Part shown: one piece after another, positions 1-64,000 of the stretch
How the letters are laid out: every line of letters begins with the position of its first letter
Numbering within the stretch: position 1 is the stretch's first letter
From: Microlunatus phosphovorus NM-1
Lineage (GTDB): Bacteria > Actinomycetota > Actinomycetes > Propionibacteriales > Propionibacteriaceae
Length of the DNA stretch: 64,000 bases
Reading direction: 5' to 3'
Assembly (NCBI RefSeq): GCF_000270245.1
Contig: NC_015635.1
Location: 3,100,001 to 3,164,000, forward strand
Position numbers and translations under genes: made by a program
Notes under the pieces: generated by a model
The model's input: the letters and a program-made list of their open reading frames with translations, nothing else
Databases searched by the model: none
What the model was told of the DNA's origin: nothing

Positions 1-10
1 GCGCGGCGAC

Positions 11-3000
11 TCAGACACCGGAGGTCTCAAGCCGCCCACTGGCCGCCAGGCATGACGGCCCGAGCAATGCCTTCAGATCGGCCATCAGCGGCTGCGACGG
101 TGTGACCCGAAGCTGGTTGTCCAGTCGCATCAGGATCGTCTTATCGGGCTTGACCAGCTTCAGCCGCACCTCGGTGGTGCCGGGATGGGACCTCAGCACG
201 TCCGACAGTTGCTGCACCACCGGCGGCGTACACCGCACGGCCGGCAGCGAGATGACCACCGGGCCCGAGGGCGCCTCGGTCACATCGGGCAGGGTCAGCT
301 CCTGGGCGTTCAGCGACACTGAGTCGTCGTCGGATTTCACCCGGCCCTTGACCCGCACCACCACGTCGGTGGCGAGCACCGTGGAGACCAGCTCGTACGC
401 CTTCGGGAACAGCAGCACCTCGATCGATGCCTCGAGATCCTCGACCGAGACGATCGCCCAGATGTCACCGCGCTTGGTGGTCTTGCGGGTGATCGAGGTG
501 ATCATCCCGGCGATTGTCACCATGCCCTCACGCGGTCCGTCGTCGCTCATCAGCTCGCCGATGCCGATGTCGCGCTCGGCCACCAGGATGTGTTCCAGAC
601 CCTGCAGCGGGTGGTCGCTGACGTACAGCCCGAGCATCTCGCGTTCGAAGGCGAGCTTGGTCCGCTTGTCCCAGTCGGGCAGGTCAGGCACGGTGCTCAG
701 CGGCATCGCGGCGACGTCGTCCTCGTCGCCGAAGCCGGCGCCGAACAGGTCGTCCTGACCGTGCGCGGAGTTGCGTTTCAGATCCAGGACACCGTCCACC
801 GCGTTCTCGTAGACGGTCATCAGCGCTCGGCGGCTGTGCCCCATCGAGTCGAAGGCGCCCGCCTTGATCAGCGACTCGATGACTCGCTTGTTGCAGACTG
901 GCAGCGGCACCGCGTCCAGGAAGCCGTAGAAGTCGGCCGCCTTGCCCGCCTCGGTACGAGCAGAGACGATCCCGTCGACCACGTTGTGGCCGACGTTGCG
1001 GATGGCGGTCAACCCGAAGCGGATGTCCTTCCCAACCGGGGTGAAGTTGGCGGCGGACTCGTTGACGTCCGGCGGCAGCACTTGGATGCCCATCCGGCGG
1101 CACTCACCGAGATAGAGCGCCATCTTGTCCTTGTCGTCGGCCACCGAGGTGAGCAGCGCGGCCATGAACTCACCCGGGAAGTTGGCCTTCAGATAGGCGG
1201 TCCAGTAGGAAACCAGTCCGTACGCCGCCGTGTGCGCCTTGTTGAACGCGTAGTCGGAGAAGGGCACCAGGATGTCCCACAGCGCCTTGATCGCGGCGTC
1301 GGCGTAGCCGTTCTCCTTCATCCCGTTGGAGAAGGGGATGAACTCCGCGTCCAGGATCTCCTTCTTCTTCTTGCCCATCGCGCGGCGCAGCAGGTCGGCT
1401 TGGCCGAGGCTGTAGCCGGCCACCTTCTGCGCGATCGCCATCACCTGCTCCTGATAGACGATCAGGCCGTAGGTGGTGCCCAGGATCTCCGCGAGCGGCT
1501 CCTCGAGCTCCGGATGGATCGGGGTGATGTCCTGGCGCTTGTTCTTGCGCAACGCATAGTTCGTGTGGCTGTCGGCACCCATCGGACCGGGTCGGTAGAG
1601 CGCCAGCACAGCCGAGATGTCCTCGAAGTGGTCCGGCCGCATCAGCTTCAGCAGCGAGCGCATCGGCCCGCCGTCGAGCTGGAACACACCCAACGTGTCG
1701 CCCCGGCCCAGCAACTCGTACGTCGCCGGGTCGTTGAGCTCCAGATCCTCCAAGACGAGGTCGAAGTCCCGGTTGAGCTTGACGTTCTTCACCGCGTCGT
1801 CGAGCACGGTGAGGTTCCGCAGCCCGAGGAAGTCCATCTTGATCAGGCCCAGAGACTCACACGTCGGATAGTCGAGCTGGGTGATGATCGCGCCGTCCTG
1901 CTCGCGGCGCATGATCGGGATGATGTCGATCAGCGGCTCGCTGGACATGATCACGCCCGCGGCGTGCACGCCCCACTGTCGCTTCAGGCCCTCCAGACCG
2001 CGCGCGGTCTCGACGACCTTGGCGACCTCTTGGTCGCTCTCGACGAGGGCGCGGAACTCGCCGCCCTCGTTGTAGCGCTTGTGCTCAGGATCGAACAGCC
2101 CGCTGAGCGGAACGTCCTTGCCCATCACCGGCGGCGGCATCGCCTTGGTGATCCGCTCCCCGACCGCGAACGGGTAGCCGAGCACCCGGGAGGCGTCCTT
2201 GACGGCCTGCTTGGCCTTGATCGTGCCGTACGTGACGATCTGGCTGACCCGGTCGTCGCCGTACTTTTCGGTGACGTAGCGAATCACCTCGCCCCGCCGA
2301 CGCTCGTCGAAGTCGATGTCGAAGTCGGGCATCGAGACGCGGTCGGGGTTGAGGAACCGCTCGAAGATCAGACCGTGGTCAAGCGGGTTAAGATCCGTGA
2401 TCCGCATCGCGTACGCCGCCATCGACCCGGCACCCGAGCCACGGCCGGGACCGACCCGGATGCCGTTCTCCTTGGCCCAGTTGATGAAGTCGGCGACGAC
2501 GAGGAAGTAGCCGGCGAAGCCCATCGAGATGATGACGCCGGTCTCGAACTCGGCCTGCTTGCGGACCTCGTCGGGGATGCCGAGCGGGAACCGGCGGCGC
2601 AGCCCGGTCTCGACCTCCTTGACGAACCAGGACTCCTCGTTCTCCCCCGGCGGGCAGGGATAGCGCGGCATGTAGGTGCCGGCGCCCTCGGTGAAGGAGA
2701 TGTCGCAGCGCTCGGCGATCTCCAGCGTGGTGTCACACGCTTGCGGCAGCTCGGCGAACAACGCCCGCATCTCAGCCGGCGACTTCAGGTAGTAGCCGTC
2801 GCCGTCGAATTTGAACCGGTTGGTGTCGGCCATCGTGGAGCCGGACTGGACGCAGAGCAGCACCTCGTGCGCCGAGGCATCGGCTTGATGGGCATAGTGC
2901 AGATCGTTGGTAGCCACCAACGGCAACTGCAGATCCTTGGCGATCCTGAGCAGGTCGGCGCGGACCCGGTTCTCGATGGACAGCCCGTGATCCATCAGCT

Positions 3001-3559
3001 CGACGTAGTAGTTGTCCTTGCCGAAGATGTCGCGGAACTCCGCCGCGCTGGCGACCGCGTCGTCGTACTTGCCCAACCGGAGGTAGGTCTGGACCTCGCC
3101 CGAGGGGCAGCCAGTCGTCGCCAGCAACCCGTCGTGGTAGGTCTTCAGGAGCTCGCGGTCCATCCGCGGCTTGTAGAAGTAGCCCTCGAGCGAGGCGCGC
3201 GAGCCCATCCGGAACAGGTTGTGCATGCCGCCGGTGCTCTCCGCCCACAGCGTCATGTGGGTGAACGCACCACCGCCGGAGACGTCGTCCCCGCCGCCGT
3301 CGCCCCAGCGGACCCGCTTCCGCTCGGACCGGTGCGTCTTGGGGGTGACGTAGGCCTCGATGCCGACGATCGGCTTGACGTTGGACTTCTTCGAGGCCTT
3401 GTAGAACTCGTACGCCCCGAACAGGTTGCCGTGGTCGGTGACCGCGATCGCCGGCATCCCCATCCGCTCGCAGCCGGCGAACAGATCGCTGACGCGGGCC
3501 GCTCCGTCCAGCATCGAGTACTCGGAGTGAACGTGGAGATGGACGAAGCTATCCGACAT
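11..3559 (-). CDS. dnaE: DNA polymerase III alpha subunit (replicative polymerase)
   Basis: This is the catalytic subunit of the replicative DNA polymerase. The 1182-residue length is normal for DnaE1. The N-terminal PHP domain is visible (HVHSEYS near residue 10, TDHGN near 41); in actinobacterial DnaE1 this domain can carry metal-dependent proofreading activity. The palm holds the catalytic acidic motif PDFDIDFDERR near residue 410, and the fingers/thumb region has the basic run MGKKKKEI near 730. An OB-fold follows near residue 1010 (ITRKTTKRGDIWAIVS). The ATG start is followed at once by the conserved PHP strand, so the N-terminus is secure. It seems to stand alone, because the upstream region holds only gene remnants. 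Confidence 0.97.
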   Translation of the reverse strand: MSDSFVHLHVHSEYSMLDGAARVSDLFAGCERMGMPAIAVTDHGNLFGAYEFYKASKKSNVKPIVGIEAYVTPKTHRSERKRVRWGDGGGDDVSGGGAFTHMTLWAESTGGMHNLFRMGSRASLEGYFYKPRMDRELLKTYHDGLLATTGCPSGEVQTYLRLGKYDDAVASAAEFRDIFGKDNYYVELMDHGLSIENRVRADLLRIAKDLQLPLVATNDLHYAHQADASAHEVLLCVQSGSTMADTNRFKFDGDGYYLKSPAEMRALFAELPQACDTTLEIAERCDISFTEGAGTYMPRYPCPPGENEESWFVKEVETGLRRRFPLGIPDEVRKQAEFETGVIISMGFAGYFLVVADFINWAKENGIRVGPGRGSGAGSMAAYAMRITDLNPLDHGLIFERFLNPDRVSMPDFDIDFDERRRGEVIRYVTEKYGDDRVSQIVTYGTIKAKQAVKDASRVLGYPFAVGERITKAMPPPVMGKDVPLSGLFDPEHKRYNEGGEFRALVESDQEVAKVVETARGLEGLKRQWGVHAAGVIMSSEPLIDIIPIMRREQDGAIITQLDYPTCESLGLIKMDFLGLRNLTVLDDAVKNVKLNRDFDLVLEDLELNDPATYELLGRGDTLGVFQLDGGPMRSLLKLMRPDHFEDISAVLALYRPGPMGADSHTNYALRKNKRQDITPIHPELEEPLAEILGTTYGLIVYQEQVMAIAQKVAGYSLGQADLLRRAMGKKKKEILDAEFIPFSNGMKENGYADAAIKALWDILVPFSDYAFNKAHTAAYGLVSYWTAYLKANFPGEFMAALLTSVADDKDKMALYLGECRRMGIQVLPPDVNESAANFTPVGKDIRFGLTAIRNVGHNVVDGIVSARTEAGKAADFYGFLDAVPLPVCNKRVIESLIKAGAFDSMGHSRRALMTVYENAVDGVLDLKRNSAHGQDDLFGAGFGDEDDVAAMPLSTVPDLPDWDKRTKLAFEREMLGLYVSDHPLQGLEHILVAERDIGIGELMSDDGPREGMVTIAGMITSITRKTTKRGDIWAIVSVEDLEASIEVLLFPKAYELVSTVLATDVVVRVKGRVKSDDDSVSLNAQELTLPDVTEAPSGPVVISLPAVRCTPPVVQQLSDVLRSHPGTTEVRLKLVKPDKTILMRLDNQLRVTPSQPLMADLKALLGPSCLAASGRLETSGV

Positions 3560-3606
3560 GAACCCCTACGACCTCCACCTCGTCACCCAACCAGCAGGGG
3601 CCCAGA

Positions 3607-3826
3607 TTAGTCCTCCGATCTGACAGACTCCGCCAGACTCACCGAGTCTCGGTCACCCGTCTCCCCGCTGATGTCGTCGACGGCAGTGACCACCTCATCG
3701 AGGGTGGCGATGCGCATTGACTCGGCGGCGAACTCTGGGTGGAAGTCGGTCCTCGAGGTCACGTACCAGGTCGTCCCAGAAGAGCAGGTCGTCCCAGAAG
3801 ACGCTTGTGCCGGTCACTGTGGTCAC
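3607..3826 (-). pseudogene. Remnant of an XRE/HigA-type antitoxin gene
   Basis: Two frames together recall the N-terminal half of small HTH antitoxins. From the GTG at 3826 or 3817 one frame gives FWDDLLFWDDLVRDLED. After about ten extra bases the other frame continues PEFAAESMRIATLDEVV and ends at 3607. In intact relatives WDDLVRDLEDPEF and AESMRIATLD are contiguous and the HTH follows. Here the FWDDL segment is duplicated in frame by an 18-bp tandem repeat, the frame is then broken, and the HTH is missing. I infer a decayed toxin-antitoxin locus. No toxin partner could be recognised in 3827-3999. Confidence 0.5.
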
Positions 3827-3999
3827 TTCCCTTCCTCAGCGAAGATCGATGGTTCCGCGAACAGCCTGGCCAACGCTGGCTTGTGCTGGACCGGCCTGTC
3901 GAGGATCGTCTGGGACTACGACGGCTGGAAAGCGCTGCGTGACCAGGACAAGAAGGTCCCTCCTGCAGAGTGACCCAGCGCAGGTGTGTTCACTCGAGC

Positions 4000-4749
4000 T
4001 CACTCGAAGAGGTGGCGGTGATCCTCGGACCAGGCGATGCGGGCCCACAGTTCGTCCAGATATCCGTCATTCACCCAACTCAGCTGAGGCTCGATCCCTG
4101 CCAAAGCCAGCGTCCGTACTCGGTCGACGTCCCGACGTTGAACCGCGATGACCGCGTCCGTCATGCCTGCCGTCTCGATCCCGTACTCGTCACAGAAGAC
4201 TTTGACACGGCCCGCACGGTCGGGCGACTGGCCGAAACCGTGCCATCGCGCGGGCACCTCGTCGCTGCGGAAGGGCGCGAGATACTCCAGCGCGTAGGCG
4301 ACGTCTTCTTGTCTCGGTCCAGGGTGGCAGAAGTCCCAGTCGAACAGGCCCGCGGCCTCACCCTCTCGCCACACCATGTTCCATGGTCCAGGACCGCCAT
4401 GGCAGATGACCTCGAACGGCTGAAGGGGCGAGACAGCCCAGACGGCGCCGACCGGTGGTTCCCAGCCGAGGGAGGCATCGTGGATCCGGCGCAGCAACCG
4501 AGCTGCCGACCGCAGCCCGGTCTCCGTTGCCTGGAAAGGCCAGCAGGACGGGCCAGCTGCACCCGCGAGGAAGGAGACTTCCTCGTACTCAGCTGTGAGC
4601 GCCATTGGAGCCGGAACCTCGTGCACTCCGCTCGCACGAAGGTGCCGGAGCAGTTCGTGCACGGTCGCCGTCCACGGGTGCGCGGGCCTTCGTACTCGCC
4701 CATCGCTGATCCCAACTGTCCGCGACACGGACTCATTCGACCACAGCAC
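4000..4749 (-). CDS. APH-fold phosphotransferase with altered catalytic loop
   Basis: The 249-residue protein belongs to the aminoglycoside phosphotransferase / choline kinase-like superfamily. The C-lobe shows the Brenner-type loop CHGGPGPWN (residues 116-124) and the metal-binding segment GLFDWDF (134-140), followed by a conserved DVAYALEY helix. In the family the loop reads HGDxxxxN and the Asp is the catalytic base. Here residue 119 is Gly, which a single GAT-to-GGT change would explain. Asn124 and Asp137 are kept. The start is a GTG without a strong Shine-Dalgarno sequence. The protein may be inactive, a binding protein, or the site of a sequencing error. The substrate is unknown. Confidence 0.75.
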   Translation of the reverse strand: MLWSNESVSRTVGISDGRVRRPAHPWTATVHELLRHLRASGVHEVPAPMALTAEYEEVSFLAGAAGPSCWPFQATETGLRSAARLLRRIHDASLGWEPPVGAVWAVSPLQPFEVICHGGPGPWNMVWREGEAAGLFDWDFCHPGPRQEDVAYALEYLAPFRSDEVPARWHGFGQSPDRAGRVKVFCDEYGIETAGMTDAVIAVQRRDVDRVRTLALAGIEPQLSWVNDGYLDELWARIAWSEDHRHLFE

Positions 4750-4834
4750 TGAACCGCATCAGGTGGTAGCGAGCGGTCCGGTGGAGTTGGTGGGCGCGAA
4801 GGAACGACCTGCTGACGTCGGGCAGGATCGCGGT

Positions 4835-5521
4835 ATGTCCACGACAGTGATCAGCGAGCTTCAGCACGATGACTACCCCGGTCGTGGGCTTGTCCTTGCC
4901 CGTACTCCCGCCAATGGCGTGTGCGTCGTCTACTTCATCACCGGACGCAGCAGAGCGAGCCGCGACCGTGCCTTGGTCCGTGCGGGTGATTCGGTCTACG
5001 CACGGTCTCGTAGCGCCGGCGCGCATGACCCGCTTCGGCACTATCGGGCTGTCGCTGTCGGATCGAAGTGGTGTGTGATCGGGAACGGAGACCAGGTAGA
5101 CGCCGTCGTCGCCAACTTGGAGTCAGTAGGCCCCTCAGAGGCTGTGCAAGGTATCGAGTACGAGCCCGATCCACCACTGCGCACTCCTCGGATCACCTTG
5201 GTTGCGCCACGCCAGACCGGGTCACCGCTGTACGTCAGCGCAGCACGAGCAAGCATTCTCGATCCAGAGGTGACGCACCTCAGCTGTCTGACGGTCAGCG
5301 ACCTGCCGGAGGGCTGCGGAGTGTTGACAACGACCTACTACGGGATTGGTTCGGAGATTGATACCAGCCGACCACCGCTTGAGTTCTCGACCGACGTTGG
5401 CTCGGCCTCAGAGTTGCTGACCGCCGTGTGGGAATCCCTTCCCGCCGATCTGCGCGTCGCGGCGATAGCAGTCCAGCCGACGAGTCGCGATCCACTCGCG
5501 TTGCCAGCGCGGATGGCCTGA
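4835..5521 (+). CDS. IMP cyclohydrolase-like (PurO-family) protein
   Basis: A protein of 228 residues whose N-terminus (DYPGRGLVLA, then VVYFITGRSRASRDRAL) matches the pattern of the IMP cyclohydrolase family (PF07826) named after archaeal PurO, which closes the last ring of IMP from FAICAR. Bacterial members of this family usually coexist with canonical PurH, so the physiological role here is uncertain. The ATG at 4835 begins the homologous part; an in-frame extension upstream overlaps the divergent phosphotransferase and looks non-coding. It is divergent from the phosphotransferase and has no operon partner. Confidence 0.6.
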   Translation: MSTTVISELQHDDYPGRGLVLARTPANGVCVVYFITGRSRASRDRALVRAGDSVYARSRSAGAHDPLRHYRAVAVGSKWCVIGNGDQVDAVVANLESVGPSEAVQGIEYEPDPPLRTPRITLVAPRQTGSPLYVSAARASILDPEVTHLSCLTVSDLPEGCGVLTTTYYGIGSEIDTSRPPLEFSTDVGSASELLTAVWESLPADLRVAAIAVQPTSRDPLALPARMA

Positions 5522-5692
5522 CCTTAGTTCCTTGTGCCTGACGGCAACCGCTACATTCAGTTGAGTGGTAGCAGCGGGCGGTTCTGTAGCAGCAGGTTCG
5601 GCCGGCGAGGACGCGAGCGCCTGGACGCGACTCGCCAACGACTACGAACGAGGCCGGGCCCGCGAAGACTCGCTCGCGGTAGATGATCAGCT

Positions 5693-6618
5693 ATGGCCGA
5701 TCGACAGCTCGTGTCTCATCTGAGGACGGCGCTGCACAACCTCGAGGGCGAAGCAATCGCCATCGGCGCGGCCGTTGGCGACCAAATGGAGCTTGTTTGT
5801 CGAGGCAGCTTCAATAGCGCTCCGGTCCACGAACGAACCGTGTTCTACGGCGCGTCAGTGACCAAGCAGATCATCGGAGCAGCCGCGGCACGGGCAGTGC
5901 TCCGAGGCGTCGTGAACATCGACGATCCGCTCGCTCAGTGGCTACCGAGTCTCCCTCCGTCAATGGAGGCGATCCGACTGGACCACCTCGTCCACCACAC
6001 CTCCGGCCTTCCCGATCTCGCCGAACCCACGCTGGGTGTACCTGGCAGCAATGCCGAGCTCCTCGAGCGCTTCCACCAGCTCGATGCGCTGAAGTTCGCA
6101 CCTGGAACGAGGTTCGCCTACAACAACGCCGGCTACGTCGTACTCGCCGAGGCCCTCGCTCAGAGCCTCGGCCAGCCCATTGACGAGATCGCAGGCGAGC
6201 TCGTGATGCCCTTGGGCCTGTCGGACACACGGTTCGGCGGGCCTATTGTCCAGCTGCAGGGCAGGCCCGACCCGCCGGGAACCGTCGGCGACGGCGGGCT
6301 GTGGACATCCATCCATGACCTGACCCTGTGGCTGCAGGCCTGCAACGAAGGCGCGCTTGGTGCCGAAACCCACCAACTCGCCGAGCAAGGGACGACGTTG
6401 GCGATGGATCGCCAGTGGACTACGCCTGGGGCGTCCGAGTAGCTCCGTCGGCGGCAGGCCGAGTCATCACCCACGGCGGTAGCTGGGACATGTGGTTGGC
6501 CAAGACCGTTCGGATTCCGGAGCGTCACGTTGCCGTTGCCATCCTGAGCGTTGGCTCTACCGAACTCGAGATCAGTCGCACTGGCACCGACCTCGCCGCC
6601 GCAATCGCTTCGCGATAG
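5693..6618 (+). pseudogene. Serine hydrolase / beta-lactamase-like protein, frameshifted
   Basis: The first frame (5693-6442) encodes a class C beta-lactamase / D-Ala-D-Ala carboxypeptidase-like hydrolase. It has the nucleophile motif SVTK (residues 55-58) and the Tyr-Asn-Asn motif (143-145). It stops soon after position 6400, just where the family expects the C-terminal third. The next frame carries straight on with DYAWGVRV and ITHGGSWDMW, which contains the third active-site motif HGG, and ends at 6618. The break lies at about 6400-6425. All three catalytic motifs survive, so this is a very recent pseudogene or a one-base assembly error. Members act in the cell envelope or cytoplasm on peptides or esters; the substrate is unknown. 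Confidence 0.75.
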
Positions 6619-6684
6619 GCGGCCCGCTCGACGCGAAGTGTTTGGCTGATCAGGAGCAGCGCTGATGGCTGTCAGACTCCTGTC

Positions 6685-6957
6685 ATGAACTCGTCCCGAT
6701 CGCCATTTCTGCTGATAGGAGCCACCTGCGCCGCGCTGGTGGTCGCGGGCATCGTCGTCTATCGCACCGCGCCGCCAATATCCTCCACCTTCGGGTGGTT
6801 CGCCTATTCGCTGCCCTCAGAGAAGCTCTCGACCTCTAGATCTGCGCTCTCGGCTCAAAGGGTGACCGGACTTGTCATGGCCGTCGCGGGTGGGATCGGC
6901 GCGTCAGCGACAGTCGGATACGTCCTCGGACTCCGGAACAGTGGGATACAAGCCTGA
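6685..6957 (+). CDS. Small hypothetical membrane protein
   Basis: A 90-residue protein with two predicted membrane segments, roughly residues 8-27 and 62-84, joined by a polar serine-rich loop. I recognise no family. The ATG at 6685 has no strong ribosome binding site. It lies 66 bp after the frameshifted serine hydrolase on the same strand and may be its downstream partner. Confidence 0.45.
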   Translation: MNSSRSPFLLIGATCAALVVAGIVVYRTAPPISSTFGWFAYSLPSEKLSTSRSALSAQRVTGLVMAVAGGIGASATVGYVLGLRNSGIQA

Positions 6958-7015
6958 GGTCCTCGGCAAGGTAGCGGTGACGCGGTTCATCCTCGGATCG
7001 CGGTGAATCGCAGTT

Positions 7016-7046
7016 CGAGACGTTCCCGCGGGAACGTCTCGTACGC
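7016..7046. repeat. 31-bp repeat with 26-bp perfect palindrome, copy 1
   Basis: Positions 7016-7041 form a perfect 26-bp palindrome centred on TTCCCGCGGGAA. The same 31 bases, including five flanking bases on the right, recur at 9582-9612. A palindrome this long without a loop suits an operator for a dimeric regulator or a site-specific recombination or cleavage site better than a terminator, since there is no loop and no T-tract. Confidence 0.85.
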
Positions 7047-7070
7047 GTCAACTCAGAGCCCGCCTCCGGA

Positions 7071-7175
7071 TTGGCCTCCTGCCAAGTTCGCCACAGTGCC
7101 GTATAGGCACCGTCGGCTTCCGAAAGCTCCTGGTGGCTGCCGAGTTCGGTGATGCGGCCGCCGCCCATCACGGCC
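7071..7175 (-). pseudogene. Duplicated 3' end of the ABC exporter gene
   Basis: About 105 bp here match 10279-10383 with only a handful of differences. The minus-strand reading GRITELGSHQELSEADGAY is identical to the last part of the ABC exporter ending at 10276. Homology stops at about 7175, and nothing of the rest of that gene is present. The stop codon of the true gene is lost here, and the frame continues through the 7016 palindrome. This is a remnant, not a functional gene. It works with the real 3' end as a direct repeat bracketing 7.18-10.28 kb. Confidence 0.85.
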
Positions 7176-7226
7176 AGCACGATCTGCCGACCGCTCCCTA
7201 TCGCCGCACCCGGCCACACGGCGGAG

Positions 7227-7526
7227 CTACTCACCGTCAGCGGACTCCTCCGGTCGGAATTTGAACAATCCGAGTCGCGGCGCATCGAGTTCCAGTCGCT
7301 GGTTCAGGTCCTGGAAGGATGCGCGCATGATGGGTATGACTGCCGGGATGCCCGTCTGGTTCACGAACCTCGAGATGATGGCGGGTGCCACGTCGGCCAA
7401 CGACTGCTTGGAGGCGAACACTCCCAGAGCGTCGACGACAAGTCGCCCGCCGGGGCCCGTCGCCTCCGCTATGACGCGGATGCGTAGTCGACCGACTCCA
7501 CCGTTGGCCACCGCGTCGCCCGCCAT
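7227..7526 (-). CDS. SecB-like chaperone domain protein (short)
   Basis: The C-terminal ~70 residues (SLADVAPAIISRFV, then GIPAVIPIMRASFQDLNQRL) resemble the last strand and helix of SecB-like proteins, where an Ala/Pro-rich turn precedes a long helix that carries a hydrophobic face. Full SecB-like proteins are ~140-160 residues, and the N-terminal beta-strands are not evident here. The candidate start at 7526 would overlap the 3' end of the HTH gene by ~58 bp. In Mycobacterium tuberculosis a SecB-like chaperone follows the HigB1-HigA1 pair (TAC module), and the gene order here is the same. It may be a 5'-truncated gene. The family call is moderate. Confidence 0.4.
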   Translation of the reverse strand: MAGDAVANGGVGRLRIRVIAEATGPGGRLVVDALGVFASKQSLADVAPAIISRFVNQTGIPAVIPIMRASFQDLNQRLELDAPRLGLFKFRPEESADGE

Positions 7527-7966
7527 GCAGCGTTGAAGGCCTCCACCTGAGCGGGGCTGGCGGAGCATGCGTCGTCGAAGCCCTTCTTGCCGGTCCGGCG
7601 TAGCCACTCGTTGACGTCGCTCCAGGCCCAAAGCGGCCCGCTCACTACTGTGTGAGGGTTGGGGAACGGGTTCACCACGTCATGGGACTGGACCCAACTG
7701 CTGACTGCTTGTCGGGTCTTGTCACAACGGGTGGCGATGCCTGACTGATTGACAAGGTCGAGTTCCATTCGCTCGATGTCGACGCCCCGCCGCTTCAAGT
7801 CGAGCGCCAGTTCCTCCGCGGCGTTCTGGAAGTCGTCCGTGATGAGGCTGGTCATGACGAAGTGCAAGCCGCTATGGCTGCCGACGTTGACGCCGTGATC
7901 CGACAGCGCCTCCTCCAGTGTTTCGTCGATCGGTCGGGTGATATAGGTGACGTCGTATGTGTTCAT
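7469..7966 (-). CDS. HTH DNA-binding protein, putative antitoxin
   Basis: A 165-residue protein. The N-terminal ~65 residues start YDVTYITRPIDETLEEAL, a small alpha/beta domain seen in a family of actinobacterial HTH proteins. Next comes a helix-turn-helix (QSGIATRCDKTRQAVSSWV) and a wing-like FPNPHTVVSGPLWAWSDVNEW that recalls AlpA/MerR-type DNA binding. The C-terminal ~35 residues form an extra tail with several Trp. The ATG at 7966 is preceded by AAGGAG at ideal spacing. A perfect inverted repeat lies just upstream, as expected for autoregulation. The putative toxin gene is upstream and the SecB-like gene downstream, all on the same strand. The role as antitoxin is inferred. Confidence 0.65.
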   Translation of the reverse strand: MNTYDVTYITRPIDETLEEALSDHGVNVGSHSGLHFVMTSLITDDFQNAAEELALDLKRRGVDIERMELDLVNQSGIATRCDKTRQAVSSWVQSHDVVNPFPNPHTVVSGPLWAWSDVNEWLRRTGKKGFDDACSASPAQVEAFNAAWRATRWPTVESVDYASAS

Positions 7967-7989
7967 CGGGCTCTCCTTGCTTCAATACT

Positions 7990-8021
7990 GGCAGGAGGTT
8001 GACAGATGTCAACCTCCTGCC
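7990..8021 (-). promoter_or_regulatory. Palindromic operator upstream of the HTH gene
   Basis: Two perfect 15-bp arms (7990-8004 and 8007-8021) flank a 2-bp centre. Each inner half contains TTGACA, read on opposite strands. The minus-strand copy at 8007-8012 is a consensus -35 box for the HTH gene, though the -10 region is weak. The site lies 24 bp upstream of the HTH start codon and is the obvious operator for that protein. Confidence 0.75.
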
Positions 8022-8031
8022 ATGGGTTCCG

Positions 8032-8283
8032 CTACGAGCCGAACTTCGGGCACCTGGACAACATCTTGCGCACCCGGCGAGCCTCGTTGGTTGGAGACTT
8101 CGGCGTGCCCGACACCGAGAAGGTGCCGTGGTCAGGCTGTACACACGGACAGAAGAGCTTCACGCCGTGTCCCAACGCCTTGACCCGCCAACCCTGATCC
8201 ATGGCCTCCAACACGACCCCGGACACCTCAGGCTTAAGCCGCTTGCGAACCGCCGTCCGGTCCAGCTCTTCGCCTGTTCCCAT
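8032..8283 (-). CDS. HicA-like small protein, putative toxin
   Basis: An 83-residue protein. Its core GWRVKALGHGVKLFCPC, then VSGTPKSP and RRVRKMLSRCP, follows the order of a HicA-type dsRBD-like fold: Gly-His-Gly before a beta-strand, then a strand ending in a conserved turn and a C-terminal basic helix. The paired Cys (CPC and a distal Cys) mark a subfamily I know from other actinobacteria as uncharacterised proteins. The ATG at 8283 has GGGAG six bases upstream; a longer reading to 8391 has no such support. The stop lies 65 bp before the HTH gene and the gap holds the palindromic operator. Toxin activity is inferred from fold and context only. Confidence 0.5.
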   Translation of the reverse strand: MGTGEELDRTAVRKRLKPEVSGVVLEAMDQGWRVKALGHGVKLFCPCVQPDHGTFSVSGTPKSPTNEARRVRKMLSRCPKFGS

Positions 8284-8626
8284 CAGGACTCCCAGCACGT
8301 TCCGCGAGGGCACAGGCACGTGTGCTGGGCACGGTTGGTCAGGTGCATGCGCGGACGCTATCAACTCGCTCGGACATCGCCGCGCTGTCAAATCCGAGGT
8401 GATGGACCGTGGTATGTCCGAAGCCGACTGGGCCGGTCATCAGCACCTGCGCCGTGGTAGAAGGCTTTCACCAGTGGTCGAAGAAACGATGACGCGGATT
8501 GCCATGGAGCGCCTACCGCAGCGCATGGTGGCGAACAGTTCTGAGGAGTTGGTGACCTGGATGCCAGTGGCACCGACCGCAGGGTCGGCGTGGAATCGCG
8601 GGATGCCGGCGGGAACACTTGAGCGC
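8284..8626. other. Gene-free stretch
   Basis: I found no recognisable protein, RNA or repeat in this stretch between the putative toxin and the DinB remnant. Open frames exist on both strands, but their translations are rich in Arg, Ser and Pro and resemble no family. Confidence 0.5.
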
Positions 8627-9128
8627 ATGAGTTGGATGGCGCCAGAGCCGGATCCTGTCGACGAGCCGTTCGCGGGCGACGAACGGTCCATCCTCGACGG
8701 CTTCTTGGAGGCGCAGCGCTACCAGTTTCTCCGTCGCTGCGCTGGGTTGGACCCGCGTCCGCCTCAGCGAAGCAGCTGCCGCTCCTTCCGCTCTCTCGCT
8801 GATGAGCCTTATGCAGCACTTGACCAACGTCGAGCGCCACTGGATTCGCAACCGCTTCGGCGGTCGCAACCTACCCATGGCGTACAACGACGCCTTCGCC
8901 CCCGCCGACCCAGCCAACGCCCCGTCCGTGTATCAGCGACTGCGCGAGGAATGGACGGCATCTCGGGCCACCCTGGCTGCGCTCGACCTCGAGGCTGTCT
9001 ACGTCCATCCGCACCACGGACCGATGTCGCTCCGCTGGCTGTACATCCATCTGATCCGCGAGTACGCCGGTCACATCGGGCACGCCGACCTCCTCCGCCA
9101 GAGCATCGACGGCAAGACGTTCAGCTGA
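8627..9128 (+). pseudogene. DinB/DUF664-family protein, frameshifted
   Basis: The ATG at 8627 opens a frame reading MSWMAPEPDPVDEPFAGDER, then LDGFLEAQRYQFLRRCAG, which is the usual start of actinobacterial DinB-like (DUF664) proteins. The frame breaks at about 8745-8755. The continuation in the next frame (LSEAAAAPSALSLMSLMQHL, later YIHLIREYAGHIGHADLLRQ) has the helices and the conserved HIGHAD metal-ligand region and ends at 9128. The whole protein would be ~167 residues, normal for the family. These four-helix proteins are often thiol-dependent (mycothiol) transferases. A second, intact DinB-like gene lies at 14890-15414. Confidence 0.65.
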
Positions 9129-9269
9129 ACTCACAAGAGGCCTGACATCCCGCTGACACTGGTCGCGGCACACAGCATTCCGCTGCTCATCGACTGGTGC
9201 GTTGTTGCTGCTCCGCGTCACGTGAAGCAGCCGCGACGCACCAGTGAGTACGCAATCACTCCTGCATGA

Positions 9270-9569
9270 AACGTACGCCATCTCGTCTCCAGCGTCTGGG
9301 ACGGTCAAGTCGATGTCGATGACGGGTTTCGCGACCAAGCTGCGCACCGCCGTCGAACCCGTATGGACGAGTCTCACAACCTGGTCCGGAACGGTTGACT
9401 CAATAGGCCGTCTCAACTCGGCGTAGTGGTCTTTCCAGAAATCCTGGTGTTGCTGCAATGATCCGGGCGTGGTCTGGCGATGCACGACCCGCTGCGACTG
9501 CCGGTCTGCGTTCGCCCGAGGCAGATACGGCCGCCAGAGCGGATGGGTGACCACGACATCAAATTCCAC
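9270..9569 (-). pseudogene. GrpB-family nucleotidyltransferase remnant
   Basis: The minus strand reads VRLVHTGSTAVRSLVAKPVI followed by DIDLTVPD, the hallmark nucleotidyltransferase core of the GrpB/UPF0157 family (HxGSTAVxGLxAKPxID). Recognisable sequence begins near 9471 and ends abruptly at 9270; the C-terminal half, about 90 residues, is absent. The N-terminal extension to 9569 (LWRPYLPRANA) does not resemble GrpB and may be foreign. This is a truncated gene. Confidence 0.6.
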
Positions 9570-9581
9570 ACCATCGACGTA

Positions 9582-9612
9582 CGAGACGTTCCCGCGGGAA
9601 CGTCTCGTACGC
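9582..9612. repeat. 31-bp repeat with long palindrome, copy 2
   Basis: This is identical over 31 bp to 7016-7046. Here the palindrome extends to 34 bp (9578-9611), again perfect and loop-free. It lies just upstream of the GrpB remnant on that strand. Confidence 0.85.
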
Positions 9613-9733
9613 TTCGGCTCCGGTCATGCAAGCCCGCGAAACCGGTCATGGTCGACTGCCGCGGATCTCAGTTGACGCTCACACGATGATTAGCCCATCA
9701 CTCGACACGTGCACGTCCCTGGAGGAGACGCTG

Positions 9734-10267
9734 ATGACCGGCCGGCTTGTGTTGCTCTGCGGGAAGTCCTTCTCAGGCAAGAGCACGGTAGCCGCGTCTC
9801 TCGCCGACCACCTCCCTGGTTCGGTCGTGAGCTTGGACGCGATCAACGAAGAGCGCGGACTCCATGGGGGCGATGGAATCCCGCTTTCGGAGTGGGCGCG
9901 AACCAACGAGCTGGCCAAGCAACAAGCTTTGGCGCGGCTGCACAAAGACGAGACGGTCATCGTCGACGACACCAGCTCGCCTCGATTCCTGCGTGACGGA
10001 TGGCGATCGCTCTGCTCCTCAATAGGGGCGCCGATAGCCCTCGTATTCGTCGACACCTCGCAAGAGGTGACTCGTCAGCGGCTCATCGACAATCGAGTCA
10101 CCCGGCATCGCGGCGACGTCACCGACGAGGTGATGGCGGCCCACCAGGAGAGCTTTGAGCCACCGGATGAAGACGAGCAGGCCGTACTACTAGCGACGGG
10201 GTCAGGCCCCACCGATCTCGACGGACTTTGCACGACGCTGCGAGGCCTCCTCAATCAAGCCGGTTGA
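9734..10267 (+). CDS. P-loop kinase of the AAA/zeta-like family
   Basis: A 177-residue P-loop kinase with Walker A GKSFSGKST (residues 9-17) and a Walker B-like strand TVIVDDTSSPRFLRDGWR in the middle. The C-terminal lid region has basic residues around RLIDNRVTRHRGD. The size and motifs fit the small AAA_33 (PF13671) / zeta-toxin-like or gluconate-kinase-like group, which phosphorylates small molecules, sugars or RNA ends. GGAGGA seven bases before the ATG at 9734 decides the start; a longer reading from 9626 starts in the GrpB remnant. It is convergent with the ABC exporter (8-bp gap). The substrate cannot be named. Confidence 0.75.
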   Translation: MTGRLVLLCGKSFSGKSTVAASLADHLPGSVVSLDAINEERGLHGGDGIPLSEWARTNELAKQQALARLHKDETVIVDDTSSPRFLRDGWRSLCSSIGAPIALVFVDTSQEVTRQRLIDNRVTRHRGDVTDEVMAAHQESFEPPDEDEQAVLLATGSGPTDLDGLCTTLRGLLNQAG

Positions 10268-10275
10268 GCGATTCC

Positions 10276-12009
10276 CTATTGGCCCCCCTGCCACGTTCGC
10301 CACAGTGCCGCATAGGCACCGTCGGCTTCCGAAAGCTCCTGGTGGCTGCCGAGTTCGGTGATGCGGCCGTCGTCCATCACGGCGATACGGTCGGCGTCTC
10401 GGGCGGTATGCAGTCGGTGCGCCACGGCAATCACGGTCCGGCCTTTGACCGTTGCGGCGAGCGCACGTTCGGTGTGCCGTGCGGCGTTCGGATCGAGCAG
10501 GGCCGTGGCCTCGTCGAGGACGAGGGTGTGCGGATTCGCGAGCAGCACCCGGGCCAGGGCGATGTGCTGCGCCTGGGCACCGCTGAGCGGATGATCGGCG
10601 AGGTCGGTGTCCAGCGTGTCCGGCAGCTCATCGACCCAGTCCGCGCCGACGACGCGAAGGGCAGCACGGAGGTCGTCGTCACTGGCGTCCGGGGCGGCGA
10701 TGGCGAGGTTGTCGCGGAGCGGGTCGGCGAAGACGTGATGCTCCTGGGTGACGAGGAGGACGTGCTCGCGGAGTCGCTCCGGTGGGAGATCCGCGATGAC
10801 CGCACCGCCGACGGTGACCGAGCCCTCGCGAGGTCGATCGATGCCTGCGATGAGCCGACCGAGAGTGGTCTTGCCGGCCCCGGATGCTCCGACCACAGCA
10901 AGCTGCTCGCCAGGCTCGACGTCGAGGCTGACTCCGTGCAAGACGTCGGTGTCGTCATAGGCGTAGCAGACGTCGGCGACGACGATTCGCTCATCGACGG
11001 GTGTCGCAGTCTCGGCGATGACGGGCCGGGTCTGGGAAGCCAGACCTTCGACGCGGGCAAAGGAGGCGAGGCTGCTTTGCAGCGTCTCGACCCAGAGCAA
11101 GATGGTGTCAATGGGTGAGCTGAGCTGGCGGAGATAGAGGGTCGCGGCGACCACGGTGCCGAGGCTGATGACCTGGTCCAGATGGAGCAGACCGCCCACA
11201 CAGAACACGGCGCCGACAGCGAGCGCGCTCGACGTGTCGACGGTCGGGAAGAACACCGTTCGCAGTCGCAGCGTCTTGAGCATGGCCGTACGTGCCACAG
11301 AGACGGCGTCGGTACACGCGTCGTTGCGACGTTGCTGCAGTCCGAGCGCCTCGACGGTGCGGGCCCCCGCCGCCGTGGTGGCCAGCACATCGGCGACCTC
11401 CGCGTTGGCCGCGCTCTCGGCCAGGTACGCCGGACGGGCGCGACGCAGGTACCAGCGCAGCACCAGGGGAATCGCCAGCAGCGCGACCACCGAGACCAGG
11501 CCGAGCAGCGGTGACAGCAGGAAGACAGCGATGAGGATGATCAGCGCCTGGATGAGCGCGAACAGCACCTCCGGGGCAGCGTCGCGGAGCACGAAGGCAA
11601 CCAGCCCGGCATCCGTGGTGGCACGAGCCGTCAGATCACCGGCGCCTGCCCGTTCCACCGTCCGGGCCGGCAGCCGCATCAGCCGGTCGGTCAACTGCTC
11701 CCGGAGTCGGGCGGAGGTACGCTCGCCGAAGCGGTAGCCCAGATAGCGGGCGACGTAGCCGATCGCGAACTGCGCGACGGCAGCTACGACGACCAGCAGA
11801 CCCCACCGGTCGATCGCGGCTACGCCGCTGCCGGCTTGGACCTCGTTGACGATTTGCCCGACCAGCCATGGGGCCAGCAGACCTGCCGCAGCGGCAGCGC
11901 AGCTGGTGACGACAACCGCGGCGAACGCAACTCGGTCTGCCCTGACCAGTCGGCCGGCTGCCCGGCGTACGTCGGCTGGCTCCGCGATCGGCAGCGACTG
12001 GGCGGTCAC
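10276..12009 (-). CDS. ABC exporter, ATPase-permease half-transporter (catalytic half)
   Basis: A 577-residue half-transporter. Six transmembrane helices occupy about residues 28-300 and the ATPase domain about 335-577. The ATPase has an intact Walker A (GASGAGKTT) and Walker B with catalytic Glu (LVLDEATALLD). The signature is LSGAQ instead of LSGGQ. The upstream partner has the opposite pattern, a degraded Walker A but perfect LSGGQ, so together they would form one canonical and one degenerate ATP site, as in asymmetric heterodimeric exporters. Its start overlaps the partner stop by 4 bp (12006-12009). The last ~105 bp are duplicated at 7071-7175. The substrate is unknown. Confidence 0.88.
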   Translation of the reverse strand: MTAQSLPIAEPADVRRAAGRLVRADRVAFAAVVVTSCAAAAAGLLAPWLVGQIVNEVQAGSGVAAIDRWGLLVVVAAVAQFAIGYVARYLGYRFGERTSARLREQLTDRLMRLPARTVERAGAGDLTARATTDAGLVAFVLRDAAPEVLFALIQALIILIAVFLLSPLLGLVSVVALLAIPLVLRWYLRRARPAYLAESAANAEVADVLATTAAGARTVEALGLQQRRNDACTDAVSVARTAMLKTLRLRTVFFPTVDTSSALAVGAVFCVGGLLHLDQVISLGTVVAATLYLRQLSSPIDTILLWVETLQSSLASFARVEGLASQTRPVIAETATPVDERIVVADVCYAYDDTDVLHGVSLDVEPGEQLAVVGASGAGKTTLGRLIAGIDRPREGSVTVGGAVIADLPPERLREHVLLVTQEHHVFADPLRDNLAIAAPDASDDDLRAALRVVGADWVDELPDTLDTDLADHPLSGAQAQHIALARVLLANPHTLVLDEATALLDPNAARHTERALAATVKGRTVIAVAHRLHTARDADRIAVMDDGRITELGSHQELSEADGAYAALWRTWQGGQ

Positions 12010-13729
12010 GACGGATCGTCTCCGGCCGCCCCAGCGCCCTTCGGGGCTTCACCGCGAAAGACGAGGGCGGCATAGGCCGGTTCGTCACGCAGCAGGGTGG
12101 TGTGGGTTCCGCTGGCGACCAGTCGATCGCCGGCCAGCAGGTGCACCTGATCGGCTTCGGCCAAGATCAGCGCCGACGTCGAGGTGACCACCGTCGTACG
12201 CCCCTGGCGCGCTCGGGCCAGTCGCTTGACGATGCTGGCTTCGGTGGCCGCGTCGACAGCAGAGGTCGGGTCGACAGCCAGCAGGACCGTCGGATCGGAC
12301 AGGACCGCTCGAGCCAGCCGTACGCGTTGTCGTTGGCCGCCGGACAGATTGCCTCCACCCGAGTCGATCCTCGACGTCAGACCGTCCGACAGACTCTGGA
12401 GCACGTCGTCTGCCGCGGCGATGTGGAGAGCCTGCCGCACCTCACTCTCGTTGACGGGGTGCCGTCCCGCCACCACGTCGGCAAGCGATCCGGCGAACAG
12501 GTCTGCATCGTTGTCGGCGACCAGTAGGTGTTCCCGGAGCCTCGTCGGATCCACCTCGTCGATCGACTGTCCGTTCCACAGTGCACCTGGGCGGAAGCCG
12601 CCGAGCCGGTCCACCAGCGCCACGGCATCTGCTTGTCGTGCGGTGGCGATGGCCGTGAACATGCCAGCTGGTGCTGCTACTCCGGAGACCGAGTCGATGA
12701 GGTCCCCGTCAGTCGGCAGTGCGGCCTTCCTCACCTCGTCGTTCCGCTGAAGCGACAAGAAGTCGGTCACACGCCGGCCAGCGACCAGAGCACGGCTGAT
12801 GTCGACCGCACCCTCGATGAGGAACGACACCGGAACCACCAAGACCGCGGCGTACCCAAAGACCGCCACCAACTGACCAACGGAGATCGCTCCCTCGGCG
12901 GCCAGCCGGGCGGCCAACCACACCACGACCGCTACGAAAGCGTCGGCAGTCCCAGCCCGAGTGCTTGGATCAAGCTGGTGACGCGGCCGACTCGGTAGCC
13001 CTGACGTTGTAGCTCTTGGGACTCCTGACGGAAACGTCGGGCGTACGTCTCCTTGCCGCCAAGCCCGTTCAGGACGGATAGGCCACCGATGATGTCGATG
13101 ATCCGACCTGTCAACGTGCCCTGCTGGCTCCGATATGCCGTGCCGGTGTTCTGCAGCCGTCCCATCGCCGGTCCCAGGATCAGCGCAAGGATCGGCACGC
13201 CGATCAGGACCACCACGGCCAGGAGCGCCGAAACCCGGAACAGCAGCACCGCGATCGCGCCATAGGCCAGCACGGCACCCACGCCCGGTCCCGTGACCGT
13301 CAGGCTGCGTCCGATCGTCCAGACGTCGCCGATCCCGATGGTCACGACCTCCCCGGCCCGACTCCGCTGATTCAGCGTGGCACCGAGCCGTACGGCTTGA
13401 GCGGTCACCACCGAGACTGTCCGGAACGCGGCGTCCATCCGGACTTGCGACATCGTGCGATGGCGCCAGATCCCCAGCCCAGCCAGCACCGCACCCGAGA
13501 CGACGAGCGCCGTCGACCAGGCGAGCACGACCCGACGGTCGGCGTCGACCAGCGCATCGACAGCTTGGGAGAGGAGGTACGGCGGCACGACCAGACCCAC
13601 CGTCCACGCAGTGCCCAAGAACGCGCCCAGCGCGACTCTCCGGCGCTGCTGCCACACGAGCCATGCCAAGTACGACCAGGGCCCCCGAGTCGGCGGAACC
13701 GAGCGCGTGGCCGCGGCGAAACTCGTCAT
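12006..13729 (-). pseudogene. ABC exporter partner half, frameshifted
   Basis: This encodes the second half of the heterodimeric exporter in two frames. The first (from ATG 13729) gives the membrane domain (LAWLVWQQRRRVALGAFLG onward) and stops at 12932. The next frame resumes with AFVAVVVWLAARLAAEG and runs through the ATPase domain to 12006. The join is at about 12940-12960, inside a membrane helix. The ATPase half lacks a recognisable Walker A and has Pro in place of the Walker B Glu (LLAVDPTSAVD), but keeps LSGGQRQR. That degeneracy is typical of one subunit in this family. The frame break would abolish transport unless it is an assembly error; the rest of the gene shows no decay. Confidence 0.8.
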
Positions 13730-13795
13730 GCGACAGCCAAGCACACGGCCGAGCACCTACGGAATCTGATGTCTCGCAGGGACGAGACTGATCAC

Positions 13796-14203
13796 ATGCA
13801 GCCAGCGCTCACCGGCCAGATCGTCGTCATCCTCACCGTCAACGACGCAGATCGCAGCGCCGCGTGGTACGGGCGACTCCTTGGTGCCGCGGAGTCCAGT
13901 CGCTACAGCTCCGGAGACGGCCCGCTCCAGGTGGTAGTCGAGGAGCCTGCCACCGGGATGCAACTGTGTCTGTTGAGCCGACCCGGGAATCGATCCGACC
14001 GCTTCGACGAACGGCGGATCGGATTGGATCACGTGGAGTTTCTGGTGGCTACCCGTGCGGCCCTCGACGATTGGGCCGAGCACCTCGACCAGCTCGGAGT
14101 CGTGCACTCCGGCATCAAGGAACCCCGGTACGGTTCAGCGGCCATGGTCACTCTACGAGATCCCGACAACATCCAACTGGAGTTCTATTGGCCAGGCTCC
14201 TGA
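13796..14203 (+). CDS. VOC/glyoxalase-fold protein
   Basis: A 135-residue protein with two beta-alpha-beta-beta-beta modules of the vicinal oxygen chelate fold. Visible elements are VVILTVNDADRSAAWYGRLL at the start, IGLDHVEFLV in the middle and LRDPDNIQLEFYW at the end. The first His ligand position of many members is not obvious. It could be a dioxygenase, isomerase or resistance-type binding protein; the substrate is unknown. The ATG at 13796 has AGGGA upstream. The gene is divergent from the ABC exporter and its 3' end overlaps the convergent GNAT gene by 19 bp. Confidence 0.75.
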   Translation: MQPALTGQIVVILTVNDADRSAAWYGRLLGAAESSRYSSGDGPLQVVVEEPATGMQLCLLSRPGNRSDRFDERRIGLDHVEFLVATRAALDDWAEHLDQLGVVHSGIKEPRYGSAAMVTLRDPDNIQLEFYWPGS

Positions 14204-14706
14204 GCGCTGCTCCCGCCAGCATCGAGGCTGCGCCAGTAGATCAATCCGTCAAGCTGATCGTGCGCGAGGGGGATACGACCGACTACTTGAAAGCCGGCCC
14301 TCTCATAGATTCGACGAGAGGGATTGTCCTCGTTGACGAGGTTGAACATCATGGCCGAGTAGCCAAGTCGACGCGCCTCCGCCAACGAGTGGAGAACAAG
14401 ACCGGTCCCGATGCCCTGGCCCCGAACGCTACGGCTGACCAAGTAGCCGCATTGTGCGATGTGGCCAGCCATAGCGGGGAAATTGCTTCTCAGAAAGTAT
14501 CCGCCGAGAGTCGCGCCGTGGCGGCGGGCCGCATACACCCGCCGTCGGCGTATCCATCCCTCGTTGAACAGGTCGTGCAACTCGTCGTCATCCGAAGGAG
14601 TGGCGCCGCCGCTGGCGACGACATCGCAATAGACCTCGAACAGCATGGCGATGTCGGAGGGATCAGCTTCGGCGACACTCGTGGAATCAGCGAAGAGGTT
14701 GGTCAC
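14185..14706 (-). CDS. GNAT-family N-acetyltransferase
   Basis: A 173-residue acetyltransferase with the acetyl-CoA binding motif SVRGQGIGTGLVLHSL near residue 94-110 (Q/RxxGxG/A) and the C-terminal motif B IYERAGFQVVGRIP. An N-terminal ~60 residues form the variable substrate-binding part. It is a single gene, convergent with the VOC protein. The acceptor substrate is unknown. Confidence 0.8.
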   Translation of the reverse strand: MTNLFADSTSVAEADPSDIAMLFEVYCDVVASGGATPSDDDELHDLFNEGWIRRRRVYAARRHGATLGGYFLRSNFPAMAGHIAQCGYLVSRSVRGQGIGTGLVLHSLAEARRLGYSAMMFNLVNEDNPSRRIYERAGFQVVGRIPLAHDQLDGLIYWRSLDAGGSSAQEPGQ

Positions 14707-14889
14707 GATTCAGTCGACCACAGACAAGCGGCTCCCGTCTCCGGCGCGTTCGGATGATGGTCGGTAATCGGATATGACCGAGCCTGGGAGTTCACAACGA
14801 TGTGATCGGAACTCGTGCGACGGACGCCCGGCACGAGACAAACAAGGCACTGGGAGTCTCGGTGCCGGAGTTCCGGAGATCGACAACCG

Positions 14890-15414
14890 CTACCGATCGC
14901 TGAGATTGACGAAGGGATCGGTCAGTAGATCCAGGTGTCCGACGTGACAGGCGGTTTCCTCGATCATGTGCACCATCACCCAGCGGAGTGTCACAGGGAC
15001 CTTTCCGAATGAAGGACGAGGTGCTCTGACCTCCAAACTGGGAAGTCGATCGGCCACCTTGCGACTGCGATTGCAGGCGGCGCGATACAGGTCGGCGATT
15101 TCCTCGACGGAATCGTCGGCAGCGGATTCGAGGTCCCAATCTGACTGGGCAGCCGGAGCCGACCCCCACGGCTCCGGCAACTCGCCAGCCCCCACGCGCG
15201 CCGTGAACCAGTGGTCCTCCATGTGCGCCAGATGCTTGACGACGCCACCCGCTGTGAGCTTCGTTGCTGGCAGGATCCTTGTTCGGGCCTGTTCGTCCGA
15301 CAGGATCGTGAGCCGGGATAACGCTCGATGCCGGTACAGGTCGAGGAACTGGCTGAGGGTCGTGCGCTCATCTGCATCAAGGTCTGGATACCGCTCGACC
15401 TCGATATCGGACAT
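14890..15414 (-). CDS. DinB-like (DUF664) four-helix protein
   Basis: A 174-residue protein of the DinB/DUF664 group. It reads ERTTLSQFLDLYRHR near the start, then LTAGGVVKHLAHMEDHWF with the first metal-ligand His, and VMVHMIEETACHVGHLDLL with the second His pair, close to the C-terminus. Such proteins are putative metal- and mycothiol-dependent transferases or damage-related proteins. The ATG at 15414 is preceded by GGAAGG at good spacing, which rules out a longer reading upstream. It is intact, unlike the related copy at 8627-9128. Confidence 0.8.
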   Translation of the reverse strand: MSDIEVERYPDLDADERTTLSQFLDLYRHRALSRLTILSDEQARTRILPATKLTAGGVVKHLAHMEDHWFTARVGAGELPEPWGSAPAAQSDWDLESAADDSVEEIADLYRAACNRSRKVADRLPSLEVRAPRPSFGKVPVTLRWVMVHMIEETACHVGHLDLLTDPFVNLSDR

Positions 15415-15841
15415 CTGTCTGATTCCTTCCGATCCCCTCCGGTGCCCTCGGCACCGAGGGACCTCCTGCAGCCTGGCCCACCTCTGGCCGCCGCGGCAAC
15501 CTCGGACTGCACGGAAACAGCGAGTCCTGGGTGTGCGCCATCGTTGCGGTGCCATGAGTCTCTTCCCTGGTCAAGGGTGGATTCTGGTGGGAAGCCGCAC
15601 CATCAGCTCGTTCCCTCTCCGCCATGGCGACTGGATGGTGGACGAGGTCCACGTGGGGCCGAGCGGACCGAGAATACGTCTGTGGCATCCCATGGGCCAC
15701 AGACAATCGGCGGTTGAGCGTGTCGGCCGCATTTCTCGTGCCCACGGGGCGCAAACGATCGGCGGCTGAACGCCCCCGGAGTACATCCTGCGCCCGTGGG
15801 CCGCAAAACGACTGCCGTGACGTGCACCGAAGGACGAAGCG
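15415..15841. other. Gene-free intergenic region
   Basis: Between the DinB-like gene and the alpha/beta hydrolase there is no supported gene. The right half contains the 52-bp periodic repeats listed separately; the left half shows nothing recognisable. Confidence 0.5.
15689..15820. repeat. Three imperfect tandem repeats, 52-bp period
   Basis: Units begin at 15689, 15741 and 15793, exactly 52 bp apart. Each starts with a CCCAYGGGSCRCAAACGA-like core; copies 1 and 2 also share ATCGGCGGYTGA. The rest of each unit has diverged. They fill the space between two genes and may be an intergenic repeat family. Confidence 0.6.
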
Positions 15842-16666
15842 CTACGAGAGGTCAGCGCTGGCTCGGCGGGCCAGAAATGCCGTCAAGGCATCCCGAAACT
15901 CCGCTCGGCCGGGCGCGGTGGCGTGGTCGGCGCCGTCGATCGTCACCAACTCCAGCTGCGGCATGATCTCCTCGAGCCGAAGGAAGTCTTCGACGTACGG
16001 ATCGCTGGTGCCCACGATGCCGAGTGTCGGCACTGTGACGGCTCGCATCGCGGTCTCGGTGACCACTTGTGCCGGCGTCGACCTGCGCAGTGCCGCCAAC
16101 GCGAGCCGGTCGTGGCCCTCCAGCTGACGTACGGCGAGCGCGTGCAGCTCTTCCTCGGTCGGCAACGGGCGGTCGTCCGGCCAAAGCCGGAGGATGGCGG
16201 AGCGGGGAAGGCCCTGCTCCATCTCGGCTGCCTCAGTGTCGACGCGTCGCTGATCGCGTTTGGTCCAGTTCCGCCGGCCGCAGGCACCGCCGAGCACCGC
16301 GGTCCGGAATCGCTCGGGATGTCTGGTCAGCAGCTGGGCCACCGTGTGTGCACCCATCGAATAGCCGACGATGTGGGCTCGGTCGATGGCGAGGTGATCC
16401 AGCAGTCGCGGAACGTCGTCGCCGAGCTCGGCACCGTACGCAGCTGGGTCGTGCGGCTTGTCACTCGACCCATGTCCCCGGGCATCCAGGGCGATGGTGC
16501 GGTAGGTACGCGCGAGGGCGGGAAACACCCCGGTGTCCATCCACTGCCCACGGATATCGCTGGTGTACCCGTGCAGCAGCATCACCGGCTCCCCTTCTCC
16601 CTGCTCGGCGTAGTGGAGCGACACCCCGGCTGCGTCGAGGTAGCCGTCGCGGATCGCTGTGTTCAT
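15842..16666 (-). CDS. Alpha/beta hydrolase
   Basis: A 274-residue alpha/beta hydrolase. It shows the oxyanion strand VMLLHGYTS, the nucleophile elbow GYSMGAH, the acid in GTSDPYVED and the His in DGADHATAPGR, in the right order and spacing. A cap insert of ~60 residues lies after the elbow. GGAAGGA sits six bases before the ATG at 16666, favouring this start over a GTG 12 bp upstream. It may hydrolyse an ester, lactone or epoxide; the substrate cannot be inferred. Divergent from the amidotransferase gene at 16818. Confidence 0.85.
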   Translation of the reverse strand: MNTAIRDGYLDAAGVSLHYAEQGEGEPVMLLHGYTSDIRGQWMDTGVFPALARTYRTIALDARGHGSSDKPHDPAAYGAELGDDVPRLLDHLAIDRAHIVGYSMGAHTVAQLLTRHPERFRTAVLGGACGRRNWTKRDQRRVDTEAAEMEQGLPRSAILRLWPDDRPLPTEEELHALAVRQLEGHDRLALAALRRSTPAQVVTETAMRAVTVPTLGIVGTSDPYVEDFLRLEEIMPQLELVTIDGADHATAPGRAEFRDALTAFLARRASADLS

Positions 16667-16817
16667 CTGTCCTTCCACGTTCGGAGCGGTAGTTCGCGGT
16701 CACATCTGTCGATCCGTAGGCCTGGGTGGTGGTGCCGAGGCCATTGAACACCGCATTGCCGACGACAGGCCTCATGAGAACCTTCAGCTGACCGACAAGA
16801 CGCTGAAAGGGTCCCGC

Positions 16818-17525
16818 ATGACTCGTCCGATCCTCGTCATCGAGCACACGGCTGTCGACCCGCCGGGCCGAGTGGGCACCTGGTTGCGCGACGAAGGACT
16901 TGAGCTCGAGGTGATCCGGCCGTACGCCGGCGAGGCCCAGCCGAACGATCTGTCCCGCTACGCCGGGCTGCTGGTGCTGGGTGGTGACGTCGGGGCGTAC
17001 GACGACGAAGTCGCACCGTGGCTGCCGGCCACCCGGGCGCTGCTCGCCCACGCGGTCGACGAGCAACTGCCGACGCTGGCGATCTGCCTCGGCCATCAGC
17101 TGCTGGCGGTAGCGGCGGGTGGTCGAGTGTCGCGCTCACCGGGCGGTCAGCAGGGCGGCACGCCGGCCGTCGGGCTGCAGGCAGCGGCTGCCTCGGATCC
17201 GCTGTTCCGCGAGATAGCCGAGGACGCGGTCGCCGCGCACTGGAACAACGACATCGTCGTCGACCTGCCGCCTGGCGCTGTCGAACTAGCCAGAACACCA
17301 TCCGGCGTCCAGGCGATGCGGCTGGGTGATCAGGTCTGGGGTGTGCAGTTCCACCCGGAGGTCGACGCCGACACCGTACGGCTGTGGGCCGTCGCCGATG
17401 TCGACAACGGCACCCTGACTGCTGAGCGCGCGGCGGAATGGCTCGCCGAGCTGGAGGAGAACGACGCCGTGCTGCAATCGACCTGGCGACCGGTCATCCG
17501 CCGGTTCGCGGCGCTGCTGAGCTGA
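16818..17525 (+). CDS. Class I glutamine amidotransferase-like protein
   Basis: A 235-residue class I glutamine amidotransferase (GuaA-type domain alone). The nucleophile elbow is AICLGHQLLA (Cys near residue 93) and the catalytic His-Glu pair is QFHPEVD near residue 178. Stand-alone proteins like this transfer or hydrolyse glutamine or gamma-glutamyl compounds, for example in polyamine catabolism, or act as orphan amidotransferases. The ATG at 16818 follows AAAGGG. Its 3' end overlaps the convergent MFS gene by 32 bp. Confidence 0.8.
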   Translation: MTRPILVIEHTAVDPPGRVGTWLRDEGLELEVIRPYAGEAQPNDLSRYAGLLVLGGDVGAYDDEVAPWLPATRALLAHAVDEQLPTLAICLGHQLLAVAAGGRVSRSPGGQQGGTPAVGLQAAAASDPLFREIAEDAVAAHWNNDIVVDLPPGAVELARTPSGVQAMRLGDQVWGVQFHPEVDADTVRLWAVADVDNGTLTAERAAEWLAELEENDAVLQSTWRPVIRRFAALLS

Positions 17526-18723
17526 AGGCCAGACTGCTCGCCGGGTGGCGGTGCGCCAGCACGATCAGACCTGCCGTGCCGAACGCACCCAGCACTGCGG
17601 AGATGTAGAACACCTGGGGCACGCCAACCAGCGCCGAGCCGAGCCCGCCGATCGCTCCACCGAGTCCACCGCTCAGCATGATCGAGCTCATGAACACCGA
17701 CGAGGCAAGACCAACACCGTACGGATAGAGCTGCTGCGCCACCGTCACCCCGAGCCCGGCGATTGCCGCCCACAGCGCGGACATCAGCAGCTGGCCCACG
17801 AACAGGCCGAGTACGTGCTCACTGGTCGCGTACGCGATGTTGGCGGCGACTCCGAACGCAGCACCGATCGTCACCACCCGGATCGGGCCGATCCGATCGG
17901 CGAGCCAGGCGAAGTACGGCATCAGCGCCAGCTCCACCAGCGGCTGGATGGCGATCACCGCGCCGCGGACCGTATCGGAGGTGCCGAGGTCATCAGCCAT
18001 GTAGAGGGGCAGGAACGCGAACTTGATCGTGTCGCTGTTCATCACCAGCACACAGCAGGCGACGAACCCGAACAGCGGCGCCAGCGACCCACGTTTCACG
18101 GCAGCCAGACCCAGACCCGGCGTGTCAACCGCCCGACCGGACACCTCGACGACCAACCGGGGCACCCGCTGCACGCCCAGCGGCAGGATCTGGCCGACGG
18201 TCAGCAACGCGGTGGCCAGCAACAACGGCCGCAGCCCGTACACCGCACCGAACCAGCTGCCCAGGATCGGACCGACGATCCAGCCGACGGTGAAGGCCAT
18301 CCGGACCGCCGCGATCACCCGGTCGGCCGCCGGACTCCCCTGCCGGGTCAGGTCGTCGCGGACCGCCGCGAACAGCAGCCCCATCGACGCCCCGGAAAGA
18401 CTCAGTGCCACAGCGCCGATCGCGAACGGCATCCACACCTGGGTGGCCAGGCACATCAGCAGCCAGCCGAGACCGCCGATTACGCCGCACACCCGATAAA
18501 GCGTCAGGCGATCCGGCTGCCGATCGGACAGATTGCCGAGGAGGTAGCCGGCCACCGGCGCGATGAAGTTGACCAGGTAGTAGAGGCCGGCCACGGGCAC
18601 CGACGCGCCGAGATCACCGACCAGGAACAGCGTGAGCTGCGGAGTGGTCGCCGAGACCCCGATCCCGGACAGCAGCAACGCCAGGAACGCCGACCGCAGG
18701 AACCGGCTACGCCAGATGATCAC
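17494..18723 (-). CDS. MFS transporter, sugar-efflux-like
   Basis: A 409-residue major facilitator with about 12 membrane helices. The loop 2-3 signature is recognisable (GNLSDRQPDRL), with a related loop in the second half (ADRIGPIRV). The start is the GTG at 18723 with GGAGGAA upstream; longer readings are antisense to the HemD-type gene and implausible. The helices around TPQLTLFLVGDLGAS recall SetA-like sugar efflux transporters, a weak hint. It is divergently arranged with the HemD-like regulator (162-bp gap), which may control it. Confidence 0.8.
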   Translation of the reverse strand: MIIWRSRFLRSAFLALLLSGIGVSATTPQLTLFLVGDLGASVPVAGLYYLVNFIAPVAGYLLGNLSDRQPDRLTLYRVCGVIGGLGWLLMCLATQVWMPFAIGAVALSLSGASMGLLFAAVRDDLTRQGSPAADRVIAAVRMAFTVGWIVGPILGSWFGAVYGLRPLLLATALLTVGQILPLGVQRVPRLVVEVSGRAVDTPGLGLAAVKRGSLAPLFGFVACCVLVMNSDTIKFAFLPLYMADDLGTSDTVRGAVIAIQPLVELALMPYFAWLADRIGPIRVVTIGAAFGVAANIAYATSEHVLGLFVGQLLMSALWAAIAGLGVTVAQQLYPYGVGLASSVFMSSIMLSGGLGGAIGGLGSALVGVPQVFYISAVLGAFGTAGLIVLAHRHPASSLAFSSAAPRTGG

Positions 18724-18885
18724 CAGAGCGGAGCTTTCCTCCGAGGTCGCTGGTCTCCGCCACAACACGCTCGGGTCCCGCCTCCATCTCTTTCTGAAAC
18801 GATCAAGCCCGAAGTAGCGTACGTCCTCCCAGTCGGCTTGGCGTAACCTCCTGCTCGTGGTGGCGATCGGGGACTGGCCGGCCCG

Positions 18886-19989
18886 ATGACCTTTCCCCCG
18901 CTCACCGGCTTCCGGATCGGCGTCACCTCGGACCGCCGCTCCGACGACCTGATCGCTGCCCTGGAGCGACGCGGTGCAACCGTCATGCACGCCCCGTCGC
19001 TCAAGATCGCCCCGAATGACGAGGACACCGCACTCGCCGAGGAGACCCAGGCGGTGATCGAGTCCCGACCCGAGGTGGTACTTGTCACGACCGGATACGG
19101 CATGCGGCGCTGGTTCGAGGTCGCTGACGCAGCCGGACTGGGAGCCGAGCTCACCGATGCGCTCGAGTCGGCCAAGATCTTGGCGCGCGGCCCGAAGTCC
19201 GTCGGCGAAGTCCGTGCGGCTGGCCTGGAGGAGCTGGCAGTCAGTGCCAACGACACCACCGCGGCACTGATCGACGCGGTCGAGCAGCACTCCTTGACCG
19301 GGCTACGCACGGTGATCCAGCTGCATGCCTACACCGACCGAGCCCAGTTGGCCCGACTCCGCGGCCTGAGCGCTCGGCTGTGGACGGTCACCCCGTACCG
19401 CTGGGTGCAACCCGCCGGCTCCGACCGGCTGCAGAAGCTGATCGACGCCGCGTGCGATCGGCAGTTGGACGCGATCACCTTCACCAGCGCTCCCGGGGCC
19501 GAGGCGACGCTGGCCGCCGCCAAGTCGATGGGCCGGCTGGGCGAGCTGATCGCCGCACTGAACGACGACGTCCTAGCCGCGACGGTCGGCCCGGTGTCCG
19601 CCGGCCCACTACGCCACGCCGGTGCCCAGGTCCTGACCCCGGATCGCTATCGGCTCGGCGCCCTGATCCGGCTGGTCACCGAGGAACTGGGCGAACGCCG
19701 AGTGATCCGCTGGCGCACCGACGATGTCGAACTGGAACTGCGCGGCAAGGTGGTCGTCGTGGCCGGCAAGGCAGTGGTGCTCAGCCGCAACTCCTTGGCC
19801 CTGTTCAAACTGCTGGCGCACGACGGCGCGCTGGTCAGCCGTCAGGAACTGTTGCGCTCGCTGCCCGACGGCGCCGACGATCACGCGCTCGAGGTGGCAA
19901 TGAGCCGGCTCCGGCAGGCCCTGGGCGTGCCTGGCCTGATCGCCACCATCGTGAAACGCGGCTACCGGCTGAACGCCGTACGCCTCTAG
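18886..19989 (+). CDS. HemD-like domain fused to OmpR-type winged helix
   Basis: A 367-residue fusion. Residues 6-255 have the two-lobed uroporphyrinogen-III synthase fold (FRIGVTSDRRSDDLIAALER at the start, FTSAPGAEATLAA in lobe two). Residues ~270-365 are an OmpR-type winged helix (LSRNSLALFKLLAHDG, then EVAMSRLRQAL and VKRGYRLNAV). Such proteins in actinobacteria (for example Rv0260c-like) are annotated as uroporphyrinogen-III synthase but probably act as regulators, and a biosynthetic HemD elsewhere would be expected. It is divergent from the MFS transporter and 58 bp ahead of the GAF regulator. Confidence 0.82.
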   Translation: MTFPPLTGFRIGVTSDRRSDDLIAALERRGATVMHAPSLKIAPNDEDTALAEETQAVIESRPEVVLVTTGYGMRRWFEVADAAGLGAELTDALESAKILARGPKSVGEVRAAGLEELAVSANDTTAALIDAVEQHSLTGLRTVIQLHAYTDRAQLARLRGLSARLWTVTPYRWVQPAGSDRLQKLIDAACDRQLDAITFTSAPGAEATLAAAKSMGRLGELIAALNDDVLAATVGPVSAGPLRHAGAQVLTPDRYRLGALIRLVTEELGERRVIRWRTDDVELELRGKVVVVAGKAVVLSRNSLALFKLLAHDGALVSRQELLRSLPDGADDHALEVAMSRLRQALGVPGLIATIVKRGYRLNAVRL

Positions 19990-20047
19990 TGCTTCGCCTC
20001 TGATGCTTCGCGCCCGCGGCCGCGGCAGCGCGGCTATGGTTTAGGGC

Positions 20048-21337
20048 ATGGGTCGACGCGACGCCCTGGCGATCCCGCCGGGCGCTGATCCCGGACGCCT
20101 GAGCCGGCACCTCAATGCGCTGCATGACAGCTTCGTGAGCTCGGGCGCAATCGACCCCGCCCTCCGTGCCGTCGTCTCGGACTCCTGGCGGCGCAGCGTC
20201 CGCAGTGGGGTGGATCCTGAGCACTCGCTGGCCCGCCTACCGCTGGACGACGCCCGACTGGCCGACGCCCGCGCCCTGCATCCACTGGCCATCGCGATGC
20301 CGGTGATCCGGCGGCTGCTGGTCGAAGACGCCGCCGAGGCCGGTCTGCTGGTGGCGGTCAGCGACGCCGCCGGGCAACTGCTCTGGGTGGAGGGTGACCC
20401 GGTGCTGCGAGCCCGGGCAGAACAGATGAACTTCCTGCCCGGGGCGGACTGGAGTGAGAACTCCGCAGGCACCAACGCGCCCGGCACGGCACTCGCCCTG
20501 GGCCGCCCGGTGCAGATCTTCGGACCGGAGCACCTGCTCCGGCCCGTCACGCCCTGGAGCTGCTCGGCGGCACCGATCCGTGAGCCCGACACCGGTGCGA
20601 TCCTCGGGGTGCTGGACCTGACCGGCGGGCCGGAGGTCGCCGGACCGCAGACCCTCGCGCTGGTCCGAGCCACCGTCGCAGCCGTGGAGGCGGAGCTGCG
20701 GATCAGCCGGTTGGTCTCCCCGTCTGTCGCAGCGGCCGGCGCACGCGACAGTTCGTCGACCCTGCCGCGGCTGGAGGTGCTCGGCCGCCGTTCGGCACTC
20801 TTCTCCTACCCGGGCACGACCACGGAGCTGAGTCTGCGGCACAGCGAGATCATGCTGCTCCTGGCCACCTCGGCCGACGGTCTGTCCAGTGCCGAGCTCG
20901 GGGTCGCGCTGAGCGATGACGACCAGGCCATGGTCACCATCCGAGCAGAGTTGTCCCGGCTGCGCTCGCAGTTGGGCCCCTTCCCCCTGCACTCACGGCC
21001 CTATCGACTCCCCCGGCTCTCCACCGATGTCGATGATCTTCGCGCGGACCTTGCGGCGGGTCGGCTACGCCAAGCGGTGGCACGCTACCGCGGACCCGTG
21101 CTGCCGGCCTCCCGCGCCCCCGGAGTGGAGCAACTCCGCGAGGATCTGCATCGGCAGCTTCGCGGCAGGCTGCTTGCCGGCGACGATCCTGATGCGCTGC
21201 TGGCGTTCGCCGACACGCCCTATGGGCGGGAGGACTTCGACGTCTGGTCACGTGCCCTCGCCGTCTTGTCACCGTCGTCGTCGCGACTGCCGGAAGTGAC
21301 CGAGCACCTGGTCAAACTCGATCTGGGCCTGCGGTAA
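20048..21337 (+). CDS. GAF-domain transcriptional regulator of the aldehyde dehydrogenase
   Basis: A 429-residue regulator. The N-terminal ~215 residues include a conserved SWRRSVRSGVDPE helix and a GAF-like sensor with NSAGTNAPGTALALGRPVQI, as in AcoR-type N-termini. There is no sigma-54 AAA domain. The C-terminal half starts at SLRHSEIMLLLATSADGLS and ends in helical sequence, the usual arrangement for actinobacterial GAF regulators found just upstream of aldehyde dehydrogenase genes. The dehydrogenase starts 144 bp downstream. I infer activation of the aldehyde dehydrogenase/DUF779 unit by an aldehyde or alcohol signal. Confidence 0.8.
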   Translation: MGRRDALAIPPGADPGRLSRHLNALHDSFVSSGAIDPALRAVVSDSWRRSVRSGVDPEHSLARLPLDDARLADARALHPLAIAMPVIRRLLVEDAAEAGLLVAVSDAAGQLLWVEGDPVLRARAEQMNFLPGADWSENSAGTNAPGTALALGRPVQIFGPEHLLRPVTPWSCSAAPIREPDTGAILGVLDLTGGPEVAGPQTLALVRATVAAVEAELRISRLVSPSVAAAGARDSSSTLPRLEVLGRRSALFSYPGTTTELSLRHSEIMLLLATSADGLSSAELGVALSDDDQAMVTIRAELSRLRSQLGPFPLHSRPYRLPRLSTDVDDLRADLAAGRLRQAVARYRGPVLPASRAPGVEQLREDLHRQLRGRLLAGDDPDALLAFADTPYGREDFDVWSRALAVLSPSSSRLPEVTEHLVKLDLGLR

Positions 21338-21481
21338 ACACCTTCTTCGCCGGAGTTCAGCCAAGTCTTAAGTCTGTGTGGCCTGCGTCACGATTTTCGC
21401 AACCGTGCTGCAACGTAGGGCGACCTAACGTGCGAGATGAACGACCAATCGGTCGCTCTCGACCCGACAAGGAAGTCACAG

Positions 21482-23005
<1,524 letters not shown>

Positions 23006-23047
23006 TGGGCGGGCACTGATGGGTGGGCCGATGGACTGGGCGACGAC

Positions 23048-23446
23048 GTGAACGCCAGGCGCGTCGACGTCTCGGCGGAGGCGGCGGAGATGATCCGCCG
23101 CCTCACTGCCGAGCACGGTCCGGTGATGTTCCACCAGTCCGGCGGCTGCTGCGACGGATCCTCCCCGATGTGCTATCCGAAGGGCGACTTCTGGACCAGC
23201 GACGCGGACGCGTTCCTCGGCACCATCGACGTCGGGCTGGACGAGCCGGTCGAGGTGTGGATGAGCGCGTCCCAGTTCGCTTACTGGCGGCACACCCACC
23301 TCACGATCGACATCGTCCCCGGCCGGGGTGCCGGCTTCTCACTCGAGGGCCCGACCGGCTTCCGGTTCCTGATCAGGTCCCGGCTGTTCACCGACGACGA
23401 GTACGCCGAACTGGGCGAAACCCGGCCTGAGGTCGGGGTGCAGTGA
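23048..23446 (+). CDS. DUF779 protein
   Basis: A 132-residue DUF779 protein. Signature elements are FHQSGGCCDGSSPMCYPKG with clustered Cys, a WMSASQFAYWRHTHLTIDIV core and GFSLEGPTGFRFLIRSRLFT at the end. The family sits almost always beside aldehyde dehydrogenases and is proposed to assist them, but its biochemistry is unknown. The GTG at 23048 is the only plausible start, 42 bp after the dehydrogenase stop, so the two are probably co-transcribed. Confidence 0.88.
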   Translation: MNARRVDVSAEAAEMIRRLTAEHGPVMFHQSGGCCDGSSPMCYPKGDFWTSDADAFLGTIDVGLDEPVEVWMSASQFAYWRHTHLTIDIVPGRGAGFSLEGPTGFRFLIRSRLFTDDEYAELGETRPEVGVQ

Positions 23447-23455
23447 GCTTGTCAG

Positions 23456-24584
23456 CTACCCGATCTCCTGGAACTCCATGAAGAGACCCCAGATCGGATC
23501 ACACAGTTCGACCTGGGTGAGCAGGATGCTGATCCGGCCATCCGGATCGACGAGGAAGTCGGTGCCCTGGCCGCCGGACCAGCCGTACCGCCCGGCATGC
23601 GGACCGGCGAGTTGGACGCAGACGCCGAAGCCCCAGCCCATCCCGTCCCAGAATCCGGGGAGGAAGCTGTCCGGGGTCTTCACACTCGCCGGGACCTGGT
23701 CGGTGGTCATCGCCCGGACATGCTCAACCGACAGCAGACGCCGGCCATCGACCACCCCACCATCGACGAGCAGCCGCAGGAATCGGTAGTAGTCACCTAC
23801 GGTCGACACCAACTCGGCATGGTCGACGTCGAAGGGGGGTGGCCCGGCATAGAAGCCCCCGCCGGCCGGCTCGGTCTCGACCAATCCGGTGTCGTCGAAC
23901 CGATAGGCAGGCGATAGCCGATCCGTCTTCTCGGTCGGCACCCCAGAACGCGGTGTCGGTCATCCCGAGTGGCTCGAACAGATCGTCGCGGAGGTGGTCC
24001 CCGGTCGGTCGACCGGTGATCCGCGAGATCAAGATGCCCAAGATCCCGAAGGAGTGGTGATAGCGCCAGCCCTCGCCCGGCTGGAAGGCCAGCGGCAGCT
24101 CGGTCAGCCGGCTCAACCACTCGCCGGCGCCGCAGCTGACCGGTTCCGCCCCGGCCTCGGTACCGTTCTCCGCCATCGCACGCTGCAGCGGCGACAGGGC
24201 CCACTCCATCCCGTACCCGCTGGTGTTGGTCAGCAGGTGTCGCAGCGTGATCGGCCGCGCAGCTGGCACGGTCTCGGACAGCTCGGCGGTTGGCGAGGTC
24301 AGCACCCGCCGGTTCGCCAGCTCGGGCAGCCAGGTGTCCACAGGATCATCGAGTCCGAGCTGTCCCGACTCGACCAGACGCAGCGCCGCCACGGTGGTGA
24401 TGGCCTTGGTCATTGATTGGATCCTCATGATCGCGTCGGCCTGGATGGCTGGACCACCGACGACAGCCGACCCCACGGTCACCACCTCAGGGTCACCGTC
24501 CGGACCGCAGATCAGCGCCACTGCACCAGGAATCGTGTCGGCCTCGACGTGACGGGCGAGCAGTGTCTTCAGTTGTGCGCTCAT
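23456..24584 (-). pseudogene. Serine hydrolase / beta-lactamase-like protein, frameshifted
   Basis: From the ATG at 24584, the first frame encodes a beta-lactamase-like (PF00144) hydrolase with the nucleophile motif QSMTKAIT and the middle motif WRYHHSFGILG. At about 23941 the frame needs to change: the sequence TTCTGGGGTGCC reads on as FW-VPTEKTDRLSPAYRFDD if one G of the run is removed. The rest in that frame includes YGWSGGQGTDF, the third motif region, and ends at 23456. The combined protein would be ~375 residues, normal for the family. The single extra G in a G4 run makes a sequencing/assembly error or very recent mutation likely. Confidence 0.78.
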
Positions 24585-24596
24585 ACCATCAGCCTG

Positions 24597-25838
24597 TCAC
24601 GCACCGGCGTCTCGCAGAACAGTGCGAATCGCGTCGATGCCGAGCTCGAGCTCGGCGAAACTGGTGCTCAGCGGTGACAGACCGATGCGGATGCCATTCG
24701 GAGCACGGAAGTCAGGGATCACACCACGCTGCCAGAGCTGGGCGCAGACCTCCCGGAACCGGGGGTGCTCGATCGTGACATGTGAGCCGCGGCAGTCCGG
24801 ATCCCGTGGGCTCGCCAAGGTCACGCCCAGCGATGCCAGTCGCTCGTCCACCAGTTCCACCGCGTACTCGGTGAGCACGATCGACTTGGCCCGGATGGCG
24901 TCGATGCCGGCGTCAGCAATCAGCTCCAGCATCAGCTTCAGTGGCTGCATGGCGACGATCGGCGGCGTACCGGTGAGAAATCTGCGGATGCCGTCCGCCG
25001 GCCGGTAGTCAGGGCCCATCGCGAAGGGGTCGTCCGCGCCCATCCATCCCCAGATCGGCTGCTGCAGCCTGGACTGCAGGTCGGCTCGGACGTAACAGAA
25101 CGCGGGTGATCCCGGTCCACCGTTGAGGTACTTGTACGTGCAGCCAACCGCCAGATCCACCTGCCAGTCGTCCAGCCGCAGCGGCACCGATCCGACCGAG
25201 TGGCAGACGTCCCACAGAATCAGCGCCCCGGCCCGGTGCGCCATTGTGGTGATCGCCGCGGCGTCGGCCAGGAAACCCGAGCGGTACGCCACATGGCTCA
25301 ACACCACGAGCGCGGTCCGATCGGTCAGCACCTCCGCCAGTTCGGCCGGCCGAACCCCACCAGTTCGGTCCGGTTCCAGCCAGCGCAGGGTAAGGCCTCG
25401 TTCCGCAGCGATGCCCTGCAGGATGAACCGGTCGGTGGGAAAGTTCTCTCGATCCACGACGATCTCGGTGCGGCTCGGATCGGCGTCGACGGCCGCCCGG
25501 ATCAGCTTGTACAGCAGCACAGACGTGGAGTCACCGATCACTGTCTGCCCCCGCCCAGCACCGAGCACGACCTCCCCCAGCCGATCGCCCAGCACCGTCG
25601 GTTCATCCATCCAGCTCTCGTCCCAGGCCCGGATCAGCCGCCCGCTCCAGACCTCGTTGACGAACTCGGTCAGCCGATCGGACGCGCCGATCACCGGGCG
25701 TCCCAGCGAATTGCCGTCCAGATAGGCGACCACGCCGTCCTCGGCACCGGCGAAGTGCCGACGGAACCTGCCCAGCGGATCGGCCGCGTCCAACTCCCCC
25801 GCGTCCAACTCCCTAGGCGTCCGGCTCAGCTCACTCAC
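24597..25838 (-). CDS. kynU: Kynureninase
   Basis: A 413-residue PLP enzyme that splits L-kynurenine into anthranilate and L-alanine. The PLP-binding Lys is in CTYKYLNGGPGSP (Lys236). Other hallmarks are YLDGNSLGRP at the N-terminus and LWDVCHSVGSVP with the cofactor-binding Asp. The GTG start overlaps the stop of the amidohydrolase gene by four bases (GTGA), indicating translational coupling in a three-gene tryptophan-catabolic operon with tryptophan 2,3-dioxygenase. Confidence 0.95.
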   Translation of the reverse strand: MSELSRTPRELDAGELDAADPLGRFRRHFAGAEDGVVAYLDGNSLGRPVIGASDRLTEFVNEVWSGRLIRAWDESWMDEPTVLGDRLGEVVLGAGRGQTVIGDSTSVLLYKLIRAAVDADPSRTEIVVDRENFPTDRFILQGIAAERGLTLRWLEPDRTGGVRPAELAEVLTDRTALVVLSHVAYRSGFLADAAAITTMAHRAGALILWDVCHSVGSVPLRLDDWQVDLAVGCTYKYLNGGPGSPAFCYVRADLQSRLQQPIWGWMGADDPFAMGPDYRPADGIRRFLTGTPPIVAMQPLKLMLELIADAGIDAIRAKSIVLTEYAVELVDERLASLGVTLASPRDPDCRGSHVTIEHPRFREVCAQLWQRGVIPDFRAPNGIRIGLSPLSTSFAELELGIDAIRTVLRDAGA

Positions 25839-26707
25839 CAGGCGACTCCTTCCAGCTCATCGGCCAGCTCATCAGCCCGGCATCGTCGTACGGTGGCGAA
25901 CCAGTCCACGATCTCGCTCGTCGATCGCGGTGGCTCCTGCGGACTCCAGGTCAGCCAACCGGGCACTTGGTCCGCCGTCGCGATGGCCTCCATGATCGCT
26001 TCGACACCCAGCCCGGCATCGACGAGCCCCTGGAGCTCGTCAAGATCAAGACCCGGTGGCCGGGATCCATTGCCCAGATCGGTGCCGTAGCGGACCTGTC
26101 CGCCGGCGCGATGGAAGCGGGCCAGGTTGTCGACGGCGACAGCGTACGACTCCTCGTCGCCGAGCTGGATCGCCAGTGAACTGATCATGACCACGCCACG
26201 GCTCAGGGCAGCCACCAGCTCATCCGAGAGTCGCTCGGTCCACGGCGTGTGAGCCAGCACATCCATCCCGGCGGCCAGCGCTCGAAGCGTCTGCCCTTCC
26301 CCTTCCGCATGGGCGACTACCGGCTTGCCCCACCGGTGGGCGGTCGCCACCACCGCGGCCAGCTCCTGATCGCCGAGCAGCGGCATCCCGCTGTGCAGCA
26401 CGACTTTGATCAGGTCCACGCTGTCGGCCAGTGCCTCCACCACGGCCACCCCTGTCCGGGCCGAGTCGATCGCCACCACCCCGCCCGGCGGCGCCCAGGA
26501 ACGACCGAACGGATAACCATCCGGAGCAGTCAGGAACGGCCCGGTGACCCGCACCCGCAGCCCACCGGGCCCCCGGCGGCGCCACTCCTTAGCCCGATCC
26601 AGGTTCCAGCCCAGGTCATCCACCGCGCTGAGCACGGACCCGCCGACTGCATCCGTGTCCACCAGTCCCAGGTGCACATGATGATCACGCAGCCCAGCCA
26701 GCAGCAT
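25835..26707 (-). CDS. Amidohydrolase-superfamily protein in the formamidase position
   Basis: A 290-residue amidohydrolase-like TIM barrel. It has the metal-binding HVHLG at the end of strand 1 (residues ~9-11), a KVVLHSG strand, VVAHAEGEGQTLRAL with a further His, LAHTPWTERLSD and a late Asp in RYGTDLGNGS. These resemble the HxH...K...H...H...D order of imidazolonepropionase-like hydrolases. It starts within the stop codon of kynA (TGATG) and its stop overlaps the kynU start. The canonical pathway needs N-formylkynurenine deformylated between these two enzymes, and no KynB-type (PF04199) or alpha/beta formamidase is present here. I infer a formamidase role, possibly from an unusual family. 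Confidence 0.7.
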   Translation of the reverse strand: MLLAGLRDHHVHLGLVDTDAVGGSVLSAVDDLGWNLDRAKEWRRRGPGGLRVRVTGPFLTAPDGYPFGRSWAPPGGVVAIDSARTGVAVVEALADSVDLIKVVLHSGMPLLGDQELAAVVATAHRWGKPVVAHAEGEGQTLRALAAGMDVLAHTPWTERLSDELVAALSRGVVMISSLAIQLGDEESYAVAVDNLARFHRAGGQVRYGTDLGNGSRPPGLDLDELQGLVDAGLGVEAIMEAIATADQVPGWLTWSPQEPPRSTSEIVDWFATVRRCRADELADELEGVAW

Positions 26708-27573
26708 CAGGTGCCGATCTCGGTGCGCACCGCGTACAGCTCGGGGAAGAACGTCAGATCCAAAGCCTTGCGAAGGAAGCCGACACCGGACGAGCCACCG
26801 GTGCCGGTCTTGAACCCGATGGTGCGCTGCACCGTACGCAGGTGCCGGAACCGCCAGAGCTGGAAGTTGTCCTCGACATCGACCAGGCTCTCGCAGGCCT
26901 CGTACAGGCCCCACGGCGCCTCGGTCGACTCGTAGATCCGCCGGAAGATCGGCACCAGTGCCGGCTGGAAGCGCCAGGGCTCGCGATGGTCGCGAGTCAG
27001 GATCTCCTCGGGCACCGGATAGCCGGAGCGGGCCAGCAACCCGAGGAATGCGTCATACAGCGTGGGCTCCTCCAGCAGCTTGGTCAGCAGCGCATGCGCC
27101 TCCGGATCGGCAACGAACAGCTCCAGCATCCGGGCGTTCTTGTTGCCGAGCACGAACTCGATGGCCCGGTACTGGAAGGACTGGAAGCCCGAGGCGTTCG
27201 CGAGCGAGTCACGGAACTCGGCGTACTCGCGCGGCGTCAAGGTGGCCAGCACGGACCATTGCTCGATCAGGGTGCGTTGGATGTTCTTCACCCGGGCCAG
27301 GCACTTCAGGGCATGCTCGAGGTGGTCGTCGACCAGGTCCTGCCTCGCAGCCCGGAGCTCGTGCAGCGCCAGCTTCAGCCATAGCTCGCTGGTCTGGTGC
27401 TGGACGATGAACAACAGCTCGTCGTGGTGTTCCGGCGAACTCCGCGGGTGCTGCGCATGCAGCAGTCGATCAAGATCGAGATAGCCGCCGTACGTCAACG
27501 CATCCCGCAAATCGGTCCGAATCGAGTCCTCGAGCTCACGCACCGATTGGCGGGCATCCTCGGAATCGGTCAT
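26707..27573 (-). CDS. kynA: Tryptophan 2,3-dioxygenase
   Basis: A 288-residue haem dioxygenase converting tryptophan to N-formylkynurenine. It shows [20 protein letters not shown], the [20 protein letters not shown] helix, [11 protein letters not shown], and the haem-proximal region [14 protein letters not shown] followed by [10 protein letters not shown]. The ATG at 27573 fits the family N-terminus. It is the first gene of an operon kynA-amidohydrolase-kynU, each overlapping the next. The upstream response regulator ends only 10 bp before, so the operon may belong to a longer transcript. Confidence 0.95.
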
Positions 27574-27583
27574 ATCTGAAGTA

Positions 27584-28228
27584 TCACCCGCCGTCGATCC
27601 CAGCTTCGCGAGCCCGCAGGATCGCCCCCGCACGGTCGGCGACACAGAGCTTGGTGAAGATCGAGGACAGGTGGTTGGACACGGTCTTCGGCGACAGCCC
27701 CAGTCGGGCGGCGATAGCGGCATTGCCGAGATTGCCCGCCAGCAGCACCAGAATCTCCCGCTCGCGGGCGGTCAGCTCGGGAAACGGATCGCTGACCCGC
27801 GGCGGCGCGGAGAAGAACCGCAGCACCCGCTGCGCTACCCCGGGCGAGAAGATCGCCTCACCCGCGGCGACCGCCTGAATGGCCCGTGCGATCTCTTCCT
27901 GCTCTGCTCCTTTCACCACATAGCCGCGGGCACCGGCCCGCATTGCGGTGAACACCGAGTCCTCGTCGTCGAACATGGTCAGCACCAGCACGGCCACCTC
28001 GGGGGCCAGTCGGCTGATCTCACGGGTGGCTGCGAACCCGTCGACCTCCGGCATCTGCAGGTCCAGGATGGCGACGTCCGGCCGGTGCAGCACCGTCTCC
28101 TTCACCGCGTCCCGGCCGTCGGCGGCCACGGCCACCACCTCGATGTCGGGCAGCGATGCCAGCAGCGCCGTCAGCCCGGCCCGGACCACCGGATGGTCGT
28201 CGGCCACGATCACCCGCAACCCGCTCAC
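27584..28228 (-). CDS. NarL/FixJ-type response regulator
   Basis: A 214-residue response regulator. The receiver has the acidic pair [12 protein letters not shown], the phospho-acceptor in [13 protein letters not shown] (about residue 54) and the KGA segment with the conserved Lys. The LuxR-type output follows ([15 protein letters not shown], then [14 protein letters not shown]). The GTG start overlaps the stop of the sensor kinase gene by four bases. The targets are unknown. The kynurenine operon lies just downstream on the same strand and is a possible target or co-transcript. Confidence 0.93.
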
Positions 28229-30225
28229 GTCGTCGCTCCCATCGGAGTCGCTCCCATCGGACTTGCCGCAAAAGGAATCGTCGCGCGGACCGATCCACCG
28301 TCCGGGGTCGGGCCCGCATCGAACGTGCCACCCAGCTCGACCGCCCGCTCCCGCATCGACTGCAGACCGACGCCCGGCCGCCAGGGACCATTCGGCGGCC
28401 CGTCGTCGGTGATGCTCAGCTGCAGACCGTCGACACATTGCAGACAGACGACGGCAGCAGCCGCGCCGGAATGACGAGCGATGTTGGTCAGCGCCTCGGT
28501 CGCGATCCGGTACGCGGCCACCTCCACCGCCGCAGGCAGCGGCGGGATCTCGACCGGCACCTCCACCTGAACCTGAACCGGCGCACCGTCGGAGCGCCAG
28601 CTCAGTTGGTCGGCGCGTTGGCGCAGGGCATCGACCAGGCCGAGCTCGTCGAGAGCCGGCGGCCGCAGGTCGTCGACCACCCGCCGCACGTCGGCCAACG
28701 CAGTACGGGTGTCGCGGCGCAGCGAGGCCAGCAGCTCGGTGACCCGATCGGCGTCGCCGACGTGGTTGGCGGCCGCATCGGCGGCGAACGCGATCCCGGT
28801 CAGGGTTGGGCCCAGGCCGTCGTGCAGTTCCCGACGCAACCGCCGCCGCTCCTCCTCCCGAGCCTCGACGATCCGCTCGCGCGACTGCTGCAGCTTGGCC
28901 GACACAGTGATCGCATGGACAGCCACCGCCAGCGGCGCGGCCAGCAACGTGAGCACCCGGTGATCCGCCTCGGCGAGCCGGCGCTCGCCGGGTCGCAGAC
29001 CGACCTCGAGCTCGGCTATCACCTCGCCGTCGAAACTCAACTCGGTCACCTCCACCCGGGCCGGCCGGTCTCCGTCCGCCGCCAGCGACCGCCCCTGGTG
29101 CAGCAGCGCCGCGTACGGCAGCTTGAGCGCCTGCCGGATCGACGTCACGACCCCGGCTATCCCGGCCGATGCGCTGGTCAGCTGCACCCCGAGCCGGGAG
29201 ACGACCCGGGCGGGATCGGCCCGATCGCCGTACATGGCCCGATCCACCACCCGCTGCAGCCGGGGCAGCAGCGGGGCCGCCACCAGCACCAGCAACACGG
29301 TCACCGCCGCCGATCGGCCGAGCTGCGCGGCGACCAACCGATCCAGCAGGGCGACCAGGACCGCGTACGCCAGCAACACCCCGAGGGTGAGCAGCAACCA
29401 GCTGACCGTGCGGGAGGCGACCAGCCGGATGTCGAGCAGCCGATACCGCACGATCGCGACGGTGACGGCGATCGGGATCAGCGGGATGGCCAGCAGCACC
29501 TCGATCGGCGCGCCGCTGACCAGCGACCACACCAGATTCGCCGCGATCACCAGCACGAGGGCGACCATCAGCCAGAGCAGTTGACGACGTACCTGCTCGG
29601 AGCCGCGCCGATAGCGGACGATCAGCGCCAGCAGGGCCGCGAGATAGGCGCCGGCAGTACGCAGGTCGGCGACTCGCCAGAGCGCACCGAGCTGGTCGTA
29701 GGCGGCCAGCGTGAGATACCCGTTCGGGAAGCCCTCCTCGGCCGGCTCGGGCGCTGCGCCCATCTGCAGCGCAAACAGCGGCGCGCTGACCACCACGAGG
29801 ATCACCACCACCCGCCAGCCGGGTGCCACCGGACGACCGTCCGGAAACAACAGCAGCGCGAGTGGGATGGTCAGCCCGATCGCCCACGGCCAGCTGTAGA
29901 GGAACAGCGTGACCAGCAGCCGCAGCACCGGCTCCGACGTACCAGACTGGATCCCGAGGTCACCGACCGATAGAGCCGATGTCGCCACCGCCTGCAGCAG
30001 CGCACCGACGGCAAACAGCCAGCCGATCGGGTTGCCCGGTCGGTGCCAGGCGAGGATGCCGCCGCAGACCCCGAAACTCAGCGCCATCATCCCGTTGGTG
30101 ATCATGAACGACTCGAGCACGAGCGCCCACGACCAGCCCAGCCAGGCCGCAAGACTCCAGGCGACCGCGACCAGCGCGACCGTCGATCCCGCCAGCGCTG
30201 CGGCGAGCACCCGTGTCCAGCCCAT
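28225..30225 (-). CDS. Membrane sensor histidine kinase (NarL-family partner)
   Basis: A 666-residue sensor kinase. The first ~330 residues contain roughly ten hydrophobic helices. A probable GAF-like linker covers ~340-450, then the HisKA_3 helix with RRELHDGLGPTLTGIAF (His ~465), and a HATPase_c domain with ITDDGPPNG and GVGLQSMRERAVELGG. It pairs with the overlapping response regulator. The last residues form a short in-frame repeat, [10 protein letters not shown], from duplicated 12-bp units. The signal is unknown; the many membrane helices suggest an integral-membrane or lipid-soluble cue. Divergent from the small membrane protein gene at 30398. Confidence 0.93.
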   Translation of the reverse strand: MGWTRVLAAALAGSTVALVAVAWSLAAWLGWSWALVLESFMITNGMMALSFGVCGGILAWHRPGNPIGWLFAVGALLQAVATSALSVGDLGIQSGTSEPVLRLLVTLFLYSWPWAIGLTIPLALLLFPDGRPVAPGWRVVVILVVVSAPLFALQMGAAPEPAEEGFPNGYLTLAAYDQLGALWRVADLRTAGAYLAALLALIVRYRRGSEQVRRQLLWLMVALVLVIAANLVWSLVSGAPIEVLLAIPLIPIAVTVAIVRYRLLDIRLVASRTVSWLLLTLGVLLAYAVLVALLDRLVAAQLGRSAAVTVLLVLVAAPLLPRLQRVVDRAMYGDRADPARVVSRLGVQLTSASAGIAGVVTSIRQALKLPYAALLHQGRSLAADGDRPARVEVTELSFDGEVIAELEVGLRPGERRLAEADHRVLTLLAAPLAVAVHAITVSAKLQQSRERIVEAREEERRRLRRELHDGLGPTLTGIAFAADAAANHVGDADRVTELLASLRRDTRTALADVRRVVDDLRPPALDELGLVDALRQRADQLSWRSDGAPVQVQVEVPVEIPPLPAAVEVAAYRIATEALTNIARHSGAAAAVVCLQCVDGLQLSITDDGPPNGPWRPGVGLQSMRERAVELGGTFDAGPTPDGGSVRATIPFAASPMGATPMGATT

Positions 30226-30397
30226 GGCGACCAGTGTCCTGCCGCAGACCTCCCGGCGTCACGGGAGATCTTCCCGGGTCGACCGGGCAACTTCCCGAGC
30301 CGGCGCTCCACGCGACCCATGCGATCGGGTACGCCCCGGCCGCAACCTGGTCTCGTCGGCCGAAGTGGCCGATCCGTACCGACCAGGAGGTCATCTC

Positions 30398-30760
30398 ATG
30401 CCCACTACCGTCTATCGCACCGGACTCGTCGTCCTCGGTGTCTTCGCCCTCGCCGACCTGGCGTCGCCACTGCTCACCGACGGGCAGACCCCGCCGATGT
30501 CGATCGCCCTGATCGGCTCCGCGCTCGGTCTGCTCAGTCTGATCCTGATCGCGCTGGCCTGGCGCGGCCGACTGGCCGCCGCCATCGGAGCGATCGTGCT
30601 CCGGCTGCTGTCGGCGCTGACCGCCGTCCCGGCCTTCCTGTTCGACGGCGTGCCCACCATCGCCAAGGTGCTCGCCGGCATCGCCATCGCCCTGGCCGTG
30701 ATCGGCAGCACGCTGGTGCTCGTCGGCTACCGGCGGCCCGTTGCGGCGGTGACCGCATGA
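30398..30760 (+). CDS. Small multi-span membrane protein
   Basis: A 120-residue hydrophobic protein with four likely membrane helices (residues ~8-25, 36-55, 60-80 and 88-110). I know no assigned function for it. AGGAGG lies seven bases before the ATG at 30398. The stop overlaps the next gene by four bases, so both are made together. The divergent sensor kinase gene lies 170 bp away and may control it. Confidence 0.75.
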   Translation: MPTTVYRTGLVVLGVFALADLASPLLTDGQTPPMSIALIGSALGLLSLILIALAWRGRLAAAIGAIVLRLLSALTAVPAFLFDGVPTIAKVLAGIAIALAVIGSTLVLVGYRRPVAAVTA

Positions 30761-31422
30761 CTCTGCGCCGTTGGGGATGCATCCTTGCCATGCTGCTCGC
30801 ACCGTGGGGTTTCGCGATCACCAATCTCTGCTACGCGCTGGCAATCCGTGGCGGCGGCAGCGACAACACCGGGGCCGAGGCGATCGCCCTGTTCGGTGCT
30901 CATCCATCCCTGGTCCGGGTCGGGCTCACCGCCGGGATGATCGGCTGCATCCTGATCATCCCGGCCGTCAGCGGCCTGTTCCGGCTCGCCCCACACAGTC
31001 GAACGGTGCTGATCGGCGGTTCGCTGATGATCGCCGGGTACGTCTGCTACTTCGGTGTCCTGCATGCCGATTTCCGCACCTTGGCGATGGCCGAGCACAG
31101 CGGCGATCCCGCCCTGTTCGCCTCCGTCATCGACGCCGGGCAAGCAGATCTCACGACCTTGTGGGTGTTCCTGTTGTTCGTGCTCGGCAATCTGATCGGC
31201 ACCAGCATCGTGGCCGTCGGGCTGCTGCGAACTCGAGGGGTGCCGCGGTTGGCTGCCATCGGAATCCTGTGCTGGCCGCCACTCCACCTGATCGGGCTGA
31301 TCTTCTTCGGCAACGAGATCCCGCAGGTGCTCGGCGCGGTGTTGCAGGCCCTCGGCTTCCTGGGGTGCGCGCTCACCCTGGCCCGGCTCGAGAGCTACTC
31401 GGGCGCCACAGCTACGGCGTAG
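30757..31422 (+). CDS. Multi-span membrane protein, DUF4386-like topology
   Basis: A 221-residue membrane protein with about six helices, starting with RRWGCILAMLLAPWGFAITN and ending with a helix around GAVLQALGFLGCALTLA. It is coupled to the preceding small membrane protein by an ATGA overlap. The function is unknown. Together the two may be the output or accessory of the divergently encoded two-component system. Confidence 0.75.
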   Translation: MTLRRWGCILAMLLAPWGFAITNLCYALAIRGGGSDNTGAEAIALFGAHPSLVRVGLTAGMIGCILIIPAVSGLFRLAPHSRTVLIGGSLMIAGYVCYFGVLHADFRTLAMAEHSGDPALFASVIDAGQADLTTLWVFLLFVLGNLIGTSIVAVGLLRTRGVPRLAAIGILCWPPLHLIGLIFFGNEIPQVLGAVLQALGFLGCALTLARLESYSGATATA

Positions 31423-31457
31423 GGTGAAGTGAACCGACTCGAGAGAGGTGAGATGAG

Positions 31458-31871
31458 ATGACGTTCAACACCTACCTGTTCTTCAGCGGTGGCACCTGCG
31501 CCGAGGCATTCGAGCAGTACGCGACGGTGTTCGGCGGCGAGGTCACGATCATGCGCAACAGTGATGTGCCGGCGGAGCAGCGAATGCCGGGTGCCCCGGA
31601 CGAGGCTGTGATGCACGCCGCGCTCAAGGTCGGCGACGCTCTCCTGATGGGTTCCGACGACCCGAGCGGCGATGGTGGGCCCAAGGTGGGCTTCAACGTC
31701 TCCTACACCGCCCCCGACTCGGAGACCGCCGGGCGGGTCTTCGCCGCGCTGAGTGAGGGTGGCGACGTCACGATGCCGATGCAGGCGACCTTCTGGGCTC
31801 CGGCCTTCGGCATGGTCACCGACCGGTTCGGAGTGCCGTGGATGGTCGACTGCTACCAAGCGGAGAGTTAG
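31458..31871 (+). CDS. PhnB-like VOC protein
   Basis: A 137-residue protein of the PhnB / 3-demethylubiquinone methyltransferase-like VOC subgroup. It starts FNTYLFFSGGTCAEAFEQYA, has VMHAALKVGDALLMGSDD in the middle and ends with FGMVTDRFGVPWMVDCY. These glyoxalase-fold proteins bind small ligands; the activity is rarely known. A GAGAGGTGAG Shine-Dalgarno region precedes the ATG. It stands 36 bp after the membrane protein pair and ends 59 bp before the iron-regulated unit. Confidence 0.85.
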   Translation: MTFNTYLFFSGGTCAEAFEQYATVFGGEVTIMRNSDVPAEQRMPGAPDEAVMHAALKVGDALLMGSDDPSGDGGPKVGFNVSYTAPDSETAGRVFAALSEGGDVTMPMQATFWAPAFGMVTDRFGVPWMVDCYQAES

Positions 31872-31895
31872 TCGCCCACGACCGTCCCCCACGGC

Positions 31896-31914
31896 TTAGG
31901 ATAGGCGAACCTGA
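31896..31914 (+). promoter_or_regulatory. DtxR/IdeR-type iron box
   Basis: The 19-bp site TTAGGATAGGCGAACCTGA matches the DtxR/IdeR consensus TTAGGTTAGSCTAACCTAA at 16 of 19 positions and keeps its dyad symmetry. It ends 15 bp before the ATG of the siderophore-binding lipoprotein, placed to block transcription when iron is plentiful. Confidence 0.8.
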
Positions 31915-31929
31915 GTCGAGGGGGACGAC

Positions 31930-32907
31930 ATGTCGATGACCACACTGGCCGACGAACTCAACGGGCTCAACCGTCGCGACCTTCTTGCCGCCGGTTTGGC
32001 GGTCTCGATCGCTACCCTGGCCGGATGCGCAGGTTCGGCCGCCGACTCGGCACCCTCCCCCTCGGCAACCGCTCACACGGTGACCGACTTCCTGGGCGAG
32101 ACCACGATCCCCGTCCAGTCGCAGCGGGTCGTCGCCGACTCGGTGAGCATCTACGCCCACCTGTTCGCCCTCGGCATCACCCCGGTGGCAGCGGCGTTGC
32201 CCGGCGGTATCAGCACCTCCTACTTCGCTCCGAAGAACGATCCGATCCGCAACGTGGTCGCCGACGACGGCTGGACGATCGACCTGGAGAAGGCGCTGGC
32301 GCTCGACCCCGATCTCGTCGTCGCGGTAGGCGCGGACTACAACACCGACAATTGCCAGCGCTACCGAGCGGCAGTATCGACGTACTGCTTCGAGGAGGGT
32401 TACCGCGACATCGACGAGGTCAAGCGCAACTTCCTCGCCCTCGGCGCCGCCCTGGGCCGATCTGACCAGGCGTTGGACGCGATCGCGGACTACGACGCCA
32501 AGGTGGCCGACGCCAAGGAGCGGTTGGCCCCGAAACTCGGTGAGATCGGACAGGTTGGGGTGGTCCGATTCGACTCCGGCGGCTTCATCGGGATCCGGCG
32601 GGACGACATCCACAACGCCGTGTTCTACTCCCTCGGATTGTCCGAACCTGAGTGGCCGCCTGCCGGAGAGAGTGGCTACGTCGAGCTCAGTCTGGAGTCC
32701 CTCGAGGTGCTGAATGGGGCCCAGACCCTCTTCGTGACCACCGACGATGATGTCGACATCGACGAGACGAAGGTGTTCAGCTCCAAGATCTGGCGGCAGG
32801 TGAAGCCTGTCGCTGCCGAGCGTGCCTTCTTCGTCGGCGCATGGAACGGCAGCGACCTGCTGCAGCTGAATCGAATGGTCGACGACGTGGTCGCCGCCGT
32901 CAGTTGA
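31930..32907 (+). CDS. Iron-siderophore ABC transporter substrate-binding lipoprotein
   Basis: A 325-residue type III (FecB/BtuF-like) periplasmic-binding protein. The signal has the RRDLLAAGLAVSIATLAGC pattern: twin Arg, hydrophobic core and lipobox LAGC (Cys ~34). The mature part has VVADSVSIYAHLFALGITPV in lobe one, the linker helix ERLAPKLGEI, and a C-terminal lobe. It would capture ferric siderophore or haem at the outer face of the membrane. No permease or ATPase genes adjoin it, so these lie elsewhere. An iron box lies directly upstream, and the FhuF-like reductase follows 9 bp downstream. Confidence 0.88.
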   Translation: MSMTTLADELNGLNRRDLLAAGLAVSIATLAGCAGSAADSAPSPSATAHTVTDFLGETTIPVQSQRVVADSVSIYAHLFALGITPVAAALPGGISTSYFAPKNDPIRNVVADDGWTIDLEKALALDPDLVVAVGADYNTDNCQRYRAAVSTYCFEEGYRDIDEVKRNFLALGAALGRSDQALDAIADYDAKVADAKERLAPKLGEIGQVGVVRFDSGGFIGIRRDDIHNAVFYSLGLSEPEWPPAGESGYVELSLESLEVLNGAQTLFVTTDDDVDIDETKVFSSKIWRQVKPVAAERAFFVGAWNGSDLLQLNRMVDDVVAAVS

Positions 32908-32916
32908 CGGCGAGCG

Positions 32917-33837
32917 ATGAGACTGCCTGCCGAGAGCCCAGCGGCGTGGACCGAACGGCATCGCGCCACCCTCTTCCCCGACCATCTCGCCACACTCGAC
33001 CATCTCGCTGGAGGGGACCGCCCCGCGCACGTTCTCCGCACCACCGATGAACTGGTTGCCGGGACTCTGGTTCAGGCGGTCGACGACCTCACGACCGGCG
33101 GCACCCCGCTCGCCGCCGCCGGGATGCAGTTGGCCAGCAGCTATGCCGGGCTGATGTCGTGGTGGATCGGCGTTGCACTCCTCGGCGCCGATGCCGCCAT
33201 GGTCGTCTCGCCCAATGCGGTGTCGTACTGGTGCCACCCCGGCGACTATCCGGATGCGCTGGAGATCGCCAATCCGATCGGTGCTGTGGTGCCGCCAGGT
33301 CATCGGTGGAGCGACCACTCCGGCGTCCGCGTCGCGCCACCCCGGCAGGTGGCTGAGGCCGCGGCTCACTCCGCGATCGTCGCGGCAACACCGCTGGTGG
33401 AGCAGCTGCACGAGCTGACCAGGGCCGGGCGGGTCGGGTTGTGGCACGAGGTGGCCGACTCCTTCGCCGGGGCCGCCGTCTATCAGCAGGACATCCGGGT
33501 CGGCAGGTCGGATCTGCAGACCATCGACGACGCGCTCGCTCTGCCCGGCGCGCCGTGGCGCCGCCGGCCCAGCCTGCGACTGCACTCTGTTCCAGGCGGG
33601 GCTGTCTGCATCCTCCACAAGGCCGGCTGCTGCCTCGCGTACACCACGCAGAGCAGTGTCGACACCGAGTTCGATGAGGATCACCAGGCCTTCGAAACCG
33701 CATTCCCGCCCGAGCGCGGACAGCCGGGCTACTGCGTCAGTTGCAAGTTCCGCAGTATCGAGGAGGTCACGAGGATGCAGTTGTGGTGGCGGGCGCGCGA
33801 GGCAGGCGTCACTTCGTCTGGGTCGCCAGCACCTTGA
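32917..33837 (+). CDS. FhuF-like ferric-siderophore reductase
   Basis: A 306-residue protein. The C-terminal Cys pattern is that of FhuF: AGCCLAYTT followed ~40 residues later by YCVSCKFRS (C-C-x(n)-C-x2-C), which binds a 2Fe-2S cluster. The N-terminal ~200 residues are the less conserved FhuF-like domain (LASSYAGLMSWWIGVALLG). It reduces Fe(III) in imported siderophore complexes to release iron in the cytoplasm. It starts 9 bp after the substrate-binding protein, so the two share the iron box. The 3' end overlaps the convergent GH25 gene by 29 bp. Confidence 0.87.
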   Translation: MRLPAESPAAWTERHRATLFPDHLATLDHLAGGDRPAHVLRTTDELVAGTLVQAVDDLTTGGTPLAAAGMQLASSYAGLMSWWIGVALLGADAAMVVSPNAVSYWCHPGDYPDALEIANPIGAVVPPGHRWSDHSGVRVAPPRQVAEAAAHSAIVAATPLVEQLHELTRAGRVGLWHEVADSFAGAAVYQQDIRVGRSDLQTIDDALALPGAPWRRRPSLRLHSVPGGAVCILHKAGCCLAYTTQSSVDTEFDEDHQAFETAFPPERGQPGYCVSCKFRSIEEVTRMQLWWRAREAGVTSSGSPAP

Positions 33838-34732
33838 GCCGGTCCAGATTGTTGGAGAACCGGTTCTGGTCGATCACCGTCGCGGAGTACTGCCAGAAGG
33901 TGTAATACGGCCAGCCGCCGGGGAGCTTGCCCGGCCCGGTGGTCGGGGTCCAGCGCGCCACCCAGAGTGGATTGGTCTTGCTGAACTTCTTGCTGTTGCC
34001 GGTGCACTTGGACCACCAGTCAGCGGTGGTGTAGATCACCACGTCCCGCTTGGTCAGCTTCTTGTACCGCTTCACGAAGGACGTGATCCAGGAGACCATC
34101 TTCTTCTTCGACAGGCCGTAGCAGATGTTCTTGCCGTACGGGTTGTACTCGATGTCGAGCACCCCGGGCAGCGTCTTGCCGTCCTTGGTCCACTTGCCGC
34201 CGTGCTTGACGAAATACTCCGCCTGCTTCTTGCCGCTCTTCCCGCCAGGATTCGCGAAGTGATAGGCGCCGGCGAACATGCCGGCCGCCTTCGCGCCACC
34301 GAACTGCGAGGTGAAGTACGGGTTGCGATAGCTGCTGCCCTCCGTCGCCTTCACGAACACGAAGCTGCGGTTCACCTTGGTGAAGCTGACCCAGTCGACC
34401 ACGCCTTGATAGCTGGCGACGTCGATGCCGACCACGCCGGTCATCGGCACCAGGTCGCCTGCCTTGGTGACCGTGGAGAAGCTGGAAACTCGGCTGTCGC
34501 CGCCAGTCGCCACGTGTTTGTCCACCGAGCGCTGGACGCCCCCGCGCCAGCCCATCGTCGCGTTCCCGGACTCGACGCCCGCCTTCCTCGCCGTCGCGTT
34601 GGGCGTCGTCGGGTCCGCGCCCGGACTCGCGTTGGCGAGCACGGGCGCGGACACCGAGCCGATGAGCGCGACCACGCTGCTGATGGCCAGCACCCGCACG
34701 AATCGGGCTGAGGTTGAGGCTGAGGATGACAT
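33809..34732 (-). CDS. Secreted GH25 lysozyme (muramidase)
   Basis: A 307-residue exported protein with a signal peptide (RFVRVLAISSVVALIGSVSA) ending near residue 35. A ~60-residue linker precedes a GH25 (Chalaropsis-type) muramidase domain: GVVGIDVASYQG carries the first catalytic Asp, FVKATEGSSYRNPYF follows, and VLDIEYNPYG carries the Asp/Glu pair. The barrel ends with WQYSATVIDQNRF. It cleaves the MurNAc-GlcNAc bond in peptidoglycan. GGAG lies nine bases before the ATG at 34732, favouring it over the ATG at 34753. Two GTGTCAC direct repeats sit upstream at ~34797 and ~34825. Confidence 0.92.
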   Translation of the reverse strand: MSSSASTSARFVRVLAISSVVALIGSVSAPVLANASPGADPTTPNATARKAGVESGNATMGWRGGVQRSVDKHVATGGDSRVSSFSTVTKAGDLVPMTGVVGIDVASYQGVVDWVSFTKVNRSFVFVKATEGSSYRNPYFTSQFGGAKAAGMFAGAYHFANPGGKSGKKQAEYFVKHGGKWTKDGKTLPGVLDIEYNPYGKNICYGLSKKKMVSWITSFVKRYKKLTKRDVVIYTTADWWSKCTGNSKKFSKTNPLWVARWTPTTGPGKLPGGWPYYTFWQYSATVIDQNRFSNNLDRLKVLATQTK

Positions 34733-34875
34733 CGAATCTCCAGAGGGCGACACGGCAACGACACACCAGGCGCGCTCAGCCTAAGCAGACCTCAAGTGTC
34801 ACGTCAGCCCCGTGGGTGCATTTGTGTCACATTCCGCACCAATACCCTCAGGGTCAGGATGAGAGTCAGATCCCG

Positions 34876-35628
34876 CTACTTCGTCACCTTCAGCTTGATG
34901 ACCTTGCTCGTCGACGTCTTGGCCACACCGTTGCCGACGTACGTCGCCTTGATCTTGTGAGTGCCCTTCTTCAGCTTCGGCAGGGTGATCTTGATGGTGC
35001 CCTTGGCCGAGGCCTTCAAAGTCGCGCTCTTGATCACCTTCTTGCCGTTGTAGACCTTCACCGCACCGGTCGGACCAGGCGTGGCGACTGACTTCACCTG
35101 CACGGTGGCAACGGCCTTCTTGCTCTTCTTGATCTTGGTCTTGTTCAGCTTCAGCGAGCTGGTCGAAGCGGCCTTGGCAACAGCCAGATTGCCACTGGAC
35201 ATGCTCCGGATGACGTCACCGGCCTTGAGGCTGCCGGTGAGGAAGCGCAGGGAGTGCGTGCCCGGGGCGAACGCCGGGGTCGAGTTGGCCGCCGTCGGCA
35301 GGGTGATGGTGGTCGAGAACGATCCATCCGTGCCGGCCTGGATGATCGCCCAGACCGTCTTGTTTGCATGTGGGCCGGAGCCGATGTGTGAATAGGCGCC
35401 GTCATCGATCTTGACCGCGATCGTGGAGCCGGACGAGCCGTCGCCGACCGTCCAGCCGGTGCCCGAGATGGCCACCTTGCCACCCACCGTGAGGCCGGTG
35501 CTCTGCACCGTCAGCGTCGGTTCGTCAGCCGCCCGCGCGGCCGGCGAGGTGGCGACGAGCGCGCCGCCGATCAGAGCCAGAGTCGTCAGAAGCCATAGGA
35601 CAGGTCGCCAAGAGCGTGTGAGATTCAT
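34876..35628 (-). CDS. Secreted Ig-like domain protein
   Basis: A 250-residue exported protein. The signal peptide (WLLTTLALIGGALVATSPAA) is cleaved after ARA near residue 34. The first domain, residues 35-145 (LTVQSTGLTVGGKVAISGTG, then AFAPGTHSLRFLTGS), is an immunoglobulin-like beta-sandwich seen in secreted actinobacterial proteins. The second, residues ~155-250, is a very Lys-rich Big_3_5-type Ig repeat (KGTHKIKATYVGNG). There is no membrane anchor or sortase signal. It may bind the cell wall or nucleic acid through its basic C-terminus. An inverted repeat lies just upstream. Confidence 0.75.
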   Translation of the reverse strand: MNLTRSWRPVLWLLTTLALIGGALVATSPAARAADEPTLTVQSTGLTVGGKVAISGTGWTVGDGSSGSTIAVKIDDGAYSHIGSGPHANKTVWAIIQAGTDGSFSTTITLPTAANSTPAFAPGTHSLRFLTGSLKAGDVIRSMSSGNLAVAKAASTSSLKLNKTKIKKSKKAVATVQVKSVATPGPTGAVKVYNGKKVIKSATLKASAKGTIKITLPKLKKGTHKIKATYVGNGVAKTSTSKVIKLKVTK

Positions 35629-35636
35629 CGGACAAT

Positions 35637-35654
35637 GGTAAGGCAACACTTACC
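35637..35654. promoter_or_regulatory. Inverted repeat upstream of the Ig-like gene
   Basis: GGTAAG and CTTACC form perfect 6-bp arms around a 6-bp spacer, nine bases upstream of the start codon. It resembles the half sites of metal-responsive regulators, but matches the DtxR consensus at only about 10 of 19 positions. It is a possible operator of unknown regulator. Confidence 0.4.
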
Positions 35655-35675
35655 ACGCCGAGAACGAGATAGACC

Positions 35676-37134
35676 TCACACCATCATCGGACGGGCAGTC
35701 GGCGGGATCGGCCGCGGCAGCTTGGTCGAGCCGGAGAGGTATGCGTCCACACCGGCCGCACACGCCCGGCCCTCGGCGATGGCCCACACGATCAGGGACT
35801 GACCGCGACCGGCATCGCCGCAGGCGAAGACGCCGTCCACGTTCGTGGCGTAGTCGTGATCGCGTGCCACGTTGCCGCGTTGGTCCAGCGCCAGCTCGAG
35901 CTGACTGATCACCGTGTCGCGCTCCGGGCCGACGAAGCCCATCGCCAGCAGCACCAACTCGGCCTCGAGCTCCTGGTCGGTGCCCTCAACCGGGACGAGC
36001 TTGCCCTGCTCGAACCGGACCTCCGACAGCCGCAGCTTGGCGACGTTCCCGTCCTCGTCGCCGACGAACTCCGACGTCGACACCGAATAGACCCGCTCCC
36101 CTGCCTCCTCGTGCGCCGAGGAGACCCGATAGATCATCGGGTAGGTCGGCCAGGGTTGATGCGCGGGCCGAGCGTCGGGTGGGGTCGGCAGGATCTCCAG
36201 CTGGGTCACCGACTTGGCGCCCTGCCGGATCGAGGTGCCAAGGCAGTCCGCGCCGGTGTCACCGCCGCCGATGATGACCACGTTCTTGCCGGTGGCCGTG
36301 ATCTGGTCCGGCACCTCGATGCCGCGGGCGACCCGGTTGGCCTGCGGCAGGAACTCCATCGCCTGGTGGATGCCACGCAGCTCGCGGCCCGGCACCGGCA
36401 GGTCCCGGGGAATGGTCGAGCCGGTCGCGATCACCACCGCGTCATAGCGTTGCTTGAGCTGCTGACCGGTGATCTTCACCCCGATCTCGACATTGCAGCG
36501 GAAGTTGGTGCCTTCGTCCTTCATCTGCCGGATCCGCCGGTCCAGCACGGACTTCTCCATCTTGAACTCCGGGATGCCGAACCGCAGCAGCCCGCCGGGT
36601 TCCTCGGCCCGCTCGAACACCGCAACCGTGTGTCCGCTCCGGGTCAGCTGCTGGGCGCAGGCCAATCCGGCCGGCCCGGACCCGACGACGGCCACCGTCT
36701 TGCCGGTGTGCCAGTCCGGCGGCTGCGGTTGCACCCGACGCTCGTCCCAGGCACGGTCGATGATGGAGACCTCGACGTTCTTGATCGTCACCGGGTCCCG
36801 GTTGATCCCCACCACGCAGGCGGTCTCACACGGTGCCGGGCACAGCCGGCCGGTGAACTCCGGGAAGTTGTTGGTGGCGTGCAGCCGCTCCAACGCCTGG
36901 TCCCAGTCGCTGCGCCAGACCAGGTCGTTCCACTCCGGGATCAGGTTGCCCAACGGGCAGCCGGTATGGCAGAACGGGATGCCGCAGTCCATGCAGCGAC
37001 CCGCTTGCTCGGAGATGATCGGCAGCAGCGCCCGCCCGGGCGAACCGGGGTAGACCTCTTTCCAGTCGCGGATCCGCTCGGCGGCGGGACGCCGCTCGGC
37101 GACCAGCCGGGGAGTCTTCATGAAGCCTTTGGGA

Positions 37135-37142
<8 letters not shown>
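35676..37142 (-). CDS. gltD: Glutamate synthase, small subunit
   Basis: A 488-residue NADPH-dependent subunit. The N-terminal Cys cluster for 4Fe-4S ([15 protein letters not shown] near residue 50) is followed by a FAD-binding Rossmann fold ([15 protein letters not shown]) and an NADPH site ([14 protein letters not shown]). The C-terminal [15 protein letters not shown] closes the FAD site. It passes electrons to GltB, which combines glutamine and 2-oxoglutarate into two glutamates. Its start lies inside the gltB 3' end (8-bp overlap), as usual for a gltBD operon. Confidence 0.97.
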
Positions 37143-41703
<4,561 letters not shown>

Positions 41704-41897
41704 GACAGACTCCTGTCGTCGAAGCCAGCGGGGGGTTGGCTGGTCGGCATTCGGCGTGCCACAGTTTGTGAGGACGTCAGTGTCCGCTGGGCGATGACGC
41801 AAGCCAGGCAGGGCACCTGCGTCGGAACGAGACTTCCGTTCGGGGGCATAGCGTACCGTCTCGGCGACGATGCTTTGACCACCTAGTATCTCCGACG

Positions 41898-42611
41898 CTA
41901 CGGCTCCAGTTCGGCGGTGTCCGGTGTGCGGAGCCAGGTGGTGACCATCGAGCTCACCATCGCCACCGTCCGGTCGAGTTGTTCCGGGGACCGCAACTGG
42001 ACGCCGAACGTCGCCTCGATGGTCGCGGCATTGGTGACCTGGAACAGGGCGAGCGCGGTGATGTGCAGGTGCAGATCGAGTCCGGCGACGTCCCGGACGA
42101 TGTCACCGCCGGCCCGGCCGCGAGTCAGGATGTCGTCCATCAGCTTGATCACGGGCAGGTTGGTGCTTGCCTGTTCGGTCGAGCGGCGCAGGTGGATGCC
42201 GTCGAGCGCATTCTCTGCCGAGACCAGCCGACCGACCTCGGGGTGCGCGGCATGCCAGCGCACGGTGTGCTCGATCAGCCTGGCGATCGCCTCCAGCGGA
42301 TCCAGACTGGAGAAGTCCAGTTGGCGCTCTCCCGCCCTGGCTTGCGCGTACGCGCGCTCCAGCACGGCGGTGAAGAGCCCGTCCTTGTCCCCGAAGTAGT
42401 AGTAGATCATCCGCTTCGTGGTAGAGCTGCGAGCGGCGATCTCGTCCACCCGGGCGCCGTGGTAGCCGATCCGAGCGAACTCATCGGTGGCGACATCCAG
42501 CAGTTCGGCACGAGCATTGCTGGAGGTGGACTTTCGCCGACCTCCAGGTTGCTCGGTCGAGTTGGGCTCGGATGCAGACCCGTTCTCGACTGCTCGCTGC
42601 GCGGTTGACAC
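41898..42611 (-). CDS. TetR-family regulator
   Basis: A 237-residue TetR regulator. Residues ~30-78 form the HTH ([20 protein letters not shown], then [17 protein letters not shown]). The longer C-terminal ligand domain is helical and has [20 protein letters not shown], as in members controlling aromatic or shikimate-type catabolism, although this is weak. The first 27 residues are a hydrophilic extension. The GTG start lies in an inverted repeat that could be its own operator. It sits downstream of the small membrane protein gene, same strand, and 194 bp ahead of gltB. Confidence 0.85.
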
Positions 42612-42620
42612 AGATCAACC
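42603..42620. promoter_or_regulatory. Inverted repeat over the TetR start codon
   Basis: GGTTGA and TCAACC form perfect 6-bp arms around CACAGA, spanning the GTG start of the TetR gene. It is a candidate autoregulatory operator. Confidence 0.4.
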
Positions 42621-42672
42621 CTAACTGCCCCGCGGACCTCGGGGCTTGGTGGTCGTGCCCGGCGAACTGGGA

Positions 42673-42876
42673 CTACCGGCGATCGTTCCGCTCCGCGCGT
42701 TTGCTCACGACGACCAAGAAGAGATTGCCTACGCCGGCGAGCAGGCCGATCACCATGAAGAACCAACCGAAGGAGGAGGCCATTCCGCTGGTCGAATTCG
42801 TCACCATGTACCAGCCCATGAAGACCAGCACCACCGACAGCACGAACCCCGGCAGTGGCTTGGTAGTTGCGCGCAT
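42673..42876 (-). CDS. Small two-helix membrane protein
   Basis: A 67-residue protein with membrane helices at about residues 10-28 and 36-56 and a basic C-terminus. AAGGAA lies seven bases before its ATG at 42876. It is followed by the TetR gene on the same strand, 61 bp downstream, so the two may be co-transcribed. No family is recognised. Confidence 0.65.
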   Translation of the reverse strand: MRATTKPLPGFVLSVVLVFMGWYMVTNSTSGMASSFGWFFMVIGLLAGVGNLFLVVVSKRAERNDRR

Positions 42877-42966
42877 TGTTATTCCTTGGGCCGGGTTCTC
42901 GAGCTACGGTCCACAGTCGGTCTGACTGAGGGTGAACAGAACTGGGGGTAAGAACGGAACTGCGAA

Positions 42967-43007
42967 CTGGATTTGGGTGGGCGGCAAACCGACCCACCCA
43001 AATCCAG
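42967..43007. repeat. Strong inverted repeat, 15-bp arms
   Basis: Perfect 15-bp arms (42967-42981 and 42993-43007, beginning CTGGATTTGGGTGGG) around an 11-base loop give a very stable hairpin. There is no T-tract on either side, so it is not a typical intrinsic terminator. It lies between the small membrane protein gene and a truncated gene, suggesting a boundary of a past insertion. A second short hairpin (CGAGG/CCTCG, 43022-43036) follows. Confidence 0.75.
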
Positions 43008-43152
43008 TGTATTGGACCTAACGAGGCTCCGCCTCGGACCGTCGAGGTTGGTGGTCGGGTCGGCGGGTTGATCTGGTCTGGGCGGTAGCGGTGTCGGGGT
43101 TGGTGGGTCCAGCCTGGTCGCAGGGGGTGCGTGATGACCAGTCGTGCGGTGA

Positions 43153-44070
43153 GGTTGGCTGGACCGGCTCCCAGTGCCGCTGACCGACCAGGACCGGGCC
43201 CACGGGTATTGGTGGGAGTTGTCGATGCGGCAGATCGAGGTCTCCCGCACGATCGTGTTCGACCAGCCCCGTAACGGCCGTGCGTTCTTCGAAGCGCTCG
43301 CGGCCGACAATTTGGATCTGGGCCGGCCCGAGCGTCTCGAGCTGATCTTCGGCAGGAAGATCCTGCCCTCGACGACCGGCGTCTTCGCTACCCGGGTCGT
43401 CACCCGCGGTGTTGATGTGACCATCAACGCCGGTTACAAGCACTCCCGGGTCAAGGAGTACTTCAAAGAAGGCCGCGCTTTGCGGATCGAGACCGTGGTC
43501 AACGACTCGACCGATCTCGGCGTGAAACGGCGCCTGGTCCACCTGCCCGAATTGCAGGCCAAAGCCCGTGACGTGAACCGCCGACTGTTGGATCATGAAC
43601 ATGTCGGTCGGGGCTGCGTCCTCGCGAGTCCAGCCTTTGAGCGGATCGCGCAACCGTCGGTCACCGACGGTCGGAGGGCCCCAGCCTTGAGGTTCGGCGA
43701 CCCTCGGGTCCAAGCCCTGGCCGGCGCCCTCGCCGTCACCGCCCACCTGATCGGCGGCCTGTCGAACAAAACCCTGCGACCCCTGGTCGAACAACTCTAC
43801 GGCCAGCCCTACAGCCGCGCCCAATGCTGCTACGACCTGCGCCGACTCCGGCTGAAAGGGCTGATCGAGCGGCTGCCGCACTCCAACACCTACACCCTGA
43901 CCGACGACGGACAACGCTTCGCGATCTTCTACAGCAAAGTCCACAACCGGCTACTACGACCATTGCTGGCCGCTAACCAGCCACCCGCCCCACTCGAAGT
44001 CCGACAAGCCCTCCGCGTCCTCGACAACGCCATCACCGACTACATCAACGACGCCAGAATCGCGACCTGA
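43153..44070 (+). pseudogene. 5'-truncated actinobacterial winged-helix-type protein
   Basis: About 300 residues matching the C-terminal two thirds of a large uncharacterised protein family that I know from many actinobacteria (full length ~500). Characteristic stretches are GYWWELSMRQIEVSRTIV, KEYFKEGRALRIETVVND, ALRFGDPRVQALAGAL and CYDLRRLRLKGLIERLP, the last resembling a winged helix. Homology begins at least at 43156 (WLDRLPVPLT), upstream of the first usable start GTG 43174, and is cut by a stop codon at 43150. The N-terminal part is therefore missing. A partner nuclease/replicase role or mobile origin has been suspected by me from its patchy spread, but no function is established. Confidence 0.65.
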
Positions 44071-44095
44071 AAAGTCGGCTCAAGACTCAAACACT

Positions 44096-44114
44096 TAGCG
44101 ACCAAGGATCGCTA
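44096..44114. terminator. Short hairpin between convergent genes
   Basis: TAGCGA and TCGCTA pair perfectly around a 7-base loop in the 50-bp gap between two convergent genes. It has no T-run. It could be a weak bidirectional terminator. Confidence 0.35.
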
Positions 44115-44120
44115 GCTGGA

Positions 44121-45521
44121 CTAGGCGCTCACCTTGGCCGACTTGGCCTCCGCAATCGCCTGGTCCCGCAGGGCCATGTACTCAGCCTTCGGCAGTGGCT
44201 TGCTCCCCGGGATATCGAGATCCTCGGCCCGGAAACGGTAGGTCTCCGGCGAGAAGAACGCCCCGAGGCAGGCAATGACGCACAGCGCCAGGGTGATGGT
44301 GCCGACGGTGAAGATCACGTGGCCGTGGCTCGATCCCGGTCCGGCGACCAGCGGGAACACCAACACCATGGCCGACGATGCGACCGTGCCCATGTTCTGC
44401 GAGATCGCCATGCCGCTGACCCGGTTCTTGGCCGGGAACTGCTCCGGGTAGAAGGCCGGGAACACCGCGTTGTAGCCCTGGTAGACAGCACCCCACATCA
44501 CCAGCGAGAAGATGATGGCCAACGGGACGCTGTGAGTGCTGATGGCCCACAAGTAGCCGTACGACATCAGGCCGCAAGCGATCGTGGACACCATCAAGCA
44601 CGGCCGGCGGCCGATCTTGTCGGACAGGTTGCCGACGACCGGGATGACGATCACCGCGACCAGGTTGCCGAGCAACGGGATCCACAGGTAGACGTCAGCG
44701 TGGAAACCGATCCCGTAGTCCTTGTTGGTGGCGTAGGTGGCACCGAAGATCGCGGTGGTGACCGCAACGATGTTGGTCAGTGCCATGCAGAAGACGCGGA
44801 TCATCGATCCCCTGCTGTCGCGCCAAGCGGCTGCGACCGGCGACCCTTGATCGCCTTCCGGGTTGTCAGCCGCCGTGTGGGTCTCATCGACCCGCTTCCG
44901 GATGAAGTAGCCGGCAACCACGACGAACGCACTCAGGGCGAAGGGGATCCGCCAACCCCAGCTGTGGAACGCCTCCTCGGACAGGAAGTGAGCCAACGGC
45001 AGGAAGACAGCGGCGGCCAGGATCTGGCCGAACTGGGTGCCCTGCAGGGTGAAGCTGCCCAGGTAGCCACGCCGACCGAGCGGCGCGTGCTCCATGATCA
45101 TCGAACTGGCACCCGAGATCTCGCCGGCGACGGCGAAGCCCTGGACCAGGCGCAGCACCATCAGCAAGCTCGGGGCCACGATGCCCACCTGCTGATAGGT
45201 CGGGAGCACGGCAACTGCCATGGTCGAGAAGCCCATCAGCAGCATACAAAGCACGAGCACGTTCTTGCGGCCGTGCTTGTCACCCCAGGCGCCGAGGACG
45301 AACGCGCCGATCGGGCGAGCGACGTAACCCACCGCATAGGTGCCCAGAGCGCCGATGATCGCCATCTGGGGATCGCTCTTGTCGAACATGATCAACGGAA
45401 AGATCAGGGCTGCCGCTTGGGCATAAATGAAGAAGTCGTAATACTCGAGGGCGCTGCCAATCCAGCCGCTGGCCGCGGCCTTCTTTGACTGCCCACTATG
45501 GCTTTGGGTTTCTGTAGACAT
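44121..45521 (-). CDS. MFS transporter of the MHS family, shikimate-type importer
   Basis: A 466-residue proton symporter with 12 helices. The MHS signature is clear: GSALEYYDFFIYAQAAALIF in helix 1, RPIGAFVLGAWGDKHGRKNV in loop 2-3 and QGFAVAGEISGASSM in helix 4. The closest described types are ShiA (shikimate), KgtP (2-oxoglutarate) and QsuA. It is the last gene of a minus-strand series after the AroE-like gene, with a 150-bp gap that contains an inverted repeat. GAGAGG precedes the ATG at 45521. I infer uptake of shikimate, quinate or a similar hydroxylated carboxylate for the neighbouring enzymes. Confidence 0.88.
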   Translation of the reverse strand: MSTETQSHSGQSKKAAASGWIGSALEYYDFFIYAQAAALIFPLIMFDKSDPQMAIIGALGTYAVGYVARPIGAFVLGAWGDKHGRKNVLVLCMLLMGFSTMAVAVLPTYQQVGIVAPSLLMVLRLVQGFAVAGEISGASSMIMEHAPLGRRGYLGSFTLQGTQFGQILAAAVFLPLAHFLSEEAFHSWGWRIPFALSAFVVVAGYFIRKRVDETHTAADNPEGDQGSPVAAAWRDSRGSMIRVFCMALTNIVAVTTAIFGATYATNKDYGIGFHADVYLWIPLLGNLVAVIVIPVVGNLSDKIGRRPCLMVSTIACGLMSYGYLWAISTHSVPLAIIFSLVMWGAVYQGYNAVFPAFYPEQFPAKNRVSGMAISQNMGTVASSAMVLVFPLVAGPGSSHGHVIFTVGTITLALCVIACLGAFFSPETYRFRAEDLDIPGSKPLPKAEYMALRDQAIAEAKSAKVSA

Positions 45522-45541
45522 AGAAACACCTCTCAGTTATG

Positions 45542-45556
45542 TGGCCGATACGGCCA
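45542..45556. promoter_or_regulatory. Inverted repeat in the MFS leader
   Basis: TGGCCG and CGGCCA, perfect 6-bp arms around ATA, 20 bp upstream of the transporter start codon. A hairpin or operator is possible. Confidence 0.35.
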
Positions 45557-45671
45557 ATTGATCACACCGCCATTGACGGATCAAGGAGAGTCACCGCACC
45601 AGATGGTCTCCTTTTGGTGCTGCCAAGCGGCCAGCCCTGCGTCAGAGGCGGAGCCGGAGCACCAGGTGGGG

Positions 45672-46592
45672 TCAGCTGATCACCTCCCGGACCCGAGCGT
45701 GCATGCGGGCACGGTCAGGCGTCACACCGGTGAACAACTCGAACGCCCGGTAGGCCTGTTCGGCGGCCATCCCGGCACCATCCACCGTCCGGCACCCGGC
45801 CTTGCGGGCCCGGACCAAGAGCTCTGTGGCGAGTGGAAAATAGACAATCTCCGATACCCAAAGGTCTGGCCGGAGCAGTTGATCCGGCACCGGGCACCCG
45901 GGATGGGTTGCCATCCCGATCGGCGTTGCGTTGATCACGCCCTCGGCACTGCTCAGCGCGGCGGCCAGATCATGGCCGACCTCGACTCGGTCGGCGCCGA
46001 ACAGATTGGCCATTCGGACCACCAGCTCGACGGCCCGATCCACCTCGAGATCGAAGATGGTCAGCTTGGGCGCGCCCAGGTCCAAGGTGGCGTACGCGAC
46101 GGCGGCTCCCGCCCCGCCCGCGCCTAGCTGCACGATCGGGCGCTTGCCGGCCTCCGGCAGGGCGTCGAGGAACGGTGCCTGATATCCGCACCAGTCGGTG
46201 TTGTGGCCAACGGCTCGGCCGTCCCGCAGGACCACGGTGTTGACCGCTCCCAAGGCGGTGGCCCGATCCGAGAGCCCGTCCAGATGCGGGATGATCGACT
46301 GCTTGAACGGATGTGTGACGTTGAAGCCGGAGAATCCGGACTGCATCGCCCAGGCAAGGACCGACGGCAGATCGGCCGCGGTGATGCCCCAGTCGAGAGC
46401 ATCCAAGATGTCGTAGGAAACCCAGAGCCCCTGTGCCGCGCCCTCGGCTTCATGCAAACCCGGAGTACGCGAGGCTTTGATCCCCTGACCGAGCAGGAAC
46501 AGCCGATGGCTGATCGGGCGTCCGACGGCCCACCGCGACATGTCGGCTTCGTCGGGCGTGACTCCGATCGAGCTGACTGAGCTATGACTCAT
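45672..46592 (-). CDS. Shikimate/quinate dehydrogenase-like protein (AroE family)
   Basis: A 306-residue member of the AroE family. The catalytic Lys and Asp are present (FNVTHPFKQ and HNTDWCGY), and the nucleotide-binding loop is LGAGGAGAAVAYA. The substrate-binding N-terminus reads LGQGIKASRTPGLHEAEG rather than the SxSLSPxxHN of biosynthetic AroE, marking the subclass found in catabolic clusters. It would interconvert 3-dehydroshikimate and shikimate or a related pair. Its ATG overlaps the stop of the TIM-barrel gene by four bases, so the two are translated together. Confidence 0.87.
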   Translation of the reverse strand: MSHSSVSSIGVTPDEADMSRWAVGRPISHRLFLLGQGIKASRTPGLHEAEGAAQGLWVSYDILDALDWGITAADLPSVLAWAMQSGFSGFNVTHPFKQSIIPHLDGLSDRATALGAVNTVVLRDGRAVGHNTDWCGYQAPFLDALPEAGKRPIVQLGAGGAGAAVAYATLDLGAPKLTIFDLEVDRAVELVVRMANLFGADRVEVGHDLAAALSSAEGVINATPIGMATHPGCPVPDQLLRPDLWVSEIVYFPLATELLVRARKAGCRTVDGAGMAAEQAYRAFELFTGVTPDRARMHARVREVIS

Positions 46593-47443
46593 GGCCGCCT
46601 TCCTTGCCCGCTGAGCGTTCGTTCGAGGTAGTGCCGCGCCGTCTCCAGGCACCGCCGAGCATGGCCTTCTGCGCCCAGGGTCCGCTCAGCGTCGGCATTC
46701 GGCAGCTCGATCGAGTAGGTCACGCACGGCATCCGCGCCAACATCGCGGCCGGGTCGGTACCGCCCTCGCCCAGGTAGCTGCGGCCCTCCCGGATGATCC
46801 GGGTCATCTCGTCCCGTTCTGTCGGGATCTCACCCGGGGCATCGCAGATCTGGATCACCGAGAACAGTCCGGCGGGGATCTCGTCCAGATCCGCCAAGCG
46901 CTCCCGGGACCGATGGAAGTGATGCAGATCGACCATCAGCCGAGCATTGGGCTCGTTCACCTCGGCGATCAGATCCAAGGCCTGGTGCATCGTCGTGATG
47001 GACGCGATCGGCACCCACTCCAGGTTGACCGTCAGGTCGTACTGAGCCGCCAGCCGGCACAGTCGACCGAACGCGTCCACCGCGTACCGCCGGTCCGGTG
47101 TCCAGACACTGCTGATCAGATGCCGGGCGCCGAGCTCGGCCCCGATCGCCAGATCAGGTTCGTAGCTCGCCGGATCGACCCCGTCCGCGATCCGGGCCAA
47201 CTCGATGTCGTGCAGTGGCAACCCGGTCTCGGCCAGCGCCCGTACCGTCTGCCGAAGCAGGTCGTCGCTGCGCGACAGGCTGTAGTCATGACCGGGCAGC
47301 CCATCACAGAGCAACCGCGGGCTGGCGTAGTCGTAGCCCGTGCGATGGGCGATCCGGATCAACTCCGGTGTCGGGGTGTCGATGAGCGTCAGATGCCCGA
47401 GCGAATAGCGCTGCGCGCCGCCATTGGCGCTGGAGCCTGTCAT
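46589..47443 (-). CDS. Sugar-phosphate isomerase/epimerase-fold TIM barrel
   Basis: A 284-residue AP-endonuclease-2-like TIM barrel (PF01261). Metal-ligand positions are visible in order: Glu in NLEWVPIAS, Asp and His in MVDLHHFHRS, Asp in IQICDAPGE, and Glu in SIELPNAD. The fold is shared by hydroxypyruvate, xylulose and inosose isomerases and by 3-dehydroshikimate dehydratases (AsbF, QsuB N-domain). Beside an AroE-like enzyme and a type II dehydroquinase, a dehydroshikimate-processing role is the leading guess, but an isomerase of a ring-derived keto sugar is possible. It starts 11 bp after the ThDP enzyme stop. Confidence 0.8.
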   Translation of the reverse strand: MTGSSANGGAQRYSLGHLTLIDTPTPELIRIAHRTGYDYASPRLLCDGLPGHDYSLSRSDDLLRQTVRALAETGLPLHDIELARIADGVDPASYEPDLAIGAELGARHLISSVWTPDRRYAVDAFGRLCRLAAQYDLTVNLEWVPIASITTMHQALDLIAEVNEPNARLMVDLHHFHRSRERLADLDEIPAGLFSVIQICDAPGEIPTERDEMTRIIREGRSYLGEGGTDPAAMLARMPCVTYSIELPNADAERTLGAEGHARRCLETARHYLERTLSGQGRRP

Positions 47444-47454
47444 GTCGATCGGCC

Positions 47455-49221
47455 TCAGGAGGTTGCGGCGTGATGGATGCCAGCACCTGGGGAGTAGATG
47501 TCCATGATGTTCCAGTGCCCCGAGGTCGGCGTCGGCACATTGATCATCGGCACGTCGATGACCACCGGTCGGTTCCGGGCGATCGCGTCGGCCAGCGCCG
47601 GCTTGAACTCGGCGGCGCTGGTGAGGCTGATCCCATCCACCCCGTACGCCCGGGCGATCGCTCCGAAGTCGGTCTCCACCGGGCCGTCGGCGTTTTCGAA
47701 GACGGTGCCGTAGGTGGTGTCGAAGTGCGCCTTCTCCAGGCCCGCGATGGTGCCGAAGGCGTTGTTGTTCATCACCACCCAGACGACGGCGATGCCCTTC
47801 TCCCGCGCGGTGTAGAGCAGACTCGGGTTGGCGCCGAAGCCACCGTCGCCGACCAGCGAGACGACCACCCGCTCCGGAGCGGCCAGCTTCGCGCCGAGCG
47901 CCGCTGGGGCGCCGAAGCCCATGGTGGCGAAGCCGCCGGGGGTGAACACCGACCCGGGGGTCAAGATATCCATCTGCTGGGCCATGCCGTTCTTGTTCCA
48001 GCCGACGTCGGTGGTGATGATGGCGTCCCGCGGCAGCACCTCACGCGCCTCGGCCAGGATCCGCTCCGGCCGCATCGGCCAGGCATCGCTGGCCACGGCC
48101 GCGGCGTTGCCCGCGGCGAACTCGTCGTGGTTGCGCTTGATCTCGGCCAGCAGCTCCGGCCGTTGTACCCCGGTGGGGGCCAGCTTGCGTGCGGCGGTGA
48201 CAAGGGCGGCCAGAGCGGGCTTGAGGTCGGCGACCGCGCCGATCTCCAGCGGATAGTTGCGGCCCAACTCGGCGGGATCGATGTCGATCTGCATCAGCTT
48301 CGTGTCGGGAATCTGGAAGGTGTACTTCTCCTCCCAGGACGAGCTGTCCGCCTCGGCGAAGCGGGTGCCCAGCGCCAGGATCCAGTCCGCGTTGCGGGTG
48401 GCCTCGTTGACGAACTCGGTGCCCCAGAAACCGGTCATGCCGAGCACGCACGGGTTGTCGTCGGCGACCACGCCCTTGCCCATCAGGCTGTGGGTGACCG
48501 GGAGCTGGAGATGGTCGACCAGCTCGGCCAGCTCATCGGTGGCATCGGCCAGCACGACGCCGCCGCCGACGTGCAGCAGTGGCCGCTCGGCCGCGAGCAG
48601 GTTGCCGACGATCCGTTCCGCCGTAGCCGGGTCGAGCGAGGGCTTGACCAGCTCCTGGGTGTTGGCCATCACCTTGTCGAAGGTGGCGACGTCGACCTCA
48701 CGGGAGAAGATGTCCATCGGTACGTCGACCAGCACCGGGCCCGGTCGGCCGCTTTCGGCCAGGATGAAGGCCTTGTCCAAGATCTCGGCGATCAGGTGCG
48801 GGGACTCGACCCGCCAGACCCGCTTCACGAACGGCCGGTAGATCTCGGACTGCGCACCGTCGGCGTGCAGGTTCACCTCCTGGTGGGGGTGCTTGCCGTA
48901 GTAGTGCGACGGGATGTCACCGGCGATCACCACCATCGGCACCGAGTCCAGGGCGGCGTTGGCCACCCCGGTAGCGGCGTTGGTCAGTCCCGGGCCGAGA
49001 TGGGAAAGCACGACCGAGGCCTTCTTGGACGCGCGGGCGTACCCGTCGGCCGCATGCGAGGCCAGCTGTTCGTGCCGGGTGTTGACGAACTCGATCTGAT
49101 CGGACTTCGACAAGGCGGCCAAAACCGCGATGTTGGTGTGCCCGCAGAGACCGAAGATGTGTTTGACGCCGCGGTGCTCCAGGTAGCGGACGAGCTGGTG
49201 CGAGACGAGGTCTGTGGTCAT
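47455..49221 (-). CDS. ThDP-dependent enzyme, acetolactate synthase-like
   Basis: A 588-residue three-domain ThDP enzyme. The catalytic Glu is in NTRHEQLASHAADGYARAS (~residue 50), the pyrophosphate/Mg motif runs from GDGGFGANPS to NNNAFG (~460-490), and the middle domain has SLMGKGVVADD. It is not typical IlvB: the HQEVNLHADGAQ region after GDIPSHYY differs and no regulatory subunit gene adjoins. Candidate reactions are 2-keto acid decarboxylation, carboligation, or cleavage of a cyclic diketone as by IolD or cyclohexane-1,2-dione hydrolase. GGAG precedes the ATG at 49221. The citryl-CoA-lyase-like gene ends 13 bp upstream. The substrate is open. Confidence 0.82.
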   Translation of the reverse strand: MTTDLVSHQLVRYLEHRGVKHIFGLCGHTNIAVLAALSKSDQIEFVNTRHEQLASHAADGYARASKKASVVLSHLGPGLTNAATGVANAALDSVPMVVIAGDIPSHYYGKHPHQEVNLHADGAQSEIYRPFVKRVWRVESPHLIAEILDKAFILAESGRPGPVLVDVPMDIFSREVDVATFDKVMANTQELVKPSLDPATAERIVGNLLAAERPLLHVGGGVVLADATDELAELVDHLQLPVTHSLMGKGVVADDNPCVLGMTGFWGTEFVNEATRNADWILALGTRFAEADSSSWEEKYTFQIPDTKLMQIDIDPAELGRNYPLEIGAVADLKPALAALVTAARKLAPTGVQRPELLAEIKRNHDEFAAGNAAAVASDAWPMRPERILAEAREVLPRDAIITTDVGWNKNGMAQQMDILTPGSVFTPGGFATMGFGAPAALGAKLAAPERVVVSLVGDGGFGANPSLLYTAREKGIAVVWVVMNNNAFGTIAGLEKAHFDTTYGTVFENADGPVETDFGAIARAYGVDGISLTSAAEFKPALADAIARNRPVVIDVPMINVPTPTSGHWNIMDIYSPGAGIHHAATS

Positions 49222-49234
49222 CGATGACTCCAAT

Positions 49235-50107
49235 TCAGGCATTCGGTTCGAGGTCACGGTGCTTGATGCCGGTGTAGTTGTACGGGATCTGCGGCGGCAT
49301 CGGGCCCTTGATCCGGCCGCCTTGCTGGGTCTGTTCCCAGGCGTGGGCGAGGATCCCGACCGAGCGGGAGAGGATGAAGATGCCGCGGCCGAGGGCAGGC
49401 TCGAAGCCGAGCTCGGAATAGATGACCGCGGTGGCACCGTCGATGTTCATCGGCACCCGGCGGCTCCGGCCGGCGCTGATCGAGTCCTCCACCGCCCGGC
49501 CGATGGCGGCGAAGCGACCGCTCACCGCACCGGCGGCGGCCTGGTCGTCGACCAGCCCGAGCAGCCGCGGAGCGCGCGGGTCGAGCGGGTGGAACCGGTG
49601 GCCGAAGCCCGGTGCGTACCGGATGCCCCGCTCCTTCCAACCTGCCCAGACCTCGGTGGCGAGGCGTACCGTCTGGTCATGATCGAGGGTGGCGCCCTCG
49701 CCGTAGCCGGCCTTGACGAGCGCCTGGTCGATCTCTGCGTACAGCTCCATGCACTGCTGACCCGCGCCGCCGTGCACATCGTCCAGCACGTTGATCGCCG
49801 AGGCCATCGCACCGTTCAGCGGCAACCCGCAGGTCACCGACATCCGGCTGATCGAGATCGACGGAGCCTGCGGACCGTGATCCACCGAAGCGACCAGCGC
49901 CGCCTCCAGCAAGGCGCCCTGCTCGGCGGTCGGCACCTCGCCGCGCAGCATCAGCCAGATCATCTGCGGGAAGCTGAGCCGGCCGATCAGCTGCTCGATC
50001 GGAAACCCGCGCACCCCGATGTAGCCGGGGTGGATGTCGATGATGTCGGTGCTCCACCAGCGCTCGGCGGCCTCGACCAGGGCATCGTCGCCCAGGGGAT
50101 CGCTCAC
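49235..50107 (-). CDS. Citryl-CoA lyase / citrate-synthase-like protein
   Basis: A 290-residue citrate synthase-fold protein, shorter than citrate synthase (~430) and of citryl-CoA lyase (CCL) size. The catalytic triad is intact: His in DDVHGGAGQQ, His in GFGHRFHPLD and Asp in MNIDGATAVIY. Such proteins either cleave a citryl-CoA-like thioester into acyl-CoA and an oxo acid or run the condensation. The GTG start overlaps the stop of the acylating aldehyde dehydrogenase by four bases. The upstream enzyme makes an acyl-CoA and this one could use it as a nucleophile; this is inference. Confidence 0.85.
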   Translation of the reverse strand: MSDPLGDDALVEAAERWWSTDIIDIHPGYIGVRGFPIEQLIGRLSFPQMIWLMLRGEVPTAEQGALLEAALVASVDHGPQAPSISISRMSVTCGLPLNGAMASAINVLDDVHGGAGQQCMELYAEIDQALVKAGYGEGATLDHDQTVRLATEVWAGWKERGIRYAPGFGHRFHPLDPRAPRLLGLVDDQAAAGAVSGRFAAIGRAVEDSISAGRSRRVPMNIDGATAVIYSELGFEPALGRGIFILSRSVGILAHAWEQTQQGGRIKGPMPPQIPYNYTGIKHRDLEPNA

Positions 50108-51534
50108 TGCTCGAGCGCGGCGTCGTAGAAGTCGCCGAAGAGCTCTTCGTCGCTCGGCTTGTCCTCCGGGATCGGTCGCGCCACCCAGGTGGTGTTCAGG
50201 TAGTGCTTCAGGTGCACGTTCTCGGAGGTGACGTTGCCGCCCCATGTGCCGCAGCCCATCGAGGAGGTCATCGGCATGCCGTTGTTGAAGGCACCCGCGT
50301 TCGCCTTGGACTGCGGCTGGCGGACCATGATCCGCGACACCGGAGCGGCCAGGCCGAGCCGGTGGATGTGGTCGTCGTCGTGGGTGTAGATGCCGCAGGA
50401 GTGGCCCTTGCCGCCGACCTCGTAGACCGCCCGCATCGCGTCCAGTGCGTTCTCGAACTCGCCCTCGTAGCGGTGCACGGTGAGCAGCGTGGTCAGCTTC
50501 TCCCGGGAGAACGGGTGGTCGTCGCCGATGCCGTCGCCCTTCACGAAGATGAAGGTGGTCGACTCGGGCACCTCGAAGCCGGCCGCCGCGGCGAGCTTGG
50601 CCGGGGCGATCGCCACCGTGTCAGGCAGCCGGTGTGCCTCGTCGTCCCACATCACCCGCTCCAGTGCGTTCCGCTCATCGCCCTCGGCCAGGTAGCCGCC
50701 CTCGCTCTGCAGCGACTCGATCATCTGGTCCCAGATGGACTCGTGGATGATCAGGTTGCCGTCGGCCGAGCAGCCGGAGCCGAAGTCGGAGGTCTTGGAG
50801 ATCCGGCTGTTCCGAGCCGCGATGTCGACATCCGCGGTCTCGTCGATGATCATCGTCGAGTTGCCCGCACCGACCCCGTAGGCCGGGGTGCCCGAGCTGT
50901 ACGCCGCCCGCACCATCGGCTGGCCGCCGGTGGCGATCACCAGGTCGCTGGCCGCCATCAGCGCCTGCGACATGGCGACGCTGGGCTGGGTGATGCACTG
51001 CAGGATGTCGGCGGGCGCACCCTCGGCCTCCAGCGCCTCGCGCATCAGCCGGACGGTTTCGAAGGTGGTCTTCTTGGACCGCGGATGCGGGGAGAAGATC
51101 ACCACGTCGCGCGCCTTGATCGCGTAGATGGCGTTGCCGGCCGGGGTCAGGTCGGGGTTGGTGGTCGGCACGATGCAGCCGATCAGGCCGACCGGCTTGC
51201 CGTACTTGACCAGACCCTTGGCCTCGTCTTCCTCGATGATGCCGACGCTCGGCTGGCGCAGCGCATCGCGCAGCACGCCACGGATCTTCATCCGCTTGCC
51301 CATCCGGCTGACCGGATCGCCCAGCCCGGACTCCTCGATGCCCTCGGCGACCAGCCGGGTGAAGGTGGTCTTGTTCGCCACGGCCCAGGCGATCGCCTGA
51401 CACAATCGGTCGACCCGTGCCTGGTCGTAGGTCTCGATGATCTGCTGCGCAGCTCGCGCCTTGGCAATGAGCTCAGCCAGCTCCACCTCCTGCTCGGGGC
51501 GTAGCGGTTTCGGCTGGCTCGGCGCTGCTGCCAT
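50104..51534 (-). CDS. CoA-acylating aldehyde dehydrogenase
   Basis: A 476-residue aldehyde dehydrogenase of the acylating class (EutE/SauS/AdhE-N-like), converting an aldehyde, CoA and NAD+ to acyl-CoA and NADH. The catalytic Cys is in DFGSGCSADGN, the NAD/CoA-binding segments include GCIVPTTNPDL and ATGGQPMVRAAYSSG. The closest functional types I can name are sulfoacetaldehyde and succinate-semialdehyde dehydrogenases (acylating). There is no shell-targeting extension. CTGGAG precedes the ATG at 51534. A putative promoter lies in the 129-bp gap upstream, so this is the first gene of the six-gene catabolic operon. Confidence 0.88.
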   Translation of the reverse strand: MAAAPSQPKPLRPEQEVELAELIAKARAAQQIIETYDQARVDRLCQAIAWAVANKTTFTRLVAEGIEESGLGDPVSRMGKRMKIRGVLRDALRQPSVGIIEEDEAKGLVKYGKPVGLIGCIVPTTNPDLTPAGNAIYAIKARDVVIFSPHPRSKKTTFETVRLMREALEAEGAPADILQCITQPSVAMSQALMAASDLVIATGGQPMVRAAYSSGTPAYGVGAGNSTMIIDETADVDIAARNSRISKTSDFGSGCSADGNLIIHESIWDQMIESLQSEGGYLAEGDERNALERVMWDDEAHRLPDTVAIAPAKLAAAAGFEVPESTTFIFVKGDGIGDDHPFSREKLTTLLTVHRYEGEFENALDAMRAVYEVGGKGHSCGIYTHDDDHIHRLGLAAPVSRIMVRQPQSKANAGAFNNGMPMTSSMGCGTWGGNVTSENVHLKHYLNTTWVARPIPEDKPSDEELFGDFYDAALEQ

Positions 51535-51571
51535 GACATCTCCAGGGTCGGTTTCGGTGGTTTCGGGGATC

Positions 51572-51600
51572 AGTATGCAGGAGTTCGACCCGTTTGTGAA
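51572..51600 (-). promoter_or_regulatory. Putative promoter of the catabolic operon
   Basis: On the minus strand TTCACA (51595-51600) and CATACT (51572-51577) lie 17 bp apart, 5/6 and 4/6 matches to the -35 and -10 consensus, 38 bp upstream of the acylating dehydrogenase start. The flanking GAAC/GTTC pair could be part of an operator. Confidence 0.45.
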
Positions 51601-51663
51601 CCATCTAGTTAGTTCAATTTTCTGGAGTCGATCCGCTGCCGTCCGGGTGGGCTCGGACGAGGG

Positions 51664-52113
51664 CTACGCGGTCTTGGCCTGCTCCAGTTGAGCGATGACG
51701 AACTCCAGCGCCAGGGTGTAGCCCTGCACGCCGAAACCGGCCATCACGCCGACCGCGATGTCGGAGAGGTACGAGTGATGGCGGAAGGCCTCACGCTTGT
51801 GCACGTTGGAGATGTGCACCTCGCAGAACGGGATCGAGACCCCGGCGAAGGCGTCCCGGATCGCCACGCTGGTGTGGGTGTAGGCGCCCGGATTGATCAC
51901 CACGAACTGGGTGCCGTCGGTGCGTGCGGCGTGGATGCGATCCACGATGGCGCCCTCGTGATTGCTCTGGAAGCAGTCCACCCGGTGACCCGCGGCCTCG
52001 CCCTGGGCGACCGCGGCCGCCTCGACATCGGCCAGCGTCGCGGCACCATAGATGCCCGGCTCACGGGTCCCGAGCAGGTTCAGATTGGGGCCATTGACGA
52101 GCAGGATGGACAT
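51664..52113 (-). CDS. aroQ: 3-dehydroquinate dehydratase, type II
   Basis: A 149-residue type II dehydroquinase, converting 3-dehydroquinate to 3-dehydroshikimate. The start [18 protein letters not shown], the active-site loop with Arg and Tyr, [31 protein letters not shown] and [18 protein letters not shown] are all intact. AAGGAG precedes the ATG at 52113. In qsu/qui clusters the same enzyme serves quinate catabolism; in biosynthesis it follows aroB. Here it lies 41 bp after an AroK-AroB fusion and 129 bp before the catabolic operon, so either role is possible. Confidence 0.95.
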
Positions 52114-52154
52114 GAGCGGCTCCTTCGAGGTGCGAACGTTCGGCCGTGATTGTG

Positions 52155-53732
52155 TCAGGAGGCGGCGAGATCGGCCAACGCACCCGCCACCTGCGCGCGT
52201 GTCGGCTGGGCGCCCGTGACCGGGTGGCCGATCCCACGCAGCAGGATGAAGCGCCAGCCATTGCGGTATTTCTTGTCGCGCTCCAGGGCCCAGGCGAGTT
52301 GGTCGACCGTGAAGGTCGCCTGCACCGGCAGCCCCAACGCCTGCAGGACCGCCCGGTGCGATTCGACCTCGGTCTCGTCCAGCCACCCCAGGCGATGAGA
52401 CAGGTGGGCCGCCGCCATCAGGCCCAGACCGAGCGCACCGGGCTGGGCCGGGGCCGCCGCGGCGAAGGCGCGGGCGAAGGTGTGCCCGTAATTCAGCTGG
52501 GCTCGAGCACCTTGCTCACGCTCGTCGGAGGTGACGATGTCGGCCTTGATCTCGACGCTGCGGCGTACCGCTCGAGTCACGGCGATCCGCTCGCGGGCGA
52601 CCAGGTCGGCACCATATTCGATCAGGAACTTCAGCAGCTCGCGGTCAGCCAGGAGTGCATGTTTGGCGATCTCCGCCAGACCGGCCGAGTAGTCAGCCCC
52701 GTCCCGGGCAGCGGCCAGCTCCACATCGGAGACCACCAGGACCGGCTGATGAAGCAGACCCAGCAGATTGCTGCCCTCGGGCAGGTCCAGGGAGCACTTG
52801 CCGCCGACCGCCGAGTCAGCCTGCGCTTCCAACGTGGTGGGGACCAGCGCCAACGGCATGCCACGGTTGTAGGTCGCAGCCAGGAAGCCGACCACGTCGC
52901 AGATCTCCTCGCCGCCGACACCAAGCAGCAGATCACCCCGATGGACGGCCAGCTCGGCCAGGCGGCTCGCCAGCTCGCCGAGCGTCGCGAGGCTCTTGAC
53001 CGGTGTCTGGCTGCTTCCAGCTGGGACGGTGAGCTGATGGACCACCAGCTCTCGGTCTGCGACCGCGACGGCGAGCTGCTCGCCGACCGCGTGGGCCTCG
53101 GCACCTGAGATGACCACGATCCGCCGGGCCTCGGGCAGTCTCGGCAGCAGTCGGCCCACCTGGCGGATCAGCCCGTGGCCCACGTGCACGCGGTAGGAGC
53201 CTCCGGGCGGGGCGACCAGGACGCCGCGACTGCCGTCGAGCTCGGTTGTTCCGGTCAGCTGGGAGACGATCTCCAGCGCGATGTCCTCGACCCGGCGACC
53301 GGTGGTCAGCGAGGTCAGGGTGGCGACCGAGGCATAGACGGCCAGGCGTGAGGCGTACAGCTCCGGCAGGTCTGGTCGTCCGAGCAGCGGACGGTAGCGA
53401 TCACCGCGCGCCCGGGCCAGCGCCTCGTCGAGGTCCACGTGCAGGTAGACCACGGTGTGGCCGCGAAGCAGTTCGCGGGTGGTCGTCGAGCCGCAGGCGC
53501 CACCCCCGAGGGACAACACACATGCCGGTCCATCGAGGAGGTCCGCGATGGTCTGCTCCTCGACCTGGCGGAACCCGGTCTCCCCCACTTCGGCGAAGAG
53601 TTCCGGGACGGTACGCCGCTGCTCGTGTTCGATGACCAGATCACTGTCGACGAACGGCAGGCCCAGCCGCTCGGCAAGCAACCGTCCGATGGTCGTCTTT
53701 CCGGCGCCCATGAAGCCAATCAGGACGATCAC
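52155..53732 (-). CDS. Shikimate kinase fused to a degenerate dehydroquinate-synthase domain
   Basis: A 525-residue fusion. Residues 1-172 are a complete shikimate kinase ([15 protein letters not shown], then [14 protein letters not shown] and LSLGGGAC). Residues ~178-525 have the dehydroquinate synthase fold ([55 protein letters not shown]). Several conserved sites differ: the nucleotide-site GGG reads GGE (~274), the second His of GHTxGHA is Arg (~421), and the third zinc ligand, His in the HGxAVxxG motif, aligns with Pro (~432, PGALGLGLM). The first two ligands (Glu and GHT His) are kept. The AroB half may be inactive, regulatory, or altered in reaction. The start is GTG. Confidence 0.85.
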
Positions 53733-53921
53733 GGGGTCGGAGTCTACTGGCGCTAGCGCGCGTGGACCGCCTCATCCCGCGGCACCTGCCTCTGCCAGTT
53801 CCCCGCACTGAGCCACGACGAGGTCTTGACACTGGTCGACAAGCGGCAACTGTCGGGTCGAGGTCGGAGTGCTGTGCGAGGCCCAGGGACTGTGATCGAG
53901 CAGTGAGGCGGGCCGAACCGA

Positions 53922-54677
53922 TCAGTACTGGATGGTCAGGCCGCCGTCGACCACGATCACCTGACCGGTGATGTACGACGCGCCGGGACCGGACAGGAAG
54001 ACCACGGCACCGGCGATCTCGGCGGGATCGCCGAAACGGCCGAGGACGGTGCGCTCGCGGACCCAGCGCTGCCACTCCGGGGTGGCGAACATCGGCGCAT
54101 TGACCTCGGTGCCGAAAGCCCCTGGGGCGACGGCGTTGACCCGGATGCCGTGCTCCCCCAGGTCGGCTGCCATCGCTCGGGTCAACCCCTCCAGACCAGC
54201 CTTCGCGGCTGCATAGCCGACGTCGCCGCGATGACCGAGGATGCCGCCGACCACCGAGGTCACATTGACGATCGCCCCGCCGCGTACGCCGTCGGCGACC
54301 ATCCGGGCCGCGACCAAGCGGCTGAGCGCGTACGCCGCGGTCAGGTCGATGTCGACCAGCCGTCGGAAGTCGGCGACCGGCAGGTCGAGGGCGCCGCGCC
54401 GGTCCCGCTGACCGACATTGTTGACCAGGATGTCGATCGATCCGAGCGACTCCACCGCCTCCGGGCTCACGGTGCCGGCATCGAACACTGCCGGTTCCGC
54501 GGCCAGACCTTCGGCGACCAGCGCGGCCACCACAGATCCGGTCCGCTCGGGGTCCCGGCCGTTGATCAGCACCCGCGCACCGGCTCGACCAAGTCCGCGG
54601 CACATCTCCAGGCCGAGACCCCGATTGCCGCCGGTGACCAGGGCAGTCTTCCCGGCCAACTCATCGGACACGGTCAC
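53922..54677 (-). CDS. Short-chain dehydrogenase/reductase
   Basis: A 251-residue SDR with the NAD(P) motif TGGNRGLG (residues ~15-22), NNVG, the catalytic Ser in VNVTSVVGG and YAAAK. Arg in LINGRDPER suggests NADP preference. It resembles gluconate 5-dehydrogenase/3-oxoacyl reductase-type enzymes. Its GTG start overlaps the lgt stop by four bases, so it is the last gene of the trp-lgt transcript, and it ends 189 bp before the AroK-AroB fusion. The substrate is unknown. Confidence 0.85.
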
Positions 54678-55642
54678 GGCGACTTTTCATCCGCGCTCTC
54701 GGCAGTCCCCGCTCTCTCGGTGCTCTCGGCGTCCACCCCACTACTGGCGCCGGCGGGGTCAGCCGCCTGGTCGGCGTCACCATCGATGCCAGACTCCTCG
54801 CTCGGCTCGGGTCCTTCCACCACCAGCTCCCGGCCAGGTCGGTTCTTCACCAGCCACAGCAACCACAAGAGTGCGACCACGAAGACGATCAACGAGGTGT
54901 AGTTGTTCAGCCGGAAGCCGCCGATCTCGTTCACCGAGTCGATTCGCAACGCCTCGATCCAGAACCGGCCGGCGGTGTAGAGCACCACATAGAGGGCGAA
55001 CACCTTGCCGTGCCCGAGCTTCCACTTCCGGTCGGCCCAGATCAACACCCCGGCCACCCCGAGGTTCCACAGCAGTTCGTACAGGAACGTCGGATGGAAG
55101 GTGGCGTAGTCCTCATAGCCGGACGGGCGGTACTGCTCATCGATCTCCAGCCCCCAGGGCAGGGTGGTCGGCCGGCCGAACAGCTCCTGGTTGAACCAGT
55201 TGCCGAGCCGGCCGATGGCCTGCGCGACAGCCAGCCCTGGCGCGACGGCGTCCAGCAGCGCCGGAAACCGCACCTGTCGACGGCGCGCCACGAAATAGCC
55301 GCCGAGGACGCCCAGCGCCACCGCGCCCCAGATCCCGAGTCCGCCGTTCCAGATCTTCAAAGCGTCGAGCGGATCTCGCCCGGGCCCGAAGTAGAGCTGG
55401 TAGTCGGTGATCACGTGGTAGATCCGGGCACCGACGATGCCGCACGGGATCCCGACCGCGATCACCAGCTCGAGCGTGTCCGGGCTGCCACCCCGAGCCC
55501 GCCAGCGGCGACTCGCGATCATCCCGCCGACGATGATGCCGGCGATGATGCACAACGCGTACGCACGGATCGGGACGCCGAAGACGTGCCAGATGCCCGT
55601 GTCGGGGCTGGGGATGAAGAGGGGTAGGTACGCACCGGTCAC
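54674..55642 (-). CDS. lgt: Prolipoprotein diacylglyceryl transferase
   Basis: A 322-residue membrane enzyme that adds diacylglycerol to the lipobox Cys of prolipoproteins. Seven helices and the Lgt signature [14 protein letters not shown] are seen, with Hx[14 protein letters not shown] and [10 protein letters not shown] later. The last ~45 residues are an acidic tail ([15 protein letters not shown]), common in actinobacterial Lgt. It lies downstream of trpA and the MauE/DoxX gene, a typical actinobacterial position. Confidence 0.95.
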
Positions 55643-55691
55643 TGCTGCGCGGCCTCCAATCGAAGAGTCAGGCCATCAAAGGGTCGGCCCA

Positions 55692-56189
55692 TCACAGGGT
55701 CGGGCCAGTGGGTGGGTGGTCGAGTGCGAACCTACTGCGCGGTTGCCAGACCAGCCAGCCGCACAACGCCGCCAAGCCGAGATCACGGATGATCTCGAAG
55801 GTGTAGTGGGTGTCGCCCGGCGCCACCGGACCACCGCCACCGAAGCAGCCGCAGTCGATGCTCATCCCCCGGGCCGCCACCGAGATCACGGCGGCGGTGA
55901 AGACCAGCGCCAATACCCCGGAGACCGCCGCCACAGGCCGGGTGAACAGGCCGGCGATCAGCAACAGGCCGAGGCCCACCTCGACGAACGGCAACACCCA
56001 GCCGAGCACCTGGGCCGCCGCCGGAGGCAGCAGCTGATAGGCCTGCGCGGCGGCTACCGAGGACTGCAGATCGATCACCTTCAGCGCACCCGCCGCCAAG
56101 AGCGTGACGCCCACGATCAACCTGGCCAGGGTCGAGATCCAGGGCACCAGCGCGGCGAAGCGCGGCGACTGGGCCCGGGGCGCGATCAT
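55692..56189 (-). CDS. MauE/DoxX-like redox membrane protein
   Basis: A 165-residue protein with four membrane helices (LARLIVGVTLLAAGALKVID, then FVEVGLGLLLIAGLFTRP and two more) and a periplasmic-side SIDCGCFGGGG motif. The Cys-x-Cys pair is typical of MauE-like proteins thought to help disulfide exchange in exported proteins. Its start overlaps the trpA stop by four bases. lgt follows 49 bp later. It may serve lipoprotein or envelope maturation rather than tryptophan synthesis. Confidence 0.82.
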   Translation of the reverse strand: MIAPRAQSPRFAALVPWISTLARLIVGVTLLAAGALKVIDLQSSVAAAQAYQLLPPAAAQVLGWVLPFVEVGLGLLLIAGLFTRPVAAVSGVLALVFTAAVISVAARGMSIDCGCFGGGGPVAPGDTHYTFEIIRDLGLAALCGWLVWQPRSRFALDHPPTGPTL

Positions 56190-57031
56190 CCGGAGTGGTG
56201 TCGGACACCGGCCGCGAGGTCGTCGACCACGGCGCGCAGACCCGACAGGTCGTCGGGCGTGCCGGCGGCTTCGGCGGCGAGCAGCGTGGCGACCAGTGCC
56301 GAGCCGACGATCGCCGCATCCGCGTAGCGGGTGATCTCGCGGGCCTGGGCGCCGGTGGACACGCCGAGTCCGACACCCACCATGGCACCGGGGTCGGCCT
56401 GCCGGATGCGCTCCACCAGGGTGGGCGCGGCCGAGGAGGTCTGCGCCCGAGCACCAGTGACACCCATCACGGCGGTCGCGTACACCCAGCCCCGGCAGGC
56501 GGCGAGGGTGCTGGCGATCCGCTCGTCGGTCGACGACGGTGAGAGCAGGAAGATCCGGTCGAGTCCGTGAGCGTCGGAGGCGGCGAGCCAGGCCTCGGCC
56601 TCGTCCGGAGTCAGGTCCGGCGTGATCACCCCAGATCCCCCGGCGGCAGCCAGGTCGCGGGAGAAGGCGTCGGGACCGTACTGCTCGATCAGATTCCAGT
56701 ACGTCATCACCACGGCCTGGGTGCCGGTGGAGGCGACCGCCTCGACGGCGGCGAAGGTGTCCTTGGTCCGGACCCCACGGGCCAGCGCCCGGGTGCCGGC
56801 GCGCTGGATGGTGACACCATCCATCATCGGATCGCTGTACGGCAGCCCGACCTCGACCAGGTCGACGCCCGGGCGGTCGCTGTTCGGGCCATCGCCGCAG
56901 AGCGCTTTGACGGCTGCCAGGGAGGTCGCGACGTCCGGATAGCCCACGTGCAGGAAGCCCACCAAAGCGCCACGCCCGGACGCCTTGATGTCGGCGAACA
57001 GCCGACCGGAGCGGCCGAGGTCGAAGCTCAT
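56186..57031 (-). CDS. trpA: Tryptophan synthase, alpha subunit
   Basis: A 281-residue TIM barrel that releases indole from indole-3-glycerol phosphate. The catalytic Glu and Asp are in [38 protein letters not shown] and the phosphate loop [10 protein letters not shown] follow in order. The ATG at 57031 overlaps the trpB stop by four bases. Confidence 0.95.
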
Positions 57032-58290
57032 CGGGTCTCCCCCGCGGTGCTCGGCGTGCCGGAGGTGTCGATGTTGAACCACCTGATCGCCGTGTCCACG
57101 TCTTTGTCGCCACGGCCGGACAGGCTGACCAGGATCAGGGGCGGCGTGCCATCGGCCCGGAGCGGCAGCCGCTTGCCCAGCTTGATCGCCCCCGCCAGCG
57201 CATGAGCCGACTCGATCGCCGGCAGGATCCCCTCAGTGCGGGTCAGCAGCGCCAGAGCTTCCATCGCCTCGGCATCGGTGATCGCCTCGTAGTGCGCCCG
57301 GCCGGTGTAGGCCAGCCAGGAGTGCTCGGGGCCGACCCCGGGATAGTCCAGACCAGCTGAGATGGAGTGCGACTCCTTGGTCTGGCCGTCGTCGTCCTGC
57401 AACACGTAGGTCCGCATCCCGTGCAGCACGCCGACCGAGCCGGCCGAGATGGTGGCGGCATGCTTGCCGGTCTCCACCCCGTCGCCGCCGGCCTCGAAGC
57501 CGTACAGGGCGACCTCGGCGTCGGGAATGAAGTCGGCGAAGATGCCGAGCGCATTGGAGCCGCCGCCGACGCAGGCCGCGACCGCGTCCGGCAGCCGGTC
57601 GTAGCGGTCCAACAACTGGGCACGGGCCTCGGTCGAGATGATCCGCTGGAACTCCCGAACCAGCAGCGGGAACGGGTGCGGGCCGGCGACGGTGCCGATC
57701 AGATAGTGGGTGTGGTCGACGGTGGAGACCCAGTCCCGCATCGCGTCGTTCATCGCGTCCTTGAGCGTCTGCGAACCGGACTCGACCGCGATCACGTCCG
57801 CGCCGAGCAGCCGCATCCGGGCGACGTTGAGCGCCTGCCGCTCGGTGTCGACGCGGCCCATGTAGACGGTGCACTCCAGCCCGAACAGCGCCGCGGCGGT
57901 CGCGGTCGCGACCCCGTGCTGACCGGCACCGGTCTCGGCGATCACCCGGGTCTTGCCCATCCGCTTGGTCAACAGCGCCTGCCCGAGCACGTTGTTGATC
58001 TTGTGGGAACCGGTGTGGTTGAGATCCTCCCGTTTCAGCACGATGGTCGGCGCGACGCCCGACTCCCCCACGGCGTGCGCGGCGAACCGGGGCGCCTCGG
58101 TGATGGGGCTCGGCCGACCGGTGTAGTCGGTGAGCAGCTTGGTCAGCTCCGCGGCGAAGGCCGGGTCGGCCTGGGCGGCATGGAACTCCGCCTCCAGCTG
58201 TCGCAGGGCGGCGTAGAGCGCTTCGGGGACGAACTTGCCGCCGAACTGGTCGAAATGACCGGTCGAGTCGGGCAGGACCTGGGTAACCAC
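57028..58290 (-). CDS. trpB: Tryptophan synthase, beta subunit
   Basis: A 420-residue PLP enzyme joining indole and serine. The N-terminal [13 protein letters not shown], the PLP Lys in [14 protein letters not shown], the [13 protein letters not shown] loop and [10 protein letters not shown] phosphate loop are intact. The GTG at 58290, ahead of [11 protein letters not shown], is the best start; longer readings run antisense into unrelated sequence. It lies 40 bp after trpC. Confidence 0.96.
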
Positions 58291-58330
58291 GGGTCGATTC
58301 CTATCATTGCCGGACGGCGGCGGCGAAACC

Positions 58331-59134
58331 TCAAGACTTGTGCAGGGCCGGGTGGGCGCCGGCCGCGACGAGATCTGCGACCCCGGCCCGGGGGTCCCGG
58401 CCGGTGACCAGGGCCTCGCCGACCAGCACCACGTCGGCGCCGTGGCGGGCGAGCTCGATGACATCGTGCGGACCGCGTACGCCTGACTCGGCGATCCGGA
58501 CCACGCCGTCGGGAATCAGCGGCGCCAGCCTTGCGAAGGTGAGCGGGTCCACCTCGAGGGTCGCCAGGTTGCGGGCGTTCACTCCGATCACATCGGCGCC
58601 GGCGTCGAGCGCCCGGCGCACCTCGTCGGCGGTGTGTGCCTCCACCAACGGGGTCATCCCGATCGAGCGGGCTCGTTCGATCAGCGACGTCAGCTCGGCG
58701 TCATTGAGCGCGGCCACGATCAGCAGCACCAGGTCGGCGCCGGCCGCGCGCGCCTCGAACAACTGGTAGGAGGTGACGATGAAGTCCTTGCGAAGCACCG
58801 GCACCGCCACCGCGCATCGGACGCTGACCAGATCGTCCAGCGAGCCGCTGAACCGGCGCTGCTCGGTGAGCACCGAGATCGCTGCCGCGCCACCGGCCTC
58901 GTACTCCGCGGCCAGCGCGGCGGGATCGTCGATCGTGGCCAGAGCGCCCTTGCTGGGGCTGGAGCGCTTCACCTCGGCGATCACGGCGACACCCGGGCCG
59001 CGGAAACGCGGCATCGGGTCGATGGCCGGGTCGACGATCTTGACCCGGTCCTTCAACCGATCCAGGCTCGTGGTGGCCTGGCGGAGTGCGAGGTCCTCAC
59101 GGACCCCAGCGATGATCTCGTCGAGTGCGCTCAC
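58331..59134 (-). CDS. trpC: Indole-3-glycerol phosphate synthase
   Basis: A 267-residue TIM barrel of normal size. It has [48 protein letters not shown] with the catalytic Lys, [10 protein letters not shown] and [12 protein letters not shown]. The GTG start reads [15 protein letters not shown], usual for actinobacterial TrpC. Between it and trpE sit two membrane protein genes. Confidence 0.96.
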
Positions 59135-59146
59135 TACTTCTCCCGC

Positions 59147-59395
59147 CTAGTAGGCGCCTTTGCCCATCTTCTGTAGGGCCACGGTGGCAATGATGGCAAT
59201 CAGGAACAACGCCGCGGAGACGGCCACGATCGGCACGCTCAGCATCATCATGCCGATCGCACAGACGATGAAGCCGACCAGCGCGATCATGCTGCCTGCC
59301 CACGCGGCGGGCGTCCTGCCGTGGTGGACGTGCTTGGTGTAGGGAGCAGGCTTGTAGTCGTGGATGTCGTAGAACTCGGCAACCTTGTCGGCCAT
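59147..59395 (-). CDS. HGxxP-type small membrane protein of the trp operon
   Basis: An 82-residue protein with an N-terminal HHGRTPAAWAGSM segment (HGxxP motif) and two membrane helices. Homologues occupy the same place in the trp operons of many actinobacteria; function is unknown. It ends 12 bp before trpC and starts 7 bp after the Trp-associated membrane protein. Confidence 0.82.
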   Translation of the reverse strand: MADKVAEFYDIHDYKPAPYTKHVHHGRTPAAWAGSMIALVGFIVCAIGMMMLSVPIVAVSAALFLIAIIATVALQKMGKGAY

Positions 59396-59402
59396 CAGGT
59401 CA

Positions 59403-60062
59403 TCACTCCCGCTTCGATTGGTCGGTGGTGTCCATTGTGACGCTTTCCTCGCCGGTACGCACGTCGGGGTCCGCGGTGGGGTCTCGCCCCGCGTCCAGAT
59501 CCTTCCAGGCCTGCGCCGGATCGTCGGCCAACTCGGCCTTCGCGGTGTCCGTGGCAGTGTCCGTGCCGGATCGGTCGAAGCGAGAGACTCGGGCCGACCA
59601 CCCCGGTGCGCCCAGCCAGAGCAGCACCGCACCGATCAACACCAGCAGCCCGGCGGCGGCGTACACCCAGGGCCAGGCAGTGGTGCTGAGTGCGAACTGG
59701 TCGGTCAGGCTGACCTGCCGGACCCGGGTCCGTACGGCGTCCGCGTCGGGGGCGCTCTGCAGGGCACCGGTCACGATCATCCCGATGCCGGCCGCGGCCA
59801 GCAGCGCGGCGAGCACCTGGCGACCCTTCGCCCGCAGCACCAACAACAACAGCACCCCGCACAGGGTGACCGCGGCGAGCGCCTGGCACAGCCCGCCGGT
59901 GGCATCGGAGCCGCTGAAGGCGACCGCCGCCCCGTCGCCGCTGGCCCGCCACCAGGGCTGAGCGCCGGCCACGAAGCCGATCCCGGCACCGACCAGCAGC
60001 ATCGCCATGGTCGCTCCCCGACTTGCGGGGATGCCCCGGTGACGAATACTCACGTCGCCCAT
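59403..60062 (-). CDS. Trp operon-associated membrane protein
   Basis: A 219-residue protein of the TIGR02234 type (Trp region conserved hypothetical membrane protein). Helices are at about residues 18-36, 58-78, 83-103 and 130-150, and the C-terminal ~65 residues are hydrophilic and acidic. It is conserved between trpE and trpC in actinobacteria. Its role is unproven; transport of a tryptophan-related compound has been suggested by position only. The start is the ATG at 60062, 16 bp after trpE. Confidence 0.82.
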   Translation of the reverse strand: MGDVSIRHRGIPASRGATMAMLLVGAGIGFVAGAQPWWRASGDGAAVAFSGSDATGGLCQALAAVTLCGVLLLLVLRAKGRQVLAALLAAAGIGMIVTGALQSAPDADAVRTRVRQVSLTDQFALSTTAWPWVYAAAGLLVLIGAVLLWLGAPGWSARVSRFDRSGTDTATDTAKAELADDPAQAWKDLDAGRDPTADPDVRTGEESVTMDTTDQSKRE

Positions 60063-60078
60063 GCTCAGGTACCCATGC

Positions 60079-61602
60079 TCAGACAACGGGGCAGAAGGAC
60101 TGCGCGACGGCGATCGCCCGCACCACCGCGGCGGCCTTGTTCTGCGACTCCTGATCCTCGGTCGGCGGGTGCGAGTCGGCGACGATGCCGCCACCCGCCT
60201 GGATGTAGGCGGTGCCGTCGCGGAGCAGCGCGGTGCGGATGGCGATCGCGGCATCGGCGTCCCCGGCCAGATCGAGATAGCCGACCACGCCGCCGTACAA
60301 GCCGCGGCGGGACACCTCCAGCTCGTCGATGATCTCCATCGCGCGCACCTTGGGTGCGCCGGACAGGGTGCCGGCCGGGAACGCGGCCAGCACCGCATCG
60401 AGCGCGGTGCGACCGGGTGCGAGCCGGCCGGTCACCGTGGACTCCAGATGCATGATGTGGCTGTAACGGCGTACGTCCATGAACTCCACCACCTCGACCG
60501 TGCCGGGCTGACAGACCCGACCGAGGTCGTTGCGTCCCAGATCCACCAGCATCACATGCTCGGCCCGCTCCTTCGGATCCGAGAGCAGCTCGGCTTCCAG
60601 CGCGGTGTCCTCGGCCGGGGTGGCACCCCGGGGTTTCGAGCCGGCGATCGGGTGGGTGAGGACGGCGTCCTCCTTGACCGTCACCAGGGCCTCGGGTGAG
60701 GAGCCGACGATGTCGAAGCCGTCGAGCCGCAGCAGATACATGTACGGGCTCGGGTTGGTCAGCCGCAGCATCCGGTAGACGTCCAGCGCGTCGGCGTCGG
60801 TGTCGACCTCGAACCTTTGGCTGACCACGATCTGGAACGCCTCACCGGCCTTGATCTCCTCCACGGCCGAGGAGACAGCCGCCTGGAACTCCTCCGGAGT
60901 CCGCTGCCGGCGTACCGTCAGCGCTGGTGCCGGGCTGACCGACACCGGTGCCGGCTCGGTGGGTTGCGCGATCGCGGCGGTGAGCGCGTCGACTCGGGCC
61001 ACCGCATCGGCGTACGCGTCGTCCACCCGCTCGTCGCTGCCGTCGAAGTTGACTGCGTTGGCGATCAGCCAGACCTGCTGATCGAGATGGTCGAGCACGA
61101 CCAGGTCGCCGACCACCAGCATCACCAGTTCGGGGATGCCCAGATCGTCCGGGTTGCTGTCCGGCAGCCGCTCGATCCGACGGATCACGTCGTAGCCCAG
61201 ATAGCCCACCAGCCCCGAGGTCAGCGGCGGCAGCGCCGGATCGCGCGGGGTGTGCAGTCTGCGCAGGGTCTCGGCGACGGCTTGCAGCGGATCGCCACCG
61301 CTGGGCATGCCGGCCGGCACTCGACCGGTCCAGGTCGCCGCCCCGTCGGTCTCGGTCAGGGTCGCGACCGCGTTGACACCGATGAAGGAGTAGCGCGACC
61401 AGACGCCCTGCTCGGCGGACTCCAGCAAGAAGGTGCCCGGACGGTCACCGGCGAGCTTGCGATACAGCCCGGTCGCGGTCTCGGTGTCCAGCAGCAGCCG
61501 GCGGCGTACGGAGATGACCCGGCGATCCGGTGCCAGCGCCCGGAACTCCTCCAGACTCGGCTCGATCACACCGGTCGGGGTGCTCTGGTTCGAGTTACTC
61601 AT
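60079..61602 (-). CDS. trpE: Anthranilate synthase component I
   Basis: A 507-residue chorismate-using subunit forming anthranilate with glutamine-derived ammonia. [17 protein letters not shown] is the N-terminal tryptophan-feedback region, and the catalytic half has [35 protein letters not shown] and [18 protein letters not shown]. The ATG overlaps the hisI stop by four bases. The amidotransferase (trpG), trpD and trpF are not in this window. Confidence 0.96.
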
Positions 61603-61979
61603 GCGGCCACCTCGAGGACGCGGGCGTCGAAGCAGGTGCGGTCGCCGGTATGGCAGGCCGCACCCTCCTGGTCGACCGACACGAGCAGGGTGTCGCCGTC
61701 GCAGTCGAGCCGGACCTCCTTGACCCACTGCCGGTGGCCACTCGTCTCGCCCTTCACCCAGTACTCCCCCCGGCTGCGGGACCAATAGGTGGCCCGGCCG
61801 GTGGTCAGCGTACGGTGCAGCGCCTCGTCGTCCATCCAGCCGACCATCAACACCTCGTGGGTGTCCCACTGCTGGACGACCGCCGTCACCAGACCCGCCG
61901 CATCGCGCTTCAGCAGAGCGGCGATACGCGGGTCGAGAGAGGTCGATTCAAGGTCAGGCGTCGGGCCGGGAACAGTCAC
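61599..61979 (-). CDS. hisI: Phosphoribosyl-AMP cyclohydrolase
   Basis: A 126-residue enzyme for the third step of histidine synthesis. [20 protein letters not shown] and [25 protein letters not shown] give the conserved Zn-binding Cys/Asp set. The GTG at 61979 fits family length. It is the first gene of the hisI-trpE transcript; a his-trp link like this is common in actinobacteria, and both pathways draw on PRPP. A hairpin lies 22 bp upstream. Confidence 0.95.
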
Positions 61980-62000
61980 GACACGTATTCTTCCCGACGG

Positions 62001-62018
62001 CTGGTGGGAAGCCACCAG
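62001..62018. promoter_or_regulatory. Inverted repeat in the divergent hisI promoter region
   Basis: CTGGTGG and CCACCAG, perfect 7-bp arms around GAAG, lie between the divergent starts at 61979 and 62086. Possible operator or leader hairpin for the hisI-trp transcript. Confidence 0.4.
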
Positions 62019-62085
62019 AGTGACCACGCAGGCGACAATTCGGCCAATGAGCACATTCGCGCTCGTACGTCTACCATGTCCTCCC

Positions 62086-62736
62086 GTGACCTTCGCCAAA
62101 TCGGAGCGTGCCGCTCTTTGCGACCTCTTCGATGTACGCGGCCCTGCCGCGCCGACTCTGTGCGAGGGCTGGCTGACCCACGATCTGGCCGCACATCTGT
62201 GGATTCGTGAAACCGACCCGATCGGTGCCTCCGGGATCGTGGCCAAGCCGCTGTCCGGGCTGCTCGACCGGCGGATGGCCGGCGTCAAGCAACGCTGGGA
62301 GTTCTCCGAGTTGGTCGACCGGATCCGCAACGGCCCCGGCCGCTTCTCGGTGTTCGCCCTGCCCGGAGTGGACGAACCGGCCAACACGACCGAATTCTTC
62401 ATCCACCACGAGGATGTCCGCCGGGCCGGGGACGAGCCGCTGCCGCCGCGGGAGCTGGCGACCGAAGTCGAGGACTGGATCTGGAAGCGGCTGAAGCTGA
62501 TGGCCCGGGCCTTCTTCCGGCGGGCCCAGGTCGGCGTGGTGCTGGAGCGGTCCGATCAGACGGGCGAGGAGCCGGAGACCATCCGGGCCGTCTCCGGAGC
62601 CAGCATCGTCACGATCATCGGGAAGCCCAGCGAACTGCTGCTGTTTGCCAGCGGCCGGGTCACCGCCGCCGACGTCCGGCTGGTCGGCGAACCCGAGGCG
62701 CTCGATCTGCTGCACAGCGCCGATCTCCGAATCTAG
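62086..62736 (+). CDS. TIGR03085-family mycothiol-dependent-type protein
   Basis: A 216-residue protein of the maleylpyruvate isomerase N-terminal-like (DinB-superfamily) group, TIGR03085. It reads [40 protein letters not shown] and [14 protein letters not shown], giving a His-rich metal site. The C-terminal ~60 residues form a small beta-rich domain ending in [20 protein letters not shown]. Enzymes of this group use mycothiol as thiol; the substrate is unknown. The family start agrees with the GTG at 62086, although an in-frame ATG lies at 62047. Confidence 0.8.
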
Positions 62737-62783
62737 CCAGCAGCCGGTCACCGAAGGAAGCACCGACACGAAACGTGTGCGCT

Positions 62784-63383
62784 CTAGTCGTCCACACCTC
62801 GAGCGACCAAGGCGTCACCCATCCGCTGGGCGTGTCGTAGGGCCCGGACCAGCAACGGCACGGCAAAGGCCCGCGGACTCAGCGTCTTGCCCCGGGCTCG
62901 TTGGGCGTCGCGGATCTGCTCGGCCAGACCGAGCACCACCGGCACAGCACGAATGCTGAGCGCGATCAACAAGCCGACTCGCTCTGGGTTCACCCCGAAA
63001 CGTCGAAACGGGCCCAGCGCAGCCACGACGACGTCACTGAGGTCGGTTGTCGTGGTGGTCAGCGTGACCAGGCCGGCTGCCAGCACCAGCAGCCCGATGG
63101 TGACCACCACCGAGACCGCCAACTGCCAGCTGCCAAACACCAACTGCGCTACCCCAATGGCAGCCAGCATCCACCACAACGGACGCAGCTGGCGAAGGGC
63201 GAAGCGCAGGTCAATCCTGGCCAGCGGATACAGACCGCAGACCAGGACGAGCAGTACGCATCGGGCCCACCAGGGAATCAGCTGGGTCACCAGGGCAAGC
63301 GCAACCAGACCGATGAGCTTCGTCGCAGCCGGTGCTCGATGCAGCATTGAGCCACCCGGCAGATAGAGCCCGAGCAGACTCAT
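62784..63383 (-). CDS. ECF transporter T component (BioN-like)
   Basis: A 199-residue membrane component of an energy-coupling factor transporter. Five hydrophobic helices and the cytoplasmic coupling helix with RDAQRARGKTL (A-R-G motif) are typical of EcfT; a second ARG at the C-terminus (DALVARGVDD) completes the pair. The small size and the two-gene overlap with the ATPase (4 bp) point to a BioMNY-type biotin or similar vitamin module. The S component would lie to the right of the window. Confidence 0.88.
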   Translation of the reverse strand: MSLLGLYLPGGSMLHRAPAATKLIGLVALALVTQLIPWWARCVLLVLVCGLYPLARIDLRFALRQLRPLWWMLAAIGVAQLVFGSWQLAVSVVVTIGLLVLAAGLVTLTTTTTDLSDVVVAALGPFRRFGVNPERVGLLIALSIRAVPVVLGLAEQIRDAQRARGKTLSPRAFAVPLLVRALRHAQRMGDALVARGVDD

Positions 63384-64000
63384 CCGCCGGTCCGCATCAG
63401 CTGCTGGTAGCGGTCGATCGCCTGGTCGGGCGGCGCATCGGCGACGATCCGCCCTTCCTCGAACACCAGGACGCGATCAAAGCCGGCCAGCAGGTCGAGG
63501 TGGTGGGTGAGCAACACCACCTGCTCCCCCAGGCCCGCGACCAGGGTCATGATCTGCCGGGCATTCCGCAAGTCGAGCAGCGTGGTCGGCTCGTCCATCA
63601 CGACCAGCGCCGGCTCGGTGACCAGCACCGATGCCAACGCCAGCAGCTGCTTCTGGCCACCGGACAGCAGATGGGCCGGGTGGTCGGCGTGCTCGGCCAG
63701 CCCGAACCGAGCCAGCGTCTCCGCCACGCGAGCACGCAGCGCGGTCCCGCGGAGATCTCGGCGGCGCAGGCTGAAGGCGACGTCCTCGGCGACGGTCGGC
63801 ATCACGATCTGTGCGTCCGGATCGGTGAAGCAGAAGCCGACCAGCTGGCGTACCCGTTTGCCGTCCCGGCGGGTGTCGTGACCGGCGATCCGTACGCTGC
63901 CGTGGTCCGGCAGGATCAGGCCGTTCAGCAGCCGGGCGAAGGTCGACTTCCCCGACCCGTTGGCCCCGATCACGCCGATCCGGTGTTCGTCCAGCCGGAC
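63380..64000 (-). CDS. ECF transporter ATPase (BioM-like), partial
   Basis: At least 206 residues of an ABC ATPase; the N-terminus runs off the right edge of the window. Walker A is GANGSGKSTFAR, the Q-loop follows in CFTDPDAQIVMPT, the signature is LSGGQKQLLALA, and Walker B VVMDEPTTLLDL with switch His in LLTHHLDLL. The ECF-type short linker PDAQI and the small size fit EcfA/BioM. It forms the energising complex with the overlapping T component. Confidence 0.9.
   Translation of the reverse strand, partial: VRLDEHRIGVIGANGSGKSTFARLLNGLILPDHGSVRIAGHDTRRDGKRVRQLVGFCFTDPDAQIVMPTVAEDVAFSLRRRDLRGTALRARVAETLARFGLAEHADHPAHLLSGGQKQLLALASVLVTEPALVVMDEPTTLLDLRNARQIMTLVAGLGEQVVLLTHHLDLLAGFDRVLVFEEGRIVADAPPDQAIDRYQQLMRTGG

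Follow-up and report, generated by a model that had tools for sequence, protein, structure and literature searches.

Plants contain quinate and shikimate in abundance, and the established bacterial route converts these acids to protocatechuate, which is then attacked by an oxygenase. The window analyzed, a stretch of 64,000 nucleotides from Microlunatus phosphovorus NM-1, carries genes resembling this route next to a ThDP enzyme, an acylating aldehyde dehydrogenase and a citryl-CoA-lyase-like protein. The question is what such a combination serves. Judged from the sequences, the gene set looks like an undescribed, O2-free and non-aromatizing way to open the quinate/shikimate ring. No such pathway for these acids was found in the open literature searched, nor were genes for anaerobic hydroaromatic breakdown found in the searchable literature.

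Gene Content of the Operon

The six minus-strand genes occur in the order given in the preliminary description, with 4-base overlaps or gaps of 11–13 bp inside the operon. The MHS importer indeed lies 150 bp beyond the AroE-like gene, and AroQ and an AroK-AroB fusion, both also on the minus strand, are located upstream. The importer (44121..45521) is an MHS-family (shikimate-type) proton symporter of 466 aa. Its best model, the metabolite/H+ symporter TIGR00883 (347 bits, cut-off 443), and the second best, the shikimate transporter PRK09952 (222 bits, cut-off 538), both remain below their cut-offs. The importer gene also adjoins the cluster in Micropruina (L057/L058), and quinate/shikimate uptake is its likely function.

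The AroE-like ORF spans 45672-46652; a start-codon check places the likely ATG at 46592, overlapping the stop of the TIM barrel gene (gene 45672..46592). The protein exceeds the cut-off of NF009201 (381 bits vs. 235). The nearest solved structures are the quinate/shikimate dehydrogenases 3jyo and 2nlo, presumably from Corynebacterium glutamicum, with 237 bits each, the next protein reaching 120 bits. By nearest relative, it is classed as a QsuD-type NAD quinate/shikimate dehydrogenase of the AroE superfamily, although the curated NCBIfam model PRK14027 failed (247 bits, cut-off 515).

The xylose-isomerase-like TIM barrel (46589..47443, PF01261) is a candidate 3-dehydroquinate dehydratase forming a 1,2-dione. 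Lmo2234, IolI and a TIM/HPPD fusion protein (5hmq, about 18–19% identity) are the nearest structures to its AlphaFold model (pLDDT 91.8), and AsbF is also near; in such fold lists, a family that is missing may still be related. Glu142, Asp172 and Glu246 are invariant in 28 alignment rows. A glyoxylate carboligase/hydroxypyruvate isomerase route was rejected, as the hydroxypyruvate isomerase model, the sole NCBIfam match of the TIM barrel, scores only 22 bits.

The ThDP enzyme (588 aa, PF02775/PF02776/PF00205) is encoded at 47455..49221, within an ORF of 47455-49437 whose likely start is the ATG at 49221. It does not reach the cut-off of the acetolactate synthase large subunit model TIGR00118 (411 bits vs. 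538). IolD (TIGR04377) is not among the best 25 of its 53 NCBIfam matches, which score at most 411 bits, the IolD cut-off being 715. The genome carries its own IolD, which exceeds this cut-off with 871 bits. Of the family placements envisaged at the outset, kinship with QsuD held for the AroE-like protein, but kinship with IolD did not hold for the ThDP enzyme: in a tree of 24 of the 84 clade members and nine outsiders, it belongs to a clade apart from the genome's IlvB and IolD (98/99 support). The order of the outsiders is unsure because of long end branches (own_L006, own_L003, IlvB). By sequence, cyclohexane-1,2-dione hydrolase (CDH) is a more distant relative of the enzyme than acetolactate synthases, glyoxylate carboligase and BbmA are. 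Likewise, BbmA and carboligases rank above CDH in the fold list, and the acyloin-cleaving benzaldehyde lyase lies within the fold family. His28 and Glu51 are invariant in 27 alignment rows, and a role as ring-opening hydrolase of a cyclic 1,2-diketone is proposed. Residue conservation was counted over 84 ThDP, 37 TIM barrel (at least 200 bits), 51 dehydrogenase and 30 citryl-CoA-lyase-like members.

The citryl-CoA-lyase-like ORF (49235-50245) has a likely GTG start at 50107 (gene 49235..50107). The protein passes NF004864 (423 bits, cut-off 261), and its best solved structure is citryl-CoA lyase 6hxp. His158, His216 and Asp269 (ORF numbering), which we take to be equivalent to the citrate synthase triad, are kept in at least 95% of 30 members. 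It is a candidate homocitryl-CoA lyase, releasing acetyl-CoA and 2-oxoglutarate. A homologue elsewhere in the genome (5552571-5553353) has no ThDP gene nearby.

The aldehyde dehydrogenase (50104..51534) scores 472 bits with the SauS model NF047625, under the cut-off of 600. Cys255 is kept in at least 95% of 51 members, and the nearest solved structures are the CoA-acylating dehydrogenases 8cei, 5j78 and AdhE; the catalytic Cys and the nearest homologues place the protein in the CoA-acylating branch (EutE/AdhE/SucD). It is proposed to turn homocitrate semialdehyde into homocitryl-CoA. Sulfonate metabolism, which this SauS-like dehydrogenase and the annotation of sulfite/sulfate exporters in Azoarcus might suggest, was discarded, as the SauS cut-off failed and the recurrent neighbors are 3-dehydroquinate dehydratase and AroE.

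Upstream, the type II 3-dehydroquinate dehydratase AroQ (51664..52113, ATG at 52113; PF01220; TIGR01088 with 192 bits, cut-off 170) is a second genome copy, the other adjoining an AroE at 1.40 Mb. It could return shikimate-derived 3-dehydroshikimate to 3-dehydroquinate. The shikimate kinase-3-dehydroquinate synthase fusion (AroK-AroB, 52155..53732; PF01202, PF01761/PF24621) also represents second copies, separate AroK and AroB (40% and 34% identical) being encoded at 2.85 Mb.

Conservation of the Gene Neighborhood

The locus scan was keyed on the ThDP enzyme alone. Of 577 confirmed relatives, the 80 best were kept. Adding the window and three loci on plasmids, with none dropped, gives a set of 84 ThDP loci, 56 of which are long (at least 19 kb). 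The tblastn threshold for scoring a neighbor as present was E <= 1e-6 with 50 bits. The references for the HMG-CoA-lyase-like (HMGL) protein, Zn-dehydrogenase, ordinary aldehyde dehydrogenase (ALDH) and transporters were picked from these loci because they recur there.

The 80 loci span Actinomycetota, Pseudomonadota, Bacillota and Thermodesulfobacteriota, and many host titles denote environmental bins or soil and sediment isolates of very different groups. The neighborhood expected in other actinobacteria is thus present there and in further phyla, and the synteny is not unique to the Microlunatus genome. A TIM barrel match occurs in 63/84 loci, at a median of 155 bp from the ThDP gene; 37 of the 63 have at least 42% identity, and the weaker ones (30–41%) may be other TIM barrels. 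It is absent in 14 of the 56 long loci. The acylating dehydrogenase is found in 55/84 loci, 3-dehydroquinate dehydratase in 48/84 (all 48 with at least 35% identity) and an AroE-type match in 40/84 (at least 40% identity in 34). Either of the latter two is present in 68/84 loci and 47 of the long ones. All 56 long loci carry 3-dehydroquinate dehydratase, AroE, Zn-dehydrogenase, a QuiC/HPPD-type gene or PQQ dehydrogenase; the five route roles are all filled in 31, and at least one is missing in 25.

Several genes appear to replace each other. The citryl-CoA-lyase-like protein occurs in 31/84 loci and an HMGL protein (NF004283, 326 bits, cut-off 246) in 32/84, with both in a single locus (Fisher p 1e-7, descriptive because the loci are related). 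Likewise, AroE and Zn-dehydrogenase co-occur in only 2/84 loci (p 2e-6, descriptive for the same reason), and the acylating dehydrogenase and ordinary ALDH in 4/84 (descriptive p 3e-8). Ordinary ALDH is accompanied by a CaiB-type CoA transferase in 18/84 (descriptive p 8e-10). The acylating dehydrogenase is often exchanged for ordinary aldehyde dehydrogenase plus CoA transferase; 18 of 25 CoA-transferase matches are only 30–36% identical to the Azoarcus one. A strict exclusion of the two lyases is contradicted by one Propionivibrio-genus genome, in which HMGL and citryl-CoA-lyase-like genes are adjacent (L168, L169). Neither lyase type was detected in 22/84 loci. In the 12 long loci among these (11 genomes; the ten short ones were left out), an HMGL gene lies elsewhere in 11/11 genomes, such genes being common, and a citryl-CoA-lyase-like gene in 1/11. 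The gene set was not found in the more distant plasmid loci L040 and L042; L041 has AroQ alone.

As a control, 13 of 14 stretches around ThDP-less lyase homologues were scanned (the 6.5-kb L051 was left out). None of these 13 loci of ~20 kb contains 3-dehydroquinate dehydratase, AroE, TIM barrel or acylating dehydrogenase at the same threshold. Instead, they hold a CoA transferase (12/13) and the tricarboxylate transporter TctA (10/13), which fits a citrate-like substrate. A search keyed on the citryl-CoA-lyase-like protein among order-level relatives gave an IclR-CoA transferase-lyase module, not the ThDP operon. Since ThDP homologues keep their neighbors across phyla and the ThDP-less lyase loci lack them, the operon is more than a chance assembly. 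Its genes are not scattered over unrelated pathways but co-travel, with functional substitution.

Proposed Route

The reading slightly favored here is that the operon breaks down quinate, and shikimate via 3-dehydroshikimate and the reversible 3-dehydroquinate dehydratase, without aromatizing the ring. The acid would be taken up by the MHS importer and oxidized to 3-dehydroquinate by the QsuD-type dehydrogenase. The TIM barrel would then remove water (C4-H, C5-OH), as IolE does in inositol breakdown, to give 1-hydroxy-3,4-dioxocyclohexane-1-carboxylate. Hydrolysis of the C3-C4 bond by the ThDP enzyme, in the manner of IolD or cyclohexane-1,2-dione hydrolase, would leave an acid at C4 and an aldehyde at C3, i.e., homocitrate semialdehyde. 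The acylating dehydrogenase would convert this to homocitryl-CoA, and the citryl-CoA-lyase-like enzyme would split the latter into acetyl-CoA and 2-oxoglutarate. The route balances (C7H12O6 + H2O - 4H = C2H4O2 + C5H6O5), needs no O2 and keeps all carbon.

Citryl-CoA lyase and HMG-CoA lyase both split acetyl-CoA off a 3-hydroxy-acyl-CoA with a tertiary alcohol. Either type would fit, since C1-C3 of quinate gives this arrangement once C3 is a thioester; the aldehyde would hence be needed on C3. The substrate must retain the tertiary alcohol at C1 of 3-dehydroquinate, which would explain the citryl-CoA-lyase-like enzyme and predicts acetyl-CoA and 2-oxoglutarate as products. The weakest parts are the TIM step and the direction of cleavage: the nearest TIM folds include isomerases (IolI, Lmo2234) besides the DHS-dehydratase-like fusion, so the third step could be another reaction. 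We infer all reactions, and the substrate, from the genes, their family placement, the conservation and substitution patterns and the conserved catalytic-type residues. The initial proposal of ring opening by the ThDP enzyme, acyl-CoA formation and lyase cleavage, bypassing protocatechuate and oxygenase, is supported and sharpened.

In its wider form, for which the chances appear even, this would be a widespread, O2-independent and carbon-conserving quinate/shikimate route to acetyl-CoA and 2-oxoglutarate via 1-hydroxy-3,4-dioxocyclohexane-1-carboxylate and homocitryl-CoA. At three points one module could stand in for another (AroE or Zn-dehydrogenase; acylating dehydrogenase or ALDH plus CoA transferase; citryl-CoA-lyase-like or HMGL protein), and the route would explain anaerobic breakdown of hydroaromatic acids without aromatic intermediates. 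If true, a hydroaromatic ring would be opened by inositol-type chemistry and would feed the TCA cycle directly, which could work in anaerobes and fermenters. Anaerobic hydroaromatic breakdown, for which mainly physiological evidence exists to date, would gain gene-level targets. A ThDP family and a TIM-barrel family would receive functions, as would the many genes labelled simply "citryl-CoA lyase" or "shikimate dehydrogenase".

Alternative Explanations

The ThDP enzyme might instead treat 3-dehydroquinate, with its C3 ketone and C4 hydroxyl, as a cyclic acyloin and split it directly without dehydration, the acylated C3 arm yielding acetyl-CoA, 4-hydroxy-2,5-dioxopentanoate passing to other enzymes and the TIM barrel acting as a downstream isomerase. 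This is rather unlikely, though the gaps in TIM barrel occurrence (14/56 long loci without a match, strong matches in 37/84), the isomerase-type folds IolI and Lmo2234 and the presence of benzaldehyde lyase in the ThDP fold family all speak for it. The identity recount (TIM 37/63, AroE 34/40, 3-dehydroquinate dehydratase 48/48) lowered confidence in the proposed route and in its wider form and raised it in acyloin cleavage. However, the five-carbon fragment would require extra enzymes, and among 20 recurring gene groups scanned (two small groups left out) no aldolase except the HMGL one was seen; prior dehydration leads to central metabolites, with a gene at hand for every step.

An ordinary qsu/qui cluster, in which the TIM barrel would act as 3-dehydroshikimate dehydratase and form protocatechuate while the ThDP enzyme, dehydrogenase and lyase serve another pathway, is improbable. 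The importer, QsuD-type dehydrogenase and 3-dehydroquinate dehydratase do fit the qsu plan, and the TIM model is close to the TIM/HPPD fusion and AsbF, but the TIM and ThDP genes stand together in 63/84 loci (37 strong) and QuiC-type genes are separate, extra genes within L070, L088, L096 and L110. A complete protocatechuate route nearby had been named as evidence against the new pathway. It is no constant companion: intradiol dioxygenase PF00775 had no match in 18 of 27 genomes chosen among the hosts, and five of these 18 lack a LigB match too. On the other side, 18 of the 27 have a LigB-family (PF02900) match, weak evidence on protocatechuate cleavage as the family is broad, and meta-cleavage may occur in some hosts. 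A QuiC/HPPD-type gene lies close by in 25/84 loci, so part of the hosts possess the protocatechuate route in addition; in Nonomuraea (L039), the QuiC match has 585 bits against a cut-off of 1200. In the M. phosphovorus genome, PF00775 is matched once, in part (36 bits, positions 24-98 of 182), and the LigB family once (80 bits).

The same type of ring opening could act on another quinate-related hydroaromatic or cyclitol acid, with quinate and shikimate as side substrates. Several importer families (TRAP, tripartite tricarboxylate, MHS, ABC) and diverse AroE-like proteins (the Azoarcus one is 33% identical to the window's) agree with this, but 3-dehydroquinate dehydratase (48/84) and the QsuD-type dehydrogenase indicate the quinate/shikimate ring, and the chance of it is put low. 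Very improbable is a biosynthetic cluster, in which AroKB, AroQ and the AroE-like protein would make a shikimate-derived unit elaborated by the ThDP and acyl-CoA enzymes. Although AroKB and AroQ are second copies and the HKA synthase BbmA is among the nearest solved ThDP structures, an AroKB-type match occurs in only 4/84 loci, a Dct, Tct or MHS transporter match in 57/84, and many of the hosts are the diverse environmental ones described above. Aminoshikimate-like biosynthesis was set aside on the same grounds.

Comparison with Known Systems

Fermentative hydroaromatic degradation is reported for Propionivibrio limicola (Brune et al. 2002), with no genes given for it in the accessible text. 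The ThDP family is present in 13 of 28 Propionivibrio-genus genomes searched, a count that is not independent, as nine of the 13 overlap the 84 loci. In myo-inositol breakdown, the metal-dependent TIM barrel IolE makes a cyclic 1,2-diketone, which the ThDP enzyme IolD hydrolyzes to an acid and an aldehyde. The same logic is proposed here, but IolD forms a separate clade from the window ThDP enzyme, and the substrate and the downstream CoA and lyase steps differ. Cyclohexane-1,2-dione hydrolase, an Azoarcus enzyme, is 25% identical to the ThDP enzyme, which is nearer to acetolactate synthase-type enzymes. The lyases belong to the citryl-CoA lyase and HMG-CoA lyase families, with catalytic-type residues conserved in the citryl-CoA-lyase-like protein; the putative substrate, on the contrary, is homocitryl-CoA, and the product 2-oxoglutarate rather than oxaloacetate or acetoacetate. 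With the qsu/qui systems, the window shares the importer, the QsuD-type dehydrogenase and the 3-dehydroquinate dehydratase, but it adds the ThDP enzyme, acylating dehydrogenase and lyase, and the proposed route would proceed without aromatic product or oxygenase.

Organization of the Operon and Second Gene Copies

The window covers bases 3100001-3164000 of a single contig of 5,683,123 bases, and the six-gene operon of the preliminary description is present as described, in strand, order and spacing. On the minus strand, trp genes and lgt precede a short-chain dehydrogenase gene (53922-54677), an AroK-AroB fusion (52155-53732) and AroQ (51664-52113). These are followed by genes for an acylating aldehyde dehydrogenase, a citryl-CoA-lyase-like (CCL-like) protein, a ThDP enzyme, a xylose-isomerase-like TIM barrel, an AroE-like (QsuD-type) dehydrogenase and an MHS importer. 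The mechanical ORF list overextends several of these genes, and starts were set from homology and available start codons: 50107 for the CCL-like lyase, 49221 for the ThDP enzyme and 46592 for the AroE-like protein. Spacing within the operon is 11-13 bp or a 4-base overlap, with the MHS importer 150 bp apart.

The AroQ and AroK-AroB adjoining the operon are extra copies. At 2.85 Mb the same genome has separate AroK and AroB genes, 40% and 34% identical to the window versions, and at 1.40 Mb another AroQ (44% identical) is paired with an AroE. A third AroE lies at 0.56 Mb. Such an extra fusion and AroQ adjoin the operon in two genera (window 51664-53732; Micropruina, L057), and a shikimate kinase gene accompanies the module in 15 Bacillota loci (L084, L085, L089-L092, L095, L098, L105, L111, L119-L121, L127 and L135). 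One guess at the use of a shikimate kinase to a catabolic module is that imported shikimate is salvaged into aromatic synthesis.

Conservation of the Neighbourhood

A conserved neighbourhood was found well beyond this genome. Scanning genome contigs with a ThDP alignment confirmed at least 577 relatives, and the best 80 (66-89% identical) were retained; with the window and three plasmid loci they form a set of 84. The ThDP gene was the sole criterion for choosing loci, and neighbours were counted as tblastn matches of at least 50 bits. Titles among the best 80 of the at least 577 include Actinomycetota, Betaproteobacteria (Propionivibrio soli, Accumulibacter and Rhodoferax among others), Alphaproteobacteria, Bacillota (Domibacillus, Brevibacillus, Anoxybacillus, Anaerobacillus, a Clostridiales bin) and Desulfobacterota/Geobacteraceae bins.

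Module neighbours recur throughout these 84 ThDP-selected loci. The TIM barrel is matched in 63 (37 of them reaching 42% identity), the AroE-like protein in 40 (34 reaching 40%), DHQ dehydratase in 48, and either of the latter two in 68. The acylating dehydrogenase occurs in 55 loci, at 55-100% identity with one exception at 26%, and Dct/Tct/MHS transporters in 57. CCL-like and HMG-CoA-lyase-like (HMGL-like) genes are found in 31 and 32 loci, ordinary aldehyde dehydrogenase (ALDH) and CoA transferase in 23 each, and Zn-dehydrogenase and QuiC/HPPD-type genes in 25 each. Relative to the ThDP gene, which mostly shares their strand, the TIM barrel lies at a median of 155 bp, the acylating dehydrogenase at 920 bp and the Zn-dehydrogenase at 18 bp. 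All 13 control loci of ~20 kb around CCL-like homologues lacking a ThDP gene gave no match to DHQ dehydratase, AroE, TIM barrel or acylating dehydrogenase. A conserved 449-aa protein lies near the module in Bacillota (L095:7305-8654, minus strand; homologues in 14 loci), with no match in Pfam (E <= 1e-5) or NCBIfam (E <= 1e-20).

Micropruina has a nearly identical order: AroKB, AroQ, a CoA-transferase-like match (33%), dehydrogenase, CCL, ThDP, TIM, AroE and MHS. Among plasmids, tblastn gave one near ThDP relative, 67% identical, in Azoarcus sp. KH32C (NC_020548). Its annotated neighbours are aroD, shikimate dehydrogenase, citryl-CoA lyase and CoA transferase, along with two genes that carry the names sugar phosphate isomerase and 4-hydroxyphenylpyruvate dioxygenase; a homologue of the window TIM barrel (38%) lies ~13 kb from this neighbourhood. 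The ThDP enzymes of Streptomyces sp. NBC_01450 (L038, 54% identical) and Nonomuraea gerenzanensis (L039, 52%) share CCL-like, CoA transferase, aldehyde dehydrogenase, AroE-like and PQQ-dehydrogenase neighbours, with a QuiC-type gene and an MHS importer added in the latter. There (L039:22613-24616), the QuiC-type, AroE-like and importer genes stand within the same 26 kb as the CCL-like, CoA transferase, ALDH and ThDP genes, and this region may hold both quinate routes. On an Antarctobacter heliothermus plasmid (L041), a more distant ThDP gene (37%) adjoins AroQ and a number of NAD(P)-dependent oxidoreductases, and this set may serve a different hydroaromatic or sugar-acid route.

Putatively Interchangeable Enzymes

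Within the 84 loci (best 80 of at least 577, plus four), CCL-like and HMGL-like genes occur together only in L038, and 22 loci have neither. The acylating dehydrogenase and ALDH coincide in 4 loci, AroE-like and Zn-dehydrogenase in 2, and ALDH and CoA transferase in 18. Fisher values for co-occurrence are descriptive because the loci are not phylogenetically independent, two of them (L104 and L111) even deriving from one genome. The lyase exclusion is not strict, since both lyase genes are adjacent in one Propionivibrio-genus genome (L168, L169) outside the 84 loci. Substitution of this kind is the pattern expected of a pathway in which unrelated enzymes perform the same reaction: oxidation and CoA activation would proceed either in a single step or in two, and acetyl-CoA would be released by an enzyme of citrate-synthase or HMG-CoA-lyase type.

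All five roles of the proposed route are filled in 31 of the 56 loci spanning at least 19 kb; in the other 25, at least one is missing from the stretch seen. A lyase is absent from 12 of the long loci, which represent 11 genomes; all 11 have an HMGL-like gene elsewhere, and one has a CCL-like gene.

Outside the ThDP module, CCL-like genes stand with a CoA transferase in 12 of the 13 control loci and with a TctA match (tripartite tricarboxylate transporter) in 10, company consistent with a tricarboxylate as lyase substrate. In these loci (L043-L050, L052-L056), the CaiB-type CoA transferase and the lyase form their own module, joined in 10 of 13 by an IclR regulator; it seems suited to importing and cleaving an acid that resembles citrate. 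The second CCL-like gene of the M. phosphovorus genome (G000:C1:5552571-5553353, L053; 49% identical to that of the window) adjoins a CoA transferase-like match, with no ThDP gene there.

Proposed Ring-Opening Route

The suggestion that the ThDP enzyme cleaves a ring-derived keto compound, whose product the acylating dehydrogenase and CCL-like protein then process, is supported, and the mechanism can be made more specific as a prediction from sequence. C1 of 3-dehydroquinate carries a hydroxyl and a carboxyl group between two CH2 groups and resembles the centre of citrate. The TIM-barrel dehydratase would remove C4-H and C5-OH from 3-dehydroquinate, giving a 3,4-dione; acting on 3-dehydroshikimate it would yield protocatechuate, so 3-dehydroquinate must be the point of departure. 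ThDP-dependent hydrolysis between C3 and C4, with the aldehyde remaining on C3, would produce homocitrate semialdehyde, which would be acylated to homocitryl-CoA. A retro-Claisen cleavage of citryl-CoA-lyase or HMG-CoA-lyase type would then release acetyl-CoA and 2-oxoglutarate. The masses balance: C7H12O6 + H2O - 4H = C7H10O7 = C2H4O2 + C5H6O5. DHQ dehydratase would explain shikimate as a co-substrate. The whole pathway is a prediction, with the TIM step and the regiochemistry of ring cleavage as its weakest points; the ThDP enzymes closest in sequence are of kinds other than diketone hydrolases.

Dioxygenases were surveyed in 27 ThDP-carrying genomes (M. phosphovorus and 26 chosen, mostly named isolates). 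Intradiol dioxygenase (PF00775) gave no match in 18 of the 27, and 5 of these 18 were also negative for the LigB family, which was matched in 18 of the 27 overall. M. phosphovorus itself gave a single, partial match to PF00775 (36 bits) and a single match to LigB.

Comparison with Known Hydroaromatic Degradation

No title or abstract opening among the open-literature matches listed describes a ring-opening route of this kind, subscription journals and preprints being outside that scope. The ThDP family (E <= 1e-150) is present in 13 of 28 Propionivibrio-genus genomes, a count overlapping the 84-locus set: judged by length, 9 of the 13 contigs were already among the best 80 of the at least 577, and only four are new. 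In 13 stretches from 11 of these Propionivibrio genomes, the TIM barrel lies beside the ThDP gene in all 13 and the AroE-like gene in 10. One genome (G123; L168, L169, L170) has three ThDP copies, two separated by 12 kb. TIM and AroE-like genes accompany every copy, and one copy is flanked by HMGL-like as well as CCL-like genes. In this genus, fermentative hydroaromatic degradation is attributed to Propionivibrio limicola (Brune et al. 2002, as cited in PMC7029222, PMC4930944, PMC11881992 and PMC4140718).
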